A stretch of 64,000 nucleotides of DNA from Gemmatimonadota bacterium (GTDB taxonomy: Bacteria; Gemmatimonadota; Gemmatimonadetes; Gemmatimonadales; Gemmatimonadaceae). Shown here in pieces: positions 1-64,000 of this stretch. The position numbers and the translations under genes are program-made. The first letter of the stretch is position 1; each line of letters opens with the position of its first letter. The stretch covers positions 1-64,000 of the forward strand of contig JANYHJ010000074.1 of the NCBI GenBank assembly GCA_025359135.1, read 5' to 3'. The notes beneath the pieces are model-generated. The model was not told where the DNA came from and made no database searches. It saw only the letters and a program-made list of their open reading frames with translations.

Positions 1-533
1 TCGCGATCAAGCTGCACCGTGAGCGAGGGCGTGAGGTCGTGCGTGACGATGATCGCGCCGGCGCCCTTGGGCAGGTCCACGGGGTCGTGGTCCGGCAGTT
101 CCATGAGCACCGTGAGCACGCGGATGTGCACGTCGGTGAGATCGCCGACGCGCTCGCGCACCATGGCCTGTGCGTGGCGCGCAAAGTGCTGGCGCCACTC
201 GAGCATCACGAGGTCGAACGCCTTCTCCGCCGTGAGGTTCTGGCGGATCAGCGTGTCGACCGCCTTGAGCAGCTCGGCGTCCTCGAGCATCGAGCGCTGC
301 ACGTCGAAGATCGCGGCCTCCTCGACGCCCGCCGATGCGGCCACCCGGTCGCGCACCTGCGCGAGGCGCTCGCGCGACTTGACGACCGCTGCGCGGAAGC
401 GCTCGATCTCGGCTGGAATGCCGTCGTCGGTGACGATCGCGTTGCGGACCTCCGGCACCTCCCAGCGCAGGAGGTGCACGGGACCGACAACGATGCCCGG
501 CGAGGCCGGGCTTCCGACCAGGGTGCGCTCCAC
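1..533 (-). CDS. ptsI: PTS Enzyme I (PEP-protein phosphotransferase), N-terminal part
   Basis: Enzyme I takes phosphate from phosphoenolpyruvate and passes it to HPr in the cytoplasm. About 177 codons are visible; the gene runs off the left edge. The start is a GTG placed directly after the HPr stop codon, with no gap. The N-terminal segment (VGSPASPGIVVGP) matches the usual opening of the family, followed by a long helical HPr-binding region and a segment near residue 160 reading GAGAIIVTHDLTPS, which lies just before the phosphorylatable histidine loop. That histidine and the PEP-binding barrel lie outside the window, so activity cannot be judged. It is the last visible gene of the PTS operon. 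The family call is firm; the choice of GTG rests on adjacency and family length. Confidence 0.9.
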   Translation of the reverse strand, partial: MERTLVGSPASPGIVVGPVHLLRWEVPEVRNAIVTDDGIPAEIERFRAAVVKSRERLAQVRDRVAASAGVEEAAIFDVQRSMLEDAELLKAVDTLIRQNLTAEKAFDLVMLEWRQHFARHAQAMVRERVGDLTDVHIRVLTVLMELPDHDPVDLPKGAGAIIVTHDLTPSLTVQLDR

Positions 534-803
534 TCAGGCGCTCTCGCCGAACTTCGACGCGATCAGGCCCGCCAGCGCCTCGAGTGCAGCATCGGCGTCC
601 GGTCCCTCGGCCACGAGGCGGACCGTGGACCCGCACTCGGCCGCCAGCATCATCACGCCCATGATGCTCTTGCCATTCACCTCGACGTCATCGCGCGCGA
701 TGGTCACGTCGGCGGTGAACCGCGCGGCCGTCTTCACGATCTCCGCTGCTGGGCGAGCGTGCAGGCCGTTCCGGTTGACGATCTGGACGGAGCGTTCGGG
801 CAT
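534..803 (-). CDS. ptsH: HPr phosphocarrier protein
   Basis: HPr is the small phosphocarrier between Enzyme I and the PTS permease. The 89-residue protein has the catalytic histidine at position 15 in NGLHARPAA and a serine at position 46 in NGKSIMG. Ser46 is the residue that HPr kinase/phosphorylase modifies in bacteria with that control layer, and hprK lies five genes upstream in the same operon. The ATG shares one base with the IID stop (TGATG), so translation is probably coupled. Length and both motifs are canonical. The combination points to a regulatory HPr controlled by metabolic state as well as a transport role. Confidence 0.95.
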   Translation of the reverse strand: MPERSVQIVNRNGLHARPAAEIVKTAARFTADVTIARDDVEVNGKSIMGVMMLAAECGSTVRLVAEGPDADAALEALAGLIASKFGESA

Positions 804-1600
804 CAGCGGACGAGGGAATAGAGGGCGACAGCCGTGAGCACAACAAGCGCCAGACGCCATCCTTCGAGCCGGCCATGCAGCCTGGCCAGGAGGATGCCAC
901 CGAGCCCCACGGCCGCCAGAACCGTCCAGAGCAAGGTGCGCCCCGGACCCATGAGACGGAAGAGCGCGTTCGGCAGCACAAGTCCGCCCAACAACGCGCC
1001 CGCACGCGCCAGCCATTCCGGGCCTTCGCGCAGGACCGGCGCACCAAGCTGGTGCGACACCTTGAGGCCGCCGGCGAGTCCGATCCGCAGCCCCCACGCA
1101 CGCAGGGCGAGATGGCCCGCGTTGTATGTGCCGAGGAAGAGCAGGAGCACGACCCACCACGGCGCTTCCAGTGCAAAGGCCGCAAGCGCGAGGATCGAGC
1201 AGAATGGCAACCACGCCGCCCACACCAGACGGTCGCCCAAACTGCCAAGCGGACCACAGAGCGCCGTGCGAAACCGCTCGATCCGCGCCGGTGGCTCACC
1301 GGCAAGCTCGGCGGTGGCAAGCGCGCCGACCGCGACGCCCGCGAGATAGGGATGGCAGTTGAAGTACTGCGCGTGCCGAGCCAGCGCCGTGCGATACGCC
1401 GGTCCGTCGTAGCCGCCGGGCAGGAAACGCAGTGCGGGCTCGATGCAGAATCCGATGCCCGTGCCGGAGAGCAGTTCATAGTTCCACGAGCCTTGCACCG
1501 CGTGCAGGCGAAACAGGATCTGCAGTCGCGTGCGGAGCGGCAGCACCGCTGAACCCGGCGTGGCGCCGCGCGACGCCGTGGGAGCGGCGGGAGCACTCAT
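803..1600 (-). CDS. PTS mannose-family IID component
   Basis: IID is one of the two membrane subunits of the mannose/fructose/sorbose PTS permease. The 265-residue product has the family pattern of a soluble N-terminal part (LQILFRLHAVQGSWNYELLS, with a conserved NCHPYLAG segment near residue 80) followed by hydrophobic segments near the C terminus. The ATG at 1600 was chosen over an upstream in-frame ATG because it overlaps the IIC stop as ATGA, as at neighbouring junctions. IIC precedes it and HPr follows. The sugar cannot be read from the sequence, and no sugar-catabolic gene is linked. Confidence 0.88.
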   Translation of the reverse strand: MSAPAAPTASRGATPGSAVLPLRTRLQILFRLHAVQGSWNYELLSGTGIGFCIEPALRFLPGGYDGPAYRTALARHAQYFNCHPYLAGVAVGALATAELAGEPPARIERFRTALCGPLGSLGDRLVWAAWLPFCSILALAAFALEAPWWVVLLLFLGTYNAGHLALRAWGLRIGLAGGLKVSHQLGAPVLREGPEWLARAGALLGGLVLPNALFRLMGPGRTLLWTVLAAVGLGGILLARLHGRLEGWRLALVVLTAVALYSLVR

Positions 1601-2280
1601 CGCAACACCAACAGCAGCAATCCGGCCGCGAGTCCACCGGCGAACAGCCACTTGGCCGTGTGCGAGGGGTGGAAGAGGTTCCAGCATGCGGCCACAGCCA
1701 CCGAGGCGAGCATCGTCACGGCTGCCGCGCGCGAGACATCAGGCGCCAAGGTCCAGCTCCCCAGCGTGGCCTGCATGATGGGCACGAAGAGCAGCAGCGC
1801 CGCAGCCGTGATCGCGCCGCCACGCAAGAGATCGAGCGCGATGCCGCCGAGCATGAGCTGGCGCACGGCCGGCCACGATCCGGCATCCACTCGTTCGCGT
1901 GCGGCGCGCGCCCGGCGCGCGTTGACGCGGCGCAACGCCACCATCGATCCGCCACCGATCCACGCGGTGGCCAGTGAACCAAGCACCGCCAGCGTCATCG
2001 CGCCGGCCCGGCCCGTTGGCTGGTTCGCGAAGAGTGCACCACCCACGACGGCCGCCGAGCCCCACTCGGGATACCGCGACGCGCCGAACGGCAGCGTATC
2101 GAGCGCGATCAGCTCGAGCGCCGCGCCAACCATGAGACCGCTCGCGGGCGCTCCCATGACCAGTCCGGCCAGCGTGGCCGCAGCAATCGGGCGCGAGACC
2201 ATCGCCTGCGGGAAGCTCACGACGTCGAGCCCGAGCAGCGCGCCGAGGAGGACGAGCGGCAGCAACGTCTCGAGGCTCAC
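1597..2280 (-). CDS. PTS mannose-family IIC component
   Basis: IIC forms the translocation channel with IID in the inner membrane. The protein is about 227 residues and almost wholly hydrophobic, opening with SLETLLPLVLLGALLGLD and carrying the family-typical GLMVGAALELIALDTLPFGA segment. The start is a GTG overlapping the IIB stop (GTGA); upstream in-frame ATGs would add an arginine-rich, implausible 92-residue extension. It lies between IIB and IID, the standard order for this PTS family. Substrate is unknown. Confidence 0.88.
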   Translation of the reverse strand: MSLETLLPLVLLGALLGLDVVSFPQAMVSRPIAAATLAGLVMGAPASGLMVGAALELIALDTLPFGASRYPEWGSAAVVGGALFANQPTGRAGAMTLAVLGSLATAWIGGGSMVALRRVNARRARAARERVDAGSWPAVRQLMLGGIALDLLRGGAITAAALLLFVPIMQATLGSWTLAPDVSRAAAVTMLASVAVAACWNLFHPSHTAKWLFAGGLAAGLLLLVLR

Positions 2281-2768
2281 GAGAGGTCCGTCCCCGCGAG
2301 CAACTGGTCGAGTGCAATGGGGCGCGAGGCGGGCACGTCCTGCGCGGTGACGACGACACCGGTGCTCGCCATCTCGCGCAGCACCTGCTCTTCGTCCGCC
2401 GAGAGAAAGACGTAGCGCAGGCGCTGACGGCGTCCAGGCGCGTGGTGCACGCCGCCCAGGTTCACGGCGCGCACGACTGGGGTGGCGGCGCAGAGTCGGC
2501 GCATCGTGTCGATGTCGCCCGTCAGCACGAGGCTCTTCCGTCGTTCGCCGTGCCATGCGGGGATCGACTGGGCGGCCGTGGCGACATCCACGAAGTGCAC
2601 GACCATGCCCGGCGGCACGCCCATGCGGTAAAGGTCCTGCTCCCAGTCGGAACCGGCCACTCCATCATCGACGAGCACGAGGAAGCTGATCTCGAGCGGT
2701 TGCGCCCAGCCCACGACGACTTGGCCGTGGATCAGGCGATCATCGACGCGGTAGACCTCAACCGGCAT
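2277..2768 (-). CDS. PTS mannose-family IIB component
   Basis: IIB receives phosphate from IIA and hands it to the sugar during transport. The 163-residue cytoplasmic protein begins MPVEVYRVDDRLIHGQVVVGW; the histidine at position 14 in DDRLIHGQV is the family's phosphorylation site. Length is normal. It overlaps the IIA gene by 11 bases at its start and IIC by 4 bases at its end, so the three are probably translated in sequence. Nothing is truncated. Confidence 0.92.
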   Translation of the reverse strand: MPVEVYRVDDRLIHGQVVVGWAQPLEISFLVLVDDGVAGSDWEQDLYRMGVPPGMVVHFVDVATAAQSIPAWHGERRKSLVLTGDIDTMRRLCAATPVVRAVNLGGVHHAPGRRQRLRYVFLSADEEQVLREMASTGVVVTAQDVPASRPIALDQLLAGTDLS

Positions 2769-3162
2769 GCTTCGGCGTCCCGATCGTGCCCAGCGCCTCG
2801 TGTCCGCGCGCGACGGCGCGTTCGGCGGCTTCGCGGGGCGGCACGCCATCGGCCATCGAGAAGTCGAGAAGCGTCGCGAGGTTCACCCCCGTCACCACGA
2901 GCAGTTGCGGGCGCAGGCGCTGCACCTTGCGCGCGGCAATGGCGCAGCTGCCCATGGGCAGGTCGGTGAACACGACGTCGAGGTTTGCGCCTTCGACGGT
3001 TTCACGGATCGCGCGCTCGATGTCGGCGGGCGCGAGTCCGCGATTCGAGAAGGCGATGAAGTGCGCGCCGCGCCCCGTGATCGCCTCGACGCCGGAGACG
3101 AGTCCCGCCGCGAGTTCGCCGTGCGCGGCGACCATCGCGCGAGGCGCGGCGCCGCTACTCAT
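2758..3162 (-). CDS. PTS mannose-family IIA component
   Basis: IIA accepts phosphate from HPr. The 134-residue protein has the family active-site histidine at position 14 (MVAAHGELA) and the later segment VFTDLPMGSCAIAARKV typical of EIIA-Man. The ATG at 3162 lies eight bases inside the end of hprK. Because the gene is wedged between HPr kinase and IIB, the operon couples the PTS to HPr phosphorylation control. In some bacteria a lone EIIA-Man is regulatory, but here all four permease parts are present, so transport is possible. Confidence 0.9.
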   Translation of the reverse strand: MSSGAAPRAMVAAHGELAAGLVSGVEAITGRGAHFIAFSNRGLAPADIERAIRETVEGANLDVVFTDLPMGSCAIAARKVQRLRPQLLVVTGVNLATLLDFSMADGVPPREAAERAVARGHEALGTIGTPKHAG

Positions 3163-4126
3163 CGTCCTGCTGCAGGTACATGCGCACGTCCGCCTGCTGC
3201 TGCAGGCGGCCCATGAGGCGCCGGTTGAACTGCTCGGCCGCGTCCACGCCGGCATAGCGCAGGAGGTGGTTCATGGCGATGACTTCGGCGATGACGGTGA
3301 TGTTCTTGCCCGGGTTGAGCGGCACGCTGATGCGCGGCAGCGGCACCTCGAGAATCTCGGTGGTGGCGATGTCGAGCCCCGTGCGTTCGACGGGCATGCC
3401 CTCCTTCCACTCGACCAGCTCGACCACGACTTCGATGCGCTTCTGCTGGCGCACGGCGCGGATGCCGAAGATCCCCTGCACGTCGATGAGGCCGACGCCG
3501 CGGATTTCCATGTAGTGGCGCTGCAGCTCGTGGCCGCGCCCGATGACGATGTCGGCGCCGCGCCGCGTTGCGATCACCATGTCGTCGGCCACGAGTCGGT
3601 GGCCACGTTCGACCAGGTCGAGCACGCACTCTGACTTGCCGATGCCGCTCTTGCCCGTGAAGAAGAGCCCGACGCCGAAGACATCGGACAACGAGCCATG
3701 CAGCGTGATCGTGGGCGCGAATTCGTTCTCGAGGAACGGATTGAGCCGCCGGTAGAACTCCGCCGTCTTGAGCTTCGAGCGCACGAGCGGCACGCCACCG
3801 ATCGCAGCCGCCGCGACCAACCCCGCCGGCGGTTCGAGCCCCTTGGTGATGAACACCATCGGGATCGCGTACGAGAAGAAGGTGGCGAGGTTGCGTTCGC
3901 GCTCCGCATCGGACAGGGTGGCGAGATAGGTGATCTCGGTCTCGCCCATGACCTGCACGCGCTGGTGGATGAAGCGACCCGTGAACCCCGCGAGCGCGAG
4001 CCCCGGCGATGCCGACTCGTGCGTCGTGATCTCGCGCGCGAGGCCGCCGTGCTCCGCAAGGACCTCGAGCTGCAACGACTCGGCGAGGCGCTCGACCAGG
4101 GTTCCGACGGTGAGACGCGGCGTCAT
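3155..4126 (-). CDS. hprK: HPr kinase/phosphorylase
   Basis: HprK phosphorylates and dephosphorylates HPr on Ser46 in response to energy status. The 323-residue protein has the usual two parts: an N-terminal domain to about residue 130 and a C-terminal catalytic domain with the P-loop GKSGIGKSE near residue 157, then DLVERGHRLVADDMV and the family signature around MEIRGVGLIDVQGIFG. Its start overlaps the stop of the upstream glycosyltransferase as ATGA, and its end overlaps IIA. Its presence together with an HPr that has Ser46 makes a functional kinase/HPr pair likely. Confidence 0.95.
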   Translation of the reverse strand: MTPRLTVGTLVERLAESLQLEVLAEHGGLAREITTHESASPGLALAGFTGRFIHQRVQVMGETEITYLATLSDAERERNLATFFSYAIPMVFITKGLEPPAGLVAAAAIGGVPLVRSKLKTAEFYRRLNPFLENEFAPTITLHGSLSDVFGVGLFFTGKSGIGKSECVLDLVERGHRLVADDMVIATRRGADIVIGRGHELQRHYMEIRGVGLIDVQGIFGIRAVRQQKRIEVVVELVEWKEGMPVERTGLDIATTEILEVPLPRISVPLNPGKNITVIAEVIAMNHLLRYAGVDAAEQFNRRLMGRLQQQADVRMYLQQDDE

Positions 4127-5217
4127 GCGATGGACTCCAGGTGACGCTCGGTTTCGAGCGCGGCGCGCTCCCAGGTGAACCCTTCGGCGAACGCACGCGC
4201 GGCCGTGCCCATCGTCGTCACGAGCGCCGGGTCGGCCGCGAAACGCGCGAAGGCCGCCGCCATCGCGGCAACGTGGCCGTGCGGTGTGAGCACCCCCGTG
4301 ACGCCGTCCTGCACGGACTCACGGATACCCGGCGAGTTGGACGCGACCACCGGCGTCCCGCAGGCGGCGGCTTCGAGGTTGGTGATTCCCCACCCTTCCT
4401 TGGGGCTCGCGAGGGCGACAACCCAGGCGCGACGCAGGAGGGCGCGCTTCTCGGCGGCACTCACGAATCCAAGAAACGTCACGCGCCCCGCGAGGTCAAG
4501 CGAGCGCACCAGCGCTTCGAGCGCCGGCCGATGGTCGCCCTCGCCGGCGATCTCGAGCCGCGCACGCGGATCCTGCAGCTGCGCGAACGCCTTGATGACG
4601 AGGTCCACGCGCTTGTACGCCTTGAGGCGCCCGATGTAGGCGAAGAGCGGCGTCGCGGCCCGGCTCGCCACGTCGGGCGTCAATCCGAGGGCATCGATGC
4701 CCGGCAGGATCACCGACACCTTCCCCCGCGCGATGCCGCGCGACACCAGGTCATCAGCCGTGCTCTGGCTGATCGCCTGGAACGGACAATCACGGTACGC
4801 CCACCGGAGCGGCCGCTCGGAGAGCCAGACGGCGGCCGCCAGCGGCGCCGCGAGCTCCTGGAAGGCCGTCAACCCGAAGAGGTGCGGCACGAGCCCCACC
4901 GTACGCCGCGCGCCCCACCACGGCGTGAAGATCGGCATCTTGTTGATGTCCTCGACGAGGACGTCGGGTTGCGTTGCCGCGAGCGTGCGCTGCCACGTGG
5001 CCCGCGCCACCAACGGCCACGTCTGCCGCGTGCCGGCGCGCACCACTTTGAGGCCGTCGAGCTCGACGCGCGGCGGACAGCCGGCCCAGCCGCCGCAGAA
5101 GAGCGTCACGTCGTGGCCGCGTCGCGCCAGGCGACCGAAGATCTCGTGCAGGTGGACTTCCGCGCCGCCCGCCATCGGGTGCTCACGGTCCTGCCAGTTC
5201 ACGACCACGATCTTCAT
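4123..5217 (-). CDS. GT4-type glycosyltransferase
   Basis: A 364-residue GT-B fold glycosyltransferase. The start MKIVVVNWQDREHPMAGGAEVH and the later EGWGITNLEAAACGTPVVAS segment (the EX7E region of GT family 4) identify it. No signal peptide or membrane segment is seen, so it should act at the cytoplasmic face. The acceptor and sugar are unknown. It lies between nusB (gap of 18 bases) and hprK (4-base overlap), away from any polysaccharide locus. Its presence in a riboflavin/PTS operon is probably a positional accident of operon fusion. Confidence 0.85.
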   Translation of the reverse strand: MKIVVVNWQDREHPMAGGAEVHLHEIFGRLARRGHDVTLFCGGWAGCPPRVELDGLKVVRAGTRQTWPLVARATWQRTLAATQPDVLVEDINKMPIFTPWWGARRTVGLVPHLFGLTAFQELAAPLAAAVWLSERPLRWAYRDCPFQAISQSTADDLVSRGIARGKVSVILPGIDALGLTPDVASRAATPLFAYIGRLKAYKRVDLVIKAFAQLQDPRARLEIAGEGDHRPALEALVRSLDLAGRVTFLGFVSAAEKRALLRRAWVVALASPKEGWGITNLEAAACGTPVVASNSPGIRESVQDGVTGVLTPHGHVAAMAAAFARFAADPALVTTMGTAARAFAEGFTWERAALETERHLESIA

Positions 5218-5235
5218 GCGGTGTCCCGTCGCGCG

Positions 5236-5649
5236 CTACAGGCGGCCAAGCTTCCGCGCCAGCGCATCGAGCACGCCATTGACGAACTTCGCGCTCGCGG
5301 GCGAACCGAAGCGCTCCGCGAAGGTCGTCGCCTCCTGCAACACGACCTTGGGCGGTGTCTCGCCCAGGTGCAGCTCGGCGGCCGCGAGCCTCAGCACCGA
5401 TCGCTCGATCGCGCCGAGCCGCTCGAGGCGCCAGTTGGTGGTGACGGCGATGATCATCGCGTCGAGCTCGGCTTGCTTCGCTTCGAGCGCGTGAATGAGT
5501 GGCCAGGCATGCGTACGGACGTCCGCGTCCACGCCGAGGTCATCCCAGATGCGCTGGGTCACGAGCGAGAGCGCGACGCCCTCGCGCATGTCCCACGCGT
5601 ACACCGCCTGCAGCGCCCGGGCCCGCGCGCGATGCTCAGTCCTCCGCAT
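5236..5649 (-). CDS. nusB: Transcription antitermination factor NusB
   Basis: NusB binds the boxA element of rRNA leaders together with NusE (S10) to prevent early termination. The 137-residue all-helical protein begins MRRTEHRARARALQAVYAWD and ends with the conserved FVNGVLDALARKL helix. The ATG at 5649 was chosen over an upstream in-frame ATG because it matches the family start; it overlaps the end of ribH by 14 bases. The ribH-nusB pairing is widespread in bacteria, which supports both calls. Confidence 0.93.
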   Translation of the reverse strand: MRRTEHRARARALQAVYAWDMREGVALSLVTQRIWDDLGVDADVRTHAWPLIHALEAKQAELDAMIIAVTTNWRLERLGAIERSVLRLAAAELHLGETPPKVVLQEATTFAERFGSPASAKFVNGVLDALARKLGRL

Positions 5650-6127
5650 CAGCGTCACCGGCCGCGTCGAGACGCGAGAAGAGGTCGGTGAGTTCGAGCG
5701 CGGCGAGCGCCGCATCCCATCCCTTGTTGCCGTGCTTGCCGCCCGCGCGATCGAGCGCCTGCTCCATGGTGTCCGTGGTCAGCAGCCCGAGCGTGACGGG
5801 CAGGTCGAAGTCGCGGCTCGCCTCGGCCAGCCCGCGCGCGGCCTCGCCGGCGACGATGTCGAAGTGCGGCGTTTCACCGCGCACCACCGCGCCGACGGCG
5901 ATGATGGCCGCGTAGCGATCCGTCTGCGCACAGCGGCGCGCCGCGTACGGCAGCTCCCACGCCCCGGGCACCCAGAGCACGTCCACGTCGTCGAAGGCGA
6001 CGCCGTGCTTGACCAGCGCCTCCATGGCGCCGTCGGCGAGAGGTCGGGTGATGGTCTCGTTGAAGCGGCTGGCGATCACCGCGAAGCGGCGACCGCTGCC
6101 CTGCGGCGTTCCGTTGAATTCCGGCAT
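5636..6127 (-). CDS. ribH: 6,7-dimethyl-8-ribityllumazine synthase
   Basis: RibH condenses 5-amino-6-ribitylaminouracil with dihydroxybutanone phosphate, the penultimate step of riboflavin synthesis. The 163-residue protein has the substrate-binding SRFNETI segment, the WVPGAWELP motif, GAVVRGETPHFD with the catalytic histidine, and FGLLTTDT-like VTLGLLTTDTMEQA. Length is normal. It lies 7 bases downstream of ribBA and overlaps nusB. Confidence 0.95.
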   Translation of the reverse strand: MPEFNGTPQGSGRRFAVIASRFNETITRPLADGAMEALVKHGVAFDDVDVLWVPGAWELPYAARRCAQTDRYAAIIAVGAVVRGETPHFDIVAGEAARGLAEASRDFDLPVTLGLLTTDTMEQALDRAGGKHGNKGWDAALAALELTDLFSRLDAAGDADAED

Positions 6128-6134
6128 GCGGTTC

Positions 6135-7337
6135 CTAGACGGCGCGCAGGTGACCGAGCTTGGTGCGCTTGGTCTCGAGGTAGGCGGCGTTCTCCTCCGT
6201 CTCCGGCGCGGCGATGCGCACGGAGTCCGTGATGCGGAGCCCGTAGCCTTCGAGTCCGGCGAGCTTCTTCGGGTTGTTGGTCAACACGCGGATCGACCTG
6301 AGCCCCAAGTCGAGCAGCACCTGCGCGCCGATGCCGTAGTTGCGCAGGTCCGGGGCGAAGCCGAGCGCCTGGTTGGCTTCGACGGTGTCGGCGCCCGCGT
6401 CCTGCAGTTCGTACGCCTTGAGCTTGTTGAGGAGGCCGATGCCGCGCCCCTCCTGGTCGAGGTAGACGACCACGCCCTTGCCCGATTCGGCCACCTTGCG
6501 CATCGCCTCGTCGAGCTGCCAGCCGCAGTCGCAGCGCATCGAGTGGAAGACGTCGCCCGTGAGGCACTTGGAATGCATGCGGACGAGCACGTCGTCGCCC
6601 TGCGACACGTCGCCGAAGACGAGCGCGACGTGCTCTGCGCTGTCGACATCGTTGCGATAGCCGACGATCCTGAACTCGCCGAACCGCGTCGGCAGCCGCG
6701 CCTCGGCCACGCGATGCACGAGCCGCTCCGTGCGCAGCCGGTACGCCACGAGCTGCGCCACCGTGATGAACGTGATGCCGCGGGCCGCGCAGTACTGCTC
6801 GAGCTGCGGGCGCTTGGCCGTGGAGCCATCGGCGGTGAGGATCTCGCAGATCACGCCCGCCGGCGTGAGGCCGGCGAGACGCGCGAGGTCGACGGCGGTC
6901 TCGGTGTGGCCGACGCGCTGCAGCACGCCGCCATCGCGCGCGCGGAGCGGATGCACGTGCCCGGGACGGCGCAGGTCGCTGGCCGTGCTCGAGGGATCGA
7001 CGGCCACGCGGATCGTCGTCGCCTGGTCGGCGGCGCTGATGCCCGTGGTGACGCCGTACTTGGGCGCCCCGTCGATCGTGACCGTGAACGCCGTGCGCAT
7101 CGCCTCGGTGTTCTCCTCGCCCATGAGCGGGAGTTCGAGGCGATTGGCATGCTCGTTGGTGATGGCGAGGCAGATCATCCCCTTCGCCTCCATCATCACA
7201 TTGACCATCTCGGGCGTGATCTTCTCGGCCGCGCAGATGAGGTCGCCCTCGTTCTCGCGGTCCTCGTCATCGGCGACGACGATGAACTTGCCGGCGCGCA
7301 GGTCGTCCAGCGCCTGTTCTATGGTTCAAAAGGCCAT
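6135..7337 (-). CDS. ribBA: Bifunctional 3,4-dihydroxy-2-butanone 4-phosphate synthase / GTP cyclohydrolase II, with an in-frame TGA at codon 4
   Basis: The protein makes two riboflavin precursors: dihydroxybutanone phosphate from ribulose 5-phosphate (N-terminal half) and the pyrimidine intermediate from GTP (C-terminal half). Reading from the ATG at 7337 gives M-A-F-stop-T-I-E-Q-A-L and then an intact frame. The acidic loop DDEDRENEGD is at residues 23-32, and the zinc cysteines of the cyclohydrolase are in CLTGDVFHSMRCDCGW. The TGA occupies 7326-7328. No in-frame ATG, GTG or TTG follows until 7208, which would remove the acidic catalytic loop; ATA at codon 6 or CTG at codon 10 are the only nearby alternatives. 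Either a non-standard start is used, the stop is read through, or the base is an error or recent mutation. The rest of the gene is undamaged. Confidence 0.88.
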
Positions 7338-7345
7338 CGGAGTTC

Positions 7346-7975
7346 TCAGGTCAGGGTCCCGCGCCAGCGGCTGGCATCTGCGGGCGCCAGGTGTGGCGCC
7401 GCCAGCCGCTGCACGTACTTGCCGATCATGTCGCCCTCGAGGTGCACCTGGCGCCCGACGAGCAACTCGCCGAGCGTCGTGTGCCGCATCGTGTACTCGA
7501 TGAGCGAGAGTTGCACCACGTCCTCGGCGGGCAACGCGTTCACGGTGAGGCTCACGCCATCCACCGTGATGGCGCCGAGGGGCACGAGGAGCGGCACAAG
7601 GCTCGCTGGCACGCGCACATCCACCAGCCACGCATCGCCGTGCGGGCGCACTCCCTCGACCGTGCCCACGCCATCGACGTGCCCCTGCACGAGGTGTCCG
7701 CCGAGCCGGTCGCCGAGCGCGAGTGCGCGCTCGAGGTTGACGCGACGTCCCGGGGCCCAGGCACCGATCGTGGTGCGCTCGAGCGTCGTGGTCACCGCCG
7801 CAACCGTGAACCAGCCGTCGCCGAACGCGCGCACGGTGAGGCAGGCCCCGTTGACCGCGATGCTCTCGCCGGCCACCAGTCCCGTGAAGCTGGTGCGCAC
7901 GCGGAACTCACGGCCCGCGGCCGCTGCGGCCACCTGGTCGATCGTTCCAACGTCGGTGATGAGTCCGGTGAACAT
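7346..7975 (-). CDS. ribE: Riboflavin synthase alpha chain
   Basis: It catalyses dismutation of two lumazine molecules to riboflavin. The 209-residue protein opens MFTGLITDVGTI and has the two lumazine-binding repeats of the family: GESIAVNGACLTV around residue 40 and GAITVDGVSLTVNAL around residue 137. It sits between ribD and ribBA, completing the riboflavin pathway in one strand run (ribD-ribE-ribBA-ribH). No FMN riboswitch is visible upstream. Confidence 0.95.
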   Translation of the reverse strand: MFTGLITDVGTIDQVAAAAAGREFRVRTSFTGLVAGESIAVNGACLTVRAFGDGWFTVAAVTTTLERTTIGAWAPGRRVNLERALALGDRLGGHLVQGHVDGVGTVEGVRPHGDAWLVDVRVPASLVPLLVPLGAITVDGVSLTVNALPAEDVVQLSLIEYTMRHTTLGELLVGRQVHLEGDMIGKYVQRLAAPHLAPADASRWRGTLT

Positions 7976-8017
7976 CGCGTGGGGCTGGCGAATCCCGCGC
8001 GCCGGGGGTCCAGCCGG

Positions 8018-9109
8018 CTATCGGCGTGGGGCCCAGATCGCGAGCGTGTCGTCCCCGATGGGCCGCCGGACCACTTCGGTCCAGCGATCGGGAGCGCTCA
8101 GGGGGTCACCGCTGCCCGCCACGAAGGCCGGGACGGCGCCCGGGCCCAAACGGGCCGGGGTGTGAAAGATAATCACCCGATCAGCCAGCGACTCACGCAC
8201 GAGCGCCGAGGCCAGTAACGCCCCCCCTTCCACGAGCAGGTGCCGCACGCCGCGCGTGTGCAGCACGGCGAGGGCGTCGGCCAGGCTCGTCACCTGCACC
8301 ACGTCCACGCCGGCCGTGATGAGCGCCGCCGTCGCCCCGTAGTCGGGGCGCTGCCCCAGCACGAGCACCGGCTGCGCCGGGGCCGTGAGCACGAGCTGCG
8401 ACGTGAGCGGCAGTCGCGCCTCGCTGTCGAAGACCACGCGCACCGGATTGACGCGTGGCCGCGACCAATGGCGCACGGTAAGCAGCGGATCATCCGCGAT
8501 CGCGGTTCCGACGCCGATGCCGATCGCGTCGGCGTTGGCGCGCATGCGGTGGACTTCGGCGCGCGCCGGTGCGCCGGTCATCCACTGCGGTTCGCGCGAG
8601 GGTGGCGCAATGGCGCCATCCGCCGATACCGCGAGCTTGAGCGACACGAAGGGGCGCGCCGCACCCGTTGCCGCGAAGAAGAAAGGCGCGTTGAGTTCGC
8701 GGGCATCGGCGTCGAGCACCCCCAAGTCCACCGTGATGCCCGCCGCGCGCAGCTTCTCCGCACCGCCGCCCTTGAGGGGCGTCGGGTCCGCGCTGCAGGC
8801 CACGACCCGTGCGACCTTGGCCGCAATCAGCGCATCGACGCACGGCGGTTGCTTGCCGCGACCCGCGCACGGTTCGAGCGTGACGTACACCGTGCTGCCC
8901 TCGGCGCGCGCACCGGCCGCCGCGATCGCCACCCGTTCGGCGTGCAGGCCGCCGAACCGTGCGTGCCATCCTTCACCGATCACGTCACCATCACGAACGA
9001 CGACGGCGCCGACCATCGGGTTCGGCGCCGTCTGTCCCCAGCCACGATCGGCCAGGGCGAGCGCGCGGCGGAGGAATTCGACGTCGCGCGTCGCCTGACC
9101 TTCGTTCAT
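8018..9109 (-). CDS. ribD: Riboflavin biosynthesis deaminase/reductase RibD
   Basis: RibD deaminates and then reduces the ribosylaminopyrimidine intermediate. The 363-residue protein has an N-terminal deaminase domain with the zinc motif HAE (GGLHAERVAI) and PCAGRGKQPPC, and a C-terminal reductase domain from about residue 150 (PFVSLKLAVSADGAIA, GVGTAIADDPLLTVR, LLVEGGALLASALV). Length is normal. It starts 7 bases after the stop of the upstream outer-membrane protein gene. Confidence 0.95.
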   Translation of the reverse strand: MNEGQATRDVEFLRRALALADRGWGQTAPNPMVGAVVVRDGDVIGEGWHARFGGLHAERVAIAAAGARAEGSTVYVTLEPCAGRGKQPPCVDALIAAKVARVVACSADPTPLKGGGAEKLRAAGITVDLGVLDADARELNAPFFFAATGAARPFVSLKLAVSADGAIAPPSREPQWMTGAPARAEVHRMRANADAIGIGVGTAIADDPLLTVRHWSRPRVNPVRVVFDSEARLPLTSQLVLTAPAQPVLVLGQRPDYGATAALITAGVDVVQVTSLADALAVLHTRGVRHLLVEGGALLASALVRESLADRVIIFHTPARLGPGAVPAFVAGSGDPLSAPDRWTEVVRRPIGDDTLAIWAPRR

Positions 9110-9116
9110 GGTGTAC

Positions 9117-10109
9117 CTAGAATCCGATCCGCACGCCGGCGGAGAAGTAGTTCTTCTGGTCGTTCACGGACGTCTTGCTGCCCGCGAAGTTGTTGATGGT
9201 GGCGAGATCACCACCGGACACCTGCCCGTACTCACCGAAGATCTTGAGGATGAGCAGGTTCATCGTCGCGCCGACGAACCAGTTGGTGCGGGTCACCTTG
9301 GCCGCTGCAGTCTGCGGACCGGTCGAGCCCAGGCCCGTCACGGTCGCGCTGAAGCCCGACGAGGCGTCGTACGTGTCCTGGCCGTAGCCGCCATTCAGCC
9401 CGAGGATGAGCAGCGTCTGGCTGGCGGTGATGCGCCACGAGGTCGTCTTGAGGTCGAGGCCCGAGATCGTGACGTTGCCGCCCGGAGCGCCCGAGGCCGT
9501 GGCCGCGAGCGTCGTCTTGGGCAGCGAGCGCATCAGGTACGACGCGCCGATGCTCGGCAGCAGCGCCGTGCCGTCGAAGAGCGCGACGCGTGCGCCGTAG
9601 CCGATCGAAATCGGGTTGTCCGGCTTGACGCTGAAGCTGCCGCTGTTGACCTCGGGCACGTACGACACGCTCACGAGCGCGTCCACGCCACCGATCGAGC
9701 CGACGCCCAAGTTGATGCCGGAGAAGATGCCGAGTGCAGCATCCACGGCGCCCAGGCCGAACGCCTGTTGCTTGAGTGCGATGTTGTCGGCCGGCGACGG
9801 TGAAGCGCGGAACGAGATCGTGTTGAAGTCGGGCAGGTTCGCGTCTGGTGCGCCGGTGGCGCGCAGCGCGATGGCGAAGTGCGGGAAGCCGCCAAGCGAG
9901 CCGCCCTGTCCCGGCGTGGTGTTGCCGCCAGCGAGGCCATTGCCGAGCTGCGGCGTCATGAACGTGAGAATGTCGGCGCCCTTGAAGCAGGCGTCCTGCA
10001 GCGTGAGCGAGACGGGCGCACAGCTGTTCGACGACTGGGCCGAGACCTGGGACGCCCCCGCGAGAGCCGCGAAGGTGGAAAGGATGGCAACCGGTCGGAC
10101 GAATCGCAT
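9117..10109 (-). CDS. Secreted outer-membrane beta-barrel-like protein, function unknown
   Basis: A 330-residue protein with a clear signal peptide (residues 1-25, cut after VSAQ) and alternating hydrophobic strands rich in Gly, Ser and Thr, ending in a terminal phenylalanine (GVRIGF), as in outer-membrane barrels. An AGGAG ribosome-binding site lies about 7 bases before the ATG, one of the better sites in the window. It sits between purM and ribD, so it may share their transcript. I do not recognise the family beyond its barrel character. Confidence 0.72.
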   Translation of the reverse strand: MRFVRPVAILSTFAALAGASQVSAQSSNSCAPVSLTLQDACFKGADILTFMTPQLGNGLAGGNTTPGQGGSLGGFPHFAIALRATGAPDANLPDFNTISFRASPSPADNIALKQQAFGLGAVDAALGIFSGINLGVGSIGGVDALVSVSYVPEVNSGSFSVKPDNPISIGYGARVALFDGTALLPSIGASYLMRSLPKTTLAATASGAPGGNVTISGLDLKTTSWRITASQTLLILGLNGGYGQDTYDASSGFSATVTGLGSTGPQTAAAKVTRTNWFVGATMNLLILKIFGEYGQVSGGDLATINNFAGSKTSVNDQKNYFSAGVRIGF

Positions 10110-10118
10110 CGGGTTCTC

Positions 10119-11144
10119 CTAGGTGAGGATGACGTGACCGGAGCCCGCAACCACCTGTCCGCACGCCCATGCGTGCACACCGGCGGACCGCACTGCCCCG
10201 ATCACGGCGTCGGCATGTTGGCGATCGACGATCACCACCATCCCGACGCCCATGTTGAACGCGCGAAACATCTCCTCGCGCGCGACCTGCCCCGCCTCCA
10301 TCAGGACGCGGTAGAGATTCGGAAGCTCCCAACTGCGGGTCTCCACCACCGCATCACAGCCTACCGGCAGTGCACGATTGAGGTTCCCTGGAAGTCCGCC
10401 CCCCGTGATATGTGCCATCGCACGCACCATGCCACGCACGGGTCCCAGTGACGCCCGATACGATCGATGCACGCGCAACATCACATCGGCCACCGTCGCG
10501 TTCTCCCCGGGAAACGGGTCGGTCACGCGGAGCCCCATCCGGTCAAGTACGATCCGGCGGGCCAACGAGTAACCGTTGGTGTGCAATCCCGACGCCTCGA
10601 GCGCCACGAGCACGTGGCCCGCGCGCACCCGATCGGCGCCCAGGATCTCGTCTTCCTCCACGGCGCCGACGATGAAACCAGCCAGGTCATAGTCGGGTGG
10701 CGTATACAGTCCCGGCATCTCCGCGGTCTCGCCGCCGACCAGTGCACAGCCATTCTCGCGACAGCCGGCCGCGACTCCCGCCACCACGCCTTCGACCGTC
10801 GCCGGATCGAGCTTGCCGAACGCGACGTAGTCGAGGAAAAAGAGCGGGTCCGCGCCCATCACGAGGATGTCGTTGACGCAGTGATTGACCAGGTCGTGTC
10901 CGATCGTGTCGTGTCGGTTTGCATCGATGGCGACCTTGATCTTCGTGCCCACGCCATCGGCGCTCGACACGAGCACCGGCGCACGCATCCCGCTCGGCAC
11001 GCGGAACATGCCGCCGAAGCCGCCGAAGGAACCGCGGGTGCCGGCGGTGAAGGTGCTCTCGACGTGCCGCTTGATGCGCTGCTTCGAGTCTTCCGCGGCT
11101 TCGATGTCGACACCGGCCGAGCGGTAGTCGAGCGGCGCGCTCAT
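10119..11144 (-). CDS. purM: Phosphoribosylformylglycinamidine cyclo-ligase (AIR synthase)
   Basis: PurM closes the imidazole ring in purine synthesis using ATP. The 341-residue protein shows the family order: LDYRSAGVDIEAAEDSKQ at the N terminus, SADGVGTKIKVA, HCVNDILVMGADPLFFLDY, GGETAEMPGLY, and the C-terminal MAHITGGGLPGNLNR. Its start overlaps the end of the upstream PfkB kinase as ATGA. No other purine gene is nearby. Confidence 0.95.
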   Translation of the reverse strand: MSAPLDYRSAGVDIEAAEDSKQRIKRHVESTFTAGTRGSFGGFGGMFRVPSGMRAPVLVSSADGVGTKIKVAIDANRHDTIGHDLVNHCVNDILVMGADPLFFLDYVAFGKLDPATVEGVVAGVAAGCRENGCALVGGETAEMPGLYTPPDYDLAGFIVGAVEEDEILGADRVRAGHVLVALEASGLHTNGYSLARRIVLDRMGLRVTDPFPGENATVADVMLRVHRSYRASLGPVRGMVRAMAHITGGGLPGNLNRALPVGCDAVVETRSWELPNLYRVLMEAGQVAREEMFRAFNMGVGMVVIVDRQHADAVIGAVRSAGVHAWACGQVVAGSGHVILT

Positions 11145-12058
11145 GTGCCGATCGATGCGTCGAAAGCCACCAGCCGCGCGAACTCCTGCACGCGCCGGTT
11201 GATGTCGTCGGCCGTGATCTCGAGCAGGCGCGAGGTGGAGAAACCTTCGACGGCGAAGCTGCCCATCGCGGATCCGTAGATCACGGCGCGTCGCAAGTTG
11301 GCCTCCGAGAGGTCACCCGTGCGCGCGAGGTAGCCGATGAAGCCGCCCGCGAACGAGTCGCCCGCACCCGTCGGGTCGAAGATGTTCTCGAGCGGATACG
11401 CCGGCGCGAAGAAGACGGTGTCCTTCGTGAACATGAAGGCGCCGTGCTCGCCCTTCTTGATGATGACGTGCTTGGGGCCGCGCGCGAGGATCCACTTCGC
11501 GGCCTTGATGAGGTTGCTCTGCTCGGTGAGCTGGCGCGCCTCGCCGTCGTTGAGCGTGATCAGGTCGACCTTGCCGAGGAGTTCGAGCAGGTCGCTGCGG
11601 CGGCTCTCGATCCAGAAGTTCATCGTGTCGCAGGCCACGAGCTTGGGGCGCTCGACCTGCTTGAGCACCTCGAGCTGCAGTCGCGGATCGATGTTCGCGA
11701 GGAAGACGAATGGCGCATTGCGGAACTGCGCCGGAATCTTCGGCTTGAAGTGGGAGAAGACGCCGAGGCGCGTCTCGAGCGTCTCGGCCGAATTGAGGTC
11801 GTGCCGATAGCGACCGCGCCAGCGGAACGACTCGCCCTCGGCGCGCTCGAGCCCGGCGAGGTCGACGCCGCGCGCGGCGAGTGGCTGGAGCTTCTCCACC
11901 GGGTAGTCGGAGCCGACGACGCCGACGAGCTGCACCGGCACGAAGTGCGAGGCCGAGGAGGAGAAGAAGGTGCCCGAGCCACCGAGCACATCGTCGGCCT
12001 TGCCGAACGGTGTCTCGACGGAATCCAGCGCGACGGAGCCGACGACGAGTACGGTCAT
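11141..12058 (-). CDS. PfkB/ribokinase-family carbohydrate or nucleoside kinase
   Basis: A 305-residue kinase of the ribokinase superfamily. The N-terminal GSVALDSVETPFG, the lid-region Gly-Gly (LGGSGTFFSSSASHF) and the C-terminal anion-hole motif DPTGAGDSFAGGFIGYLA with the catalytic Asp are intact. Specificity cannot be read; adenosine- or sugar-kinase roles are both possible. It follows argS and overlaps purM by four bases, so a purine or ribose-related role is plausible but not shown. Confidence 0.85.
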   Translation of the reverse strand: MTVLVVGSVALDSVETPFGKADDVLGGSGTFFSSSASHFVPVQLVGVVGSDYPVEKLQPLAARGVDLAGLERAEGESFRWRGRYRHDLNSAETLETRLGVFSHFKPKIPAQFRNAPFVFLANIDPRLQLEVLKQVERPKLVACDTMNFWIESRRSDLLELLGKVDLITLNDGEARQLTEQSNLIKAAKWILARGPKHVIIKKGEHGAFMFTKDTVFFAPAYPLENIFDPTGAGDSFAGGFIGYLARTGDLSEANLRRAVIYGSAMGSFAVEGFSTSRLLEITADDINRRVQEFARLVAFDASIGT

Positions 12059-12066
12059 GGCAGCAG

Positions 12067-13773
12067 TTACATCCGTTCGGGAGCGGTGATGCCGAGCAGC
12101 CTGAGCCCGGCGGCGAGCGACAACTGCGTGGCGCGCGCAAGCACGAGCCGCGCGTTCATGATCGGCGGCGGCTCGTTGAGCACGTGGTGCTTGTGGTACC
12201 AGGTGTGCGTGAGACGTGCGGTCTCGAGCAACCAGCCAGCGATGCGGTGCGGTTCGAGCGCCTGGGCCGCGCCCTCGACCAGCGCGGGGAAATCGAGCAG
12301 CGCCTTGACCAAGAGCTGCTCCTCCGGCGCCGTGAGTGGCGAGAGGTCGGTGCCCGCGCCGCGCAGCGTCGTCGCGTCGATCTCGCCGACGCGGAAGATG
12401 CCGGAGAGGCGCGCGTGTGCCATCTGGATGTAGTAGACCGGATTCTCTTCCGACTCGCTGCGCGCAAGATCGACGTCGAAGACGAGCTGCGAGTCGCCCT
12501 TCCGCATGAGGAAGAAGTAGCGGACCGCGTCACGCCCGACCCAGTCGATGAGGTCGCGCACGGTGACGTAGCTGCCCGCGCGCTTCGAGATCTTGACCTC
12601 TTCGCCGTCCTTCATGACGGTCACCATCTGGTGCAGCACGTACTCGGGGTAGCCCTGCGGGATCCCCATCTCGAGCGCCTGCAGCCCGGCGCGCACGCGC
12701 GTCACGGTGCTGTGATGGTCGGCGCCCTGCACGTCAATGGCCCGCGCAAAGCCGCGCTGCCACTTGGTGACGTGGTACGCGACGTCCGGCACGAAGTAGG
12801 TGTAGTCGCCACCCTTCGCCGCCGACTTCTTCATGACGCGGTCCTTGTCGTCGCCGAACTCGGTCGTGCGCAGGAAGAGCGCGCCGCCGTCCTCGAAGGT
12901 GTGGCCGCCCTTCACGAGGGCGTCGACCGTCTGCGTCACCTTGCCGTCGGTGTAAAGCGACGACTCGAGGAAGTACGTGTCGAAGCTGACGCCGAACGCC
13001 TGCATGTCCTTGTCCTGCTCGCGACGTAGCGCGGCCACGGCTTCAGCGCGCAGCCGGTCGAAGAGGTTGGCGTCGGCGGGATGCTTCCCCGCCGCGATCG
13101 CCTCCGCGCCTTCCCTCACGTGCGCGAGAATCAGTTCGTCGCCCTTCTCGGCGATCACGGCGCCCGCGATTTCCTTGATGTACTCGCCGTTGTAACCGCC
13201 CTCGGGAATCTCGACCGCGATGCCGAACTGCTGGGCAATGCGAATCCAGACGCTCTTGGCGAGGTTCTCGATCTGCGTGCCGCCGTCGTTGTAGTAGAAC
13301 TCGCGACTGACGTTCCACCCCGTCCACTCGAGCATCGTGGCGATCGCATCGCCGAGTGCGGCCTGACGACCGTGGCCGACGTGCAGCGGACCGGTCGGGT
13401 TCGCGGAGACGAACTCGATGTTGGCGCGCTTGCCGCCACCGGTGTTGGAGCGCGCCCAGTGTACGGCGTCGTCCACGATGCGCGCGATGCCCGATGCCTG
13501 CGCGCCCGGATCGAGCCGGAAGTTGAGGAAGCCGGGGCCCGCGATCTCCACCTTGGCGACACCGGCGGCGGCGAGATCGAGCGCACTCGAAAGTGCCTGC
13601 GCCAGATCGCGCGGCTTCTTGCCGAGCGGCTTGGCGAGCGTCATCGCGAGGTTCGTGGTCCAGTCACCGAATGACGGATCGCGCGGCCGCTCGAGGATGA
13701 TCTCGGTGTTGTCGGGTGCGCCGATCGCGCGGGACGCAACCTGCAGTGCGTGCTTGAGTGCGTCGGCGCTCAC
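12067..13773 (-). CDS. argS: Arginyl-tRNA synthetase
   Basis: It charges tRNA-Arg. The 568-residue class I synthetase has the Arg-specific N-terminal domain, the HIGH motif as HVGHGR near residue 135 in FVSANPTGPLHVGHGRQA, an insertion-free catalytic core with KISKRAGSYVTV, and the C-terminal anticodon domain ending APERM. The start is GTG, overlapping the stop of the fmdB-like gene (GTGA). Length is normal for the family. Confidence 0.95.
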   Translation of the reverse strand: MSADALKHALQVASRAIGAPDNTEIILERPRDPSFGDWTTNLAMTLAKPLGKKPRDLAQALSSALDLAAAGVAKVEIAGPGFLNFRLDPGAQASGIARIVDDAVHWARSNTGGGKRANIEFVSANPTGPLHVGHGRQAALGDAIATMLEWTGWNVSREFYYNDGGTQIENLAKSVWIRIAQQFGIAVEIPEGGYNGEYIKEIAGAVIAEKGDELILAHVREGAEAIAAGKHPADANLFDRLRAEAVAALRREQDKDMQAFGVSFDTYFLESSLYTDGKVTQTVDALVKGGHTFEDGGALFLRTTEFGDDKDRVMKKSAAKGGDYTYFVPDVAYHVTKWQRGFARAIDVQGADHHSTVTRVRAGLQALEMGIPQGYPEYVLHQMVTVMKDGEEVKISKRAGSYVTVRDLIDWVGRDAVRYFFLMRKGDSQLVFDVDLARSESEENPVYYIQMAHARLSGIFRVGEIDATTLRGAGTDLSPLTAPEEQLLVKALLDFPALVEGAAQALEPHRIAGWLLETARLTHTWYHKHHVLNEPPPIMNARLVLARATQLSLAAGLRLLGITAPERM

Positions 13774-14279
13774 GCGGCGCCGCTCGCGCCGCTTGACCCG
13801 CCGCTCTTGGGTCCGTCGCCCTTCGAGCCGCCGGCCTTGGGCGCACCGCTGCTCGAGTCGCCGCCACGCTTGGGTGAGCCGGTGCTGGAGGAGCCGCTGC
13901 CACTGGACCCGCTGCTGCTCGAACCGCCGCTGCTCGAACCGCCGCTGCTCGCCGCGGTTGACGCCGGCTTGCTCTCCGTCTTCGCACCCTCAGCAGGCTT
14001 CGCACCGGAATCGGCCGGCTTCGCGCTCTCGCCGCCGCCCGATCCGTCGGCGCCCGCCTTGGCATTCGCGCCCGCGGTACGCTGGTCCTTCTTGCCGTCC
14101 TTTCCGTAGTCCGTGATATAGAAGCCCGAGCCCTTGAAGAGCAGCGCGCCACCGCCCGAGATCTGACGCACGGCCATCCCCGAGCCATCGGGCGCGGGGA
14201 TCTGGTCGGGGACCTCTGACATCTTGAACGACCGCTCGACGATCGTGCCGTCGGGACAGCGGAACTCGTACGTGGGCAT
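13770..14279 (-). CDS. FmdB-like protein that has lost its zinc ribbon, with Ser/Gly/Lys tail
   Basis: The first 60 residues (MPTYEFRCPDGTIVERSF ... GSGFYITDYG) follow the FmdB family, which normally folds around two CxxC zinc-binding pairs. Here only one cysteine (position 8) remains, so the zinc ribbon cannot form as usual. The last 110 residues are a low-complexity tail of Ser, Gly, Lys and Pro, partly made of a 15-base tandem repeat. Function of the family is unknown. It is the first gene of an argS-pfkB-purM run, after a 75-base gap. Confidence 0.75.
   Translation of the reverse strand: MPTYEFRCPDGTIVERSFKMSEVPDQIPAPDGSGMAVRQISGGGALLFKGSGFYITDYGKDGKKDQRTAGANAKAGADGSGGGESAKPADSGAKPAEGAKTESKPASTAASSGGSSSGGSSSSGSSGSGSSSTGSPKRGGDSSSGAPKAGGSKGDGPKSGGSSGASGAA
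13921..13950. repeat. 15-base tandem repeat inside the fmdB-like tail
   Basis: Two exact copies of gaaccgccgctgctc lie head to tail and are extended by partial copies on either side. They encode the Ser-Gly-rich stretch of the tail on the minus strand. This is a coding microsatellite-like repeat, likely to vary in length between strains. Confidence 0.8.
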
Positions 14280-14354
14280 GGCGTAGGCGCGACGTTCGGA
14301 GTGGGTCAGCGGGAACCCCGAAAGCTAGCCGTGTCGTGAACGAAGCGAAGCCCG

Positions 14355-15983
<1,629 letters not shown>

Positions 15984-16001
15984 GGTTGGTGCCTGGAACG
16001 C

Positions 16002-16038
16002 CACGCGTGGCGCGCGGATGATCGGCGCGCCACGCGTG
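16002..16038. terminator. Perfect 14-base inverted repeat between fbp and the mutase gene
   Basis: Arms cacgcgtggcgcgc (16002-16015) and gcgcgccacgcgtg (16025-16038) are exact reverse complements around a 9-base loop. It lies in the 64-base gap after the fbp stop. There is no T-run on either side, so it is a terminator-like or mRNA-stabilising hairpin rather than a classical intrinsic terminator. Confidence 0.6.
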
Positions 16039-16047
16039 ACCGATGAA

Positions 16048-17070
16048 TCAGACGGCCGTGGCGATGCCGGAGAGCACCCGGTCGGCGAGTTCGACGTCGA
16101 GCTTGCTGCCCATGTAGAGGGGCGTGCGCTGGTGCAGCTCGGTCGGGTTGACGTCGAGGATGCGCTGCGTGCCGTCGCTCGCCTTGCCACCGGCCTGCTC
16201 GCAGATGAAGGCGAGCGGGTTGGCCTCGTAGAGCAGGCGCAGCTTGCCGCGCGGCGACTTGCCGTTGGACGGATAGACGAAGACCCCGCCACCCAGGAGG
16301 TTGCGGTGGAAGTCGGCCACGAGCGAGCCGACGTAGCGCACGTTCATCGCGCCCCGGTCGCCCTCGAGGCCGCGGTAGTGGCGCATGAGCGTCTTGACCT
16401 CGTCGGTCCAGACCGCCTCGTAGGCGTCGTTGACCGAGAGGAACTTGCCGCGATCCGGCGTGCGGATGTTGGGGTGCGAGAGCAGGAACTCGCCGATGGA
16501 CGGGTCGAGCGTGAAGCCATGCGCGCCCTGCCCCGTCGAGTACACGAGCATCGTGCTCGACCCGTAGATGACGTACCCCGCCGCCACCTGACGCCGCCCC
16601 GGCTGCAGCAGGTCTTCCATCGTGCCGCGCTTGCCCGGGCTGATCTTGCGGACGATCGAGAAGATCGTGCCCACCGGCACGTTGACGTCGATGTTCGACG
16701 AACCATCGAGCGGATCGAAGAGCAGCGCGTAGTTCCCGGTCTTGAACTTCTCCGGGATCGGGATCATGTCCGGCTCTTCCTCCGACGCCATGCAGCAGAG
16801 ACGGCCCCCGTGATCGAGCGCCTTGATCATGATCTCGTTGGAGATGACGTCCAGCTTCTGCTGGACCTCGCCCTGGACGTTCTCGTGGTCGGTGGCGCCG
16901 AGGATGTCGGCAATGCCCGCCATGCGCACCTTGCTCGCGATCATCTTGGCGGCGAGGGCGAGGTCGTAGAGGAGTCCGGAGAGCTCTCCGCTGGCCTCGG
17001 GATGCAGGCGCTCCTGCTCGATGATGAACCGCTCGATCGTGACGACCGAGGTGGTGGTGTGCGTGACCAC
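16048..17070 (-). CDS. fbp: Fructose-1,6-bisphosphatase class I
   Basis: It hydrolyses fructose 1,6-bisphosphate in gluconeogenesis. The protein of about 340 residues has the metal-binding loop [23 protein letters not shown], the [15 protein letters not shown] segment, and [20 protein letters not shown] near the C terminus. The GTG at 17070 is preferred because AGAAGGA stands 8 bases upstream; a TTG at 17088 would overlap that site. It follows an HEXXH gene by 27 bases. Confidence 0.94.
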
Positions 17071-17097
17071 GCGAGGGTTCCTTCTCAAGGGTGGGCT

Positions 17098-17511
17098 TCA
17101 GGGACCGTCCGGGGCGGCGAGCCGTCGGGCGGCGAATTGGCGAGCATCCGCTTCGTACCGGTTGGCAGCATACCCCCGCCAGCACGATTCCAGAATGTAA
17201 CGCATCGGGAAAAGGACGTCCGACCTCCACTGACGCACATGTCGTGCCTCGTGAAGACAGAGCTCGGCGTCCCATGGGACGCCCGGCGCGAGCCAGACGG
17301 TCCGCCCAAGAGTGATGCCCGCCACTGTCGCACGGCCGAGACACCAGCCGCCGACGCGCGGGGGGAGGCCGCCGCGGCGCCAGCGGACGTGCGCGAGCTC
17401 GGGATAACGGTCAACGAGCACGCGTGGGATGGTGTCGGCAACGCCGAAGAGGTGCGGCACACCGGGGACGCTAACGCGCTGCAGGGCGTGAAGGCGGCGC
17501 CGCCCCTTCAC
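17098..17511 (-). CDS. Small HEXXH-motif protein, putative metallopeptidase
   Basis: A 137-residue protein, GTG start, beginning one base after the comEC stop. It contains LCLHEARHVRQW near residue 85, an HEXXH zinc motif, followed about 20 residues later by a Tyr-Glu-Ala-Asp segment that could supply the third ligand. The surrounding text (RTVWLAPGV, YEADARQFAARRL) resembles uncharacterised peptidase-like proteins that test neighbouring zinc ligands, but I cannot name a family. There is no signal peptide. Function is unknown. Confidence 0.6.
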   Translation of the reverse strand: MKGRRRLHALQRVSVPGVPHLFGVADTIPRVLVDRYPELAHVRWRRGGLPPRVGGWCLGRATVAGITLGRTVWLAPGVPWDAELCLHEARHVRQWRSDVLFPMRYILESCWRGYAANRYEADARQFAARRLAAPDGP

Positions 17512-17512
17512 G

Positions 17513-19777
17513 CTAGGGCACGGAGAACGTCTCGTCGCCCGTTCGCACCATCAGCTGACGGCCATCGGTGCGGACCACCACGGTTCCTGTCTGGTCGGTG
17601 CGCAGCACCCGCACTCCTGCGCGTGCCAGTGCACTCAACGTGCCCGGATTCGGGTGCCCGTAGCGGTTGATGCGCCCCACGGAAATCACCGCGAGACGCG
17701 GGTTGACCGCCTCCAGCAACGCGGGGGTCGTGCTCGTGCGCGACCCGTGGTGCCCAACCTTGAGCACGTCGGCGTGGAGGGCAGTATCTGCGTGGTCGCG
17801 CAGCCAGGACTCCTCACCGCCCTCGGCGTCGCCCGTGAGCAGCATCGTCACGGCGCCATAGCGCACGCGCACCACGACGCTCGCCTCGTTCGCGTCCTGC
17901 TGCGCCATCACCCACGCGGAATCGGGCGCGAGCACGGTGAACTCCACGGAATCGATGACGCGCGTGTCGCCCGGATGCACGCGGTGCCAGCCGATGCGCC
18001 GCGCGCGCGCCGCGCTGAGCATGCGCCGGTACCCCGGCGTCGGGCCCACCCACGCGCCGTCCCAGATCTCGTCCGCACCGAGCTGCGCGAGCACGGCCGC
18101 AGCGCCGCCCACGTGATCCGCATGCGCGTGCGAGAGCACGAACAACGCCACGCGTTCGGCGCCCTGCCGCTTGAGATACGGAACAACCGTGCGGGCGCCC
18201 GCGTCGCCGCCGGGCCACTCGCGCCCCGCGTCCATCACGACCCAATGCCCGCCGGGCGTGCGCAGGGCGAGCGCATCGCCCTGGCCGACGTCGATCACGT
18301 GAAGCTCGAGGCCGCCGCTTCCCGACGTCCCGGGCAAGTGCGCGCCCTTGGGCGAAGGCCACCAGACGCATCCAGCGAGTGCCACGAGCGCGAGCAGCGC
18401 GGGACGCGCCGGCCAGCGACTCACGCACGCCACCACCGCAGCAATGGCCGCGAGCGACGCCAACACGGCCACCGCGTCGCCGGGTGTCACGGCCACGCTG
18501 CCGCCGGGCACGGCCGCGCCGACCATCGCCACACGATCGAGCGCTGCGAGCAGCGGGTGTGCGCTCGACGCGAACAGTCGCCCGACCGGCTTCGCCCACG
18601 AGAACGCGAGCGCGAGGAAGAGCGCCGGTTGCGTGACGCCCATGATCGGCGCGGCCGCGAGGTTCGTGAGCGGCGCGATCAGCGACAAGCGCCCGATCTG
18701 GCACGCCACGAGCGGCGCAGTGACCGCGGTGGCGACCACAGACGTCAGTGCCTCGCGCGCGAGCGTTCGCTTCCATCCGCGCCAGCTCTGCGGGATCACC
18801 CGCGGCGCGAGCGCGCCGGTGGCAATCAACGACGCCATGCCGCCCACGCTCAACTGCCAGCCGAGGTCGCTCACCGTGCGAACGTCGAGCGCCACGGGCA
18901 CGAGCGCGCCGAGCGCCAACGGCGCCCACGGACTGGTCGGTCGTTGCAACAGCTGGCCGACGCCGACGGCCGCGAGCATCACGCCACTGCGCACCGCGGG
19001 CGGCGGACAGCCCAGCATCAGGATGTAGGCGCCGAGCAACACGGCGGTCGCACCGAACCTTGTGCGTGGGCCGACGCGCAGTGCGCCCAGCAGCAGGACG
19101 ATCGCCTCACCGAGGATCGCGACATGCAATCCCGAAATCGAAAGCATGTGGACGATGCCCGCGTCGGCCCAGCGCATCCGCACGTCACCCGCGAGCCCGC
19201 GCATGTCGGCCACGAGCAGCGCGCGCGCCATCGGGGCGTCGTCGCCAAAGATCGTGTCGATCTGCGCACCGGCGCGAAAGCGCATCGCGGCCCACGCATC
19301 TTGTCCGATCGTCACGCCCAGATGCGCCTCGCGCACCTGCAGGCCGCGCTCCGCCTCCTGCGCCGCACCGCTCGCAACGACCAGCGCCCCGGGCGCTGCG
19401 GCGCCGCTCGCAATCAGCAACGCGGCCTTTGCTTCGCAGTCGCCCACGCGTAGTCGCGCCTGCACGAACGCGCCAACCGTCGCGCTGTCGGCGTCGAGCT
19501 GCGCCACCCACGCATGCGCGCGCCGCACCCGCGCCGCGCATGCCGCGTCGCGCCGCACGGTCGCGTCGCCCCACCAGCACGCCGACGCGCCGACGAGCGC
19601 GAGCGCGAACGCCACCGCACGCGCCGGCTTGCCCGACATGAACGGATGCGGCGCTACTCGCCAGAGCGCGTGGCCGAGCGCGAGCACAATGAATGCCGCA
19701 CCCCACGCACCGTACCCGCCGAGCCCGAGCAGCAGTCCCGACACCACGGCCAACGCAAATGCCAACACGAGCGGCAT
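17513..19777 (-). CDS. comEC: ComEC/Rec2-type DNA uptake channel with C-terminal metallo-beta-lactamase domain
   Basis: ComEC forms the inner-membrane channel for single-stranded DNA during transformation. The 754-residue protein starts with two membrane segments, a DUF4131 region, then the Competence domain from about residue 200 (LSISGLHVAILGEAIVLLL, CPPPAVRSGVML) with many membrane helices, and from about residue 500 a metallo-beta-lactamase domain with VIDVGQGDALALR and SHAHADHVGG. The ATG at 19777 removes an improbable polar extension. A hairpin separates it from comFB upstream. Confidence 0.9.
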   Translation of the reverse strand: MPLVLAFALAVVSGLLLGLGGYGAWGAAFIVLALGHALWRVAPHPFMSGKPARAVAFALALVGASACWWGDATVRRDAACAARVRRAHAWVAQLDADSATVGAFVQARLRVGDCEAKAALLIASGAAAPGALVVASGAAQEAERGLQVREAHLGVTIGQDAWAAMRFRAGAQIDTIFGDDAPMARALLVADMRGLAGDVRMRWADAGIVHMLSISGLHVAILGEAIVLLLGALRVGPRTRFGATAVLLGAYILMLGCPPPAVRSGVMLAAVGVGQLLQRPTSPWAPLALGALVPVALDVRTVSDLGWQLSVGGMASLIATGALAPRVIPQSWRGWKRTLAREALTSVVATAVTAPLVACQIGRLSLIAPLTNLAAAPIMGVTQPALFLALAFSWAKPVGRLFASSAHPLLAALDRVAMVGAAVPGGSVAVTPGDAVAVLASLAAIAAVVACVSRWPARPALLALVALAGCVWWPSPKGAHLPGTSGSGGLELHVIDVGQGDALALRTPGGHWVVMDAGREWPGGDAGARTVVPYLKRQGAERVALFVLSHAHADHVGGAAAVLAQLGADEIWDGAWVGPTPGYRRMLSAARARRIGWHRVHPGDTRVIDSVEFTVLAPDSAWVMAQQDANEASVVVRVRYGAVTMLLTGDAEGGEESWLRDHADTALHADVLKVGHHGSRTSTTPALLEAVNPRLAVISVGRINRYGHPNPGTLSALARAGVRVLRTDQTGTVVVRTDGRQLMVRTGDETFSVP

Positions 19778-19795
19778 GCTCCCCCGGACGCACGA

Positions 19796-19826
19796 CGGGC
19801 CGGTACGCCCTCGGCGCACCGGCCCG
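19796..19826. terminator. Hairpin between comFB and comEC
   Basis: Nine-base perfect arms cgggccggt (19796-19804) and accggcccg (19818-19826) with a 13-base loop, in the 73-base gap between the two genes. No T-run follows on the minus strand. It may attenuate or stabilise the transcript. Confidence 0.5.
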
Positions 19827-19850
19827 CTTCATTCGGGACGCGCTTCGGGG

Positions 19851-20162
19851 CTACCCCTTCGGGAGGTGACGCGGCGCGGCCGCGACCTTACGCATGGCTT
19901 CGAGCACGACCACCATGATCTCCGCGCGGGCCTGCTCCTGCTGGAGCTCGGCGCGCGTGATCACGGAGCCGCGGCGCGCTCCCGAGGTGTAGCGGGGACG
20001 AATCTGGTTGAGCGCCATCGTGAGGACGTCATCCTTGCATTGCGTACAGCCACAATATCCCGCGACCTTGTTGCGCAGGAGGTCGTGCTGTTCCTCGAGC
20101 GACTCCTCGATCAGGTTGATCATGCGCGCGGCGCTGGGCCGGAGGGGCGTGGATTCTGTCAT
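19851..20162 (-). CDS. ComFB-domain protein
   Basis: A 103-residue helical protein with the CGCTQC cysteine cluster (Cys37, Cys39, Cys42) and the NLIEESLEEQHDLL and DDVLTMALNQIRPRY segments of the late-competence ComFB family. Family members have been linked to competence and, in other bacteria, to nucleotide second messenger binding. Its start overlaps the miaB stop as ATGA, and comEC follows, so a link to DNA uptake is suggested by position as well as by domain. Confidence 0.8.
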   Translation of the reverse strand: MTESTPLRPSAARMINLIEESLEEQHDLLRNKVAGYCGCTQCKDDVLTMALNQIRPRYTSGARRGSVITRAELQQEQARAEIMVVVLEAMRKVAAAPRHLPKG

Positions 20163-21511
20163 CCGGCCATGGGCAGGGCGGCGCGGCTCGACACCGGCGC
20201 CCCCGTGAAGGTGGATCCCGTGGTGCCGGTCAGCTCCACGGTCAGGTAGTCGCCCGGCGCGTAGCCGTCCGCCGGAATGAGCACGGTCTTGAAGTCGCGC
20301 GTGCGCGCCATGAGGTGACCACCGCGCTTGGCCGTGCGCTCGACGAGCACCTCGTGCCGCTCGCCGAGTCGGCCGAGGTTGCGCACGCGTGAGCCGCCGC
20401 GAACGGTCGTGATCAACTGGTCGAGGCGCGCGCTCGCGACCTCATCAGGCACGGTGAGCTCCGTCGGCATGCGCGTGGCCGGAGTGCCCTCGCGCGCGGA
20501 GAACTTGAAGGTGAAGGCATCCTCGAAGCCGATCGCCTCGACGGCGCTGATCGTTTCGGCGAATTCGTCGTCGGTCTCGCCGGGGAAGCCGACGATGACG
20601 TCCGTGGTGAGCGCGAGGCCGGGGATGGCGGCGCGCAGCCGCGCCACGCAGTCGAAGTACTCCTCGCGTGTGTAGCGGCGCAGCATGCGCTTGAGTGTAC
20701 GGCTCGATCCGCTCTGCATCGGCAGGTGAACGTGTTCACACACCGCAGGCACCCCGGCCATCGCGGCGATGACGCGATCGGAGAAGTCGTTGGGATGCGG
20801 GCTGGTGAAGCGCAGACGCTTGATGCCGTCCACCGCACCAACTGCGCGCAGCAGGTCCGCGAAGTCGTGGCCGCCCGTGCGATATGAATTCACGGTCTGG
20901 CCAAGCAGGATCACCTCGGTGATGCCCTGCTCCGCGGTCGCGCGCACTTCGCGCACGACGTCGCCCAGGTCGCGGCTGCGCTCGGGTCCGCGCGTGGTCG
21001 GCACGATGCAGTACGTGCAGCGATAGTCGCAGCCGCGCTGCACCGGGATCCACGCCTTGACCCGGTCGCCGCGAATCGGCAGCACGTCCTGGTAGTGCTC
21101 CTCGAGGTCGAAGTCGGTGACCGCGCTGCGCTGGCCGTTGCGCGCGCCGTCGATCAGGTCCGGGAGCGCGCGATAGCCGTCGGGCCCGATCACGAGCGAC
21201 ACGTGTCTGGCCTGATCGAGCAGCCGCGGCCCGAGACGCTGCGCCATGCAGCCCGTCACGCCCATGATCGTGCCGGCCTTCATGTGGCGCTTGAGTTCGC
21301 CCAGTCGGCCGATGACGCGTGTCTCGGCGTGCTCGCGAATCGCACAGGTGTTGACGAGGATCACGTCGGCGCCCTCGGGTCCCTCGGCCTGCTCGTAGCC
21401 CGCGGCCGTGAGCGTCCCGAGCATCAGCTCGGAATCGCTCACGTTCATCTGGCATCCGTAGGTCTCGATGTAGACCGTGCGACGAGCGTCGGTCATCGGC
21501 GTGGGGCGCAT
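20159..21511 (-). CDS. miaB: tRNA-2-methylthio-N6-isopentenyladenosine37 synthase
   Basis: MiaB is a radical-SAM enzyme that adds a methylthio group to isopentenyl-A37 of tRNAs. The 450-residue protein has the N-terminal cluster cysteines (ETYGCQMN, NTCAIREHAE, GCMAQR), the radical-SAM triad CDYRCTYCIVP near residue 160, and a C-terminal TRAM domain. All expected cysteines are visible. It overlaps comFB by four bases. Confidence 0.95.
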   Translation of the reverse strand: MRPTPMTDARRTVYIETYGCQMNVSDSELMLGTLTAAGYEQAEGPEGADVILVNTCAIREHAETRVIGRLGELKRHMKAGTIMGVTGCMAQRLGPRLLDQARHVSLVIGPDGYRALPDLIDGARNGQRSAVTDFDLEEHYQDVLPIRGDRVKAWIPVQRGCDYRCTYCIVPTTRGPERSRDLGDVVREVRATAEQGITEVILLGQTVNSYRTGGHDFADLLRAVGAVDGIKRLRFTSPHPNDFSDRVIAAMAGVPAVCEHVHLPMQSGSSRTLKRMLRRYTREEYFDCVARLRAAIPGLALTTDVIVGFPGETDDEFAETISAVEAIGFEDAFTFKFSAREGTPATRMPTELTVPDEVASARLDQLITTVRGGSRVRNLGRLGERHEVLVERTAKRGGHLMARTRDFKTVLIPADGYAPGDYLTVELTGTTGSTFTGAPVSSRAALPMAG

Positions 21512-21578
21512 GTCGAGGGAAGGCGGCGCGGGGGAAATTTACACCGCCGGCAGCCCGATAGTCGCGCGGGCACGGACC

Positions 21579-22739
21579 TCACGCCCCGGCGTGGGCCACG
21601 GGCAGGTACAGGTGGAACGTCGCACCGGCGCCCTCGGCGCTCTGGACCCAGATGCGGCCGCCATGCGCGTCGGCCACCAGCTTGCAGAAGGAGAGCCCGA
21701 GCCCCGACGAACGCGCCGTGCTCACGCCGGCCACGCGCACCCGTTCGAACTTGCGGAAGATCAGCTCGTGATAGGCGGGTGCGATGCCGGGGCCGTCATC
21801 CGTAACCGAGATGCGCACGCCGCCCTGGTCGGCGCGCGCACTGAGCGTGATCGTCACCGCACGTCGCGCATGCACGACCGCGTTCTGGATCAAGTTGTTG
21901 AGCACGCGGCGCAGCAGCGCGTGATCGACGTGCACCACGGGAAGCTCGGCACTCGCATCGAGCGCGGCGCTGCCGCCGTCCTGCCGGAAGCGGAGTTCCC
22001 ATTCGTCGATGACGCCGCGCAGAAACGGTTCCACGTCGAGCGGAGCGCGCTCCAGCTGCACGTGGGCTTCCTCGAGCCGCGCGAGCTCGAGCAGGTCCTC
22101 GATCAGGCTCAACAGGTCGCCTGCGCGCAGCTGGGCATCACCGAGCGCCCCGGCCTGTGCCGGCGTGACTCCGCCGAAGTCACCGTCACCCAGCATCTCG
22201 AGCGTGGCCTGCACGGCGGCAAGCGGCGTCTTGAGGTCGTGCACGATCATCTTCATCAGATCGTCGCGCACCTTCTCGAGTTCGCGCAGCTTGCGGTAGC
22301 TGCCCTCGAGTTCGTCGGTAGCGGTGCGCAACGCCAGCAGCGAGCGGATGCGCGCGCCGAGCACCATGCGGTTGTGCGGCTTGGTGAGGAAATCGTCGCC
22401 GCCCGCCTCGATCGCCTTGACCCGGTCGGTGGTGTCGTTGAGCGCCGTCACGAACACCACGGGGATGCGGGCGGTGCGCGGGTCGCGCTTGAGGCGGCGA
22501 CAGACTTCGAAGCCGGTGGCGCGATCCTCGCAGCCGAGATCGCCGGCCGGCATCGCCACGTCGAGGATCGCGAGTACCGGGCGGTGCTCCGCGGCCGCGG
22601 CGAGCGCCGCGGGTCCATCGGCGGCGGCCACCGTGCGGAAGCCGAGCGTGGCCAGCTGGTCTTGCAGCAGCTCCACGTTCGCCGGCACGTCGTCGGCGAC
22701 GAGGACGAGCGGCGCGTCGAGGCTGAGCGCGGCGCTCAT
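21579..22739 (-). CDS. Receiver-histidine kinase fusion protein
   Basis: A 386-residue soluble protein with a receiver domain first (residues about 10-125; phosphorylatable Asp in LAILDVAMPAG), then a HisKA dimer domain with the phospho-accepting His in MIVHDLKTPLAAV near residue 190, and an HATPase domain with NLIQNAVVHA, DDGPGIAP and SGLGLSFCKL. The order receiver-kinase means it likely receives phosphate from, or is controlled by, another kinase and lacks its own sensor. No cognate regulator is adjacent. It lies 7 bases after an outer-membrane protein gene. Confidence 0.9.
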   Translation of the reverse strand: MSAALSLDAPLVLVADDVPANVELLQDQLATLGFRTVAAADGPAALAAAAEHRPVLAILDVAMPAGDLGCEDRATGFEVCRRLKRDPRTARIPVVFVTALNDTTDRVKAIEAGGDDFLTKPHNRMVLGARIRSLLALRTATDELEGSYRKLRELEKVRDDLMKMIVHDLKTPLAAVQATLEMLGDGDFGGVTPAQAGALGDAQLRAGDLLSLIEDLLELARLEEAHVQLERAPLDVEPFLRGVIDEWELRFRQDGGSAALDASAELPVVHVDHALLRRVLNNLIQNAVVHARRAVTITLSARADQGGVRISVTDDGPGIAPAYHELIFRKFERVRVAGVSTARSSGLGLSFCKLVADAHGGRIWVQSAEGAGATFHLYLPVAHAGA

Positions 22740-22746
22740 GACCCGA

Positions 22747-23892
22747 CTACGGGAGGATGCCGAGGCCGACCGAGAAGGTCCAGGCGGTCTCGCTCAGGCC
22801 GCCCGAGGCGCTGCGCGCCGCGCGCGAGAGGGCGAGATCGAGGATCGACCGCCCCTGCCCGAGGAAGAACGACATGCCGCCCGAGATGCTCCCTTCCTTC
22901 ACGCCGTACGGTCCGACACCGAACGGTAGGGTGCGCGACGACAACCCGGCCCGCCAGACGGTCGGAATGCCGAAGGTGAGCGGTCCGTTGGACTCGACGC
23001 CCAGCGCACCGTCCCACGCATCCTGGGTGCCGCGCGGATCCTGCAGCATCGAGCGCATCGCCGACCATCCGTTCCACGTGAGGGCGGCGGTGATCTGCGC
23101 GCCCTTGGCGATGTCGGTGCGCGCAGAGAGTCCGAACCGCGCCGGCACCCGTCCGCTCACCAGCTGGCCGGAGTCGCGGATCGATGCGGTGAGCGTGCCA
23201 CCGAAACGCGCCGAGCCCGCGATCGTGATCTTGTCGACCGGCGTCCACTCGGCGCCCACCGACACGGCCTTGCCCCAGTAACGCAGGTCGCTCGTGAGTT
23301 GCGCCGACACGTACTTGGCGAGCGAATCGGGGAAAGTGCGGACCGTCGTCATCTGGTTGCTGCCGACGATCGCGTGCAAGCCCAGGCCTGCGCGCAGCCG
23401 CTCCGTGAACTTCCACGCAAAACCGAGGCGCACGTCGGACATGCCACCGCGACTCTGCTGCGTCTGCCGGTACGTGGCCGTGTCGCCATTGATGTTCTGG
23501 ACGGCCGAATCGGAGATGCCCCACGTGCGGTCGAAGAGGCTCGACGCGCTCACTCCCACCATGCCGCGCGACTCCGGACCGACGGCGATCATGGCCGCAA
23601 AGAGCGGAAAGCGGAACACCGACGTGGACGTGGAGCCACCCGGCACTGTCGTCGTGCGGAACTCCGGATCGTACTGGATGATGATCGCCGAGCGCCCGAG
23701 CTGCAGCATGGCGGCCGGGTTGAGCGGCGACGCCGCGTCGAATTCGGCAAGGGCACCGGCGGCACCGCGCGAGCGGGTGCTCGCCTCGCCCCCGTTGTAG
23801 CCGTAGCCCTGCGACCCGAGGGTGCCCTGCGCCGCGACCAGATGCGGTGCAAGCGTGAACGCGGCGACGAGGCAGATGACGCGGTGCATCAT
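22747..23892 (-). CDS. Secreted outer-membrane barrel-like protein
   Basis: A 381-residue protein with a signal peptide (first 20 residues, cut after LVAAQ). It then has LAEFDAASPLNPAAM, a pattern of outer-membrane PorV/FadL-like proteins of other phyla, and repeated amphipathic strands ending GLGILP. The ATG at 23892 overlaps the stop of the upstream lipoprotein gene, which suggests the two are made together. Function is unknown; a lipoprotein-barrel pair for surface export or assembly is one guess. Confidence 0.68.
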   Translation of the reverse strand: MMHRVICLVAAFTLAPHLVAAQGTLGSQGYGYNGGEASTRSRGAAGALAEFDAASPLNPAAMLQLGRSAIIIQYDPEFRTTTVPGGSTSTSVFRFPLFAAMIAVGPESRGMVGVSASSLFDRTWGISDSAVQNINGDTATYRQTQQSRGGMSDVRLGFAWKFTERLRAGLGLHAIVGSNQMTTVRTFPDSLAKYVSAQLTSDLRYWGKAVSVGAEWTPVDKITIAGSARFGGTLTASIRDSGQLVSGRVPARFGLSARTDIAKGAQITAALTWNGWSAMRSMLQDPRGTQDAWDGALGVESNGPLTFGIPTVWRAGLSSRTLPFGVGPYGVKEGSISGGMSFFLGQGRSILDLALSRAARSASGGLSETAWTFSVGLGILP

Positions 23893-25211
23893 GGCGTCAC
23901 CGTCGTGGGGCGGGGGATGTACTGGATCCGAAGGGTCGGGCGCAGGCCGCTCGGGGCCGTCGACGAGAAGAAACGCATCTCGGCCTGCGTGAAGCCCTCG
24001 TCCGCGACACGCAGCGCGAGGATGCGGCGCAGCAGCGTCGGGTTGACGCGCCACTGTCGCACCACCGCAGTGACCTCGACGAGTCGCTTGCCACTGTCCC
24101 GCGGCACGAGATCGAGGGAGTCGGTCCACGCTCCCTTGGCGTACGCGGCGCGGAGGGTGCCGGTGAGCGGCTGGGCGAACGAGATCGCGCGCACGGGATC
24201 GGTCACGAAGGCGGTCGCGGATGACACGAGCGGGTAGAGCGCGGTCGTGTCGGTGTCGCGGTACCCACGCCTCGGCAGCTGCGTGAGCGTGAGGGTCGCG
24301 CGGACGACTTCGGATGAGTCCACGATCTTCGTCGGGATGTTGAACGTGAAGACGGGGCGCCGCGCCGGAACGCCGCCGACCGAGTTCGTGGTGGATGCGG
24401 GCGACGGTGAGCCAATGACCACCTGCGTCCAGTCGGCAAACGACGCCTGTGCCGTCGAGAAGAGGAGCGGCGTGTTCGAGCGCGGCACCAACTGCTCCAT
24501 CGTCGCGCCGGAGTCGGGGGCGGCCTTGTAGTACAGGCGCGGCCCGAGCCCCGATTCGCTCGACCGGATGCGCACGAAGACATCCGAGCCCGGGGCCACG
24601 ACCTGCAGCCCGACGCGGAGGCGGCCCGGGCCGGCCACCACCTGTCGCATCTTCGCGGTATCGATCGGCACGCTGACCGTGTCGAGCCAGTCGAGTGACG
24701 TGAAGGTGCGGCTGCCGATGAGGCGCGACGGACGGAAGAGCGGCACGAGCAGCTGCGTGAGCGAGTCGACCACGGTCGTGTCGACGTCGTAGACGTTGAT
24801 CGTGAACGACGCCGGGACGTGCGACTTGAGCGTGTCGATCGTGAGGAAGAGGTGCGCGCTGTCGGGATTGGTGATCGCCACGGGCGACGAATCGACGGTG
24901 AAGCCGGGGGGCAGGTACGCCGTCGCGATCGAGTCGAAGCGGATGATCCCGCGCGCGTCCAGCGTGTTGCTCACCTGCGCGAGCACGAGCTGCAGTTCGA
25001 GTCCGAAGGTCGGGAAGCCCGTCAGCGTCGTGTCGGTGACTTCGAGCTCGAAGGTGGTGTCCTTGATGCCGACGTTCTGGTTCGGGCACAGCGCCGGACA
25101 GGCCTGCGTGCCAACGTCGTTCTCCGTACAGGCGGTGGCGGCGGCAACGAGTCCAGCGAGCAGGATGAACAGCGCGCGTCGGGCCGCGCCGTGGAATGGC
25201 AAGAGTTGCAT
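23889..25211 (-). CDS. Predicted lipoprotein, function unknown
   Basis: A 440-residue protein starting MQLLPFHGAARRAL with a lipobox-type end of the signal (AAATAC, Cys at about 28). The body is rich in Thr, Val and Asp with beta-type stretches; no catalytic motif is recognised. The ATG shares a base with the cdd stop (TGATG), and the gene overlaps the barrel protein that follows. It may be the periplasmic partner of that barrel. Confidence 0.7.
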   Translation of the reverse strand: MQLLPFHGAARRALFILLAGLVAAATACTENDVGTQACPALCPNQNVGIKDTTFELEVTDTTLTGFPTFGLELQLVLAQVSNTLDARGIIRFDSIATAYLPPGFTVDSSPVAITNPDSAHLFLTIDTLKSHVPASFTINVYDVDTTVVDSLTQLLVPLFRPSRLIGSRTFTSLDWLDTVSVPIDTAKMRQVVAGPGRLRVGLQVVAPGSDVFVRIRSSESGLGPRLYYKAAPDSGATMEQLVPRSNTPLLFSTAQASFADWTQVVIGSPSPASTTNSVGGVPARRPVFTFNIPTKIVDSSEVVRATLTLTQLPRRGYRDTDTTALYPLVSSATAFVTDPVRAISFAQPLTGTLRAAYAKGAWTDSLDLVPRDSGKRLVEVTAVVRQWRVNPTLLRRILALRVADEGFTQAEMRFFSSTAPSGLRPTLRIQYIPRPTTVTP

Positions 25212-25618
25212 CAGTGTTGCGAAGGGAGCGACGACGGCGTGAACGGCGACGGCAACAGGTCGGAGAGGATCCAGTGCGCCTCCCGGCCCGACGTGGCACG
25301 ACTGACCACCGACATCCCCGGCGAAAACTCCGCCAAGGCCTGCCGGCACATGCCACACGGTGGGGTTGGTTCGATCGCGTCCGTCACGATCACCACCGCC
25401 CTGAACTCGCGCTGGCCGCGCGCGACCGCGGCCGCCAGCGCCGCCCGTTCGGCACAGACACCGCACGGGTAACTCGCGGACTCGACATTACACCCCGCGA
25501 CGACCGAGAGGTCCTCGCAGAGCAACGCGGCCCCGACCTTGAATCCCGAGTACGGCGCGTAGGCCTGCGTCATGGCGGCCCGAGCCTCGGCCCGGACGCG
25601 GTCCAGTGGATCCGTCAT
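25211..25618 (-). CDS. cdd: Cytidine deaminase
   Basis: It converts cytidine or deoxycytidine to uridine forms in nucleoside salvage. The 135-residue protein has the zinc motifs CAERAALAAA and PCGMCRQALAEF, plus the N-terminal YAPYSGFKVGAALL. The ATG at 25618 overlaps the deoB stop (ATGA). With deoB it forms a nucleoside-salvage pair. Confidence 0.95.
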   Translation of the reverse strand: MTDPLDRVRAEARAAMTQAYAPYSGFKVGAALLCEDLSVVAGCNVESASYPCGVCAERAALAAAVARGQREFRAVVIVTDAIEPTPPCGMCRQALAEFSPGMSVVSRATSGREAHWILSDLLPSPFTPSSLPSQH

Positions 25619-26784
25619 GCCGGGCGCTCCAGCGGTCCGAGGAACGATGTGCCGCGTCCTGGAAACGGGACCCCGAGCCAGTCGGCGACGGTGGCCCCCA
25701 CGTCGCCAAAGCCGGCCCGGCGACCCACCGAACCGGGACGTACCGCGCGGCCGAAGGCCAGCAGCGGCACACACTCACGGGCGTGGTCGGTACTGGCCGT
25801 CGTCGGGTCGTTGCCGTGGTCAGCGGTGATGAACAGCACGTCGTCGTCGCGGAGGAGCTCAAGGAGGCCGGGTAGCGCGGCGTCGAAGTCGCGCAACGCC
25901 CCATGGAACCCCGCAACGTCGTTGCGGTGCCCGTACAACTGGTCAAAATCTACCAGATTGGCGAACAGGAACCCACTCCCCGAGGCCAGCCAGTCGCGAA
26001 TCTGCGCGATTCCCTCGGAATTGCTCGTGGTGTGGACCGATCGGATGGCGCGACCCGCAAAGAGGTCGTCCACCTTGCCGACCCCGTGCCGCGGCACGCC
26101 CGCCGCAGCGAGCGCATCGAGCAGCGTGTCGGCCGGCGGGGCGATCGAGAAATCGCGACGGTTCGGCGTGCGCTCGTAGGCGCCAGGTGATCCGACGAAG
26201 GGCCGTGCGATGACGCGCGACACATCGTGGGGCGCCACGAGCAGCGCGCGCGCCGCCTCGCAACCGGCGTAGAGCTCAGCGAGCGGAATCGTCCCCTCGT
26301 GCGCCGCGACCTGGAAAACAGAGTCAGCCGACGTGTAGACGATCCACGCGCCCGTCTGCTCATGTTCGGCGCCGAAATCGGCGGTCACCTGCGTGCCGCT
26401 TCCAACAACGTTTCCGATGACCGGCCGGCCGGTGTGACGCGAAAACTCCGCAAGGACGTCCGCCGGAAAGCCGCGCGGATACGTGGGGAACGGCTTCTCG
26501 AGCACCACCCCCGCCAACTCCCAGTGGCCCGCCGTCGAGTCCTTGCCTGCGGAGCGCGGCTCGAGCTGCCCCCACACGGCCGTTGGCGTGGCGGTGGGCG
26601 GACATCCCGCGAGCGGCGCAATGTTGCCCAGTCCCGCGCGCTGGAGGTTGGGCAGCGCCAGCCCACCCACCGCGTGCGCGATGTTGCCGAGCGTGTCGCT
26701 CCCCGCATCGCCGTAGCTGGCGGCATCGGGCGCCGCGCCGATGCCCACGCCATCGAGCACGAGGATGAGGGCGCGACGGTTCAT
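25615..26784 (-). CDS. deoB: Phosphopentomutase
   Basis: DeoB interconverts (deoxy)ribose 1- and 5-phosphate. The 389-residue alkaline-phosphatase-fold protein has the N-terminal metal ligand VLDGVGIGAAPDA, the SAGKDSTAGHWE segment with the nucleophilic Thr region, LVDFDQLYGHRND and ITADHGNDPTT. Length is normal. Its start overlaps the alr stop by four bases. Confidence 0.95.
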   Translation of the reverse strand: MNRRALILVLDGVGIGAAPDAASYGDAGSDTLGNIAHAVGGLALPNLQRAGLGNIAPLAGCPPTATPTAVWGQLEPRSAGKDSTAGHWELAGVVLEKPFPTYPRGFPADVLAEFSRHTGRPVIGNVVGSGTQVTADFGAEHEQTGAWIVYTSADSVFQVAAHEGTIPLAELYAGCEAARALLVAPHDVSRVIARPFVGSPGAYERTPNRRDFSIAPPADTLLDALAAAGVPRHGVGKVDDLFAGRAIRSVHTTSNSEGIAQIRDWLASGSGFLFANLVDFDQLYGHRNDVAGFHGALRDFDAALPGLLELLRDDDVLFITADHGNDPTTASTDHARECVPLLAFGRAVRPGSVGRRAGFGDVGATVADWLGVPFPGRGTSFLGPLERPA

Positions 26785-27875
26785 GCGCCGCTTCCGGCAT
26801 AGCGCCGCATGAGGCGCAGGTGCAGACCGGTCAGCAACTCGTAGGGCGAGGCCGGCACCAGCGCTGCCAACTCCTCGGCCGTGATCACGTCGTCGCCGTC
26901 GGCGCCCATCACGGTCACCGTGTCACCGATCTCGCAGGGCACGTCGGTCACGTCGATCATCGTCATGTCCATCGTCACGACACCGACGACGTTGACGCGC
27001 TTCCCGCGCAGCAGCATGTGGGCACGGTTGCCGAGCGCGCGCAGATAGCCGTCCGCGTAACCAAGCCCGACGGTCGCGATGCGGCGCGAGCCGTGTGCGA
27101 TCCACTGCGCATCGTAGCTTACGGATTCACCGCGCTCGACGCGCCGCACGTCGGTGATGCGGGCGCGCACGGCCACCACGGGTTCGGGCAGCAGTTGCGC
27201 GCCAGGCCCGCTGCCGACGCCGTACAGGAAGACGCCCGGCCGGATGAAGTCGTAGCGCGATGTGCGGCGCGCGGCGGCGGCCGAGTTCTCGGCGTGGAGC
27301 AGCAGCGGTCGCTCAGGCAGTTGGGCGAGTGCCGCCCGAAAGCGCTCCTCTTGCTCCGTCATGCTCGCCTCGCCTCGCTCCGCCGCCATGAAGTGCGTGA
27401 ACGCACCCTCGGGCGCCCAGCGCAGGGCGGCGGCGTGCATCGCGTCGACTTCGTCCCAGCGCACGCCCGCGCGCGACATGCCCGTGTCGATCGAGAGGTG
27501 CCACGCCGTTCCGCCAGCGGCTTTCCACTGGTCGACGTGCCCGCCCTGCCCCAGGGCCAGCGTGAGCTTCGATGCCGCCGCTGCGGGAAACTCGGCCGGT
27601 AGCACGGGAGGACAGACGAGGATCGGACGCGTCACGCCGGCAGCGCGGAGCGCGACGCCTTCGGTCACCGTCGCCACCGCAAAGCCCCACGGTGCTTCGC
27701 CCTCGAGCGCGCGCGCGACTGCTGGTGCTCCGACGCCGTATGCATCCGCCTTGACCACCGGCGTGAGCCGCGTGCCGGAATGCGCGGCAATCCGGCGCGC
27801 GTTGCGTCGGAGGGCATCGAGATCCACGTCGAGCCAGGCCCGGGCGTCGTCCGGCGGCAATGGTTGGCGGTCCAT
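26781..27875 (-). CDS. alr: Alanine racemase
   Basis: A PLP enzyme that makes D-alanine for peptidoglycan. The 364-residue protein has the PLP lysine at residue 42 in PVVKADAYGVG and the second-domain catalytic tyrosine in SVSYDAQW. The ATG at 27875 gives the family start. Only 23 bases separate it from the divergent mazG, so any promoter must lie inside one of the two genes. Confidence 0.93.
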   Translation of the reverse strand: MDRQPLPPDDARAWLDVDLDALRRNARRIAAHSGTRLTPVVKADAYGVGAPAVARALEGEAPWGFAVATVTEGVALRAAGVTRPILVCPPVLPAEFPAAAASKLTLALGQGGHVDQWKAAGGTAWHLSIDTGMSRAGVRWDEVDAMHAAALRWAPEGAFTHFMAAERGEASMTEQEERFRAALAQLPERPLLLHAENSAAAARRTSRYDFIRPGVFLYGVGSGPGAQLLPEPVVAVRARITDVRRVERGESVSYDAQWIAHGSRRIATVGLGYADGYLRALGNRAHMLLRGKRVNVVGVVTMDMTMIDVTDVPCEIGDTVTVMGADGDDVITAEELAALVPASPYELLTGLHLRLMRRYAGSGA

Positions 27876-27892
27876 CCGTTGGGTGCTAGCGT
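27864..27892 (+). promoter_or_regulatory. Putative mazG promoter, overlapping a divergent alr promoter
   Basis: TTGGCG (27864-27869), a 17-base spacer and TAGCGT (27887-27892) stand 6 bases before the mazG ATG at 27899. The same GCTAGC palindrome (27886-27891) can be read on the other strand as TAGCAC, 7 bases before the alr ATG. The hexamer spacing is good but the -35 matches only TTG, so this is a prediction. Confidence 0.5.
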
Positions 27893-27898
27893 TCCCGC

Positions 27899-28666
27899 AT
27901 GACCGAACAAACCACGAAAAATAGGGGATCGCTCTACGACGCGCTGGCGCTGATGCGTGACCTGCGCCGCCGCTGCGAGTGGGACGCGGCACAGACGCAC
28001 CAGTCACTGCGCCCCTACCTCGTCGAAGAGTCGCTGGAAGTCGACGATGCGATCCGCTCCGGCAACGATGCGCTGCTGCGCGAGGAGCTGGGCGACCTGC
28101 TGCTGCAGGTGCTCTTCCATTCGGTCGTGGCCGAGGAACGCGGTGCGTTCGATGTTGGCGACGTGGCGGGCGGCCTCGTGCACAAGATGCGCGACCGGCA
28201 CCCGCACCTGTATGGCGGCGGTGAGAAGGTCGACTGGGAAGCGCACAAGGCGAAGAAGGCGCGCGATTCCGTGGCCGACGGATTGCCGCTCGACCTCCCC
28301 GCCCTGCACCGCGCACACCGGCTGCAGGATCGGGCCGCTGGCATGGGCTTCGACTGGCCCGACGCGACAGGCCCCGCGCTCAAGGTCGAGGAAGAACTGC
28401 GCGAAGCCGAAGCGGAACTCGCAGCGTCGGCTGGCGTGGCATCACCCAGGCTCGAGGCCGAACTCGGCGACCTGCTCTTTGCCGTCGTCAACCTCTGCCG
28501 GAAGTCCGGCGTGCACGCGGCCCTCGCCCTCGAGCAGGCCAATCTCAAGTTCGTGCGCCGACTCGACGGCGTGAGTGCCCTCGCGCGCGACCGGAGCATC
28601 AACCTTGGCGCGCTCGACCTCGCGGGACTCGACCTGTTGTGGGACGAAGTGAAGGCCGGCGAGTGA
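27899..28666 (+). CDS. mazG: MazG nucleoside triphosphate pyrophosphohydrolase
   Basis: MazG hydrolyses NTPs and house-cleans aberrant nucleotides. The 255-residue protein has two MazG repeats: EESLEVDDAI with EELGDLLLQ (residues about 42-65), and KVEEELREAEAE with EAELGDLLFAV further on. It opens a divergent unit next to alr. A degenerate copy of the last 40 bases follows the stop. Confidence 0.93.
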   Translation: MTEQTTKNRGSLYDALALMRDLRRRCEWDAAQTHQSLRPYLVEESLEVDDAIRSGNDALLREELGDLLLQVLFHSVVAEERGAFDVGDVAGGLVHKMRDRHPHLYGGGEKVDWEAHKAKKARDSVADGLPLDLPALHRAHRLQDRAAGMGFDWPDATGPALKVEEELREAEAELAASAGVASPRLEAELGDLLFAVVNLCRKSGVHAALALEQANLKFVRRLDGVSALARDRSINLGALDLAGLDLLWDEVKAGE

Positions 28667-28712
28667 CGGCTGGACTCGACCTTCTGGGGCGAGGTCAAGG
28701 CGGGCGAGTGAC
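28625..28712 (+). repeat. Degenerate tandem duplication of the mazG 3' end
   Basis: The 43 bases at 28625-28667, ending in the mazG stop, recur at 28672-28712 with two bases deleted and a handful of substitutions. Most changes are at third codon positions of a Trp-x-Glu-Val-Lys-Ala-Gly-Glu-stop ending, so the second copy looks like a relic of a diverged coding sequence. Confidence 0.7.
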
Positions 28713-28746
28713 CGCGGGCGCCGGCACGTGTCTGCCGACGCCCGCG
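28713..28746. terminator. Hairpin between convergent mazG and tonB
   Basis: Arms cgcgggcg (28713-28720) and cgcccgcg (28739-28746), with an internal mismatch and four further pairs around a 6-base loop. It lies between two convergent genes and could end both transcripts, though no T-run is present. Confidence 0.55.
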
Positions 28747-28750
28747 AGCT

Positions 28751-29440
28751 TCAATGCTGGATCGCGAAGCTGAACGGCTGTTGCACGAGCTGACGCACGC
28801 GACGGCCGCCCGCCTCGGCGGGCACGAAGCGCGCGAGTGGGATGACGCGTTCGATGGCCTGCGTGAAGAGCGCATGCGAGCTGCGCAGCACGCGCAGCGA
28901 GCCCACCTCGACCCGTCCCGTGGTGTCGACGACGAACTGCGCGAGCACCTCGCCCTCGACGCCGGCACTGCGCAGCAGCTCCGGATAGCGCGGCCGCGGA
29001 GTGTCGCCGAGCGCGATGACGGGCTTTTCCACGGTGTGTTCGCTCCAGATGCCGTTACCGGGCGTGCCGCTGGTCGTGGTGCTGGACAAGTTTCCGGCGG
29101 GCGTCCACGGCTCGGTCGAGGGCATCGCTACGGTCGTGACAGAACCGATGTCGGGAAGCGTGCTCGGGACCTCGACCGAAATTACCGGCACCGAGGGTGA
29201 TGTGACGGTCGTGGTGCTGGTGGACGTGTGCGCTGGCGCCGCGATCGTCGTCGGCGGATGGGTCGGCGGTTCCGCCGTGAAGATGACGGACGGCGGGCGC
29301 ACCGGCGCGACGTGCGCATCGGCCGTCGCCGTGGCGGCCACCGTCGCGGCAATCACGCCGGCGTGGACGACGACGCTGAGCGCGGCCCCGCCGCGGTCGC
29401 GCGACGCGGGGCGGCGGGTCTCGAGCAGGGTACGCAGCAT
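28751..29440 (-). CDS. TonB-like energy transducer
   Basis: A 229-residue protein with an N-terminal membrane segment (about residues 20-40), a Pro/Thr-rich periplasmic linker and a C-terminal TonB domain with PRYPELLRSAGVEGEVLAQFVVD. TonB proteins couple proton motive force to outer-membrane transport. No ExbB/ExbD or receptor is linked. The GGAGGG before the ATG is one arm of an inverted repeat (see that entry). MBL-fold gene precedes it. Confidence 0.85.
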   Translation of the reverse strand: MLRTLLETRRPASRDRGGAALSVVVHAGVIAATVAATATADAHVAPVRPPSVIFTAEPPTHPPTTIAAPAHTSTSTTTVTSPSVPVISVEVPSTLPDIGSVTTVAMPSTEPWTPAGNLSSTTTSGTPGNGIWSEHTVEKPVIALGDTPRPRYPELLRSAGVEGEVLAQFVVDTTGRVEVGSLRVLRSSHALFTQAIERVIPLARFVPAEAGGRRVRQLVQQPFSFAIQH

Positions 29441-29441
29441 G

Positions 29442-29504
29442 AACCCTCCGGCAGGTGACAGGCGGGCGGGATTGCCCGCTGCCTATCAGTACCGCCGGAG
29501 GGTT
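29442..29504. promoter_or_regulatory. Inverted repeat that can mask the tonB ribosome-binding site
   Basis: The arms aaccctccggc (29442-29452) and gccggagggtt (29494-29504) are exact reverse complements, with three further pairs after a bulge and a 34-base loop. In tonB mRNA the proximal arm contains the GGAGGG just ahead of the ATG, so folding would hide it. It may instead be a protein operator. Confidence 0.55.
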
Positions 29505-29571
29505 ACGCGCCCCTTTGGGGCAGATTGCGATTTGATGACGAGCGTGTTGCCGCTTGATGAAGCGGCGTTCG

Positions 29572-30495
29572 CTACTTCTTCGCGCCGCCGAGCTCCCCGT
29601 ATGCGAGCTTGAGGATGTCGTCGGCCTTCACGAAGCCGTTGGCGCCGAACTTCGCCTCGTAGTCCGCCAGCGGCTTGCCGGCGAGGAAGGCGTCGAGTGG
29701 CTGCTTCTTGCGGAGTGCGGCCTGCGTGCGGTCGCGGATGTTCTTGAGCATCGTCAGCACGCCCTCGACGTCCGCGCGGCTGGCGAGGTCACCGTGGCCG
29801 GGAATGAACTTGGTGCTGGCGTCGGTCACCGCGAGCATCCGCTCGATGCCGCTGATCATGCCGAGCAGCGAGCCGCCGCTCTCCGTGTCGATGAAGGGGA
29901 AGCCGTAGCGCACGAACACGTCGCCCGCGTGCACCACGTTGGCCTTGGCGAACTTCACGATTGCGTCGCCGTCGGTGTGCGCCTTGGGGATGTGGTGCGC
30001 CTCGAGCGTCTCGCCGTTCAGGTGCAGCTCCATCTCGGTCGGGAACGTGACGACCGGCAGCGCCGTCTTCGGGCTCGCGGGCGATGTGCGGTTGAAGCGC
30101 GCCGAGAACGCCTCCTTCGACATGCGCTCGCGCACGTTGTTCTGCGCGACGATGATGACGCCACTCTTGCCGAGGTTCTCGTTGCCGCCCGTGTGGTCGC
30201 CGTGCAGGTGCGTGTTGATGAGGAACTTGACCGGCAACGGCGAGAGTGCCTTGACGGCCGCGAGGATCTTGGCCGTGAGCGGCGCGAACTGGTCATCGAT
30301 GAGCACGACGCCATCGTCACCAACGGAGACGCCGATGTTGCCGCCCTGCCCCATCAGCATGTAGATGCCGTCCGACACCTTGATGGTGCGGATCGTGACA
30401 GTGTCCATGCCGCCCTGGGCGGCAAGGTGCGACGGGAGCGCGGCGCCGGCAACGGCAAGCGCGACGGCAGCGGCGCGAACGAATCGTGGGGTCAT
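29572..30495 (-). CDS. Secreted metallo-beta-lactamase-fold hydrolase
   Basis: A 307-residue protein with a signal peptide (first 27 residues, cut after LAAQ) and the metal-binding motif HLHGDHTGG near residue 97, then HTDGDAIV, HAGDVFV and a later HGDL. It belongs to the MBL-fold superfamily; the substrate is unknown. GGAG stands about 7 bases before the ATG. It lies after the P1 peptidase and before tonB on the same strand. Confidence 0.82.
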   Translation of the reverse strand: MTPRFVRAAAVALAVAGAALPSHLAAQGGMDTVTIRTIKVSDGIYMLMGQGGNIGVSVGDDGVVLIDDQFAPLTAKILAAVKALSPLPVKFLINTHLHGDHTGGNENLGKSGVIIVAQNNVRERMSKEAFSARFNRTSPASPKTALPVVTFPTEMELHLNGETLEAHHIPKAHTDGDAIVKFAKANVVHAGDVFVRYGFPFIDTESGGSLLGMISGIERMLAVTDASTKFIPGHGDLASRADVEGVLTMLKNIRDRTQAALRKKQPLDAFLAGKPLADYEAKFGANGFVKADDILKLAYGELGGAKK

Positions 30496-30562
30496 GCGAA
30501 CTCCGGGTCGGGGGACTTCAACGTCGAAACGGAAGACGAGCGAATTGGAGCGGGAACGCGGG

Positions 30563-31900
30563 TCAGCGGGTGGTCATGAGCGGTCGCCCATACTTCGACA
30601 TGGCCGTGCGCAGCCGGTCATGCGGGAGCGCATACACGGTGTAGTCGTTCACGCCGACGCTTGTCTCGGCTGCGAGCAGCGCATTGGTGATCGCGCCTTC
30701 GGTGGCCTGCGCGGTGGCGCGGAAGAGCGGCGTGAGGCGGTCGTTATCGAGCATGTGCAGCGTGCTCGTCGAGTCGGAGGTCCACACCTTCGGGTTGGCC
30801 GTCGAGAAGGCGATGAAGATGTCGCCCGACGAGTTGCCGCCGAAGCCGCCCTGTCGGCCGATGCCCAGCGCCACGCGCTTGACGAGCCGGTCGAGCTGGT
30901 GCGGCAGGAGCGGCGCGTCGGTGGCCACCACGACGATGATCGAGCCTTGCTCGTCGGACTCTCGCGCGCCCGGCGCGGGCGCGGCGCCACACCGCGGAAC
31001 GCCCCGCTCGGTCTCGGTCGGAGCTGCGGCACCGGCACACGGCATGAGATCGGCGATCTCCTGGCCGACGGGCACCCCCGCGATGCGCAGATCTTGGCGC
31101 GCGCCGTAGTTGCACTGCACGAGCACACCGACGGTGTATCCGCCTTCCGAGGTACTGAGCACGCGCGACGCGGTGCCGATGCCGCCCTTGAACCGGTGAC
31201 AGACCATGCCGGTGCCGCCGCCGACATTCCCCTCGGCCACCGCTCCGCCGCGTGCGCCGTCGAGCGCCGCCAGCACGTGCTCGGGCTTCACGTGAAAGCC
31301 GTTGATGTCGTTGAGACCGCCGTCGAACGTCTCGGCCACCACCGGCAGCCACCACGGTTGCAGCACCACCTTCTGGTTGAGCTCCCACTTGATGACCGCA
31401 TCGCGCACCACGCCCACGGAGTGCGTGTTGGTGATGGCCACGGGCCCTTCGAGGAAACCCGACTCCTTCACCCACGTAGTGCCCGTCATCTCGCCGTTGC
31501 CGTTGAGCGTGAACCACGACGCGAAGACGGGATCCTGATTCGCGCGGCCACGCGGCAGCACCACCGTCACGCCGGTGCGCACGGGCCCCTTGCCGATCTC
31601 GAGCTTGCCGCTGCCGCTCACGAGCGTCGTGTGACCGACTTCGACGCCGGCCACGTCCGTGATGGCGTCGAGCGTGCCGGCGGTACCGCCGATCGGGATG
31701 CCAAGCTCACGCGCGCGCGGCTTGCGCGCCTGCGCCGTGGCCGACGACGTGGCGACGACCGCCAACGCCACGAGCACGCATGCGCGCGAAACTCTCTGCG
31801 CGCCGCGCATCCTCGGCGGGGTCGCGGACGCCTTCCGCTTGCCGGGCATCCTGGGCGCCGTCACCGAGGATGTTGGCGCGTCGTGCGCCCTACGCGACAT
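30563..31900 (-). CDS. Secreted P1 (DmpA-type) aminopeptidase
   Basis: A 445-residue protein of the self-processing P1/DmpA family, which hydrolyses N-terminal residues of peptides. It has ITDVAGVEVGHTTL, EGPVAITNTHSVGVV and GFGGNSSGDIFIAF, where the serine after Asn is near the autocleavage site. A membrane signal lies at residues about 38-56. The ATG at 31900 is preceded by GGAGGT at 8 bases, so I keep it, but it adds a long polar stretch before the signal; later ATGs at 31849 and 31810 are possible. It overlaps the aminotransferase by 11 bases. Confidence 0.83.
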   Translation of the reverse strand: MSRRAHDAPTSSVTAPRMPGKRKASATPPRMRGAQRVSRACVLVALAVVATSSATAQARKPRARELGIPIGGTAGTLDAITDVAGVEVGHTTLVSGSGKLEIGKGPVRTGVTVVLPRGRANQDPVFASWFTLNGNGEMTGTTWVKESGFLEGPVAITNTHSVGVVRDAVIKWELNQKVVLQPWWLPVVAETFDGGLNDINGFHVKPEHVLAALDGARGGAVAEGNVGGGTGMVCHRFKGGIGTASRVLSTSEGGYTVGVLVQCNYGARQDLRIAGVPVGQEIADLMPCAGAAAPTETERGVPRCGAAPAPGARESDEQGSIIVVVATDAPLLPHQLDRLVKRVALGIGRQGGFGGNSSGDIFIAFSTANPKVWTSDSTSTLHMLDNDRLTPLFRATAQATEGAITNALLAAETSVGVNDYTVYALPHDRLRTAMSKYGRPLMTTR

Positions 31901-33227
31901 CGCGCAGCACCTCCGCGAGGATCTCCCCCATGCGATCCAGGTGCGTCACTTCCGAAATCAGCGGCGGTGAGAGCGCAATCGTGTCGGCGGTGGTGCGGAT
32001 GAGGAGACCGCGCTTGAAGGCGCCCGAGAGACACTCCATGCCGCGCGCACCGACGAGTCCGTCGCGCGGCGCCAGCTCGATGGCGCCCATGAGGCCGAGG
32101 TTGCGGATGTCCACCACGTTGGGCAGCCCGCGCAACCCGTGCAGCACCGACTCCCAGTGCGGCGCGATCGTCGCGGCACGCGTGAACAGGCCGTCGGCCT
32201 CGTAGACATCGAGCGTGGCCATGGCGGCCGCGCAGGCCAACGGGTGCCCGCTGTACGTGTAGCCGTGGAAGAAGTCGATGCCGCGCTTGGTCGCGTCCAC
32301 CGTGGTCTCGTAGATGCCCCGTCGCACGAAGACCGCACCCATCGGCACCGTCCCGTTGGTGATCCCCTTGGCCACGGTCATGAGGTCGGGCACGACACCG
32401 AAATAGTCGGCGGCGAACGGCGCGCCGAGACGCCCGAAGCCCGTGATCACTTCGTCGAAGATGAGCAGGATGCCATGCGCGTCGCAGATCGCGCGCAGCC
32501 GCTCGAGATAGCCCTTGGGCGGCACGAGCACCCCGGTCGAACCTGCCACGGGCTCCACGATGACCGCGGCAATCGTGTTTGCGCCACGCGTCTTGATGAT
32601 CTGCTCGAGCTCATCGGCGAGCGTCATGCCCTCGGGCGGCTGTCCCTTGCTGAAGAAGTTGGCCGCGATGCCGTGCGTGTGCGGGAGGTGATCGACGCCG
32701 GGCAGGAGTTGCGCCGCGTACGGTGCGCGATTGGCCTCGATGCCTCCCACCGAGATGCCGCCGAATCCCGTACCGTGGTAACCGCGCAAACGCCCGACGA
32801 AGCGTGTCCGTTGCGGCTCACCGCGCGCCCGCCAGTACGCGATCGCGATCTTGAGGGCCGAATCGACGGCCTCCGACCCCGAGTTGGTGAAGAAGACGTG
32901 GTCGAGGTCGCCGGGGAGCATGGCGCCAAGACGCGAGGCCAGCTGGAACGTGGACGGATGTCCCATCTGGAAGCTCGGCGCGAAGTCGAGCTCGGCGGCC
33001 GAGCGCGCGATGGCATCGCTGATCGGCTTGCGGCCGTGGCCCGCGTTGACGCACCAGAGGCCCGAACAGCCATCGAGCACGGAGTTGCCGTCGACGTCGG
33101 TGTAGTACATCCCCTCCGCGCGGGCGAGCAACCGCGGCGCCTGCTTGAACGCGCGGTTGGCCGTGAACGGCATCCAGTACGCGTCGAGGTCCTGGGCGGT
33201 GAGCACGGGCAGGGTGGCGGTTGTCAT
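31890..33227 (-). CDS. Class III aminotransferase (omega-amino acid:pyruvate type)
   Basis: A 445-residue PLP enzyme of the class III family. It opens YWMPFTANRAFKQAP, has NSGSEAVDSALKIA, IFDEVITGFGRLG and the PLP lysine in TVAKGITNG. The N-terminal YWMPFTANR is typical of beta-alanine/omega-amino acid:pyruvate aminotransferases; exact substrate is not shown. It overlaps the peptidase that follows. Confidence 0.87.
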   Translation of the reverse strand: MTTATLPVLTAQDLDAYWMPFTANRAFKQAPRLLARAEGMYYTDVDGNSVLDGCSGLWCVNAGHGRKPISDAIARSAAELDFAPSFQMGHPSTFQLASRLGAMLPGDLDHVFFTNSGSEAVDSALKIAIAYWRARGEPQRTRFVGRLRGYHGTGFGGISVGGIEANRAPYAAQLLPGVDHLPHTHGIAANFFSKGQPPEGMTLADELEQIIKTRGANTIAAVIVEPVAGSTGVLVPPKGYLERLRAICDAHGILLIFDEVITGFGRLGAPFAADYFGVVPDLMTVAKGITNGTVPMGAVFVRRGIYETTVDATKRGIDFFHGYTYSGHPLACAAAMATLDVYEADGLFTRAATIAPHWESVLHGLRGLPNVVDIRNLGLMGAIELAPRDGLVGARGMECLSGAFKRGLLIRTTADTIALSPPLISEVTHLDRMGEILAEVLRDVA

Positions 33228-33252
33228 GATCGGAGGGGTTGGCGTGCCGTAG

Positions 33253-33271
33253 TCGTCCTGAGCGATGCGAA
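33253..33271. repeat. Half-copy of the palindromic repeat found near ftsZ
   Basis: tcgtcctgagcgatgcgaa matches 18 of 19 bases of the left arm at 47731-47749. It lies in the 69-base gap between the EVE gene and the aminotransferase. It lacks the second arm. Confidence 0.6.
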
Positions 33272-33296
33272 TGCGTGCGCGTGTCGTCGTCCGCGC

Positions 33297-33998
33297 CTAC
33301 TTCTTCCTGGACGGCGCCTTCTTCTTCACCACTTTTTTCACGGACGTCTTCTTCGGCGCCGCCTGCTTGACCGGCGACTTCCCGGGCGACGTCTTTGCCG
33401 GCGTCTTTGCCGGCGTCTTTGTCGGCGTCTTTGTCGGCGTCTTCGCAGCTACCGCGGGTGCTGGCTTGGCCGCCATCGCGAGCACGGTGGCCCACTCCCT
33501 TGGCGTCACCGGTACCACGGACAATCGCCCCACGCGCAACAGGCTCATCTCCGCGAGCGCGGGCGTCGTCTTGATCTCCGCGAGCGTCACGCCCCGCGGC
33601 AGCGCCTCGACCGCCCGCAGGTCCACCATCCACCACGTCGGCGCGTCGGCCTTCGCGTCGGCGTCGTAGCCGTGGTGCCCCTCCTCGAACTGCGTGTGAT
33701 CGGGATAGGCCAGCTTCACCACTTCCGCGATGCCGACGATCGCCTGCGGGTCCGTGCTCGAATGGTAGAAGAACACGAGGTCGCCGAGCTGCATGCCGTC
33801 GAGCATGAAGTTGCGCGCCGAGTAGTTGCGCACGCCGTCCCAGTGCGCCGTACGTTCGGGTCGCACCATCAGGTCGACGAAGGAGAAGACGTCCGGCTCC
33901 GACTTGACGAGCCAGTAGCGCCGTTCGCCGTCCTTGCGTGGTCCGAAGACGTGCGCCCACGAGCCGGACGCGTAGTCGGAAGTCGGTCGTGTCGTCAT
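33297..33998 (-). CDS. EVE-domain protein with a histone-H1-like Lys/Pro/Ala tail
   Basis: Residues about 25-160 form an EVE (PUA-like) domain: YWLVKSEPDVFSF, HWDGVRNYSARNFML, DLVFFYHSS, IVGIAEVVKLAYPD, WWMVDLRAV. EVE domains bind modified bases in nucleic acids. Residues about 180-233 are a basic tail of Lys, Thr, Pro, Ala built on a 12-base repeat, resembling eukaryotic H1 or bacterial H1-like tails. AGGAG stands about 6 bases before the ATG. It follows asnS by 7 bases. Confidence 0.87.
   Translation of the reverse strand: MTTRPTSDYASGSWAHVFGPRKDGERRYWLVKSEPDVFSFVDLMVRPERTAHWDGVRNYSARNFMLDGMQLGDLVFFYHSSTDPQAIVGIAEVVKLAYPDHTQFEEGHHGYDADAKADAPTWWMVDLRAVEALPRGVTLAEIKTTPALAEMSLLRVGRLSVVPVTPREWATVLAMAAKPAPAVAAKTPTKTPTKTPAKTPAKTSPGKSPVKQAAPKKTSVKKVVKKKAPSRKK
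33391..33446. repeat. 12-base tandem repeat coding for the EVE tail
   Basis: Four full copies of gtctttgccggc or gtctttgtcggc and a partial fifth. On the minus strand they encode Ala/Thr-Lys-Thr-Pro units. Copy number is likely to vary. Confidence 0.85.
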
Positions 33999-34005
33999 CG
34001 GGCTC

Positions 34006-35307
34006 CTACGGACGAAGGCGGTGCATCATGCGCGGAAACGCGATGACCTCGCGGATATGCGGCGTGCCGCAGATCCACGCGATCGTGCGTTCGAGTCCGA
34101 GCCCGAAGCCCGCGTGGGGAAAGGTGCCGTACTTTCGCAGGTCGAGATACCAGCCGTACGCATCTTCCGGCAGACCTTCCTCGCGGATGCGGTGCAGCAG
34201 CTTGTCGTAGTCATCCTCGCGCTGCGATCCGCCGATCATCTCGCCGTAGCCCTCGGGCGCGAGCAGGTCGTCGCAGAGCACGGTGCGCGGATCGGCCGGG
34301 TTCTCCTTCATGTAGAAGGCCTTGGCCTCCTTGGGGTAGTTCATCACGAACACCGGCTTGTCGTAGTCGGCGACGATCAGCGCCTCGTCCTCGGCGCCGA
34401 GGTCGTCGCCCCACTTGGCCGAGCTCCCCTTCTTCTGCACGAGCGCGATGGCGTCGGTGTAGTCGAGGCGCACGAATGGCGGCACGACCAGGCGCAGCTT
34501 GCTCACGTCGCGCTCGAGCTCGGTCAGCTCGGGCATGCGGCGCTCCAGCACCCGCTCGACGATGAAGGACACCATGTCCTCCTGCAGGCGCATGTTGTCG
34601 TTGCTGTCGTTGAACGCGACTTCCGGCTCGATCATCCAGAACTCGGTGAGGTGGCGGCGCGTCTTGCTCTTCTCGGCGCGGAACGTGGGGCCGAACGTGT
34701 AGATCTTGCCGAACGCGGCGGCCGCGGCCTCGCCGTAGAGCTGGCCCGTCTGCGCGAGGTAGGCGTTGCCCTCCTCGAAGTACTCGGTGCTGAACAGTCC
34801 GCTGCGTTCGCCGATCGCGGCCGTGAGGAGCGGCGTGTCGACGCGCAGGAAGCCACGCTCGTAGAAGAAGTCGTGGATCGCCTGCTCGACTTCATGACGG
34901 ATCTTGGCGATTGCCACCTGGCGCGGCGTGCGCAACCAGAGGTGACGGTTGTCGAGCAGGTGGTCGATCCCGTGTTCCTTGGGCTGGATCGGGTAGTCGA
35001 GCGGTGACGGCCCGATGATCGCGAGTTCGCTCACGCCCAGCTCGTGTCCACCAGGCGAACGCGGCTCGGCCTTCACTTCGCCGGTGAGGGCGATGCACGC
35101 TTCCTGCGTCAGTTCACCGAAGCGCGCCCACGCCTCCGGGCTGACTGCATTCTTGACCACCACGCCCTGCATCAAGCCGGTGCCATCGCGCAGCACGATG
35201 AACGCGATCTTGCCCGAGGAGCGGAGGTGCGTGACCCACCCGCGCACGGTCACCGTCTGACCAACGTGCTGCGGGAGTTCGGCGATGCGGGCGAAGGGCG
35301 TCGTCAT
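34006..35307 (-). CDS. asnS: Asparaginyl-tRNA synthetase
   Basis: A class IIb synthetase of 433 residues. It has the OB-fold anticodon domain (TVRGWVTHLRSSGKIAFIVLRD), motif 2 around PTFRAEKSKTRRHLTEFWMIEPE and motif 3 GFGLGLERTIAWI. This pattern fits AsnRS rather than AspRS. The gene is divergent from the CdiI-like gene across 73 bases. Confidence 0.92.
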   Translation of the reverse strand: MTTPFARIAELPQHVGQTVTVRGWVTHLRSSGKIAFIVLRDGTGLMQGVVVKNAVSPEAWARFGELTQEACIALTGEVKAEPRSPGGHELGVSELAIIGPSPLDYPIQPKEHGIDHLLDNRHLWLRTPRQVAIAKIRHEVEQAIHDFFYERGFLRVDTPLLTAAIGERSGLFSTEYFEEGNAYLAQTGQLYGEAAAAAFGKIYTFGPTFRAEKSKTRRHLTEFWMIEPEVAFNDSNDNMRLQEDMVSFIVERVLERRMPELTELERDVSKLRLVVPPFVRLDYTDAIALVQKKGSSAKWGDDLGAEDEALIVADYDKPVFVMNYPKEAKAFYMKENPADPRTVLCDDLLAPEGYGEMIGGSQREDDYDKLLHRIREEGLPEDAYGWYLDLRKYGTFPHAGFGLGLERTIAWICGTPHIREVIAFPRMMHRLRP

Positions 35308-35380
35308 GGAAGCAGGCGAAAGGAGCGAGTGGCCGGGAAAGATAATGGCGCGAGACCACCCCCCGCCTCACCTTTCGTGC

Positions 35381-35812
35381 ATGGTGGACACCGACCCACC
35401 CCTCCCCGGCTCGCTGGCCGCGTTGGAGGGGCTCGACGTTCCGAAGGGTGCCTACGGCGGGCCACGCGTGGCGCGCCTCTCGCGGGCGCTGCGCGTGCCG
35501 CTCGACGCGCTCTCGCATGGCGAGGTGCGCTTCCTCCTGAGCGAAGGGCGCGCCTTGGGTCGCGTCATCCCGCTGGCGCTCCAGCGACTCGCCGCCGATC
35601 CGCTGCTCGCGGCCGACGGCCGGCCCGGCGACCTGCTGCTGACGCTGCTCGCCGCCGCCGAAAGCGGATGGGACGCCGCACCCGCGTGGCGCGACCCGCT
35701 GGCGCGCGCACTCGAAGCGGGGCTCGAGCACCTCGCGACCGCCTCGAGCGACGTGCAGCACGCGTTGCGCGATGAACTCGAGACCGCGCGCGACCACTTT
35801 CTCGCTGCCTGA
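35381..35812 (+). CDS. CdiI-like contact-dependent inhibition immunity protein
   Basis: A 143-residue protein whose middle reads LSHGEVRFLLSEGRALGRVIPLALQRL followed by DGRPGDLLLTLLAA, which matches the conserved core of one CdiI immunity family. There is no CdiA toxin, CdiB or other contact-inhibition gene in the window, so it is an orphan. The ATG at 35381 gives the cleaner start; longer in-frame starts exist at 35285 and 35345. A GATAAT (35341-35346) could be its -10. The family call is from memory of the pattern. Confidence 0.6.
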   Translation: MVDTDPPLPGSLAALEGLDVPKGAYGGPRVARLSRALRVPLDALSHGEVRFLLSEGRALGRVIPLALQRLAADPLLAADGRPGDLLLTLLAAAESGWDAAPAWRDPLARALEAGLEHLATASSDVQHALRDELETARDHFLAA

Positions 35813-35818
35813 TTCCCC

Positions 35819-37459
35819 GTGCCCGTGACGCGCATGCTTCGCCCCGCCCTCGCGCTCGCCACCCTGTTCGTCGTCTCCGCTCCGCCGTTGCGCGCGCAGT
35901 CGCCAGCGCCACTGCGCGTCGCCACGTCGCAGGGCCCGGTCGACGGACGAGACTCCGCCGGCGTGACGCACTGGCTCGGACTCCCGTTCGCAGCGCCGCC
36001 CGTGGGCGCGTTGCGCTGGCGTCCGCCCCTGGCACCCGCCACCTGGAGTTCGCCGCGCGACGGGTCCACGTTCGGTCCGATGTGCATGCAGACCGACCGC
36101 CTCACAAAGCTCTTCGGCGGCCCCATGGACCCCGTGAGCGAAGATTGCCTGACGCTCAACGTCTGGTCGACGTCGACCGGCGGCGCGAAGAAGCCGGTGA
36201 TGGTCTGGATCCATGGCGGCGGCTTCACCCACGGCAGCGGTCGCAGCTCGATCTATGACGGCACGCGACTCGCACAGCTCGGCGTCGTCGTCGTCACCAT
36301 CAACTACCGGCTCGGCGTCTTCGGCTACCTGGCGCATCCCGCGCTCTCGGCGGAGTCGGGGGCCAAGGGATCGGGCGCATACGGCTTTCTCGACCAGGTG
36401 GCCGCGCTCCGCTGGGTGAAGCGAGAGATCGCGGCCTTCGGCGGCGATCCCGACAACGTCACCATCTTCGGCGAGTCGGCGGGCGCGTTCTCGGTGGGCT
36501 TCCACCTCGTCTCGCCGATGTCGCGCGGCCTCTTCCACCGCGCCATCATGGAAAGCGGCAGCACCTACCGCTTCACCCTGCCGCTCAATGGGCCGGATTC
36601 CGCGCGCACGGGCGAGCGCGCGGGCCTCGCGATCGCCGCCAAGGCTGGCGTCACGGGCCGCGGCGCCGACGCGCTCAGCGCATTGCGCGCCCTGAGCGCC
36701 GATTCACTGCTTGCGCGCGTCGCCAACGAGGGGATCGAGGCCTATCCCGAAGTCGTCGACGGCGAGTTTCTCGTCGAACCACCGACACGTTCGCTGCTCG
36801 AGGGGCGCGTGGCGCGCGTGCCGGTCATCATCGGCTCCAACGCCGACGAGAGCACGGTGCTCGTGCGCGACCTCAAGTTGCGCACGGCGCCGCAACTCGA
36901 TTCGGCCGTGCGCGCCTCGTATCCCGCCCCCTTCGCCGAGCGCGCGCTCGCGGCCTATCCGCCACCCGAGGGCGTGACCGGGCCGGTCAAGGCGTACCGG
37001 TTGCTCTGGACCGACGACGTCTTCACCGCGACCGCCCGCGAGACCGCGCGCGCCCTCACGCGCGCCGGCGTCCCCGTCTATCGCTACTTCTACACGCGCG
37101 TGGCTGGCGGCATGGCGGGTCTCGCGCTTGGCGCCTTCCATGCGTCCGAGATCCCCTTCGTGTTCGGCGTGCGCGGCGGTACCTCCCCGCTCTGGGGCGT
37201 GACGCCGTACGACACCACGCTCGCGGTGGCGATGTCGGGCGCGTGGGCGCGTTTCGCTGCGCAGGGTGACCCCAACGCTCCGCAGCTCGCGGCGTGGCCG
37301 CGCTTCACCATCGCGGGCGACGAGACGATGGAGTTCGGCGCGCACGTCGGCGCGATGATCGGCCCACGCCCGTCGCAACTCGACCTCATCGGCGAGATCC
37401 TCGCCTTCCGCGCCCGCACCGCCGAGCGCGCCACCATTCGCACGGGAAGCAATCAATGA
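35819..37459 (+). CDS. Secreted type B carboxylesterase
   Basis: A 546-residue alpha/beta-hydrolase with a signal peptide (cut near LRAQ), the oxyanion segment WIHGGGFTHGSG, the nucleophile elbow GESAGAFS and later ESTVLVRD/HASEIPF segments with the expected acid and histidine. The start is GTG at 35819, six bases after the CdiI-like stop; GTG 35825 or ATG 35834 are alternatives. The stop overlaps the next gene as ATGA. Confidence 0.88.
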   Translation: MPVTRMLRPALALATLFVVSAPPLRAQSPAPLRVATSQGPVDGRDSAGVTHWLGLPFAAPPVGALRWRPPLAPATWSSPRDGSTFGPMCMQTDRLTKLFGGPMDPVSEDCLTLNVWSTSTGGAKKPVMVWIHGGGFTHGSGRSSIYDGTRLAQLGVVVVTINYRLGVFGYLAHPALSAESGAKGSGAYGFLDQVAALRWVKREIAAFGGDPDNVTIFGESAGAFSVGFHLVSPMSRGLFHRAIMESGSTYRFTLPLNGPDSARTGERAGLAIAAKAGVTGRGADALSALRALSADSLLARVANEGIEAYPEVVDGEFLVEPPTRSLLEGRVARVPVIIGSNADESTVLVRDLKLRTAPQLDSAVRASYPAPFAERALAAYPPPEGVTGPVKAYRLLWTDDVFTATARETARALTRAGVPVYRYFYTRVAGGMAGLALGAFHASEIPFVFGVRGGTSPLWGVTPYDTTLAVAMSGAWARFAAQGDPNAPQLAAWPRFTIAGDETMEFGAHVGAMIGPRPSQLDLIGEILAFRARTAERATIRTGSNQ

Positions 37460-38490
37460 TCGCCATGCGCGCGCTCGTCGCCGTCACCGTCCTCGCAGCC
37501 CTGCCCCTGGGCGCACAGCGCACCGGCGACCGTCTCATCGTTCTCAACAAGGCCGAGGCGACCGCATCGATCATCACGCTCTCCGACGGCAAGGTGGTCG
37601 CGACACTGCCCGTTGGCGAAGGGCCGCATGAGGTCGCGGTTCGCGGCGACGGCAGGGTCGCCGTCGCGTGCAACTACGGCACCGGGACCGCGCCTGGACG
37701 CTCGCTCACGGTGCTCGACCTCGTGACCATGGCCGTCGTGCGCACCATCGACCTGGGCAGCTACCGCCGGCCACACGGCATCGCCTGGATGCCCGACGGC
37801 AAGCATGTCGTCGTGACGGTCGAAGCCAATCAGGCGGTGCTCGTCGTCGACATCGAAGGTGGCTCGGTGGTGCAGTCGATCGGCACCGAACAGCAGGGCA
37901 CGCACCTGCTCGTCATGTCGAAGGACGGCACGCGCGCCTACACGTCGAACATCGGCTCGGGTTCGGTGACGATGATCGACCTCGTGGCGCGCACGAAGCT
38001 CAAGACGACGACGTTCGGCAAGTTCCCCGAGGCCATCGACCTCTCGCCCGACGGCAAGTGGCTCTGGAGCGCCGATCGCACGCTCGAGCGCGTCACGATG
38101 CTCGATGCCGCCACGCTCGACACCGTGCGGTCGCTGCCCACCGGCAAGTTCCCCAACCGGCTCAAGTTCACCCCCGACGGCAAGACAGTCGTGCTCTCGA
38201 ATGCGCAGAGCGGCACGCTCGCGTTCTATGACGTCGCGAAGGGCCGGCCCGACGGCGAGATCACCTTCGCCGTCGATTCCTCGCTGCTGCGTCCGCAGAT
38301 GCTCGGATCGCAGATGGGCAGCTCGGCCACGCCGCTCGGCATCCTCATGGACCCGTCGGGCAAGCGCGCGTTCGTCGCGCTCGCGGCGATGGACCGCATC
38401 GCGGAAGTGGATCTCGCCAAGCGCGTCGTCGTGCGGCTGCTCGCGGCCGGGCGTGAGCCGGACGGCATGGCGCTCATCCGCGGCCGCTAG
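37456..38490 (+). CDS. Secreted YVTN-type beta-propeller protein
   Basis: A 344-residue protein with a short signal peptide (cut after LGAQ) and seven repeating blades such as GDGRVAVACNYG, MPDGKHVVVTVEAN, KDGTRAYTSNIGSGSV, SPDGKWLWSADRT and TPDGKTVVLSNAQSGT. Such propellers often bind ligands or proteins. It overlaps the esterase gene, so the two may be made together. Function is otherwise unknown. Confidence 0.85.
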   Translation: MIAMRALVAVTVLAALPLGAQRTGDRLIVLNKAEATASIITLSDGKVVATLPVGEGPHEVAVRGDGRVAVACNYGTGTAPGRSLTVLDLVTMAVVRTIDLGSYRRPHGIAWMPDGKHVVVTVEANQAVLVVDIEGGSVVQSIGTEQQGTHLLVMSKDGTRAYTSNIGSGSVTMIDLVARTKLKTTTFGKFPEAIDLSPDGKWLWSADRTLERVTMLDAATLDTVRSLPTGKFPNRLKFTPDGKTVVLSNAQSGTLAFYDVAKGRPDGEITFAVDSSLLRPQMLGSQMGSSATPLGILMDPSGKRAFVALAAMDRIAEVDLAKRVVVRLLAAGREPDGMALIRGR

Positions 38491-38541
38491 CGCGGACGTT
38501 AGCGCGGCCGGTAACGCGGGAGCGTCGAGGGCTCGGCGCGC

Positions 38542-41343
38542 TCAGTTCGCGTCGAGCACCTCGCGCACCTTGCGCGCGAGGACATCGGGCGGGAACGGCT
38601 TCTGCAGAAACGCCACGCCATCCTCGAGGACGCCGCGCTTGATCATCTCGTCGTCGGTGTAGCCCGAGAGGAAGAGCACGCGCGTCTCGGGACGGATCGC
38701 GAGCAGCCGGTCGCGGAGCTGCGGCCCGCTCATGCGCGGCATCACGACGTCGGTGACGAGGATCGGCAGGGGTCCCTGGTGGGCCGCCGCGATCGCGAGC
38801 GCCTCCTCGCCGGAGGCCGCCACGAGACACGAGTAGCCGAAGCGCGAGAGCGCGAGGCGGATCAGGTCGCGCACGCCGCGATCATCCTCGGCGATGAGCA
38901 CCGTCTCCTTGCCCGCGCCGGGACGCGAGGGCACGGCCGCGACTTCGACGCGCGTCGCCTCGCGCTCCTCACGCGGCAGGTAGACGCGGAACGCGGTGCC
39001 CTCGCCGGGACGGCTCGCCACGTGGACGTGCCCACCACTCTGCGTCACGATGCCGTAGACGGTGGAGAGGCCGAGTCCGGAGCCGCGGCCCGGCGCTTTC
39101 GTCGTGAAGAACGGTTCGTAGATGCGCGAGAGGACGGAGTCGTCCATCCCCACGCCGGTGTCGGTGACCGCGAGCAGCACCCACTCGCCGTCCGGCACCG
39201 CCGCGTCAGCCGCGGGGGTGGAGCTCGAGGCCGTCACGTGCGACGTCGTGATCGTGAGCGTGCCACCGAACGGCATCGCGTCGCGCGCATTGACGGCGAG
39301 GTTCATCACCACCTGCTCGAGCTGCGACGGATCGCCGCGCACCTGCCATGCCGGGTCGTCATGCGACGTCTCGAGGTGCACGTCCTCGCCGATGAGGCGC
39401 ACGAGCAGCTTCTCGCACGTCGCCACGACCTCGCGCAGCACGAGCGAGCGCGGCTGCAGCACCTGCTGGCGCGAAAACACGAGCAGCCGCTTGGTCAGGT
39501 CGCCGGCGCGGCGCGTGGCCGCGATGATCTCCATCAGGCCATTCGCGACGGCGCCATCGGCCGGCACGTCCTCGAGGGTGACCGTGGCGAAGCCGAGGAT
39601 CGCGGTCAGCACGTTGTTGAAGTCGTGCGCAACGCCGCCGGCGAGCCGGCCCACCGCTTCCATCTTCTGCGCATGCCGCAGCTGCGTCTCGAGGCGCACA
39701 CGGTCCGAGACCACGAGCGCGACACAGACCTCGCCCTCGATCGCGTCGTCGGGTCCGCGCAGCGGTCCCACCGCGATCTCGAAGTGCTGGCCGCGGAAGT
39801 TGACCGTGCCCGTGATGCGCTCGCCGCGATCCAGCACGGCCCGCGTGACCTCGTCGGCGTCGAAGACGCGCCCGTCGTCGCGGGCCATGCGCACGTCGCG
39901 GAAGAAGTCGGTGGCCGACGTCCCGACCAACTCGCCGGCCGCGATGCCGGTGGCCTCGAGCCCGCGTCCTTCCACGCGCGTGAAGACCCCCGCACGATCC
40001 ATCGACCAGACGACGAGCGGCGCTGCGTCGAGGATCGCGCGGAAGATTCCCTGCGTGCGGCGCAGTTCGTCCTGCGCCTCCACGCTGCGCGACACGTCGC
40101 GCAGGATCGTCAGCGAGTGCGTGACGAGTCCCGCCGCATCGCGGATCGGCAGCACCTCGTGATCCGCAGTCAGCGTCCGCCCGTCGCGCGTGCGCAGCAT
40201 CGTGCGTGTGTGTACCGGCTCACCCTCGCGGACGTGCCGGCGGCGCTCGGTCGCGGCCTCCACGTCGGTGACCAGCTCCGACAACTTGATGGCGCCCATC
40301 GCGAGCACTTCGCTGCGCGTCCAGCCGAGCGTACGTTCGAACGCCGCGTTCACGAAGACGAGCTGTCCGGGCTCGTCGCTCCTGCCGTCGTGTCGCGCGA
40401 TCAGCACCATGTCGTTGAGGTGCGCCATCGCTTGCTGCGCCAGTTCCAGCTCCTCGGCGGCGCGCCGGCTCGATGCGGCAATGCCGGCCAGCCGCGCCGC
40501 CGCCTCGAGGAGCGGCAGCTCGGACGCCGACGGCCCGCGCGCTGTGCGCTCGTAGAGCGCGAGCGCGCCGAGCACGGTGCCGTCGGGCCCGAAAAACGGC
40601 TCCGACCAGCAGGCGCGAAGGCCGTGCTCGAGCGCGAGAGCGCGATACTCCGCCCAGAGCGGATCATTCGCGATGTCGGTGACGAGCACGCGCTCGCGAC
40701 GCCAGAGCGCCGTTCCGCTCGACCCGCTCGTGGGTCCGATGGGCACTCCGTCGATCGCGACGTTGTATGCGCTCGGCGCGCTCGGCGCCGCCGCCACCCG
40801 CATGTGCGTACCGGATGCATCCAGCATCAGCACGGTGCAGATCGATCCCGGCGCTTCCCGCTCCACGAACCGCACCACGGCGTCCAGCACGGCGTGCAAC
40901 GGCTGACCGCTCGCGATCGCGTCGAGCACCGTGCGCTGTCCGCGATCGATGACCTCGGCGGTCTTGCGGCGCGAGATGTCGCGGCCGACGCCGAGGATGA
41001 GCCCCAACGACGGGTCGGCGCGTCCGGACCAGGCCAGCCACACCCAGCCGCCATCGCGGTGTGCCCAGCGGCACTCGAGCGACACCGGCGTTTCGGCATC
41101 GTCGCGCGTTCGCCAGCGCTTGCGCATCTCGTCCATGTCGTCCGGGTGCACGAGGTCGCGCACCTGTCGGCCGCGCGCTTCGGTGTCGCTCCAGCCCAGC
41201 ACGGCGGTGAACGCCGGATTGGTGCGCAGGATTTTTCCGTCGAGCGTGCACGCCAGCATCGCCTCGGATGTCAGCGCGAAGAGGCGTTCAAAGAGCTGCG
41301 AGTCGACCTGGTCCGGGAGATCGGCGCCGTTCACGCTGGCCAT
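38542..41343 (-). CDS. PAS/GAF hybrid sensor histidine kinase
   Basis: A protein of about 933 residues: PAS (residues about 10-130), GAF (about 150-310), PAS (about 320-450), PAS (about 460-570), HisKA with [17 protein letters not shown], HATPase with [10 protein letters not shown] and [13 protein letters not shown], then a receiver with [13 protein letters not shown]. No membrane segment, so it senses a cytoplasmic cue. The ATG at 41343 is preferred over one at 41382 because TAGCTT stands 7 bases upstream, as at other genes here; the longer start overlaps recG. No partner regulator is adjacent. Confidence 0.9.
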
Positions 41344-41350
41344 GCGCGGA

Positions 41351-41356
41351 AAGCTA
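41351..41356 (-). promoter_or_regulatory. TAGCTT hexamer before the hybrid kinase
   Basis: TAGCTT on the minus strand, 7 bases before the ATG. It is one of several TAGCNT hexamers close to starts in this window, suggesting a -10 element for a leaderless transcript. No -35 is evident. Confidence 0.4.
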
Positions 41357-41378
41357 AGGCGCCCCCCGTCGCCCGCCA

Positions 41379-43490
41379 TCACCCGGTGCGGAAGAGCGTC
41401 AGTGCGGTCTCATAGCGCGCTCCCAGCATGGCGCGCAGCGCACCGTGTTCCGCGCGCGTCAACGTCGGGTCGGCGGCCAGCGTGCGATCCGCCGCTGCAC
41501 GCGCCTGCTTCGCGAGTGCGATGTCGCGCAGTGGATCGGCCACCCGATACGTCGGCACGCCGTGCTGCCGTTCGCCAAAGAGATCACCCATGCCTCGCAT
41601 CGTCAGGTCGGCGTCGGCAATCTTGAAACCATCTTCGGTCGCGCTGAAGAGCGCGAGGCGACTCGCGGCCACGTCGCCCACGTCACCCAACAGGATGCAG
41701 TACGACTGCTCCGCGCCGCGGCCCACGCGTCCGCGCAACTGGTGCAGCTGCGAGAGGCCGAACCGCTCCGGATGCTCGATCACCATCACGGTGGCGTTCG
41801 GCACGTCGATGCCCACTTCGATCACCGTCGTGGCCACGAGCACGTCGAGTGCGCCGTCGCGGAAGGCGCGCATCGTGGCGTCGCGCTCCGCCGTCGGCAG
41901 TCGCCCGTGCAGCAGCGCGCAGCGCTTCCCCGCGAACGGCCCCGCTGCAAGCGACGCGAACATCGTCGTGGCCGCCTTCAAGTCCGTTTTCTCCGACTGC
42001 TCGATGACGGGATAGACGATGTACGCCTGTCGCCCAGACTCGAGCTGCCGCGAGACGAACTCCAGCACCCGCGTGCGCGCCGATTCCGGCCGGCGCACCG
42101 TCGTGACCGGCGTGCGGCCCGGCGGTCGTTCGTCGAGCACGCTCACGTCGAGGTCGCCGTGCAACGTGAGCGCGAGCGAGCGCGGGATCGGTGTCGCCGT
42201 CATCAGCAGCACATCCGTCACCGCGCCCTTCGCGCCCAGTTCGGCGCGCTGCGCCACGCCGAAGCGGTGCTGCTCGTCGACGATCGCGAGCCCGAGCTTC
42301 GCGAACGTGGTGCCCTCCTGCGCGAGGGCGTTGGTTCCGATCGCGAACACCGGCTCCACGCTCGCGAGTCGCGTGGCCACTTCCCGCCGCGCCGCAGCGC
42401 CGAGCGAGCCCGTCACGAGCAGCGGACTGATGCCGAGCGGCGCGAGCAGCGCGCTCACCGTGCGGTGGTGCTGTTCGGCCAGCAGTTCCGTCGGGGCCAT
42501 CAGCGCCACCTGGTATCCGCTCTCGATCGCCACGAGCGCGGCGAACACCGCCACGACGGTCTTCCCCGCGCCGACGTCGCCCTGCAGCAGCCGGTGCATC
42601 TTCTCGGGCACCAGCATGTCCGCCACGATCTCCTTGATCGTGCGCACCTGCGCCTTGGTGAGCGTGTAGGGCAGCGTGGCCTTGAGCTGCTTCGCGAGGG
42701 CGCCGGGTTTGGCGAACGCGACGCCGTTGCGCGGGGTGCGCGCGAGTGCCCGCGCGCGCCGCTGCAGCAGCTGCACCGCGAACAATTCGTCGAAGGCGAG
42801 CCGATCGCGTCCGCGCAGCGCCTCCGCCATCGTCGCCGGCATGTGCACGAGGCGCAGTGCCTCGCCGAGCGGCGCGAGTCCTACCTGCTCGCGCAACGCC
42901 TCGGGTAGCGGATCCTTCACGAGCGGCGCGAGTGGGCCCAGGTGCTGCTCGATCAGCCCGCGAATGAGCTTGAACGAGAGACCCTCAGTGGCCGGATAGA
43001 CGGGCAGCACGCGACCACCGAGTCCCTCGGGGTTGTCGCCCAGGTTCACCCACTCGCGCGGCGCGAGCTGCCGGCCGTGATAGAAGCGCACGCTCCCCGA
43101 GGCGAGCAGCAAGTCGCCCTTCTCGATCGTGCGGTCGAGGAACGGTTGCCCCGGCCACGCCACTTCGATCATCCCGCTCTCGTCCTTCAGCACGGCCTGG
43201 AAGATCTTGAGTCCCTTCCGGGTCGGCAAAATCCCCTTGGAGATCACCGTGCCCATGATGGTGCCGTCCATTCCGGTCTCGAGCCGGTTGATGGGCGTGA
43301 TCGTGCTCGCGTCTTCGTAGCGTGTCGGCACGTGCAGCAGGAGGTCACCGGCCGTGCGCACGCCCAGTCGTTCGAACGCGAGCGCGCGCGCCGGCCCCAC
43401 TCCCTTGAGGTACGTGACCGGCGTCTCGAGCGTGATGCGCGGCTGCCCGTCCGACTTCCACGTGCCATCGCGCCGCCGCGTGCCCGCCAT
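41379..43490 (-). CDS. recG: ATP-dependent DNA helicase RecG
   Basis: RecG remodels stalled replication forks and Holliday junctions. The 703-residue protein has an N-terminal OB-fold wedge domain, Walker A LQGDVGAGKTVVA, the DEQHRFG box, and the helicase C-terminal domain with HGRLPTAERDATM and QLRGRVGRG. Length is normal. It follows ftsY by 15 bases. Confidence 0.96.
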   Translation of the reverse strand: MAGTRRRDGTWKSDGQPRITLETPVTYLKGVGPARALAFERLGVRTAGDLLLHVPTRYEDASTITPINRLETGMDGTIMGTVISKGILPTRKGLKIFQAVLKDESGMIEVAWPGQPFLDRTIEKGDLLLASGSVRFYHGRQLAPREWVNLGDNPEGLGGRVLPVYPATEGLSFKLIRGLIEQHLGPLAPLVKDPLPEALREQVGLAPLGEALRLVHMPATMAEALRGRDRLAFDELFAVQLLQRRARALARTPRNGVAFAKPGALAKQLKATLPYTLTKAQVRTIKEIVADMLVPEKMHRLLQGDVGAGKTVVAVFAALVAIESGYQVALMAPTELLAEQHHRTVSALLAPLGISPLLVTGSLGAAARREVATRLASVEPVFAIGTNALAQEGTTFAKLGLAIVDEQHRFGVAQRAELGAKGAVTDVLLMTATPIPRSLALTLHGDLDVSVLDERPPGRTPVTTVRRPESARTRVLEFVSRQLESGRQAYIVYPVIEQSEKTDLKAATTMFASLAAGPFAGKRCALLHGRLPTAERDATMRAFRDGALDVLVATTVIEVGIDVPNATVMVIEHPERFGLSQLHQLRGRVGRGAEQSYCILLGDVGDVAASRLALFSATEDGFKIADADLTMRGMGDLFGERQHGVPTYRVADPLRDIALAKQARAAADRTLAADPTLTRAEHGALRAMLGARYETALTLFRTG

Positions 43491-43505
43491 CTGCGCGCCG
43501 CCGCC

Positions 43506-44432
43506 CTACTCGAGCAGCGCGCGGCTGAACGCCGTCGCGTCGAACTCCTCGAGGTCCACTGCCGACTCGCCCGTACCGACGAACTTCACGGGGACGTCGA
43601 GCGCATCGTGCACGGCCACCACGATGCCACCCTTGGCCGTGCCGTCGAGCTTCGTGACCACGAGTCCCGTGATCGGTACCGCAGCCATGAAGGTCTTCGC
43701 CTGCGCGATGGCGTTCTGCCCGATCGTACCGTCGAGCACGAGCAACGTGTCGTGCGGCGCACCGTCCAAGCGTTTCGCCACGACGCGCGCCACCTTCTTG
43801 AGCTCCGTCATGAGACCCTCGCTCGTGTGCAGGCGGCCTGCCGTGTCGATGATCACCGTGTCGACGCCGCGCGTCACGCCGGCGTCGATCGCGTCGAACG
43901 CCACGGCGGCGGGATCGGAACCGGCGGCGCCTCCCACGAACTGCGCGCCCGTGCGCTCGGCCCAGATGCGCAGCTGGTCGATCGCCCCCGCGCGGAACGT
44001 GTCGGCGGCGCCGAGCAACACCGTGCGTCCCTCGGCGCGCAACTGGTGCGCGAGCTTGCCGATGAAGGTCGTCTTCCCGGCGCCGTTCACGCCGACGATG
44101 AGCAACACGGTGGGGGGCACAGCGCTGCACGTGAGCGCCGGCGCGCTGTTCCCCTTGCGTAGTTCGCCTTCGATCAGCGCGCGCATCGCCTCGCGGAACT
44201 CGTCCTCGCTCTTCGCCTCGCCGCGTTTGGCGAGCCGCTCCACTTCGGCCACGAGCCGCAGCGTCGTCGCGACGCCGAAGTCGGCCGCCAGCAGCAATTC
44301 CTCGAGCGCCTCGAGGTCGCCCGCCTTGACGCCGCCCGTGAGCAAGACGCCCACGTCGGCCAGCGCCACGTCCTTGATGCGCTGCCAGAGCGAGCGCCGG
44401 GCGACATCGCCCGCCTTCGGAATGAGCCGCAT
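43506..44432 (-). CDS. ftsY: Signal recognition particle receptor FtsY
   Basis: FtsY is the membrane receptor for SRP. The 308-residue protein consists of the N and G domains: GVNGAGKTTFIGKLA, DTFRAGAIDQL, DTAGRLHTSEGLM, TKLDGTAKGG and a final FDATAFSRALLE. The acidic A domain of some family members is absent, as in many bacteria. TAGCTT stands 7 bases before the ATG. Confidence 0.96.
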   Translation of the reverse strand: MRLIPKAGDVARRSLWQRIKDVALADVGVLLTGGVKAGDLEALEELLLAADFGVATTLRLVAEVERLAKRGEAKSEDEFREAMRALIEGELRKGNSAPALTCSAVPPTVLLIVGVNGAGKTTFIGKLAHQLRAEGRTVLLGAADTFRAGAIDQLRIWAERTGAQFVGGAAGSDPAAVAFDAIDAGVTRGVDTVIIDTAGRLHTSEGLMTELKKVARVVAKRLDGAPHDTLLVLDGTIGQNAIAQAKTFMAAVPITGLVVTKLDGTAKGGIVVAVHDALDVPVKFVGTGESAVDLEEFDATAFSRALLE

Positions 44433-44439
44433 GGGGCGG

Positions 44440-44445
44440 AAGCTA
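44440..44445 (-). promoter_or_regulatory. TAGCTT hexamer before ftsY
   Basis: TAGCTT on the minus strand, 7 bases before the ftsY ATG, inside a GCTAGC palindrome. It repeats the pattern at the hybrid kinase and the vWA gene. Proposed -10 of a leaderless promoter; -35 not visible. Confidence 0.4.
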
Positions 44446-44450
44446 GCGTC

Positions 44451-46265
44451 CTACCGGAGCCCCGCGCGTCGCCGTAGCAGCCATTCCACGCAGAGCAGCA
44501 GCACAATCACGACGAACGGCCACACCGTCGTGCGCAGGCCCGGTGCCTCGCCCATCGCGGCGCCGCTGCCGATCGCGCCCGCCACCACCGTCGGCCGGCG
44601 CGCGACCCATTCTGCCGACGGATTCACCACGAGTACCGATGCACCGCCGGTTGCGCGCACGTCATAGATGCCGGCCGGCAGCGCCGCCGTGAGCGCTTCG
44701 TTCACGTCGCGGGCGAAGCGCAGCTCCAGCGTGTCGGGCGTGGCGCGCTCACCGTTCCGCGCGCCGCGACGCTTGAGCGAGACGCGCACAAGCGTGTCAC
44801 TGACTCCTCCACGCCGCCAGCGTACCGGATCGCCCTCGCGCACCAGACCGGCGGCGGGTCGAGCCGCGCGCACGTCAGGACGATCCGACGCGAGCCAGTC
44901 CGCGGCGGCGCCCCACAAGGCGCCGAACGCATCGGCGGGAATCCCCGAGCGCACGCGCCACGCGGAGAATCCACTCGCCGTCACCACCACCGTGCGGCGT
45001 GGCGTCGTGCGCCCCACCACGATCGCCACCGGCCGTTCACCGCGCGCGCGCGCCGCCATCAGGCCGGTCCACTCGCCCGTGGCCGGCGGTCCCGCTTCGA
45101 TCGGCGGCAGCGAATCCCACGACACGCCACCGAGCGCGCCCGCGAGCGGCGATGGAGGCGCCGAGACGGCGTACCATTCGCCCGTGTGCTCCCTTGGCGG
45201 CGCGATCAACGCGAGCGCGCCGCGCGCGGCGCTCGTCGGCTCACCGAAGATTGACGTATCTCCGTGCAGCACGACCATCGGTGCTCCCGCCACGAGGCGC
45301 CGCACGTCCGCTTCCGCGATCGGCGCGAGGCTTCCGTCGACACGCCACTGGGCCGGAGCGACTCGCAGGTAGGCGCGTGTCGGCAACCCCACCGCGCCGC
45401 GCAGCAGCGCCACGATCCAGCGCGCGTCGGCGTCGGGACTGCTCGACACGAACACCACCGACGCCTGCGGGGCGACATCGAGGGCGACGCCCAGTGTGTC
45501 GTTCGCGGACTCCGCATCGGGAGACGTCGCGACGCTCGCCCGCAACACGAGTGCTCCGGCGCGATCACCGAGCCGCACCCGCAGCGGCACGCTGCGTTCG
45601 CCCCACGCGCCCAGCGCCTCGAGGGCGGCCTCGGCCACGACCGTGCCATCGAGCGCGAGGCGCACACGTCCCGCGCTCGAGCCCGCTGCGCCCGCCGCCA
45701 CCGACACGCGCACATCGATGGAATCGCCGGCGACGGCCGCCGAGGGCGCCTCGAGCGTCGTGATTGCCACGTCCGCACGCGCGGCACGCGGCGGCACGAT
45801 CACCTGCGAACCCGACGGCAACGACTGCAGCGCCTCGGGATCGACCAGCTCACCGTCCGTGACGACGATCAACGCGCGGCCCGCCGCCAGCGCCCGCTCG
45901 ACGACGGGCTGCGCACGCGAGGCCGCGTCGCCCGGTACAGCGGGCATCGCTCCGGCGCGCACGGTGTCGCCGAACAGGAAGATAGAGTCGGCGCTCACAT
46001 CACGTGCTTCACGCACCGCCGCGCGCCATGCGGACGTGTCGCCGCCGCGTCGCCAGCTCGACGACGCGTCCAGCGCCACGAAGGGGCGTGCGCGCGAGGC
46101 CGGCGCTGCCGGTGCGTCGAGCGCGAGCGCGACCGCCAGCGTCACGATGACGAAGCGCGCGGCCACGGACGCGCGCGCCGCCCACCCTGTGCGCAGCGCG
46201 AGGGGCCAGTATCCGGCGAGCGCGGCCACGGCGCCCGCGATGAGTGCGATCAACCAGGTCCACAT
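44451..46265 (-). CDS. Membrane-anchored von Willebrand A-type protein (Bat-like)
   Basis: A protein of about 604 residues with two N-terminal membrane helices, a vWA core with a MIDAS-like DASSS near residue 66 and VVTDGE near 135, a long middle region with duplicated beta-type segments, and a C-terminal helix (VWPFVVIVLLLCVEWLL). The domain order resembles BatA/BatB-related proteins. No Bat partner is linked. The ATG at 46265 is chosen, with TAGCTT 9 bases upstream; a GTG at 46274 is possible. Confidence 0.7.
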   Translation of the reverse strand: MWTWLIALIAGAVAALAGYWPLALRTGWAARASVAARFVIVTLAVALALDAPAAPASRARPFVALDASSSWRRGGDTSAWRAAVREARDVSADSIFLFGDTVRAGAMPAVPGDAASRAQPVVERALAAGRALIVVTDGELVDPEALQSLPSGSQVIVPPRAARADVAITTLEAPSAAVAGDSIDVRVSVAAGAAGSSAGRVRLALDGTVVAEAALEALGAWGERSVPLRVRLGDRAGALVLRASVATSPDAESANDTLGVALDVAPQASVVFVSSSPDADARWIVALLRGAVGLPTRAYLRVAPAQWRVDGSLAPIAEADVRRLVAGAPMVVLHGDTSIFGEPTSAARGALALIAPPREHTGEWYAVSAPPSPLAGALGGVSWDSLPPIEAGPPATGEWTGLMAARARGERPVAIVVGRTTPRRTVVVTASGFSAWRVRSGIPADAFGALWGAAADWLASDRPDVRAARPAAGLVREGDPVRWRRGGVSDTLVRVSLKRRGARNGERATPDTLELRFARDVNEALTAALPAGIYDVRATGGASVLVVNPSAEWVARRPTVVAGAIGSGAAMGEAPGLRTTVWPFVVIVLLLCVEWLLRRRAGLR

Positions 46266-46281
46266 GCGGACCACAAGCTAG

Positions 46282-46315
46282 CGGGCCGGCGCTCCGCTTG
46301 CGGAACACCGGCCCG
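46282..46315. terminator. Hairpin downstream of ftsZ
   Basis: Arms cgggccgg (46282-46289) and ccggcccg (46308-46315) with an inner ccgcttgcgg stem, between ftsZ and the vWA gene. It is GC-rich without a T-run. It probably limits read-through from ftsZ. Confidence 0.55.
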
Positions 46316-46339
46316 TGACTACCTCGAACGCGGTCGAGG

Positions 46340-47500
46340 TCAATCCATCTGGCGACGGATGAACGTCGGGATCTCCATGTCGCCGAGCTCCGTGTTCGCG
46401 CGTGAGGGGCGCGTGGCCGGAGCCGTCGAGTTCGGCTGCGTCTTGGCCTTCGGGAACGGAATCACCGGCGCGCCGGCCGACCGCACCCCCTGCGAGGGAC
46501 GACCGGTCGTCTCCGAGGCCGACGCCGACGCCTGCTCGGCGCCGCGATCGAACCCGGTCGCGATCACGGTCACACGGACTTCGCCCTGCATTGCCGGCTC
46601 GGTCACCGATCCGAAGATGATCTGCGAGTCGTCGCCCACCGCATCGTGGATGATGTCGGAGATCTGCGTCACTTCACCGAGGGTGAGGTCCTCGCCGCCG
46701 GTGATGTTGAGCAGCACGCCCGCCGCGCCCGCCACCGACACGTTGTCGAGCAACGGGCTCGAGATCGCCTGCTGCGCCGCTTCCGTGGCGCGGTTCTCGC
46801 CGCGGCCCACGCCCGTGCCCATGAGCGCCGAACCGCCGTTCTGCATCACCGTGCGCACGTCGGCGAAGTCGACGTTGATGAGGCCGGTCCGCGAAATCAG
46901 CAGCGAAATACCCTGCGTCGCCTGCAGCAGCACCTCGTCGGCCTTCTTGAGCGCGTCCTGGAACGGAATCCCCTTGCCGACGACCGCGAGGAGGCGTTCG
47001 TTCGGGACAACGATCATCGTGTCGACATGCTTGCGCATCTCGGCGATGCCCGCCTCGGCCTGCCGCATGCGCTTCCGTCCCTCGAAGAGGAACGGGCGCG
47101 TGACGATGCCAACGGTCAGCGCACCAGCTTCGCGCGCGAGTTCACAGATGACAGGCGCCGCACCGGTTCCGGTGCCGCCGCCCATGCCGCAGGTGATGAA
47201 GACGAGGTCGGCGTTGCCGAGCACGCGCGAGACTTCATCGCGGTTTTCCTCGATGGCCTGACGCCCGATGTCGGGGCGCGCACCGGCGCCCAGACCGCGC
47301 GTCAGCTTCTTGCCGATCTGGATCTTCACGTCCGCCTTCGAGGCCAGCAGCGCCTGGGCGTCGGTGTTCACCGAAATGAACTCGACCCCCTCGAGGTGTT
47401 CATCGATCATGCGGTTGACGGCGTTGCCGCCGCCACCGCCGACGCCCACGACCTTCATGCGGGCGTTCTGTGTCGCGCTCTCCTCGAATTCGAAGATCAT
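46340..47500 (-). CDS. ftsZ: Cell division protein FtsZ
   Basis: FtsZ is the tubulin-like GTPase of the division ring. The 386-residue protein has the GTP-binding [10 protein letters not shown] motif, NTDAQAL, the [11 protein letters not shown] and [14 protein letters not shown] segments, a variable linker, and a conserved C-terminal peptide ([11 protein letters not shown]) for FtsA binding. Length is normal. It is not next to ftsA, which lies about 10.5 kb away. Confidence 0.97.
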
Positions 47501-47860
47501 GGCGCTCGCGACTCCACGTGGCTGGAAAGGTGACGTGATGGGACCCAGCAGCCCGCAGGCGACCGGGTTATCAACAATGCAGGGATGTTACACCGAGGGC
47601 AGAATATAGCCCGTTGTTCACTCGGCATGGCTGTGCATTGGACGACCGAATGCGCGGGACGGCACTCGCCCTTCCGGCACCACTTTTCCACATTTCCCGA
47701 GAATTTCATCAGCTATTTGACATTCTCGCGTCGTCCTGAGCGAAGCGAAGGACCTGCTTGTGCCGTTCAGCGCTCGCGAAGCAGGTTCTTCGCTCGTTCA
47801 GAACGACAGGATTGTCCAAGACGTAACTCTCACGCTTCCGTCTCCCTCGCACCTCTCGTC
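47501..47860. other. 360-base intergenic region between divergent ftsZ and the propeller-GGT gene
   Basis: No gene is supported here. It holds a TATATT on the minus strand (47603-47608) that may belong to ftsZ, and the palindromic repeat at 47731-47806. An open frame runs through it into the GGT gene, but its peptide derives from the repeat and has no signal peptide until the ATG at 47861. Confidence 0.7.
47731..47806. repeat. REP-like palindromic repeat upstream of the propeller-GGT gene
   Basis: tcgtcctgagcgaagcgaag... (47731-47759) pairs with 47779-47806 as an imperfect inverted repeat of about 29 bases with a 19-base loop. Such gcgaagcgaagga-type repeats are scattered in some bacterial genomes. 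A near copy of one arm lies at 33253-33271. Confidence 0.7.
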
Positions 47861-50758
47861 ATGCCGCGCTCCGCACGCCTGATCGCCATCGTCGCCGTCC
47901 TCCTCGCCAGCGTCGCGTTCCGCTCCGCGGCGCAGGTCGTCACCCTCGACCGCACCGTGCGATCCCCCGCTGTGGCCGCGGACGGCCGCGTCGCAGTCGA
48001 AATCGACGGCGACCTCTGGGTGCGCGCGGCGTCGGCTGCTGCGCCATGGCATCGCCTCACGAGCGGCAGCGCGTGGGACATGCAGCCGAGCTTCACGCGC
48101 GATGGACGCGCGCTCGTCTTCAGTTCCGATCGCGGCGGGAGCTGGCGCATCCATCGCCTTGCGCTCGACGACACCGTGGCCACGGGCGAGCCCGAGGTGC
48201 TCACCACCGGCGGTACAGACACCGACCCGGTCGCGTCGACTGATGGCCGCATCTACTTCGTGCGCGGCCGCCACGCCGCGATGCGCCTCTTCGTGCGCGA
48301 GACCGATGGCACCGAGAAGCGCGTCACGACGCTTGGCAATCCCGAGAGCGCACCGGCCTTGTCGAGCGACGGCACGCGCCTCGCGTACGTCGACAACGTC
48401 GACGGCAGCGGGCGACTGCGCGTGCGCGTGATCGCGACCGGCGTCGACCGCGTCATCGTCGGCGACCGCGACGTCGACGGTGCGGCCTGGTCGCCGAGCG
48501 GCGACCGGCTCGCGCTCAGTGCGAGCGGCGGCCGTGGCGGCGTCTTCGTGACGGGCGCCGACGGTCGCACGGTCCAACCCGCCAGCACCGTGCGTGGCGA
48601 CGTGGCGTGGAGCGCCGACGGCCACACGCTCTTGATCGCCGAGCGCAACGACGACGAGCCCGGCTACAACGGCGATCCCGATCGACTTGGCCTGCGCGTC
48701 AGCGAGCGCTTCGGTGCGCCGGGCCGCTTCATCACCGTCGCGGCGCCAGCACCCACCGACGCCGCGCGCGCCGATGTCGCACTCACGACCACGGCGATCA
48801 GCGTCAATCGCGCCGCGCGAAACGCCGAGGCGTTCGATCGCGCCTGGCAGCGCACCAACACCCTCTACTTCGCGCACGATGCGGCGAGGCAGGCGCAGTG
48901 GGCGAGCGTTCGCGAGCGCGTGCGCGCGCGCGCCCTCGCCGCCGCCAACGACAGCGCGCTCGACGCCGCGATCCACGACATGCTCCAGCAGCGTCCACCA
49001 CTGCGCGTCCCGGCCAGCGGGCGCGCCGTCGTCTCGAGCGCCAATCCCGTGGCCACCGAAGCCGGACTCGATGTGCTCCGCGCCGGAGGCAACGTCGTGG
49101 ACGCGGCCGTCGCGGTCTCCTTCGCGCTCGGCGTCGTCGAGCCCGACGCGAGCGGCGTCGCCGGCTACGGACAGATGGTCGTGCACAAGAACGGGTGGGC
49201 CGAGCCGCAGCTCATCGAGTTCATGGGACGCGCGCCTGAAGCGGCGTCGCTCGACAACGCGAGCTTCCTCGAGAACGGCCGCTATCCCAACGACGGCCCG
49301 GTGCTGCCGATCGTGCCCGGCACGGTGGCCGGCATGCACCGCGCGTTCACGCGCTTCGGCTCGGGCAAGGTCACGTGGAAGGCCGCCCTCGCGCCGGCCA
49401 TTCGTGCCGCTCGCGATGGCTATGCGGTCACCGAAGGTCTTGCCACCACGCTACGCGTCGAGCGCGACCACTTCGCGAAGTACGCGGGCAGTCGCGCCCT
49501 CTTCTTCCGCAACGGGGAGCCCCTCAACGTCGGCGACACGATTCGCAACCCGGATCTCGCGTGGGTGCTCGAACAGGTGGCCGAGCGCGGCGCCGACGGC
49601 TTCTACCGTGGCGAGGTGGCGCGCCGGCTCGTGACCGACCTGCACGGTCAGGGCAACGCCATCACCATGCGCGACATGGCGCGCTACTTCGCGGCCGATC
49701 GCACACCCGTCAAGGGCACCTATCGCGGCTATACCATCTACTCAAGTGCGCCGCCCGTCTCGGGCGGCACGCAGATGGTCGCGCAGCTCAACCTCCTCGA
49801 GCAACAGGGCGGCCTCAAGCCGATCACCGACGATCCGCTCAGCGCACACGCCTTCCTCTCGGCGTGGCTGCTCGCGCCGCGCAGCCGCGTGGCCGATCCC
49901 GGGCTCTGGCCCGTCGACATTGCGCCCGCGATCGACAAGGACACCGCGCGCGCGCGTTGGCGCTGCTTCGACGCGGGCGCGGCACCGACACCGCGTCTGC
50001 TCACCGGCGTGCTCGCCTGCGCGGGCAATGGTCCCGCCACGCCGCCGCAACCGTCCGCACCGCCTTCGAACGGCGATGCATTCGCGTCGCGCATGGCGGC
50101 GCCCGAAGGCTGCGACCCGGCGGAGCACGCGCGCGAAGTCGCGATGTGCCGTGCGCAGGGCACCACCTCGTTCGCCGTTGCCGACAACGACGGCAACATG
50201 GTCGTCGTCACGCAAACACTCGGCACCTGGGGCGGCAACTTCTACGTCACCCCCGGACTTGGCTTCCTCTACAACGACAAGCTCACGTCGTTCAACAGCG
50301 ACCCGAACGGCTACGGTGCCCGCGTGGGCAATTCGCGGCACGGCAGCATCATCACGCCCACGATCGTCTTCAAGGGCACGGGACGCGACATGAAGCTGGT
50401 CTTCGGCGTCGGCGCTGCGGGCAACGCCTGGATCACGAGTGCGGTCTACGCCGCGCTCGTCGGCCGGCTCGACTTCGGCCTCGATCCGCAGCGCGCACTC
50501 GAGCAGCCGCGCTTCTTGCCCGGTGGTCGCGGCTTCTTTGGCGGCGGCGATCCCACGGCGCACTTCACCATCGAGTACGAGGACGGCTTCTCGCCCGGCG
50601 TCATTCGCGCGCTGCAGGCCAAGGGCTGGGACATGGTGCCGATCTCGTTGCGCGGCGAACTGCGCATGGGCTACGGCGCCGCCGTCGCCATCGACGGCAA
50701 GACAGCCACGGCGGGCGCAGATCCGCGACGTGCCGGCGCGGCGGGAGCGATTCCCTAG
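47861..50758 (+). CDS. Beta-propeller/tricorn-like region fused to gamma-glutamyltransferase
   Basis: A 965-residue secreted protein with three parts. Residues 1-25 are a signal peptide (cut near SAAQ). Residues about 30-310 are PD40-type propeller blades (SFTRDGRALVFSSDRGGSW, SSDGTRLAYVDNVDG, AWSPSGDRLALSAS). Residues about 325-370 resemble the helical C1 region of tricorn-type proteases (EAFDRAWQRTNTLYF). From about 380 to the end is a gamma-glutamyltransferase with AVVSSANPVATEAGLDVLRAG and the self-cleavage/nucleophile threonine at about residue 768 in GTTSFAVADNDGNM. The GGT appears intact. The start has a clear signal peptide; no Shine-Dalgarno is visible. Confidence 0.85.
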   Translation: MPRSARLIAIVAVLLASVAFRSAAQVVTLDRTVRSPAVAADGRVAVEIDGDLWVRAASAAAPWHRLTSGSAWDMQPSFTRDGRALVFSSDRGGSWRIHRLALDDTVATGEPEVLTTGGTDTDPVASTDGRIYFVRGRHAAMRLFVRETDGTEKRVTTLGNPESAPALSSDGTRLAYVDNVDGSGRLRVRVIATGVDRVIVGDRDVDGAAWSPSGDRLALSASGGRGGVFVTGADGRTVQPASTVRGDVAWSADGHTLLIAERNDDEPGYNGDPDRLGLRVSERFGAPGRFITVAAPAPTDAARADVALTTTAISVNRAARNAEAFDRAWQRTNTLYFAHDAARQAQWASVRERVRARALAAANDSALDAAIHDMLQQRPPLRVPASGRAVVSSANPVATEAGLDVLRAGGNVVDAAVAVSFALGVVEPDASGVAGYGQMVVHKNGWAEPQLIEFMGRAPEAASLDNASFLENGRYPNDGPVLPIVPGTVAGMHRAFTRFGSGKVTWKAALAPAIRAARDGYAVTEGLATTLRVERDHFAKYAGSRALFFRNGEPLNVGDTIRNPDLAWVLEQVAERGADGFYRGEVARRLVTDLHGQGNAITMRDMARYFAADRTPVKGTYRGYTIYSSAPPVSGGTQMVAQLNLLEQQGGLKPITDDPLSAHAFLSAWLLAPRSRVADPGLWPVDIAPAIDKDTARARWRCFDAGAAPTPRLLTGVLACAGNGPATPPQPSAPPSNGDAFASRMAAPEGCDPAEHAREVAMCRAQGTTSFAVADNDGNMVVVTQTLGTWGGNFYVTPGLGFLYNDKLTSFNSDPNGYGARVGNSRHGSIITPTIVFKGTGRDMKLVFGVGAAGNAWITSAVYAALVGRLDFGLDPQRALEQPRFLPGGRGFFGGGDPTAHFTIEYEDGFSPGVIRALQAKGWDMVPISLRGELRMGYGAAVAIDGKTATAGADPRRAGAAGAIP

Positions 50759-50786
50759 CGGATCGCTCGACGGTCGGCCTGCACGC

Positions 50787-51053
50787 TCAGCCGCCGATGC
50801 GCTCGGCCGCGCTCCGCTCCGACAGCAGCTTGGTGGTGAAGCGCTGGCCTTCGGCCACGCGCTCGACCTCGACATGCATGGCGTCGAGTTGCTGCTGCAT
50901 CGAGTCGAGCTGTGCGGAAAGCTGCGCCACGCCGGTATCCGGCAGCGCCTTCTGGCTTCGCTTGTTTCTGAAGGCCCAGATCAACATGCCCGTGAGCGCC
51001 AGCACCGTGGCGGAGACCATGGCCAACACCATCAGGACGAACTCGTACTTCAT
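50787..51053 (-). CDS. Small single-pass membrane protein with coiled coil
   Basis: An 88-residue protein: a membrane segment at residues about 5-27 (FVLMVLAMVSATVLALTGMLIW) and a C-terminal helix of heptad type (AQLSAQLDSMQQQLDAMHVEVERV). It is divergent from the DUF748 gene. Family unknown. Confidence 0.65.
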   Translation of the reverse strand: MKYEFVLMVLAMVSATVLALTGMLIWAFRNKRSQKALPDTGVAQLSAQLDSMQQQLDAMHVEVERVAEGQRFTTKLLSERSAAERIGG

Positions 51054-51164
51054 CTTGTCCACGGACCAATCCTCCACGGGTGGTGAGCGCTGTCCCTGAT
51101 ACGTAGCTCTACAATGTAGGGTTTCGAGCCGCCCGGGTGCTGGCGTCCGCCCCGCGACGGCGAC

Positions 51165-51170
51165 TAGCCT
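51165..51170 (+). promoter_or_regulatory. TAGCCT hexamer before the DUF748 gene
   Basis: TAGCCT lies 10 bases before the ATG at 51181. It fits the TAGCNT-near-start pattern. No -35 of TTG type is present. Confidence 0.35.
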
Positions 51171-51180
51171 TACCCACCGT

Positions 51181-54100
51181 ATGACCGCTTCCGCTGCCGA
51201 TTCCGCTCTCCCCGCCGCCGCGCCCCGCCGCCATCTCTGGCGCAACATCGCGCTCGGCTTCGTCCTCTTTGTCGCGGCGTGGGGCGCCTTCATCGCCCTC
51301 TTCGGGCCCGGCTGGTTCAAGCGGCGCGTCGAAGACCGCATCACGCAGTACATCCACCGGCCCGCGCACCTCGGGCCGATCTCGGTCAATCCGTACACGC
51401 TCACCTTTCGCGTGGACTCGGTGCGCATCGACGACCGCGACGGCGGTCCGCTCTTCCAGTGGGACCGGCTGGCGGTCACTTACCGCCTCAAGAGCTTCGT
51501 GCAGTCCGGCGAAGTGGTCTTCTCCGCGATCCAGATCGTGCGGCCCTACGTCCGCTTCCGCCTCTCGGCGCGCGGCGTCCTCAGCATCCAGGACATCCTC
51601 GACTCGCTCGCCGCCACGCCCTCGCGTCCGTTGCCGCCGCTCGCCATCGGGCACCTGCAGATCGAGCAGATGCGCTTCGAGTGGTACGACAGCGCCCGCG
51701 CGAAGCCGTTCTACACGCAGCTCGGTCCTGCCACGATCGACCTGCGCGACTTCTCGACGCGGCGCGATTCGCTCTCGCGCTACACCTTCGCGGGCCGCAC
51801 CGAACAGGATGAGCGTTTCTCGTGGAAGGGAACGCTCGGCGTCACGCCGTTCACCTCCGACGGTGAGATCCGGCTCGAAAACCTCAAGGTGGCCAAGTAC
51901 GCCCCGTACTACGGCGACGCGCTGCGCGCGCAGGTCACCGGCGGCACGCTCGATCTCGACGCCAAGTACGCCATCAAGGCCGACCCCAAGAACCGCGAGA
52001 CGAAGCTCATCGGCGGCACGCTCGACATCCGCGACCTCGCCCTCGCCCTCGATGGCGCCACCCCCGCACGACTCGGCGCCCTCCACATCGGCGGCCTCGA
52101 CGCCGATGCCGTTGCGCACACCGCCACGCTCGGCGAGCTCACGATCCGCAAGCTCGCACTCGACGTGGTGCGGTCCCCGTCGGGTGCGATCAACCTCACC
52201 GGGCTCGTGGGCGCGCCATCACCCAAGGTCACGGCGATCGCTCCGGCGAAACGCGCGAGCGGCGCAAAAGGCGCGAAGCCGAAGCCTGCCGCCGTCACTG
52301 CTGCCGCCACGCCCGACAGCGCAGCGGCAAGTGCACCGTGGAGCTGGACCGTGCACCACCTTGCGCTCGACAGCGCAAGCGTGTCGCTCATCGACTCGGT
52401 GCCGACGCTCGTCGGCAAGCTCAAGGCCACGTACGTCGCGGCGCGCCTCGACACGCTCACGTCGAATCCCGACATCGCCTCCACGGCGCACGCCGAGTTC
52501 AGGCTCGAAGGGGGCGGTCGCTTCGTGCTCGAGGCGAAGGGACCGCTCGCGCGGAAGCGCGGCACGTTCAAGTTGTTGCTCGACTCGCTGCCGATGTTCC
52601 AGGCCGATCCGTGGATCGCCGCCGCTGGCGGGCGACTTGCGCTGACGTCGGGCCGCATGCATCTCGAGCTCGCCGGTCCCTTCGACGCGAGCGATCCCGC
52701 GGCCCCGAGCGCGACCATCTCGGGCAGCGTGCGCGTCGACAACCTCGGGACGCAGGAGCGCGCCGACGGCGATCCGTTCCTCAGTTGGCGTTCCTTCAGG
52801 TTCGATGGCATCGCCTATGACACGAAGGCGGCCACGCTCGAGATCGCGCAGGTGAGCCTCGATCGTCCGGTGATCCTCATGGACATCGACTCGGCCGGCG
52901 TCAGCAACTTCGCGCATCTCTTTCCGAAGGCACCGAAAACCCCCGCCGATTCCGCCAAGCTCAAGGCCAGCGCCGACTCCGCTGCCGCGGACAGCGCGTT
53001 CGTGGGTCCCAAGGCGCCGCTACCCGCGCGCAGCGACACCGCACTCTCGCAGGACTCCACGAGCAAGCTCAAGCGCATCACGGTCGGCAAGGTGACGATC
53101 GCGAATGGCGCGTTCCGCATCACCGATGAATCGGTGAGTCCCACCATGCGCCTCACCATCGGGCGCGTGACTGGCACGACCGGACGCTTCGACTCCGACA
53201 ACGTCAATCGCGGCGAGCTCGCGCTGCAGGCGATGGTCGACGAGGTTGCGCCGCTCACCATCAAGGGTCAGCTCAACCCGCTCTCCGACACGCAGGAGAG
53301 CATCCTCGAATTCGACGCCGGTGGTGTCGACCTGCTGCCGTTCGCCGGCTACAGCGGACGCTACCTCGGCTACCTGATCGCCAAGGGCAAGATGAAGACC
53401 AAGTTGCACTGGCAGGTGAAGCAGCGACGCGTCAAGTCGGAGAACGTGCTGACGCTCGACGGCTTCACCTTCGGCGACAAGGTCAATCACCCCGACGCCA
53501 CGTCGATGCCGGTCAAGCTCGGCTTCGCGGTGCTTCGCGATCGCAGCGGACAGATCGTGCTCGACGTGCCGGTGGAAGGGTCGCTCGATGATCCGGACTT
53601 CAGTTTCGGTCGCGTCATCGTGCGCGCGCTGCTCAACATCCTCCGCAACATCGTCACGGCGCCGTTCAAGTTGCTCGGCTCGCTCTTCGGCGGCGGCAGT
53701 GCCGACCTGAGCGAAGCGCCGTTCGACGCCGGTGCGAGTGCCCTCGGCGCCGATGCAACGGCCCGCCTCGACGCGCTGCGCAAGTCGCTCGGCGAGCGTC
53801 CCGACCTCAAGCTGTCCATTGAAGGCGCCGTGGACACCATTGCCGATCGCGCGGCACTCCGTCGGCTGGCGCTCGACAAGCGCCTGCGCGCGCAGGCGCC
53901 GATCATGGCTGACACCGCACTCCTCCTACCGTCGGTGCGCAGTGCGCGACTGGCGGCCGAGTTCGCGTCGCTGTTCCCATCGGACAGCGTGGTCGCGGCG
54001 GCACGCGCGGCACGTCGTCCGTTGGCCGAGGCGCTCGCCGGCCGGGACGTGGAGGCTGGTGTGCTCGACGCGATCGTGATCGGTGCGCCGGAACTGCGCG

Positions 54101-54240
54101 CGCTGGCCGATGCCCGCGCGCGCGCTTGCCGCGACTACCTGCTCACGGGCGATGCGGCGCCGGTCGAGCGCGTCTTTCTGGCGGCCACGGGTGCGGCGCC
54201 CGTGGCAGTCGGCCGCAAGGCGACGTTCAAGCTCGAGTAG
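51181..54240 (+). CDS. DUF748/AsmA-like large membrane-anchored protein
   Basis: A 1019-residue protein with one N-terminal membrane helix (residues about 22-42) and a long periplasmic body of repeating beta strands (YTLTFRVDSVRIDDRDG, RPYVRFRLSARGVLSIQDI, GGTLDLDAKYAIKADP, KLHWQVKQRRVKSENVLTLDGFTFGD). Near residue 850 it has the DATARLDALRKSLGERPDLKL segment typical of DUF748. Such proteins may carry lipids across the periplasm or act in envelope assembly; that is by analogy. Confidence 0.8.
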   Translation: MTASAADSALPAAAPRRHLWRNIALGFVLFVAAWGAFIALFGPGWFKRRVEDRITQYIHRPAHLGPISVNPYTLTFRVDSVRIDDRDGGPLFQWDRLAVTYRLKSFVQSGEVVFSAIQIVRPYVRFRLSARGVLSIQDILDSLAATPSRPLPPLAIGHLQIEQMRFEWYDSARAKPFYTQLGPATIDLRDFSTRRDSLSRYTFAGRTEQDERFSWKGTLGVTPFTSDGEIRLENLKVAKYAPYYGDALRAQVTGGTLDLDAKYAIKADPKNRETKLIGGTLDIRDLALALDGATPARLGALHIGGLDADAVAHTATLGELTIRKLALDVVRSPSGAINLTGLVGAPSPKVTAIAPAKRASGAKGAKPKPAAVTAAATPDSAAASAPWSWTVHHLALDSASVSLIDSVPTLVGKLKATYVAARLDTLTSNPDIASTAHAEFRLEGGGRFVLEAKGPLARKRGTFKLLLDSLPMFQADPWIAAAGGRLALTSGRMHLELAGPFDASDPAAPSATISGSVRVDNLGTQERADGDPFLSWRSFRFDGIAYDTKAATLEIAQVSLDRPVILMDIDSAGVSNFAHLFPKAPKTPADSAKLKASADSAAADSAFVGPKAPLPARSDTALSQDSTSKLKRITVGKVTIANGAFRITDESVSPTMRLTIGRVTGTTGRFDSDNVNRGELALQAMVDEVAPLTIKGQLNPLSDTQESILEFDAGGVDLLPFAGYSGRYLGYLIAKGKMKTKLHWQVKQRRVKSENVLTLDGFTFGDKVNHPDATSMPVKLGFAVLRDRSGQIVLDVPVEGSLDDPDFSFGRVIVRALLNILRNIVTAPFKLLGSLFGGGSADLSEAPFDAGASALGADATARLDALRKSLGERPDLKLSIEGAVDTIADRAALRRLALDKRLRAQAPIMADTALLLPSVRSARLAAEFASLFPSDSVVAAARAARRPLAEALAGRDVEAGVLDAIVIGAPELRALADARARACRDYLLTGDAAPVERVFLAATGAAPVAVGRKATFKLE

Positions 54241-54262
54241 CAGCGGGCGGTTGGCGATGCGA

Positions 54263-54297
54263 GAGGGGCGCCCTGGCCGTGTGCCGGGGCGCCCCTC
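54263..54297. terminator. Bidirectional terminator-like hairpin
   Basis: Ten-base perfect arms gaggggcgcc (54263-54272) and ggcgcccctc (54288-54297) between convergent DUF748 and DUF4397 genes. The loop is 15 bases. No T-run, but position supports a shared terminator. Confidence 0.65.
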
Positions 54298-54318
54298 GCT
54301 GTTCAGGTGCTGCGACGG

Positions 54319-55134
54319 TCAGCGCTCGAGATAGATGCCGAGCGACTTGCTCGACGGCGCGCTGAAGTTGCTCGCCGTGTAGATGAGCGCGAGCGTGAAG
54401 GCGAACGGGTTGGCGATGTTCGAGATGCCCGCGATCGACATGATGTTGCCGCCGCCGGGCGCCACCCCGGTCGGGGTGACGATCACGTTGATCGACGGCA
54501 CGGCGCCGCCTGCGGCGGTGATGTCGACGTAGTCGGAGATGGCGCCGTACGCGAGCGCCGTGACGACCTTGACCTCCGCGCCCGGTGCGCCGCTCCAGAC
54601 GTCGACCGGTGCCACGCCCGGAATGAAGTGGGCGAAGCGCACGTGCGCCTTGTTGGCTGCGGGCGTCAGCGTGTCGAGGGGCGCCAGGAGCAGGTTGGGC
54701 ACGTAGTTCGCGTTGGTGGCACCGATGATGCCGAAGGCGAAGGCGCTGTAGCGCTGGCCATCGACGAGCAGGCGCGCTTCGGAGAGGAAGCGCGTGGTGC
54801 CGCCGTTGTTGTTGGCCTCGAAGGTCACGAGCGGCGATGAGCTCGCGAACTTGACCGTGTCGTTGGTGAGGGTGGCGAGGTAGGCCGTCCCGGTGGCCTT
54901 CTGCACGCCATTGGTCTTCCAGCCGAGCGCCGAGGACGCCGTCGTCGCCGTCATGAGGATGTGCGCGTACGTGACGAAGGCCGACTTGTCGAGTGTACCG
55001 CTGGTGCCCGTGCCTCCGCCGCCGGCGATGTCACCGGTGGTGGCGGGGCTGCACGCGGTGGCGAGCGCGAGGGCGGACGCGAGGGCGGGCGCGAGGAGGC
55101 GCCGGGCGGACGCGCGGAGACGGGGAGAGCGCAT
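54319..55134 (-). CDS. DUF4397-type lipoprotein
   Basis: A 271-residue protein with a lipoprotein signal (lipobox ending ALATAC) and two DUF4397 repeats (AFVTYAHILM... and HVRFAHFIPGVAPVDVW). Family members are surface or periplasmic lipoproteins of unknown role. It is divergent from tetR, whose operator region lies just upstream. Confidence 0.75.
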   Translation of the reverse strand: MRSPRLRASARRLLAPALASALALATACSPATTGDIAGGGGTGTSGTLDKSAFVTYAHILMTATTASSALGWKTNGVQKATGTAYLATLTNDTVKFASSSPLVTFEANNNGGTTRFLSEARLLVDGQRYSAFAFGIIGATNANYVPNLLLAPLDTLTPAANKAHVRFAHFIPGVAPVDVWSGAPGAEVKVVTALAYGAISDYVDITAAGGAVPSINVIVTPTGVAPGGGNIMSIAGISNIANPFAFTLALIYTASNFSAPSSKSLGIYLER

Positions 55135-55190
55135 GTCTGGATGACTATCGGCTCGGGCGCGGGCAACGTTCACCAGCGCGACGTTAGTAC

Positions 55191-55219
55191 TTGATACAAA
55201 CGAACGTTCGTTATATTAT
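55191..55219 (+). promoter_or_regulatory. tetR promoter with operator in the spacer
   Basis: TTGATA (55191-55196), 17 bases, TATTAT (55214-55219), then ATG at 55225, about 5 bases after the -10. The spacer contains the palindrome below. This is the clearest sigma-70-like promoter in the window and implies a leaderless tetR mRNA. Confidence 0.7.
55199..55212. promoter_or_regulatory. Perfect 14-base palindrome, probable TetR operator
   Basis: aacgaacgttcgtt is its own reverse complement and lies between the -35 and -10 of tetR. Binding here would block tetR and possibly the divergent DUF4397 gene. This is the usual design of a self-repressing TetR-family gene. Confidence 0.7.
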
Positions 55220-55224
55220 GATGC

Positions 55225-55845
55225 ATGACAAAAGGCGCCGATACCCGCGATCGCATTCTCCGCGAGGCCGAGTCCCTCGCTGGCTCCCTCGGACTCGACG
55301 GCCTCACCATCGGCGTCCTCGCCAGAACGCTCGACCTGTCCAAGAGCGGCCTCTTCGCCCACTTCGGCTCTCGCGAGGGACTCCAGCTCGCCGTCCTCCA
55401 GCGCGCCGCCGATCGCTTCGACCACGACGTCCTCTTCCCCGCCCTGCGCGCCAAGTCAGGCGAACCACGCCTCCGCGCCCTCTGCGACCACTGGCTCGCC
55501 TGGGAGCGCACCCGCGTCGCACATGGCGGCGACCTGCTCGCCGCCGCCGCCTTCGAACTGGACGATCGCCCCGGCGTCGTGCGCGACTACCTCGTGCGCA
55601 TCCAGCAGCGCTGGCTCGGCTCACTCGCCACGGCGTGCACCATTGCCACCGAAAACGGGCACTTCCACCACGACGTCGAGCCCGATCCGTGGGTGCGCGA
55701 GGCGCTGGGCATCATCCTCGCCCATCGCGTCGCGCGGCGCCTCCTGGGTGATGCACACGCCGACGCGCGCGCCGCGAACGCGATGGACGCCCTCTTCGCA
55801 CGCGCGCGAGCCACGCACAAGCCGAAGAAGCGCCGAGCGGCATAG
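55225..55845 (+). CDS. TetR-family transcriptional regulator
   Basis: A 206-residue protein with an N-terminal helix-turn-helix (TRDRILREAESLAGSLGLDG, LSKSGLFAHFGSREGLQLAV) and a helical ligand domain. The ligand is unknown. A palindrome in its own promoter suggests autorepression. It is divergent from a DUF4397 lipoprotein. No efflux or catabolic gene is adjacent. Confidence 0.9.
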   Translation: MTKGADTRDRILREAESLAGSLGLDGLTIGVLARTLDLSKSGLFAHFGSREGLQLAVLQRAADRFDHDVLFPALRAKSGEPRLRALCDHWLAWERTRVAHGGDLLAAAAFELDDRPGVVRDYLVRIQQRWLGSLATACTIATENGHFHHDVEPDPWVREALGIILAHRVARRLLGDAHADARAANAMDALFARARATHKPKKRRAA

Positions 55846-55941
55846 GGCATTCGTCACCTCAGCGGGCTCGCGCTAAGCGCAGGCGTCCGCAGCTGATGAT
55901 GCTCCAACCTCGCACGCCGCACTAAGTCGCTGATGGAGCTG

Positions 55942-55970
55942 TTGCTGCGGAACGCCGCCGGCCCTAGCCT
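55942..55970 (+). promoter_or_regulatory. Putative leaderless promoter of the 56-kb lipoprotein gene
   Basis: TTGCTG (55942-55947), 17 bases, TAGCCT (55965-55970), then 6 bases to the GTG start at 55977. Spacing is ideal; hexamers are moderate. Confidence 0.45.
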
Positions 55971-55976
55971 GAGCGC

Positions 55977-56903
55977 GTGCGCCCGCGCGTCATCATCTCC
56001 GCCACGTTGGCCCTCGCCATCAGCTGGGCATGCGACTCACCGACCGAGCCGTCACTCGGCCGGCCGGTGTTGCCACCACTCGCGAGCGCGGTCACGGGTG
56101 CAGCGCAGGCCGCGATCGGTGCGGATGGCTTCTTTCGCGTTGCCGCAGACACGGCGTTCGGTGCCGACAGTCTGATCAGCCCGGCACGCGCCAGCGCGCT
56201 GCTGCTCTCCTTCCTGCAGCGCAGGGACTTGCCCTTGATCATCTGGTCGCGAGGCGATGCCTACGTGGAACTCACGTACCCGGACATCCGCGTCTGTGGC
56301 CCGGCGCGAATAAATCGCGCATGGGCGTTTCCGATCACGGACTCTGTCTCACCGAACACGCGCTGGACCTTCGGCCCGTGGTACTCCGCCCCCGTCTGCG
56401 ATCCAGATGGCATCTTCCGAGGCATGATCGGCGTGACGGCGTTAGCCACGAGTCTCGGAATGGCCGATTCAGCGCTCTCTGCGCAACTCGATCGTTCCGC
56501 CGGCTTCGACTGGTACAACGCTCCGCTCGACTGGAATCCGCTGTTCACGGCCGAGCAGGCTGCGGTGCTCGCGTTCGTGCTTACCGGACGGCGCGTGACG
56601 AACGTGCCGCAGCCGATTCCGATCTTCGGTAGCCGCAGCCTCGCGTACCGCTTCCGAGTGGACCTCGAGTCGCCGGTCAATTACCGCGAGACCGTCACGG
56701 GGCGAGTGGACAGCACCCGGTCATTGATCATCCGCTATAACCCGGCCTCGAGCATGCTAGTGATCATCGACTCGATCGCAACGGAGCGACCGACACTCAC
56801 GACTACCGAATTTCCGACTGATACCGGCACAGGCAGGAGCATCACCCTCACCCTCGCTGACACGGCGCGCCGGCGGCTGATTCCGGTGGTCATCGTACCG
56901 TAG
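55977..56903 (+). CDS. Predicted lipoprotein, unknown function
   Basis: A 308-residue protein, GTG start, with a lipobox-like signal end (ISWAC, Cys at about 19). The rest is a globular alpha/beta-looking sequence with two more cysteines that might pair (VCGPARI and PVCDPDG) and Thr/Ser-rich tail. I do not recognise the family. It follows tetR on the same strand after 131 bases, then converges with the dehydrogenase gene. Confidence 0.6.
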   Translation: MRPRVIISATLALAISWACDSPTEPSLGRPVLPPLASAVTGAAQAAIGADGFFRVAADTAFGADSLISPARASALLLSFLQRRDLPLIIWSRGDAYVELTYPDIRVCGPARINRAWAFPITDSVSPNTRWTFGPWYSAPVCDPDGIFRGMIGVTALATSLGMADSALSAQLDRSAGFDWYNAPLDWNPLFTAEQAAVLAFVLTGRRVTNVPQPIPIFGSRSLAYRFRVDLESPVNYRETVTGRVDSTRSLIIRYNPASSMLVIIDSIATERPTLTTTEFPTDTGTGRSITLTLADTARRRLIPVVIVP

Positions 56904-56946
56904 CCAGCGCCACGCCTGCGGTACGATCAGCCGCGGCCGGCGGGCG

Positions 56947-57933
56947 CTACACCTTGGGCACGATCAGCACCTTGCCCGCACGTTCGCCACTCGCCGCTAG
57001 CGTCACCGCCGCCTTGATGTCGCGCACGTCGAACGTCGCCTGCACGCGGGCCGAGAGCTTGCCCGAGGCGATCAACTGCGCGCATTCACCGAACACCGCC
57101 ATCTGATCTTGCGGCGTCGACTTGCGGAACCAGAAGACGAGCCAGAAACCCCGCAGCGTCACGTCCTTGAACACGAAGTTGCCCGGTGACACCTGGCACG
57201 GCTCGCCACTCATGCGGCCGTAGTTCACCACCGTCGCGCCTTCGGCCACGCAGGCCGCCAGCCGGTCGGTGGACGAGCCCGCCACGCAATCGATCGCGAG
57301 CTTGATCTTGGCCTTGTCGGTGGCCGCTGCCACGCGCTTGGGGAGATCAGGACCATCGACAACCACAATGTCGCCGCCCTCGGCCTTCACACCGTCCACC
57401 GCCGACTCGCGGCGCACCACGCTCACCGTGCGATAGTCCTTGAGCTTCGCGATCTGGTTGAGGTAGCCGCCGACGGCCGAGTTGGCGCCGTTCTGGATGA
57501 CCCAGTCACCAGGCTCGAGCTTCACGAAGTCGCGCAACATGAGGAGCGCCGTCGGTGGGTTGACGGTGAGCATCGAGAGCTGCAGCGGATCGGCGTTGCC
57601 GGGCAACGGCATCAGCTTCTTCGCCTCCGCCACGAGGTGCGTCGACCACGAGCCCAGTCCCACGGGCAAGAGGATCGTCGTGCCGACCGCGGGGCTCGTC
57701 GTGTTGGGACCGAGTGCGGCAACCTTGCCGACGCCCTCACTGCCGCCGATCGCGGGCAACGGCGGGAGCATGCCGTACTCGCCCGTGAGCGTGAGCACGT
57801 CCGACGGATTGATCGGCGCCGCCAGCACCTGGATCAGCGCCTGGCCCTCCGTGAGTGGCGGCAGCGTGAACTCGACGGCGTCGATCGCGGCGGACGGCAC
57901 GGGACCGCGGGTGGCATACTGGGCGCGAAGCAT
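56947..57933 (-). CDS. Zinc-free MDR dehydrogenase, enoyl reductase-like
   Basis: A 328-residue medium-chain dehydrogenase: N-terminal GroES-like domain (INPSDVLTLTGEYG, GGSEGVGKVAALG) and a Rossmann domain with WVIQNGANSAVGGYLNQIAK. These match the ETR/MECR trans-2-enoyl reductase group more than zinc alcohol dehydrogenases; the zinc-site cysteines are absent. Substrate is uncertain. It lies between ftsA and the lipoprotein gene, after a hairpin. Confidence 0.8.
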   Translation of the reverse strand: MLRAQYATRGPVPSAAIDAVEFTLPPLTEGQALIQVLAAPINPSDVLTLTGEYGMLPPLPAIGGSEGVGKVAALGPNTTSPAVGTTILLPVGLGSWSTHLVAEAKKLMPLPGNADPLQLSMLTVNPPTALLMLRDFVKLEPGDWVIQNGANSAVGGYLNQIAKLKDYRTVSVVRRESAVDGVKAEGGDIVVVDGPDLPKRVAAATDKAKIKLAIDCVAGSSTDRLAACVAEGATVVNYGRMSGEPCQVSPGNFVFKDVTLRGFWLVFWFRKSTPQDQMAVFGECAQLIASGKLSARVQATFDVRDIKAAVTLAASGERAGKVLIVPKV

Positions 57934-57956
57934 GGAGTCGGGGGCCGAAGGTCGAA

Positions 57957-57989
57957 GCGCCGTCCGGGACAGCGTGTCCCGAACGGCGC
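57957..57989. terminator. Strong hairpin after ftsA
   Basis: A 14-pair stem with one mismatch and a 3-base loop (57957-57971 with 57975-57989), 32 bases after the ftsA stop. It separates ftsA from the dehydrogenase and marks the end of the division cluster. No T-run. Confidence 0.65.
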
Positions 57990-58020
57990 CTCAAAGCTAC
58001 GGATGAAAGCGCAGCGTCGG

Positions 58021-59283
58021 CTAGAAGAAATCCTGCAGCCAGGTCTTCACGCGCTGCGCCAACTTGTCGACGTTGGGTGCTCCCATGCTCATGCGGCCGC
58101 GCCCCGCGGGCGACTCGATCATGACGCGGTGCGCGGCATAGTGGGCGAGGCCCACAACGGTGCTGAAGCGCGGGGCATCCACGGAATCGGAGAGCCCGCC
58201 CACCCGGTCGATCGGTGAACCGACGCGTGCGCCGATGCCGAAGACATCCGTGGCGAGCTCGACCGTGCCGGGCTGCGCCGCGGCGCCACCGGTGCAGACG
58301 ATCCCCGCCGACAGCTTGCCGATGTAGCCGGCACGCTCGATCTCGCGCTGCACGAGATCGTAGATCTCGTCGGTGCGCTGGTGCATGATGTGCGCGAGCA
58401 GCTCGCGCGGAATGCGCCGGTCACCCTGCGCCACCGTGCTCGGCAGCTGGATGACCTCGTCCGGCGGCACCATGCTCTCGTAGACGCAGCCGTACTTCTC
58501 CTTGAGGCGCTCGGCGTCGGCCTGGGTCACGCCGAGTCCGTGCACGATGTCGCTCGTGACGTTGTTGCCGCCGAAGTTGACCGTCGCGAGGTGACGGATC
58601 TTGCCCTCGTGGAAGACGGCCACGTCGGTCGTGCCCGCGCCCATCTCGATGAGCGCGACGCCCAGCTCCTTCTCGTCGTCGGTGAGCACGGCGAGCGCGG
58701 AGGCGAGCGGCTCGAGCACCATCTCCTTGATCGTGTAGCCCGCGCGCTCGACCGCCTTGCGCAGGTTCATGCTCGGGCTCGCCCCGATCGTGACCAAGTA
58801 CATCTCCGTCTCGAGGCGCGTGCCGATCATTCCGATCGGGTCGCGGATCCCCTTGTTCCGGTCGACGGTGTATTCCTGCGGAATCGCGTGGAGCAGCTCG
58901 CGGTCCTGCGGAATCACCTGCGCGCGCGCCACTTCGTGCGCGCGATCGACGTCGGACTTGATGATCTCGCTGCCGTTGACCGCCACGATGCCCTGGCTCG
59001 TGGTCGCCTGCACGTGCTCACCGGCGATGCCGACGAATACCGACGGCACCTGCGCGCCCGCCATCCGTTCGGCGTCGGTGAGCGCCTTCTTGATCGAGCG
59101 CGTCGTTTCCTCGATGTCGCTCACGACGCCCTTCCGGAGGCCGGTGGTCCGCGACTGCCCCACGCCCAGGATGCGGATCTCGGGCGCGCGCAATTCGCCG
59201 ACCACTTCCGCGATCACGGCGGTGGTCTTCGCGCTGCCGATGTCGAGTCCGGCGACGAGGGTCTGCGTGTTGGTGTCAGCCAC
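58021..59283 (-). CDS. ftsA: Cell division protein FtsA
   Basis: FtsA tethers FtsZ to the membrane. The 420-residue actin-like protein has ATPase motifs VAGLDIGSAKTTAVIAEV, ALIEMGAGTTDVAVF, VCTGGAAAQPG, and a C-terminal amphipathic tail (AQRVKTWLQDFF) as the membrane anchor. The start is GTG at 59283. It is the last gene of the cluster before the hairpin. Confidence 0.95.
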   Translation of the reverse strand: MADTNTQTLVAGLDIGSAKTTAVIAEVVGELRAPEIRILGVGQSRTTGLRKGVVSDIEETTRSIKKALTDAERMAGAQVPSVFVGIAGEHVQATTSQGIVAVNGSEIIKSDVDRAHEVARAQVIPQDRELLHAIPQEYTVDRNKGIRDPIGMIGTRLETEMYLVTIGASPSMNLRKAVERAGYTIKEMVLEPLASALAVLTDDEKELGVALIEMGAGTTDVAVFHEGKIRHLATVNFGGNNVTSDIVHGLGVTQADAERLKEKYGCVYESMVPPDEVIQLPSTVAQGDRRIPRELLAHIMHQRTDEIYDLVQREIERAGYIGKLSAGIVCTGGAAAQPGTVELATDVFGIGARVGSPIDRVGGLSDSVDAPRFSTVVGLAHYAAHRVMIESPAGRGRMSMGAPNVDKLAQRVKTWLQDFF

Positions 59284-59312
59284 GGATGAAACGGAACGGT
59301 TCGAGAAAGGGA

Positions 59313-60038
59313 CTACTGCGCGAGCCGCGCGATGACCTGGTCGCGATACCGCAGGTCGAGCTCGGCCACGCGCACCCGGCGGCGCGCGAGGTCGTCGGTG
59401 ACGGGCACGATGTCGGCGAGACGCGCGGCGCCCAGCCCGACGGAGGCGCGGACCTCGACGCCCGTCACGCGGAGACGCAGCTCGCCCCGCTCGCGCCGGA
59501 TGTCGGAGAGCGCCGCATAGAGCGCCGGCGTGGTGCGGCGCACGGTGTCGAGCATGGCGAGCAGCTGGCGGTCGCGTGAACCGACCACCGGAAGGTCCAT
59601 CGGCATGCGCGCCGGCTCGACGGGCAGCCGGCGCCCCTCCGCATCGATCGGCACGAGTCCCTCATTCGACGTGACGAGCGCCACGGGCAGCCGCTCGCTC
59701 ACGTGCAGCACGATGGTGCCGGGCAGTTCGCGCGTGACGCGAACGGACTCCACTTGCGGATGGCCGTTGACGCGCTCGGCCCACCGATCGCTATCGTCGA
59801 AAAGGGAAACGGTCGTGTCCACACGAAGTCGGGCCACGACCACGGCCGGATCGAGGTAGCGCACCCCTTCGACGCGCACCGCGTGCACGTTGAAGAACCG
59901 CATCTGCTGGAGCAGCGCTCGCCCCCAGAAGGGCGAGGCCAGGAGGACGAGACCCAGCGCGCCGTACGCGACCGTCTTCCACCGCGCCCTCGGGCGCGTG
60001 GCAAGGTCGTCGCGTTCGGGGGTGGTGGTCGCTTCCAT
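59313..60038 (-). CDS. ftsQ: Cell division protein FtsQ
   Basis: FtsQ links division proteins in the periplasm. The 241-residue protein has an N-terminal membrane helix (residues about 25-45), a POTRA domain (NVHAVRVEGVRYLDPAVVVARL, residues about 53-115) and a C-terminal beta domain (RDRQLLAMLD). It lies between murC and ftsA, the usual place. Confidence 0.9.
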   Translation of the reverse strand: MEATTTPERDDLATRPRARWKTVAYGALGLVLLASPFWGRALLQQMRFFNVHAVRVEGVRYLDPAVVVARLRVDTTVSLFDDSDRWAERVNGHPQVESVRVTRELPGTIVLHVSERLPVALVTSNEGLVPIDAEGRRLPVEPARMPMDLPVVGSRDRQLLAMLDTVRRTTPALYAALSDIRRERGELRLRVTGVEVRASVGLGAARLADIVPVTDDLARRRVRVAELDLRYRDQVIARLAQ

Positions 60039-60052
60039 GGAGGCGAGGCGGG

Positions 60053-61468
60053 TCAGGACATGAGGGCAAGCAGTTCCGGGCCGGTCTTTGTCACGTCGCC
60101 GGCCCCGAGTGTTATGACGATGTCACCCTCGCGAACGGCACGTGCGAGCGCCGCCGCCATCTCGCTTCGCGGTCCCTCCCACGCGATCGACTTTCCGGCC
60201 ACTTCGGTGGCCCGCGCAACGAGGGCGGCGCTGACTCCCGCAATCGGCTGCTCGCGCGCCGGATAGAGGTCGGCCACCATCGCCACGTCGGCCATCGCGA
60301 GCGCTTCCCCGAACTCCTTCGCGAAGTCGCGAGTGCGCGTGTAGAGATGCGGCTGGAAGGCCGCGACCACGCGTCGCCCCGGATACGACGTCCGCGCCGC
60401 CGAGAGCGTGGCTGCGATCTCGGTGGGATGATGCGCATAGTCGTCGACCACCAGCACGCCGCGCCTTTCGCCAAGGACCTGGAAGCGGCGTTCGGCTCCC
60501 GTGACGGCGGCGAGACCCGCGGCGAGGGCGTCGAACGAGGCGCCGAGTGCCAGACCCGATGCGACCGCGGCGAGCGCATTCTGCACGTTGTGAAGGCCGG
60601 GTACGCGGAGACGGAGTTCGCCAAGCGTGCGACCGTCGAAGGTCACGGCAACGCGGCTCCCAGTTCCGTGGGGCGCGACCAATGTGGCCCGGAGCCGGGC
60701 GTCGGGCGACGCGTGTCCGTACGTGATCCGCTCCGCCGTCGGCGGCAAGCTCACCGACATCGCGCCGGCGTCGTCGGCACAAAGCACCACGAAACGCGCG
60801 GGAGCGGCGAAGCGGGCGAAGGTGGCCCGGATGTCGTCGAGATCCGTATAGATGTCGAGGTGGTCGGCCTCGACGTTCGTGATGACGGCGACCGTCGGGA
60901 TCAGGGTCAGGAACGAGCGGTCGTACTCGTCGGCCTCCACCACGAAGAGCTCGTCGCCGCCGCGCCGCAGGTTGCCCCCCCAGTCCGCGATCCGGGCTCC
61001 GACCACGCCAGTCGGGTCCAAGTCGGCCGAGGCGAGCGCCTCGGTGGTCATGGTAGTGGTGGTCGTCTTTCCATGGGTGCCCGCCACCGCCACCAGCCGG
61101 CCGTGATTGACGGCAGCGCCCAGCGCCTCGGCGCGCCGAATGACCGGAAGTCCGCGAGCCCTGGCAGCGACGAGTTCGGGGTGATCCTTGGGCACGGCCG
61201 AGGTGACGACGAGCGCTCTTGAGTTCTCAACGTGCGACGGCGAATGGCCTTCGCTGACCTGGATCCCGAGTTCGAGCAGATCCGAGGTCCCAGCCAGATT
61301 GGCATCACATCCTGAGACGACCACTCCGCGCCGATGGAAGAGCTCCGCGAGCGCGCTCATGCCCGCTCCGGCGATCCCGACGAAATGGACAGGCCGCCGG
61401 TCGGTTCGGTCGAAAAGCAGGGCCATTTCGGCCCCGGAAAGCGGGGTTGGAAGGTTATGCATGGTCAT
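60053..61468 (-). CDS. murC: UDP-N-acetylmuramate-L-alanine ligase
   Basis: MurC adds L-alanine to UDP-MurNAc. The 471-residue protein has VHFVGIAGAGMSALAELF, the P-loop VAGTHGKTTTTTM, ITNVEADHLDIY and DDYAHHPTEIAATL. The ATG at 61468 is chosen; 61426 is an alternative and no Shine-Dalgarno decides. It follows murG by 31 bases, where paired repeats lie. Confidence 0.94.
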   Translation of the reverse strand: MTMHNLPTPLSGAEMALLFDRTDRRPVHFVGIAGAGMSALAELFHRRGVVVSGCDANLAGTSDLLELGIQVSEGHSPSHVENSRALVVTSAVPKDHPELVAARARGLPVIRRAEALGAAVNHGRLVAVAGTHGKTTTTTMTTEALASADLDPTGVVGARIADWGGNLRRGGDELFVVEADEYDRSFLTLIPTVAVITNVEADHLDIYTDLDDIRATFARFAAPARFVVLCADDAGAMSVSLPPTAERITYGHASPDARLRATLVAPHGTGSRVAVTFDGRTLGELRLRVPGLHNVQNALAAVASGLALGASFDALAAGLAAVTGAERRFQVLGERRGVLVVDDYAHHPTEIAATLSAARTSYPGRRVVAAFQPHLYTRTRDFAKEFGEALAMADVAMVADLYPAREQPIAGVSAALVARATEVAGKSIAWEGPRSEMAAALARAVREGDIVITLGAGDVTKTGPELLALMS

Positions 61469-61486
61469 GCATCGGACTGCATAGCA

Positions 61487-61540
61487 GCGATAATTCGCAT
61501 CAGGTGAATCGCGTAAGTATATCTTTTGCGATAACTTGCG
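61487..61540. promoter_or_regulatory. Two similar 13-base repeats at the murG-murC junction
   Basis: gcgataattcgca (61487-61499) and gcgataacttgcg (61528-61540) match at 10 of 13 bases, 41 bases apart, close to four helix turns. A minus-strand TATACT (61516-61521) lies between them. The stretch is unusually AT-rich for the window, including the last codons of murG. It could be a regulated internal promoter for murC onward. Confidence 0.4.
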
Positions 61541-62594
61541 CCGCATCAACTCGACCGATTTCTACGGCGTGCTTGGCCATCAGCGCGAGCGCTCCCCGAT
61601 CAGCGAGCAGTCGAGCCACCGCGGGTCCAATCCGGCTGGAAAAGCCGTCGACTTGGGGCAAGAGCTCCCCTGCCCCGGCTTCCACCAACGCCCGCGCATT
61701 TCCGGTCTGGTGGTCCGCAGCCGCGGTTGGCAGCGGGATCAATATGGCAGGAAGTCCCCACGCGCAAAGCTCGGCGCACGTGATGGCACCGGCGCGCGTG
61801 ATGGCGAGGTCGGAGGCCGCGTATGCGTCCCCGATCGGGCTCAGGTAGGCGCGGACACTCACCTGCTCCGTCTCCCTGTTCTTGAGCGCTTCGTAGTTGC
61901 GGGTGCCCACACCCCAGATGACTCGAAGGGTCGGCGGCAGGGGTCCGCTGAGCCACTCGCCGACGGCGGTGTTGATGGCGTCAGAGCCCTGACTGCCGCC
62001 GAAGACGAGCACGACCTGGAGGCTCGGATCGGCAGAGAGTTCGATTTTCTCTCGGGACGCGAGCCGATCCGGGCGCGGGGTGGGTGGCGGCTCGATCGGG
62101 TTGCCGGTGACGAGGACGGCGGTGCCGCTGCCGGCGCTGAGCCGGTCCTTCGCCTCGCCGAAGCCGAGGTAGAGGGCTTTCGCCCAACGGGCCGTGATGC
62201 GAGCCGTCACTCCAGGAATGGCGTCCGCAACGGTCTGCACCGTCGGGATATCGTGCGAGATGGCCCAGGCGAGCGCCATGCCGGAGGCGTAGCCGCCCGC
62301 GCCCACCACGACAGCCGGTTTGCGTGCCCCGATGGCCCTGCCGAGCGCACTCCAGCTGCCCATCGTCTCGCGAATGCCCGTCCAGTTCCGGCCAATGTCC
62401 GACCGGTAGATCGGGTGCAGAGGAAAGAGGGCGAACGGGAATTCGGTGGTCGGGAGGATCTGCTTCTCGATTCCCCGCTCGGCGCCAATGAAGAAAGGGC
62501 GTACCCGCGAGTCGAGACGCACCATGGCCCGGGCGACTGCGAGGGCCGGATAGAGGTGTCCTCCGGTGCCCCCGCCCGCGAAGATGACGTCCAC
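61500..62594 (-). CDS. murG: Peptidoglycan lipid II glycosyltransferase MurG
   Basis: MurG adds GlcNAc to lipid I at the membrane. The 364-residue protein has FAGGGTGGHLYPALAVA, VVGAGGYASGMA, VFGGSQGSDAINTA and TRAGAITCAELCAWGLPAILIP. The start is GTG at 62594. The last dozen codons are AT-rich compared with the rest. Confidence 0.95.
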   Translation of the reverse strand: MDVIFAGGGTGGHLYPALAVARAMVRLDSRVRPFFIGAERGIEKQILPTTEFPFALFPLHPIYRSDIGRNWTGIRETMGSWSALGRAIGARKPAVVVGAGGYASGMALAWAISHDIPTVQTVADAIPGVTARITARWAKALYLGFGEAKDRLSAGSGTAVLVTGNPIEPPPTPRPDRLASREKIELSADPSLQVVLVFGGSQGSDAINTAVGEWLSGPLPPTLRVIWGVGTRNYEALKNRETEQVSVRAYLSPIGDAYAASDLAITRAGAITCAELCAWGLPAILIPLPTAAADHQTGNARALVEAGAGELLPQVDGFSSRIGPAVARLLADRGALALMAKHAVEIGRVDAAQVIAKDILTRFT

Positions 62595-62609
62595 GACGAC
62601 GGCGCGCGC

Positions 62610-63833
62610 CTACGCGGCGTGCGCGCGCGAGGGATCCGCGACCTGCTCCCGGGTGCTGCCGATGTTGACCAGCATTCCCGTCATGAGGAGCGACAGCAGC
62701 AGGTTGGAGCGACCGTACGAGATGAACGGAAGCGTGAGGCCGGTGGTCGGCAGCAAGCCGATGGCCACGCCAATGTGCAGGAAGGCGGTGATGACCACGG
62801 TGAACGTGAGCCCGACCGCCGTGAGCTGCAGGAACGGCGTGCGCGCCTGTCGCGCGATGCGGAATCCGAGCCAGCCCCAGAGCGCGAAGGCGAGCGTCAC
62901 GGCGGTGATCCCCACGAAGCCCCACTCCTCGCCGATGTTGCCGGCGATGAAGTCGTTGAAGGGCAGCGGCAGGTAGCCCAGCTGCTGGCGCCCTTCGCCG
63001 AAGCCGACGCCCAGCAGTCCGCCGGAGCCCACGGCGATCAACGACTGCTTGAGCTGGTAGCCGATCTTCTCCAGCCCGCCCGTGTCGGTGTAGAACACGA
63101 GCAACCGGTTGAACACGTAGGTGAGCCGCTGCATCTCGTGCCAGAGCAGCGGGACACTGAGGATGCCGAGCGCCACGAAGTGGCCGATGCGCACACCGCC
63201 GGCGAAGAGCACGATGCCCATCACGAGCGTGTACATCATGGCCGTGGAGAGGTCGGGCTCGAGGATCGCGAAGAGGTCGAGCAGGCCGATCACGACGAGA
63301 AAGGGCCCGAGTCCCTTGGTGAGGCGCCGCAGCGTGTCGCCCTTCCGCACCACCATCATCGCGGTCCAGACCACGACCGCGAGCTTGGCCAGCTCCGATG
63401 GCTGCATGGACGACCCGATGAGGAAGCGGCGCGATCCATTCACGCGCGGCGCGAGGCTGGCGGTCCACGGCAGGATCACCAGGCACATCGTCACGAGCGA
63501 CAGCGCCATCACGGGCCACGCCCACTTCTGCCAGCGGTCGGCGTCGATCTTGGCGCTGATGGCGAAGACGACGATGCCGACCAGCGCTCCCTGCGCCTGC
63601 CGGAGCGCGTAGTACGAACCGCTCCGACCTTCCTGCATGGCGACGATGGCGCTCGCCGAGTACAGCACGGCGAGTCCCCAGGTCAGCAGCACGGCCGTGA
63701 GCAGCAGCAGCACGCGCGCCTCGAACCCCATGTGCCAGCGGACGCGCACGCCGGCGGGCACGGCCGCGCCGGCAGCGGCGCTCGTGTCAGCGGGCCCGTG
63801 CACACCGAAGCCGGGCATCGCGATGCTCGTCAT
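62610..63833 (-). CDS. ftsW: Septal peptidoglycan polymerase FtsW
   Basis: FtsW is a SEDS-family glycosyltransferase acting with a class b PBP. The 407-residue multi-spanning protein has [56 protein letters not shown] and [15 protein letters not shown]. An N-terminal polar extension of about 35 residues precedes the first helix. It overlaps murD by four bases. Confidence 0.95.
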
Positions 63834-64000
63834 GTCGCGGCCGCGCCGCCCTTGGCGAGCGTGGCGAAGGTGGCGCCGCGCACTTCGTAGTTCGGGAACA
63901 TGTCGAAGCTCGAGCAGGCGGGAGACAACAGGACCGCGTCGCCCGGTTGGGCAGCGGCGCGTGCACGTGCGACAATCTCCTCGAAGGACGATCCCATGCG
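63830..64000 (-). CDS. murD: UDP-N-acetylmuramoylalanine-D-glutamate ligase, C-terminal end
   Basis: Only the last 56 codons are present; the gene begins beyond the right edge. The frame reads [12 protein letters not shown], then [15 protein letters not shown] and [16 protein letters not shown], which match the C-terminal domain of MurD. Its stop overlaps the ftsW start as ATGA. The position before ftsW is standard. Confidence 0.9.

Follow-up and report, generated by a model that had tools for sequence, protein, structure and literature searches.

The tonB locus and its leader

The window, the whole stretch of 64,000 nucleotides analysed here, carries on its minus strand a gene for a metallo-beta-lactamase-fold hydrolase (MBL) followed by a tonB gene (Table 1). 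The product of the former matches Pfam Lactamase_B with 59.4 bits and its frame stops at 29572; the product of the latter matches TonB_C with 45.9 bits (cutoff 24.6) and begins, in the list of open reading frames, at an ATG at 29440-29438. Because a second full-length tonB match with 41% identity is present in the same genome (G000:C26), we consider the copy in the window to be an accessory paralogue. The two genes are separated by 131 bases, the last ~63 of which form one hairpin in the mRNA sense, in a genomic setting of 74-78% G+C.

Table 1. Genes and leader elements at the tonB locus, in window coordinates. G002 is a related genome, and L011 is its corresponding locus.
Feature	Position	Strand	Basis or remark
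MBL, metallo-beta-lactamase-fold hydrolase, upstream of tonB on the same strand	29572..30495	minus	open reading frame; Pfam
H0, 7-bp hairpin directly after the MBL stop	29549..29566	minus	fold; region not conserved in G002
Leader segment between H0 and H1	29523..29538	minus	identical to G002 at 13 of 16 positions (read from the alignment)
H1, small hairpin upstream of H2, 6 bp, 3-nt loop	29508..29522	minus	fold; kept in L011
H2, main hairpin	29442..29504	minus	fold; inverted repeat; compensatory changes in L011
H2 outer stem, 11 bp, perfect	29494-29504/29442-29452	minus	
H2 bulge, then 3 pairs	29453; 29491-29493/29454-29456	minus	fold
H2 inner stem, 7 bp + 5 bp	29481-29487/29457-29463 + 29475-29479/29466-29470	minus	A/CC loop between the two parts
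Shine-Dalgarno GGAGGG, entirely within the 3' arm of H2	29444..29449	minus	sequence; unpaired probability 0.0001
tonB, accessory paralogue, 229 aa, start MLRTLLETRR	28751..29440	minus	open reading frame; Pfam TonB_C

Elsewhere in the family, many tonB genes whose products start with MFNNLLE (L010, L012 and L018-L045) share, as judged by eye, a block like TTCATCGTTTCTTAATC...ATTCCG at ~70-100 nt before the start. From its sequence, this block upstream of the canonical tonB may represent a promoter or a site resembling a Pho box. The tonB of the window does not have it.

A stable hairpin predicted to enclose the Shine-Dalgarno sequence

The arms of the H2 outer stem constitute the sole inverted repeat between 29400 and 29600 that is 8 nt or longer, with 11 nt at 100% complementarity, and the remaining 34 nt (29457-29490) fold into a further stem. 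The original prediction had described this hairpin correctly in its coordinates and in its parts, namely the 11-nt repeat, the bulge, the three additional pairs, the inner stem within 34 nt and the placement of GGAGGG in a stem. In the minus-strand sense H2 has a predicted energy of -47.8 kcal/mol (z -8.1), a stability equalled by none of 200 dinucleotide shuffles. The Shine-Dalgarno sequence (SD) is base-paired in the modelled mRNA leader, its probability of being unpaired rising from 0.0001 at 37 C to 0.0013 at 70 C, and the predicted cost of opening it at 37 C is 21.4 kcal/mol.

H2 is the most stable of the 15,984 segments of 64 nt taken at a step of 8 from the two strands of the 64 kb, and it is the fourth locus by stability among 97,868 such segments in 392,671 bases of its own genome, so that its stability is rare but not unique. 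We compared the leaders of 183 genes in this 392-kb sample, these being the genes with an SD-like word among crude calls made from ORF length, third-position G+C and SD, with no annotation check, and tonB ranks first both for inaccessibility of the SD and for stability of the leader (the next being -40.9). What sets this hairpin apart in the sample is its position at a start site, not its stability. None of 49 other tonB leaders of the family is as stable, the strongest reaching -37.6; this set consists of 29 of the 30 loci L010, L012 and L018-L045 (L040 was omitted, its start being unplaceable) and 20 further paralogues, and some of its start codons are uncertain, that of L105 being plainly misplaced.

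Other very stable, GC-rich hairpins without a U tract lie between genes in the window (19778-19850, 25467-25614 and 54241-54318), and further ones are found at L099:17415-17528, L083:7958-8111 and L095:3549-3635, mostly between tandem or convergent genes. These may represent transcript ends of the organism.

Conservation and compensatory changes in a related genome

Three genomes in the collection represent the genus: that of the window (G000), G001 and G002, the last being a groundwater Gemmatimonadetes MAG (contig JACQES010000414.1). MBL is 75% identical to the window copy in G002 and 62% identical in G001. Locus L011 of G002 shares its synteny with the window: MBL precedes a tonB that has the N-terminus and the leader of the window copy. 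The leaders agree in 72 of 92 columns and differ in 20, which exceeds the agreement at fourfold sites both in MBL (83/137, 61%) and in the 5' part of tonB (23/45, 51%). The conservation is found in the tonB-proximal half of the intergenic region, whereas the MBL-proximal half is not conserved in G002 and has hairpins of its own. The leader segment between H0 and H1 is mostly unpaired in the window fold and partly paired in the G002 fold; it is a possible linker or, more speculatively, a ribosome standby site.

The H2 of G002 folds with -39.3 kcal/mol (z -5.1), and 62 of the 64 pair cells are retained in a model derived from the two sequences. In three pairs both partners are replaced: one pair in H1 and one in the outer stem go from C-G to U-A, and one in the inner stem goes from A-U to G-C. 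Another three pairs are retained through G-U, and two are broken in G002, a G-G opposite the SD and an A-C. Compensatory changes were the check that the original prediction had named, and they are present here as three two-sided changes in one relative that keeps tonB, that is in two sequences, which suggests that the pairing has been kept by selection. The central claim of that prediction, occlusion of the tonB SD by the hairpin, is supported by the folds in both genomes, by the first rank among 183 genes and by the pairing conserved in G002.

The agreement depends on the register of the pairs: when the partners are slid by 1-3 columns, at most 49% remain paired (vs 97%) and at most one compensated pair is found. 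When the 11 paired-column substitutions are placed at random, at least three compensated pairs arise in 0.3-1.2% of placements, the range reflecting the transition rate assumed, and the shuffle control is weak with only two rows, 56 of 500 shuffles reaching the observed values. On the opposite strand 4 of 64 pair cells are lost, against 2 on the mRNA strand, which is a weak preference for the latter; among the one-sided changes, three are paired, as G-U, only on the mRNA strand and one only on the other. Within H2, changed bases make up 5 of 11 unpaired and 8 of 52 paired positions (Fisher p 0.04, with small numbers). The SD is less deeply buried in G002 than in the window, with a predicted opening cost of 12.9 kcal/mol and a modelled unpaired probability of 0.17 at 37 C and 0.21 at 70 C.

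After ~115 residues, near the contig end, the tonB frame of G002 loses its likeness to that of the window (L011:1831-1998), and a Pfam search gave no match. The break is possibly a misassembly or a rearrangement.

Distribution of the hairpin

In G001 MBL is present and is followed only by fragments of tonB, and the hairpin is absent. One fragment (L064, G001:C6:122983-123480) is a 43-residue C-terminal piece at 67%, the N-terminal part and the leader being gone.

We searched 179 genomes of the family, 288 of the order and 395 of the phylum, which are overlapping sets, with a covariance model of the two sequences, and only G000 and G002 matched at E<=0.001 per genome; in scans of more than 40 genomes stricter filters apply and only part of the first-look candidates are scored, so that weak copies may escape. 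Across 84,980 species genomes, one locus was recovered, again the G002 contig. Weaker covariance matches outside the genus, with 22-28 bits and E values per genome of 0.005-0.08, occur in G064, G085, G138 and G003. All four were treated as chance, the outer stem being missing or many of its pairs broken; open reading frames were inspected at L057 and L058, where the matches lie inside long frames. Short DNA matches in other genomes of the family have E values of 0.0007 and above. The hairpin was also considered as a repeat (REP) or mobile palindrome and rejected as such, with a single significant copy in its genome both by DNA (next E 0.74) and by the covariance model (one match at E<=0.1). 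On sequence comparison, then, the hairpin is probably lineage-specific; it is known from two sequences, and the certainty is limited thereby.

Proposed role of the hairpin and alternative explanations

Probably, a selected and lineage-specific cis-acting RNA hairpin occludes the SD of the accessory tonB. Our favoured reading, which we hold with roughly even confidence, is that this leader hairpin acts as a constitutive brake or insulator and not as a sensor. On RNA that starts upstream of 29505, whether from an own upstream promoter or by read-through from MBL, translation of tonB would be held very low, and it is because translation would be held low on any RNA with the 5' arm that we describe the hairpin as a brake or insulator. 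Useful expression of tonB would then come from RNA without the 5' arm, made by an internal start or by nuclease processing, or through a factor that opens the stem. In silico, the RNA starts that were tested from -53 inward leave the SD 15-23% unpaired, compared with 0-2% for longer RNA. A search of 29300-29800 gave no sigma-70-like promoter, although promoters of this phylum may differ, and a shortened tonB transcript is hypothetical for that reason. Conceivable openers of the stem are proteins, antisense RNAs and RNases. A stronger version, a so far undescribed control of translation within one Gemmatimonadota genus, seems to us rather unlikely; in it the SD-occluding hairpin is near-irreversible and silences the accessory tonB as long as it is neither opened nor bypassed, be it by a trans-acting RNA, by a nuclease or by a ribosome that loads onto the conserved segment 29523-29538.

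The absence of the hairpin from G001, where only tonB fragments remain, counts in favour of the brake. Against it we count the presence of only two carriers, the G-G opposite the SD and the cheaper opening in G002, as well as the strong U-tract-less hairpins in other intergenic regions of the genome, which fit a role at transcript ends.

This last point leads to the main rival, that H2 is a transcript-end hairpin of MBL, a U-tract-less terminator or 3'-end stabiliser, whose 3' arm overlaps the tonB SD by chance because the intergenic region is compact; we regard this as a serious though doubtful possibility. MBL does lie upstream on the same strand, and a best 64-nt MFE of <=-36 is reached in this genome by 12 of the 61 tandem and 4 of the 13 convergent intergenic regions but by none of the 11 divergent ones (by the same crude gene calls, with no annotation check); several of these GC-rich hairpins without a U tract start 10-18 nt past a stop. 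H2, however, starts 67 nt past the end of the MBL frame, and its other end lies 1 nt from the tonB start codon region scanned; by this position it belongs to tonB. The restriction of the conserved block to the tonB-proximal half, away from the MBL-proximal half with its own hairpins, and the survival of MBL in G001 without H2 argue in the same direction. A terminator-like site, with a stem and a T run, was found here on neither strand; the two such sites detected are both on the plus strand inside MBL, and the tails of the hairpins have no T run. The two roles, ending a transcript and hiding the SD, could coexist.

We think it unlikely that H2 is a neutral or DNA-level feature with no role in tonB translation, such as an operator palindrome, a mobile palindrome or a product of chance. 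Hairpins of similar stability do occur within coding regions at 74-78% G+C. Against this, H2 has a single genomic copy and is therefore not a repeat family, its conservation exceeds that of fourfold sites and includes compensatory changes, and its one-sided changes pair more often on the mRNA strand.

The original prediction went further than occlusion, and proposed that the SD could be switched by a ligand, a protein or temperature. A riboswitch or protein-responsive leader, with a stem that opens or closes in response to a ligand or protein, would have a plausible target in tonB, a gene that might well be under nutrient control, and the asymmetric internal loops (the 3-nt bulge and the A/CC loop) and several constant positions of the two-sequence alignment (A40, A50, AU58-59 and CC65-66) would suit it. 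But the window has no Rfam match at gathering score, and at E<=10 only three matches at chance level, all off the hairpin; the loop bases change more than the stem bases, the opposite of what is expected for an aptamer; no alternative fold with a free SD was seen within ~21 kcal/mol; and the evidence comes from two species and one gene only. We consider such a leader very unlikely. An RNA thermometer would likewise have its SD in a stem, but with the SD >99% paired at 70 C in the window, and with so small a change between 37 and 70 C in G002, it is exceedingly improbable; both a thermometer and a switch between alternative folds were rejected, as in silico the stem does not melt and no cheaper fold was seen. 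Switching of the hairpin is thus not supported, and it is this absence of evidence for a switch, in opening cost, heat stability, Rfam matches and loop variation, that leads us to favour the constitutive brake.

Comparison with known systems

Hiding the SD in a hairpin is a known mechanism, and this instance of it is new to us. In the open-licence literature we found no description of this element or of one like it in Gemmatimonads. Intrinsic terminators without a U tract are a known class, and the leader resembles them in having a long GC stem between tandem genes; it is unlike them in that it abuts the next start codon and not the previous stop, and in that it contains the SD. The fold-back inhibition of transposase genes is a comparable brake, although the phrase itself is absent among the open-licence papers listed.

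Translational riboswitches and RNA thermometers also occlude the SD in a stem. The tonB hairpin shares this arrangement with them, and differs in having no Rfam match and no aptamer-like conserved loops and in being too stable to melt. The FourU element of chuA is an example of an SD-occluding thermometer (PMC9002310).

In the tisB mRNA of E. coli the ribosome-binding site is closed in a stable structure and the processed transcript is described as the active form (PMC7708055). The tonB leader is like tisB in this closure; tisB, as far as that account goes, is a type I toxin gene whose mRNA contains a pseudoknot and has a proven standby site, whereas processing and standby are mere possibilities for tonB.

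The ISPpu9 transposase of Pseudomonas putida has a 5'-UTR structure that buries the ribosome-binding site, the weakening of which raised a reporter 26-fold, and an antisense RNA has been proposed to open the leader fold (PMC8450116). From what that source describes, the two leaders are alike in a stable fold that buries the ribosome-binding site, with low translation shown for ISPpu9 and proposed for tonB; they differ in that ISPpu9 is a gene of a mobile element with known small RNAs, while here the gene is a chromosomal tonB paralogue, the opener is hypothetical and no relation in sequence was seen. TonB partner proteins power the uptake of scarce nutrients, and if our reading is true, a TonB paralogue would be restrained post-transcriptionally in a phylum with little described regulatory RNA.

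Follow-up and report, generated by a model that had tools for sequence, protein, structure and literature searches.

The closest described relatives of the protein analyzed here are the gamma-glutamyltransferases (GGTs), for which the effects of exchanging single residues of the substrate pocket are documented. The substitutions R109M and R109L of the Bacillus licheniformis enzyme leave 4-5% of the hydrolysis and abolish transpeptidation, the R114L variant of Escherichia coli GGT is dead, lysine at the arginine position keeps 93% of the activity in the E. coli enzyme, and D433N of the same enzyme gains cephalosporin-acylase activity (PMC8062742). Some GGTs of extremophiles have neither the arginine nor the SS pair and are still called GGT, and lid-less GGTs possess open clefts and are thought to take polymeric substrates (PMC8062742). 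GGT homologs with other chemistry, LmbA/Ant6, are also known (PMC5519988).

The gene studied here lies in a 64,000-nucleotide stretch of DNA from a Gemmatimonadota bacterium, which was analyzed as a whole and is referred to as the window. It is an open reading frame of 965 codons, previously recognized in an initial annotation, that starts with ATG at 47861 and ends with the stop codon at 50756-50758. A further in-frame ATG is present at 47585, 276 bases upstream, and the orthologs favor the start near 47861. The features of the gene are listed in Table 1.

Table 1. Features of the propeller-C1-GGT-fold gene, with coordinates in the window and the evidence used.
Feature	Coordinates	Strand	Evidence
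Whole gene, 965-aa (predicted) secreted propeller-C1-GGT-fold protein	47861..50758	+	ORF, Pfam, orthologs
Sec-type signal peptide, residues 1-24, MPRSARLIAIVAVLLASVAFRSAA	47861..47932	+	Sequence; low-confidence helix 3-18 in model; hydrophobic N termini in most orthologs
Six-bladed PD40/TolB-like beta-propeller, residues 26-296	47936..48748	+	Pfam PD40 2e-19; NCBIfam TolB propeller 83 bits; six strand groups in model
YNGDP motif, residues 269-273, in blade 6 insertion	48665..48679	+	Conservation in 74 sequences
C1-type helical segment, residues 313-377	48797..48991	+	Pfam, orthologs, profile-profile comparison; helices 317-337, 341-359, 364-376
GGT large-subunit part, residues 385-704	49013..49972	+	Pfam G_glu_transpept; Foldseek to GGT large chains
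M455, aligned to the alpha-carboxylate-binding R114 of E. coli GGT	49223..49225	+	Alignment; 74 sequences
Variable linker ahead of the predicted self-cleavage site, residues 705-767	49973..50161	+	Low pLDDT at 725-755; length 25-84 residues among members
T768, predicted nucleophile and, after G767/T768 cleavage, N-terminal residue of the small subunit	50162..50164	+	Aligned to E. coli T391; invariant in 74 sequences
GGT small-subunit part, residues 768-965, hallmark TTxF...TQTLGTWGGNFY...LGFLYND	50162..50755	+	Alignment, conservation, Foldseek
G788, K807, S810, aligned to the alpha-amino-binding N411, Q430, D433 of E. coli GGT	50222..50290	+	Alignment; 74 sequences
N855, in the place of the oxyanion-hole G484	50423..50425	+	Invariant in 74 sequences

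The Pfam search of the window protein returned PD40 in three stretches, of which residues 65-98 were the strongest, and G_glu_transpept (PF01019) at residues 404-959 with 327 bits against a gathering score of 27, covering profile positions 2-512 of 512. A structure model was built with AlphaFold2 on an alignment of 74 sequences (pLDDT 87.6, pTM 0.89) and replaced a 10-sequence model of pLDDT 65.8. It shows a complete GGT fold, preceded by six blades (residues 26-296) and three helices (317-376). The top PDB matches identified by Foldseek were precursor mutants of the E. coli and B. licheniformis GGTs (TM 0.86-0.88 by target), followed by a 'cephalosporin acylase' from B. halodurans and LmbA2991, and HpxW structures were also among the matches. 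A search of a viral fold library gave propeller-type and weak matches only. Pfam, profile comparison and the 74-sequence model agree with the anatomy proposed by the initial annotation, i.e., a secreted 965-aa protein with a PD40 propeller, C1-like helices and a GGT-fold domain carrying T768.

A chance or frame artifact was ruled out by about 70 full-length uninterrupted orthologs and by purifying selection on every domain (dN/dS of 0.20-0.42 against a same-genus ortholog), and an assembly chimera was rejected because the same fusion occurs in many independent genomes. Within the YNGDP motif the Y, N, G and P are invariant and the D is found in 72 of the 74 sequences, and the blade 6 insertion that carries the motif is 28-40 residues long in all members. 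Three cysteines around the linker, C702, C720 and C763 (49964-49966, 50018-50020 and 50147-50149), are kept in 69, 69 and 58 of the 74 members, respectively, and could possibly form a disulfide holding the subunits or the linker.

The helical segment between propeller and GGT fold had been likened to the C1 part of tricorn-type proteases. Tricorn_C1 matched residues 320-375 of the window protein with an E-value of 0.011 and 16.1 bits, below the Pfam gathering score of 24 bits, and it also matched seven of ten orthologs (best E-value 1.3e-4). When 41 genomes were scanned in all six frames, the gathering score was exceeded by three fusion proteins (27.4, 26.6, and 25.0 bits). A profile of 39 fusion linkers, compared with one of 29 C1 domains from Gemmatimonadota, matched it with a probability of 94.5%, and the C1 profile, when run against the whole fusion profile, landed on residues 313-377. 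On these comparisons the match of the linker, weak as it is, exceeds chance, and they support the proposed kinship with tricorn C1. C1-type helices were also found by the 41-genome scan in short frames (most of about 335-580 aa) resembling plain S41 peptidases, and the highest NCBIfam score of the propeller was to a TolB-like model, so that descent of the propeller-C1 module from tricorn specifically is plausible only. No Pfam match to a PDZ domain or an S41 serine-protease core was obtained in any of ten fusion orthologs. The suggestion that an Ntn-hydrolase, with T768 as its predicted nucleophile, stands in place of the PDZ and S41 core of tricorn is supported, whereas the wording that this core is a 'full' or 'intact' GGT is not. 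Two other Tricorn_C1 proteins of tricorn size are encoded elsewhere in the same genome (G000:C69:33815-33976 and G000:C191:3592-3753; open frames of 1195 and 1177 aa).

Alignment with E. coli GGT paired T391, T409, and G483 with T768, T786, and G854 of the fusion protein. T768, T769, T786, and G854 were invariant in the 74 sequences, which come from four phyla, and this invariance suggests that catalysis is probably retained. The residues R114, N411, Q430, D433, and G484 of the E. coli enzyme aligned with M455, G788, K807, S810, and N855. Position 455 was occupied by methionine in 57, leucine in 13, and lysine in 4 of the 74 sequences, the lysine belonging to four Acidobacteria members; the methionine and leucine are the same residues as those introduced by the R109M and R109L substitutions of B. 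licheniformis GGT. The new residues at the other positions were glycine at 788 (70/74), lysine at 807 (70/74), serine at 810 (69/74), and asparagine at 855 (74/74). The two-glycine oxyanion hole (G483-G484) is half kept, with G854 present and the second position an invariant asparagine. The stretch corresponding to D433-S462 is 18-19 residues long in all 74 sequences versus 29 in E. coli GGT, and the lid loop is thus absent from the fusion proteins.

The six fused proteins that were compared with the GGT equivalog model TIGR00066 (NCBIfam) scored 287-345 bits, all below the cut-off of 357.85, while two canonical GGTs of the same genome passed it with 476 and 489 bits and another canonical GGT reached 617. 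The canonical GGTs of the window genome retain the classical motifs, and separate, better-scoring GGT genes were present in this genome and in all eight other host genomes examined. The fold and the nucleophile of a GGT are present in the fusion protein, but its identity as an intact GGT was ruled out by the replaced residues of the gamma-glutamyl pocket together with the equivalog cut-off. The role as a glutamyl-peptide processing machine put forward in the initial annotation, in which a true gamma-glutamyl hydrolase or transferase with an unusual pocket would have gamma-glutamyl peptides fed to it or docked by the propeller, is quite unlikely. It draws on the fold and the nucleophile and on the extremophile GGTs that also lack R114, with lysine at this position in the Acidobacteria branch, but it conflicts with the joint change of R114, N411, Q430, D433, and G484 and their conservation in the new form, with the failed cut-off, and with the coexistence of canonical GGTs in every host genome examined. 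A specificity changed from gamma-glutamyl is, in our judgment, highly probable, although the arginine-free extremophile enzymes and the Acidobacteria lysine count against it and would advise caution.

The uninterrupted full-length fusion was detected in 45 of the 298 Gemmatimonadota genomes sampled (~15%), nearly all in one family, and in 19 of the 396 Acidobacteriota genomes sampled (~5%) at a score of at least 870 bits. Ten of the 25 genomes of the family sample carried it, the window genome included, and in the Bacteroidota sample it was found in the center genome alone among 396 genomes. A motif search added eight Bacteroidota loci (Saprospiraceae, Lewinella, Flavilitoribacter, and one other) and one Planctomycetota bin. 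Strong matches in the 298 Gemmatimonadota genomes were all located in long fused frames with two exceptions, a fragment of the contig-end type and a split gene. The scores in the Acidobacteriota and Bacteroidota samples were bimodal, with unfused GGTs at 340-370 bits and, apart from a fragment of 250 aa, fused proteins at 870 bits or above. No unfused member of the fusion clade was seen among the sampled members; the motif search relied on motifs taken from the fused proteins, and unfused members with other motifs could escape it, but not the scans of the phylum samples.

In phylogenetic trees of the GGT part the fused members formed one clade (100/100 support, branch length 0.8-0.9), apart from the canonical GGTs, from a group that we take to be YwrD-like, and from other non-canonical unfused GGT groups. 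Two unfused Bacteroidota proteins of another non-canonical group (L187 and L188) have the sequence TQTLGTFFG after the nucleophile strand, close to the TQTLGTWGG of the fusion. A Gemmatimonadota-like copy with 52% identity is carried by a contig labeled Candidatus Kuenenia (L061), which is probably mis-binned. The search for a mobile gene returned no plasmid record covering 80% of the query.

In the window the gene is flanked by ftsZ, which diverges upstream, by a gene for a DUF748 protein downstream, and by a TetR regulator. These flanking genes provide no peptide context and no hint of function, and neither an operon including the gene nor a sigma-70-like promoter above chance was found in the window. 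The sequence CGTCCTGAGCGAAGCGAAGGA at 47732-47752, between the ftsZ start and the fusion gene, occurs in the window in one exact copy and one copy with 3 mismatches against 0 expected, and looks like a remnant of a dispersed repeat. Two open frames of the window, at 44451-46274 (minus strand, 607 aa) and 55977-56903 (plus strand, 308 aa), gave no Pfam match at an E-value of 0.001.

Other genomes showed a different context. Of the 64 loci with enough flanking sequence, 26 have a gene for a HEAT-repeat cyclophilin directly upstream in the same orientation (e.g., L051:3914-5911), and in nearly all 26 it overlaps the fusion start or ends 0-140 bases away, which suggests that some Gemmatimonadota carry the two genes as an operon. 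The window gene has no such neighbor, and the only homolog of the cyclophilin in this genome is a weak one on another contig; an obligatory partnership with the cyclophilin was rejected as not general. The partner gene at many loci and the TolB-like score of the propeller would suit a protein that cleaves itself yet is catalytically idle, acting in binding or envelope assembly with the TolB-like propeller as its working part. We regard this as very improbable, since the nucleophile and active-site region is the most conserved part of the fusion protein and the most constrained (dN/dS of 0.20 in the small subunit versus 0.42 in the propeller).

The remaining neighbors included M28, S9, and M24 peptidases, an M20-type protein, an amidohydrolase, and an amino-acid permease, and they provide circumstantial evidence for peptide use in the envelope or periplasm. 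The variable neighborhoods, mostly of peptidases and transporters and with no consistent biosynthetic or purine-catabolic cluster, and the open lid-less site, which suits larger substrates, both argue against an Ntn amidase dedicated to a single small metabolite other than a peptide, with a propeller that only stabilizes or binds. Such an enzyme would resemble HpxW, which is said to use oxamate, or the LmbA types, which act on a biosynthetic intermediate, and its possibility is raised by the known GGT homologs with other chemistry (PMC5519988) and by the LmbA2991 and HpxW structures among the Foldseek matches; we consider it unlikely.

The explanation that we favor, with reasonable though not strong confidence in the whole, is a secreted, self-cleaving amidase or peptidase of the GGT fold with changed specificity and a propeller-C1 accessory module, and it builds on what was observed, namely the architecture, its conservation, the single clade, the replaced pocket, the shortened lid, and the model. 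We infer that the precursor, which belongs to the superfamily of Ntn hydrolases with the GGT fold (T03) and carries the propeller-C1 module at its N terminus, would be exported by Sec, and that T768 would attack the carbonyl of the preceding G767. The chain would then split into a small subunit of 198 residues and a propeller-C1-large subunit of roughly 740, the two remaining together, and the freed T768 may hydrolyze an amide bond. In the predicted site the gamma-glutamyl clamp (R114, N411, Q430, D433) is swapped for the conserved pocket M/L455, G788, K807, S810, and N855, with the lid loop gone, and an entrance or docking surface is probably provided by the propeller, the C1 helices, and the near-invariant YNGDP loop. 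Since the clamp is replaced and the lid lost, the substrate is most likely another amide, probably a peptide or peptide-derived. The substrate class is the weakest step of this explanation, and we rate the chances of a peptide role, e.g., in scavenging, as about even. A self-activating, propeller-gated Ntn peptidase, i.e., a second 'tricorn-like' gated enzyme with an Ntn core in place of the serine-protease core and a specificity new for the GGT fold, is a speculative possibility on the doubtful side.

The fusion, in this case a protein of a soil or groundwater bacterium, has been kept across four phyla, and its GGT-fold match would earn it the plain name 'gamma-glutamyltransferase', a name that is wrong for it, judging by the pocket. 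It offers a test case for a change of substrate in an Ntn-hydrolase, and for the question whether a propeller-C1 module is portable, gating or docking substrates for catalytic cores that are unrelated to each other. The exact residues for testing are provided by the distribution in a single clade together with the YNGDP and TQTLGTWGGNFY motifs, both nearly invariant. No named family for the fusion was found in the libraries searched, nor any relevant paper on fusions of PD40 or tricorn with GGT in the literature search. We conclude that the fusion is real and conserved, an apparently undescribed combination of domains within a known superfamily, and that its active site has been rewired.

Compared with known systems, the protein shares with the tricorn-type proteases the order of propeller then C1, and its C1 is related to theirs by profile comparison, whereas they have six- and seven-bladed propellers in tandem and the fusion protein has one six-bladed propeller in the model. 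The unfused non-canonical GGT-like proteins of Gemmatimonadota and Bacteroidota (L016, L109-L112, L187, and L188) likewise lack R114 and D433, but they have no propeller or C1 and their clade is separate from the fusion. LmbA/Ant6, CapD, and HpxW types are also Ntn hydrolases of the GGT fold that act on substrates other than ordinary gamma-glutamyl ones; none is described with a propeller, and their pocket residues differ. With GGT itself (PF01019, MEROPS T03, TIGR00066) the fusion protein has in common the fold, the nucleophile threonine, the second threonine, one oxyanion glycine, and the predicted layout of large and small subunit, and it differs from GGT in the replaced pocket, the missing lid loop, the N-terminal propeller and C1 helices, and the long variable linker ahead of the cleavage site.
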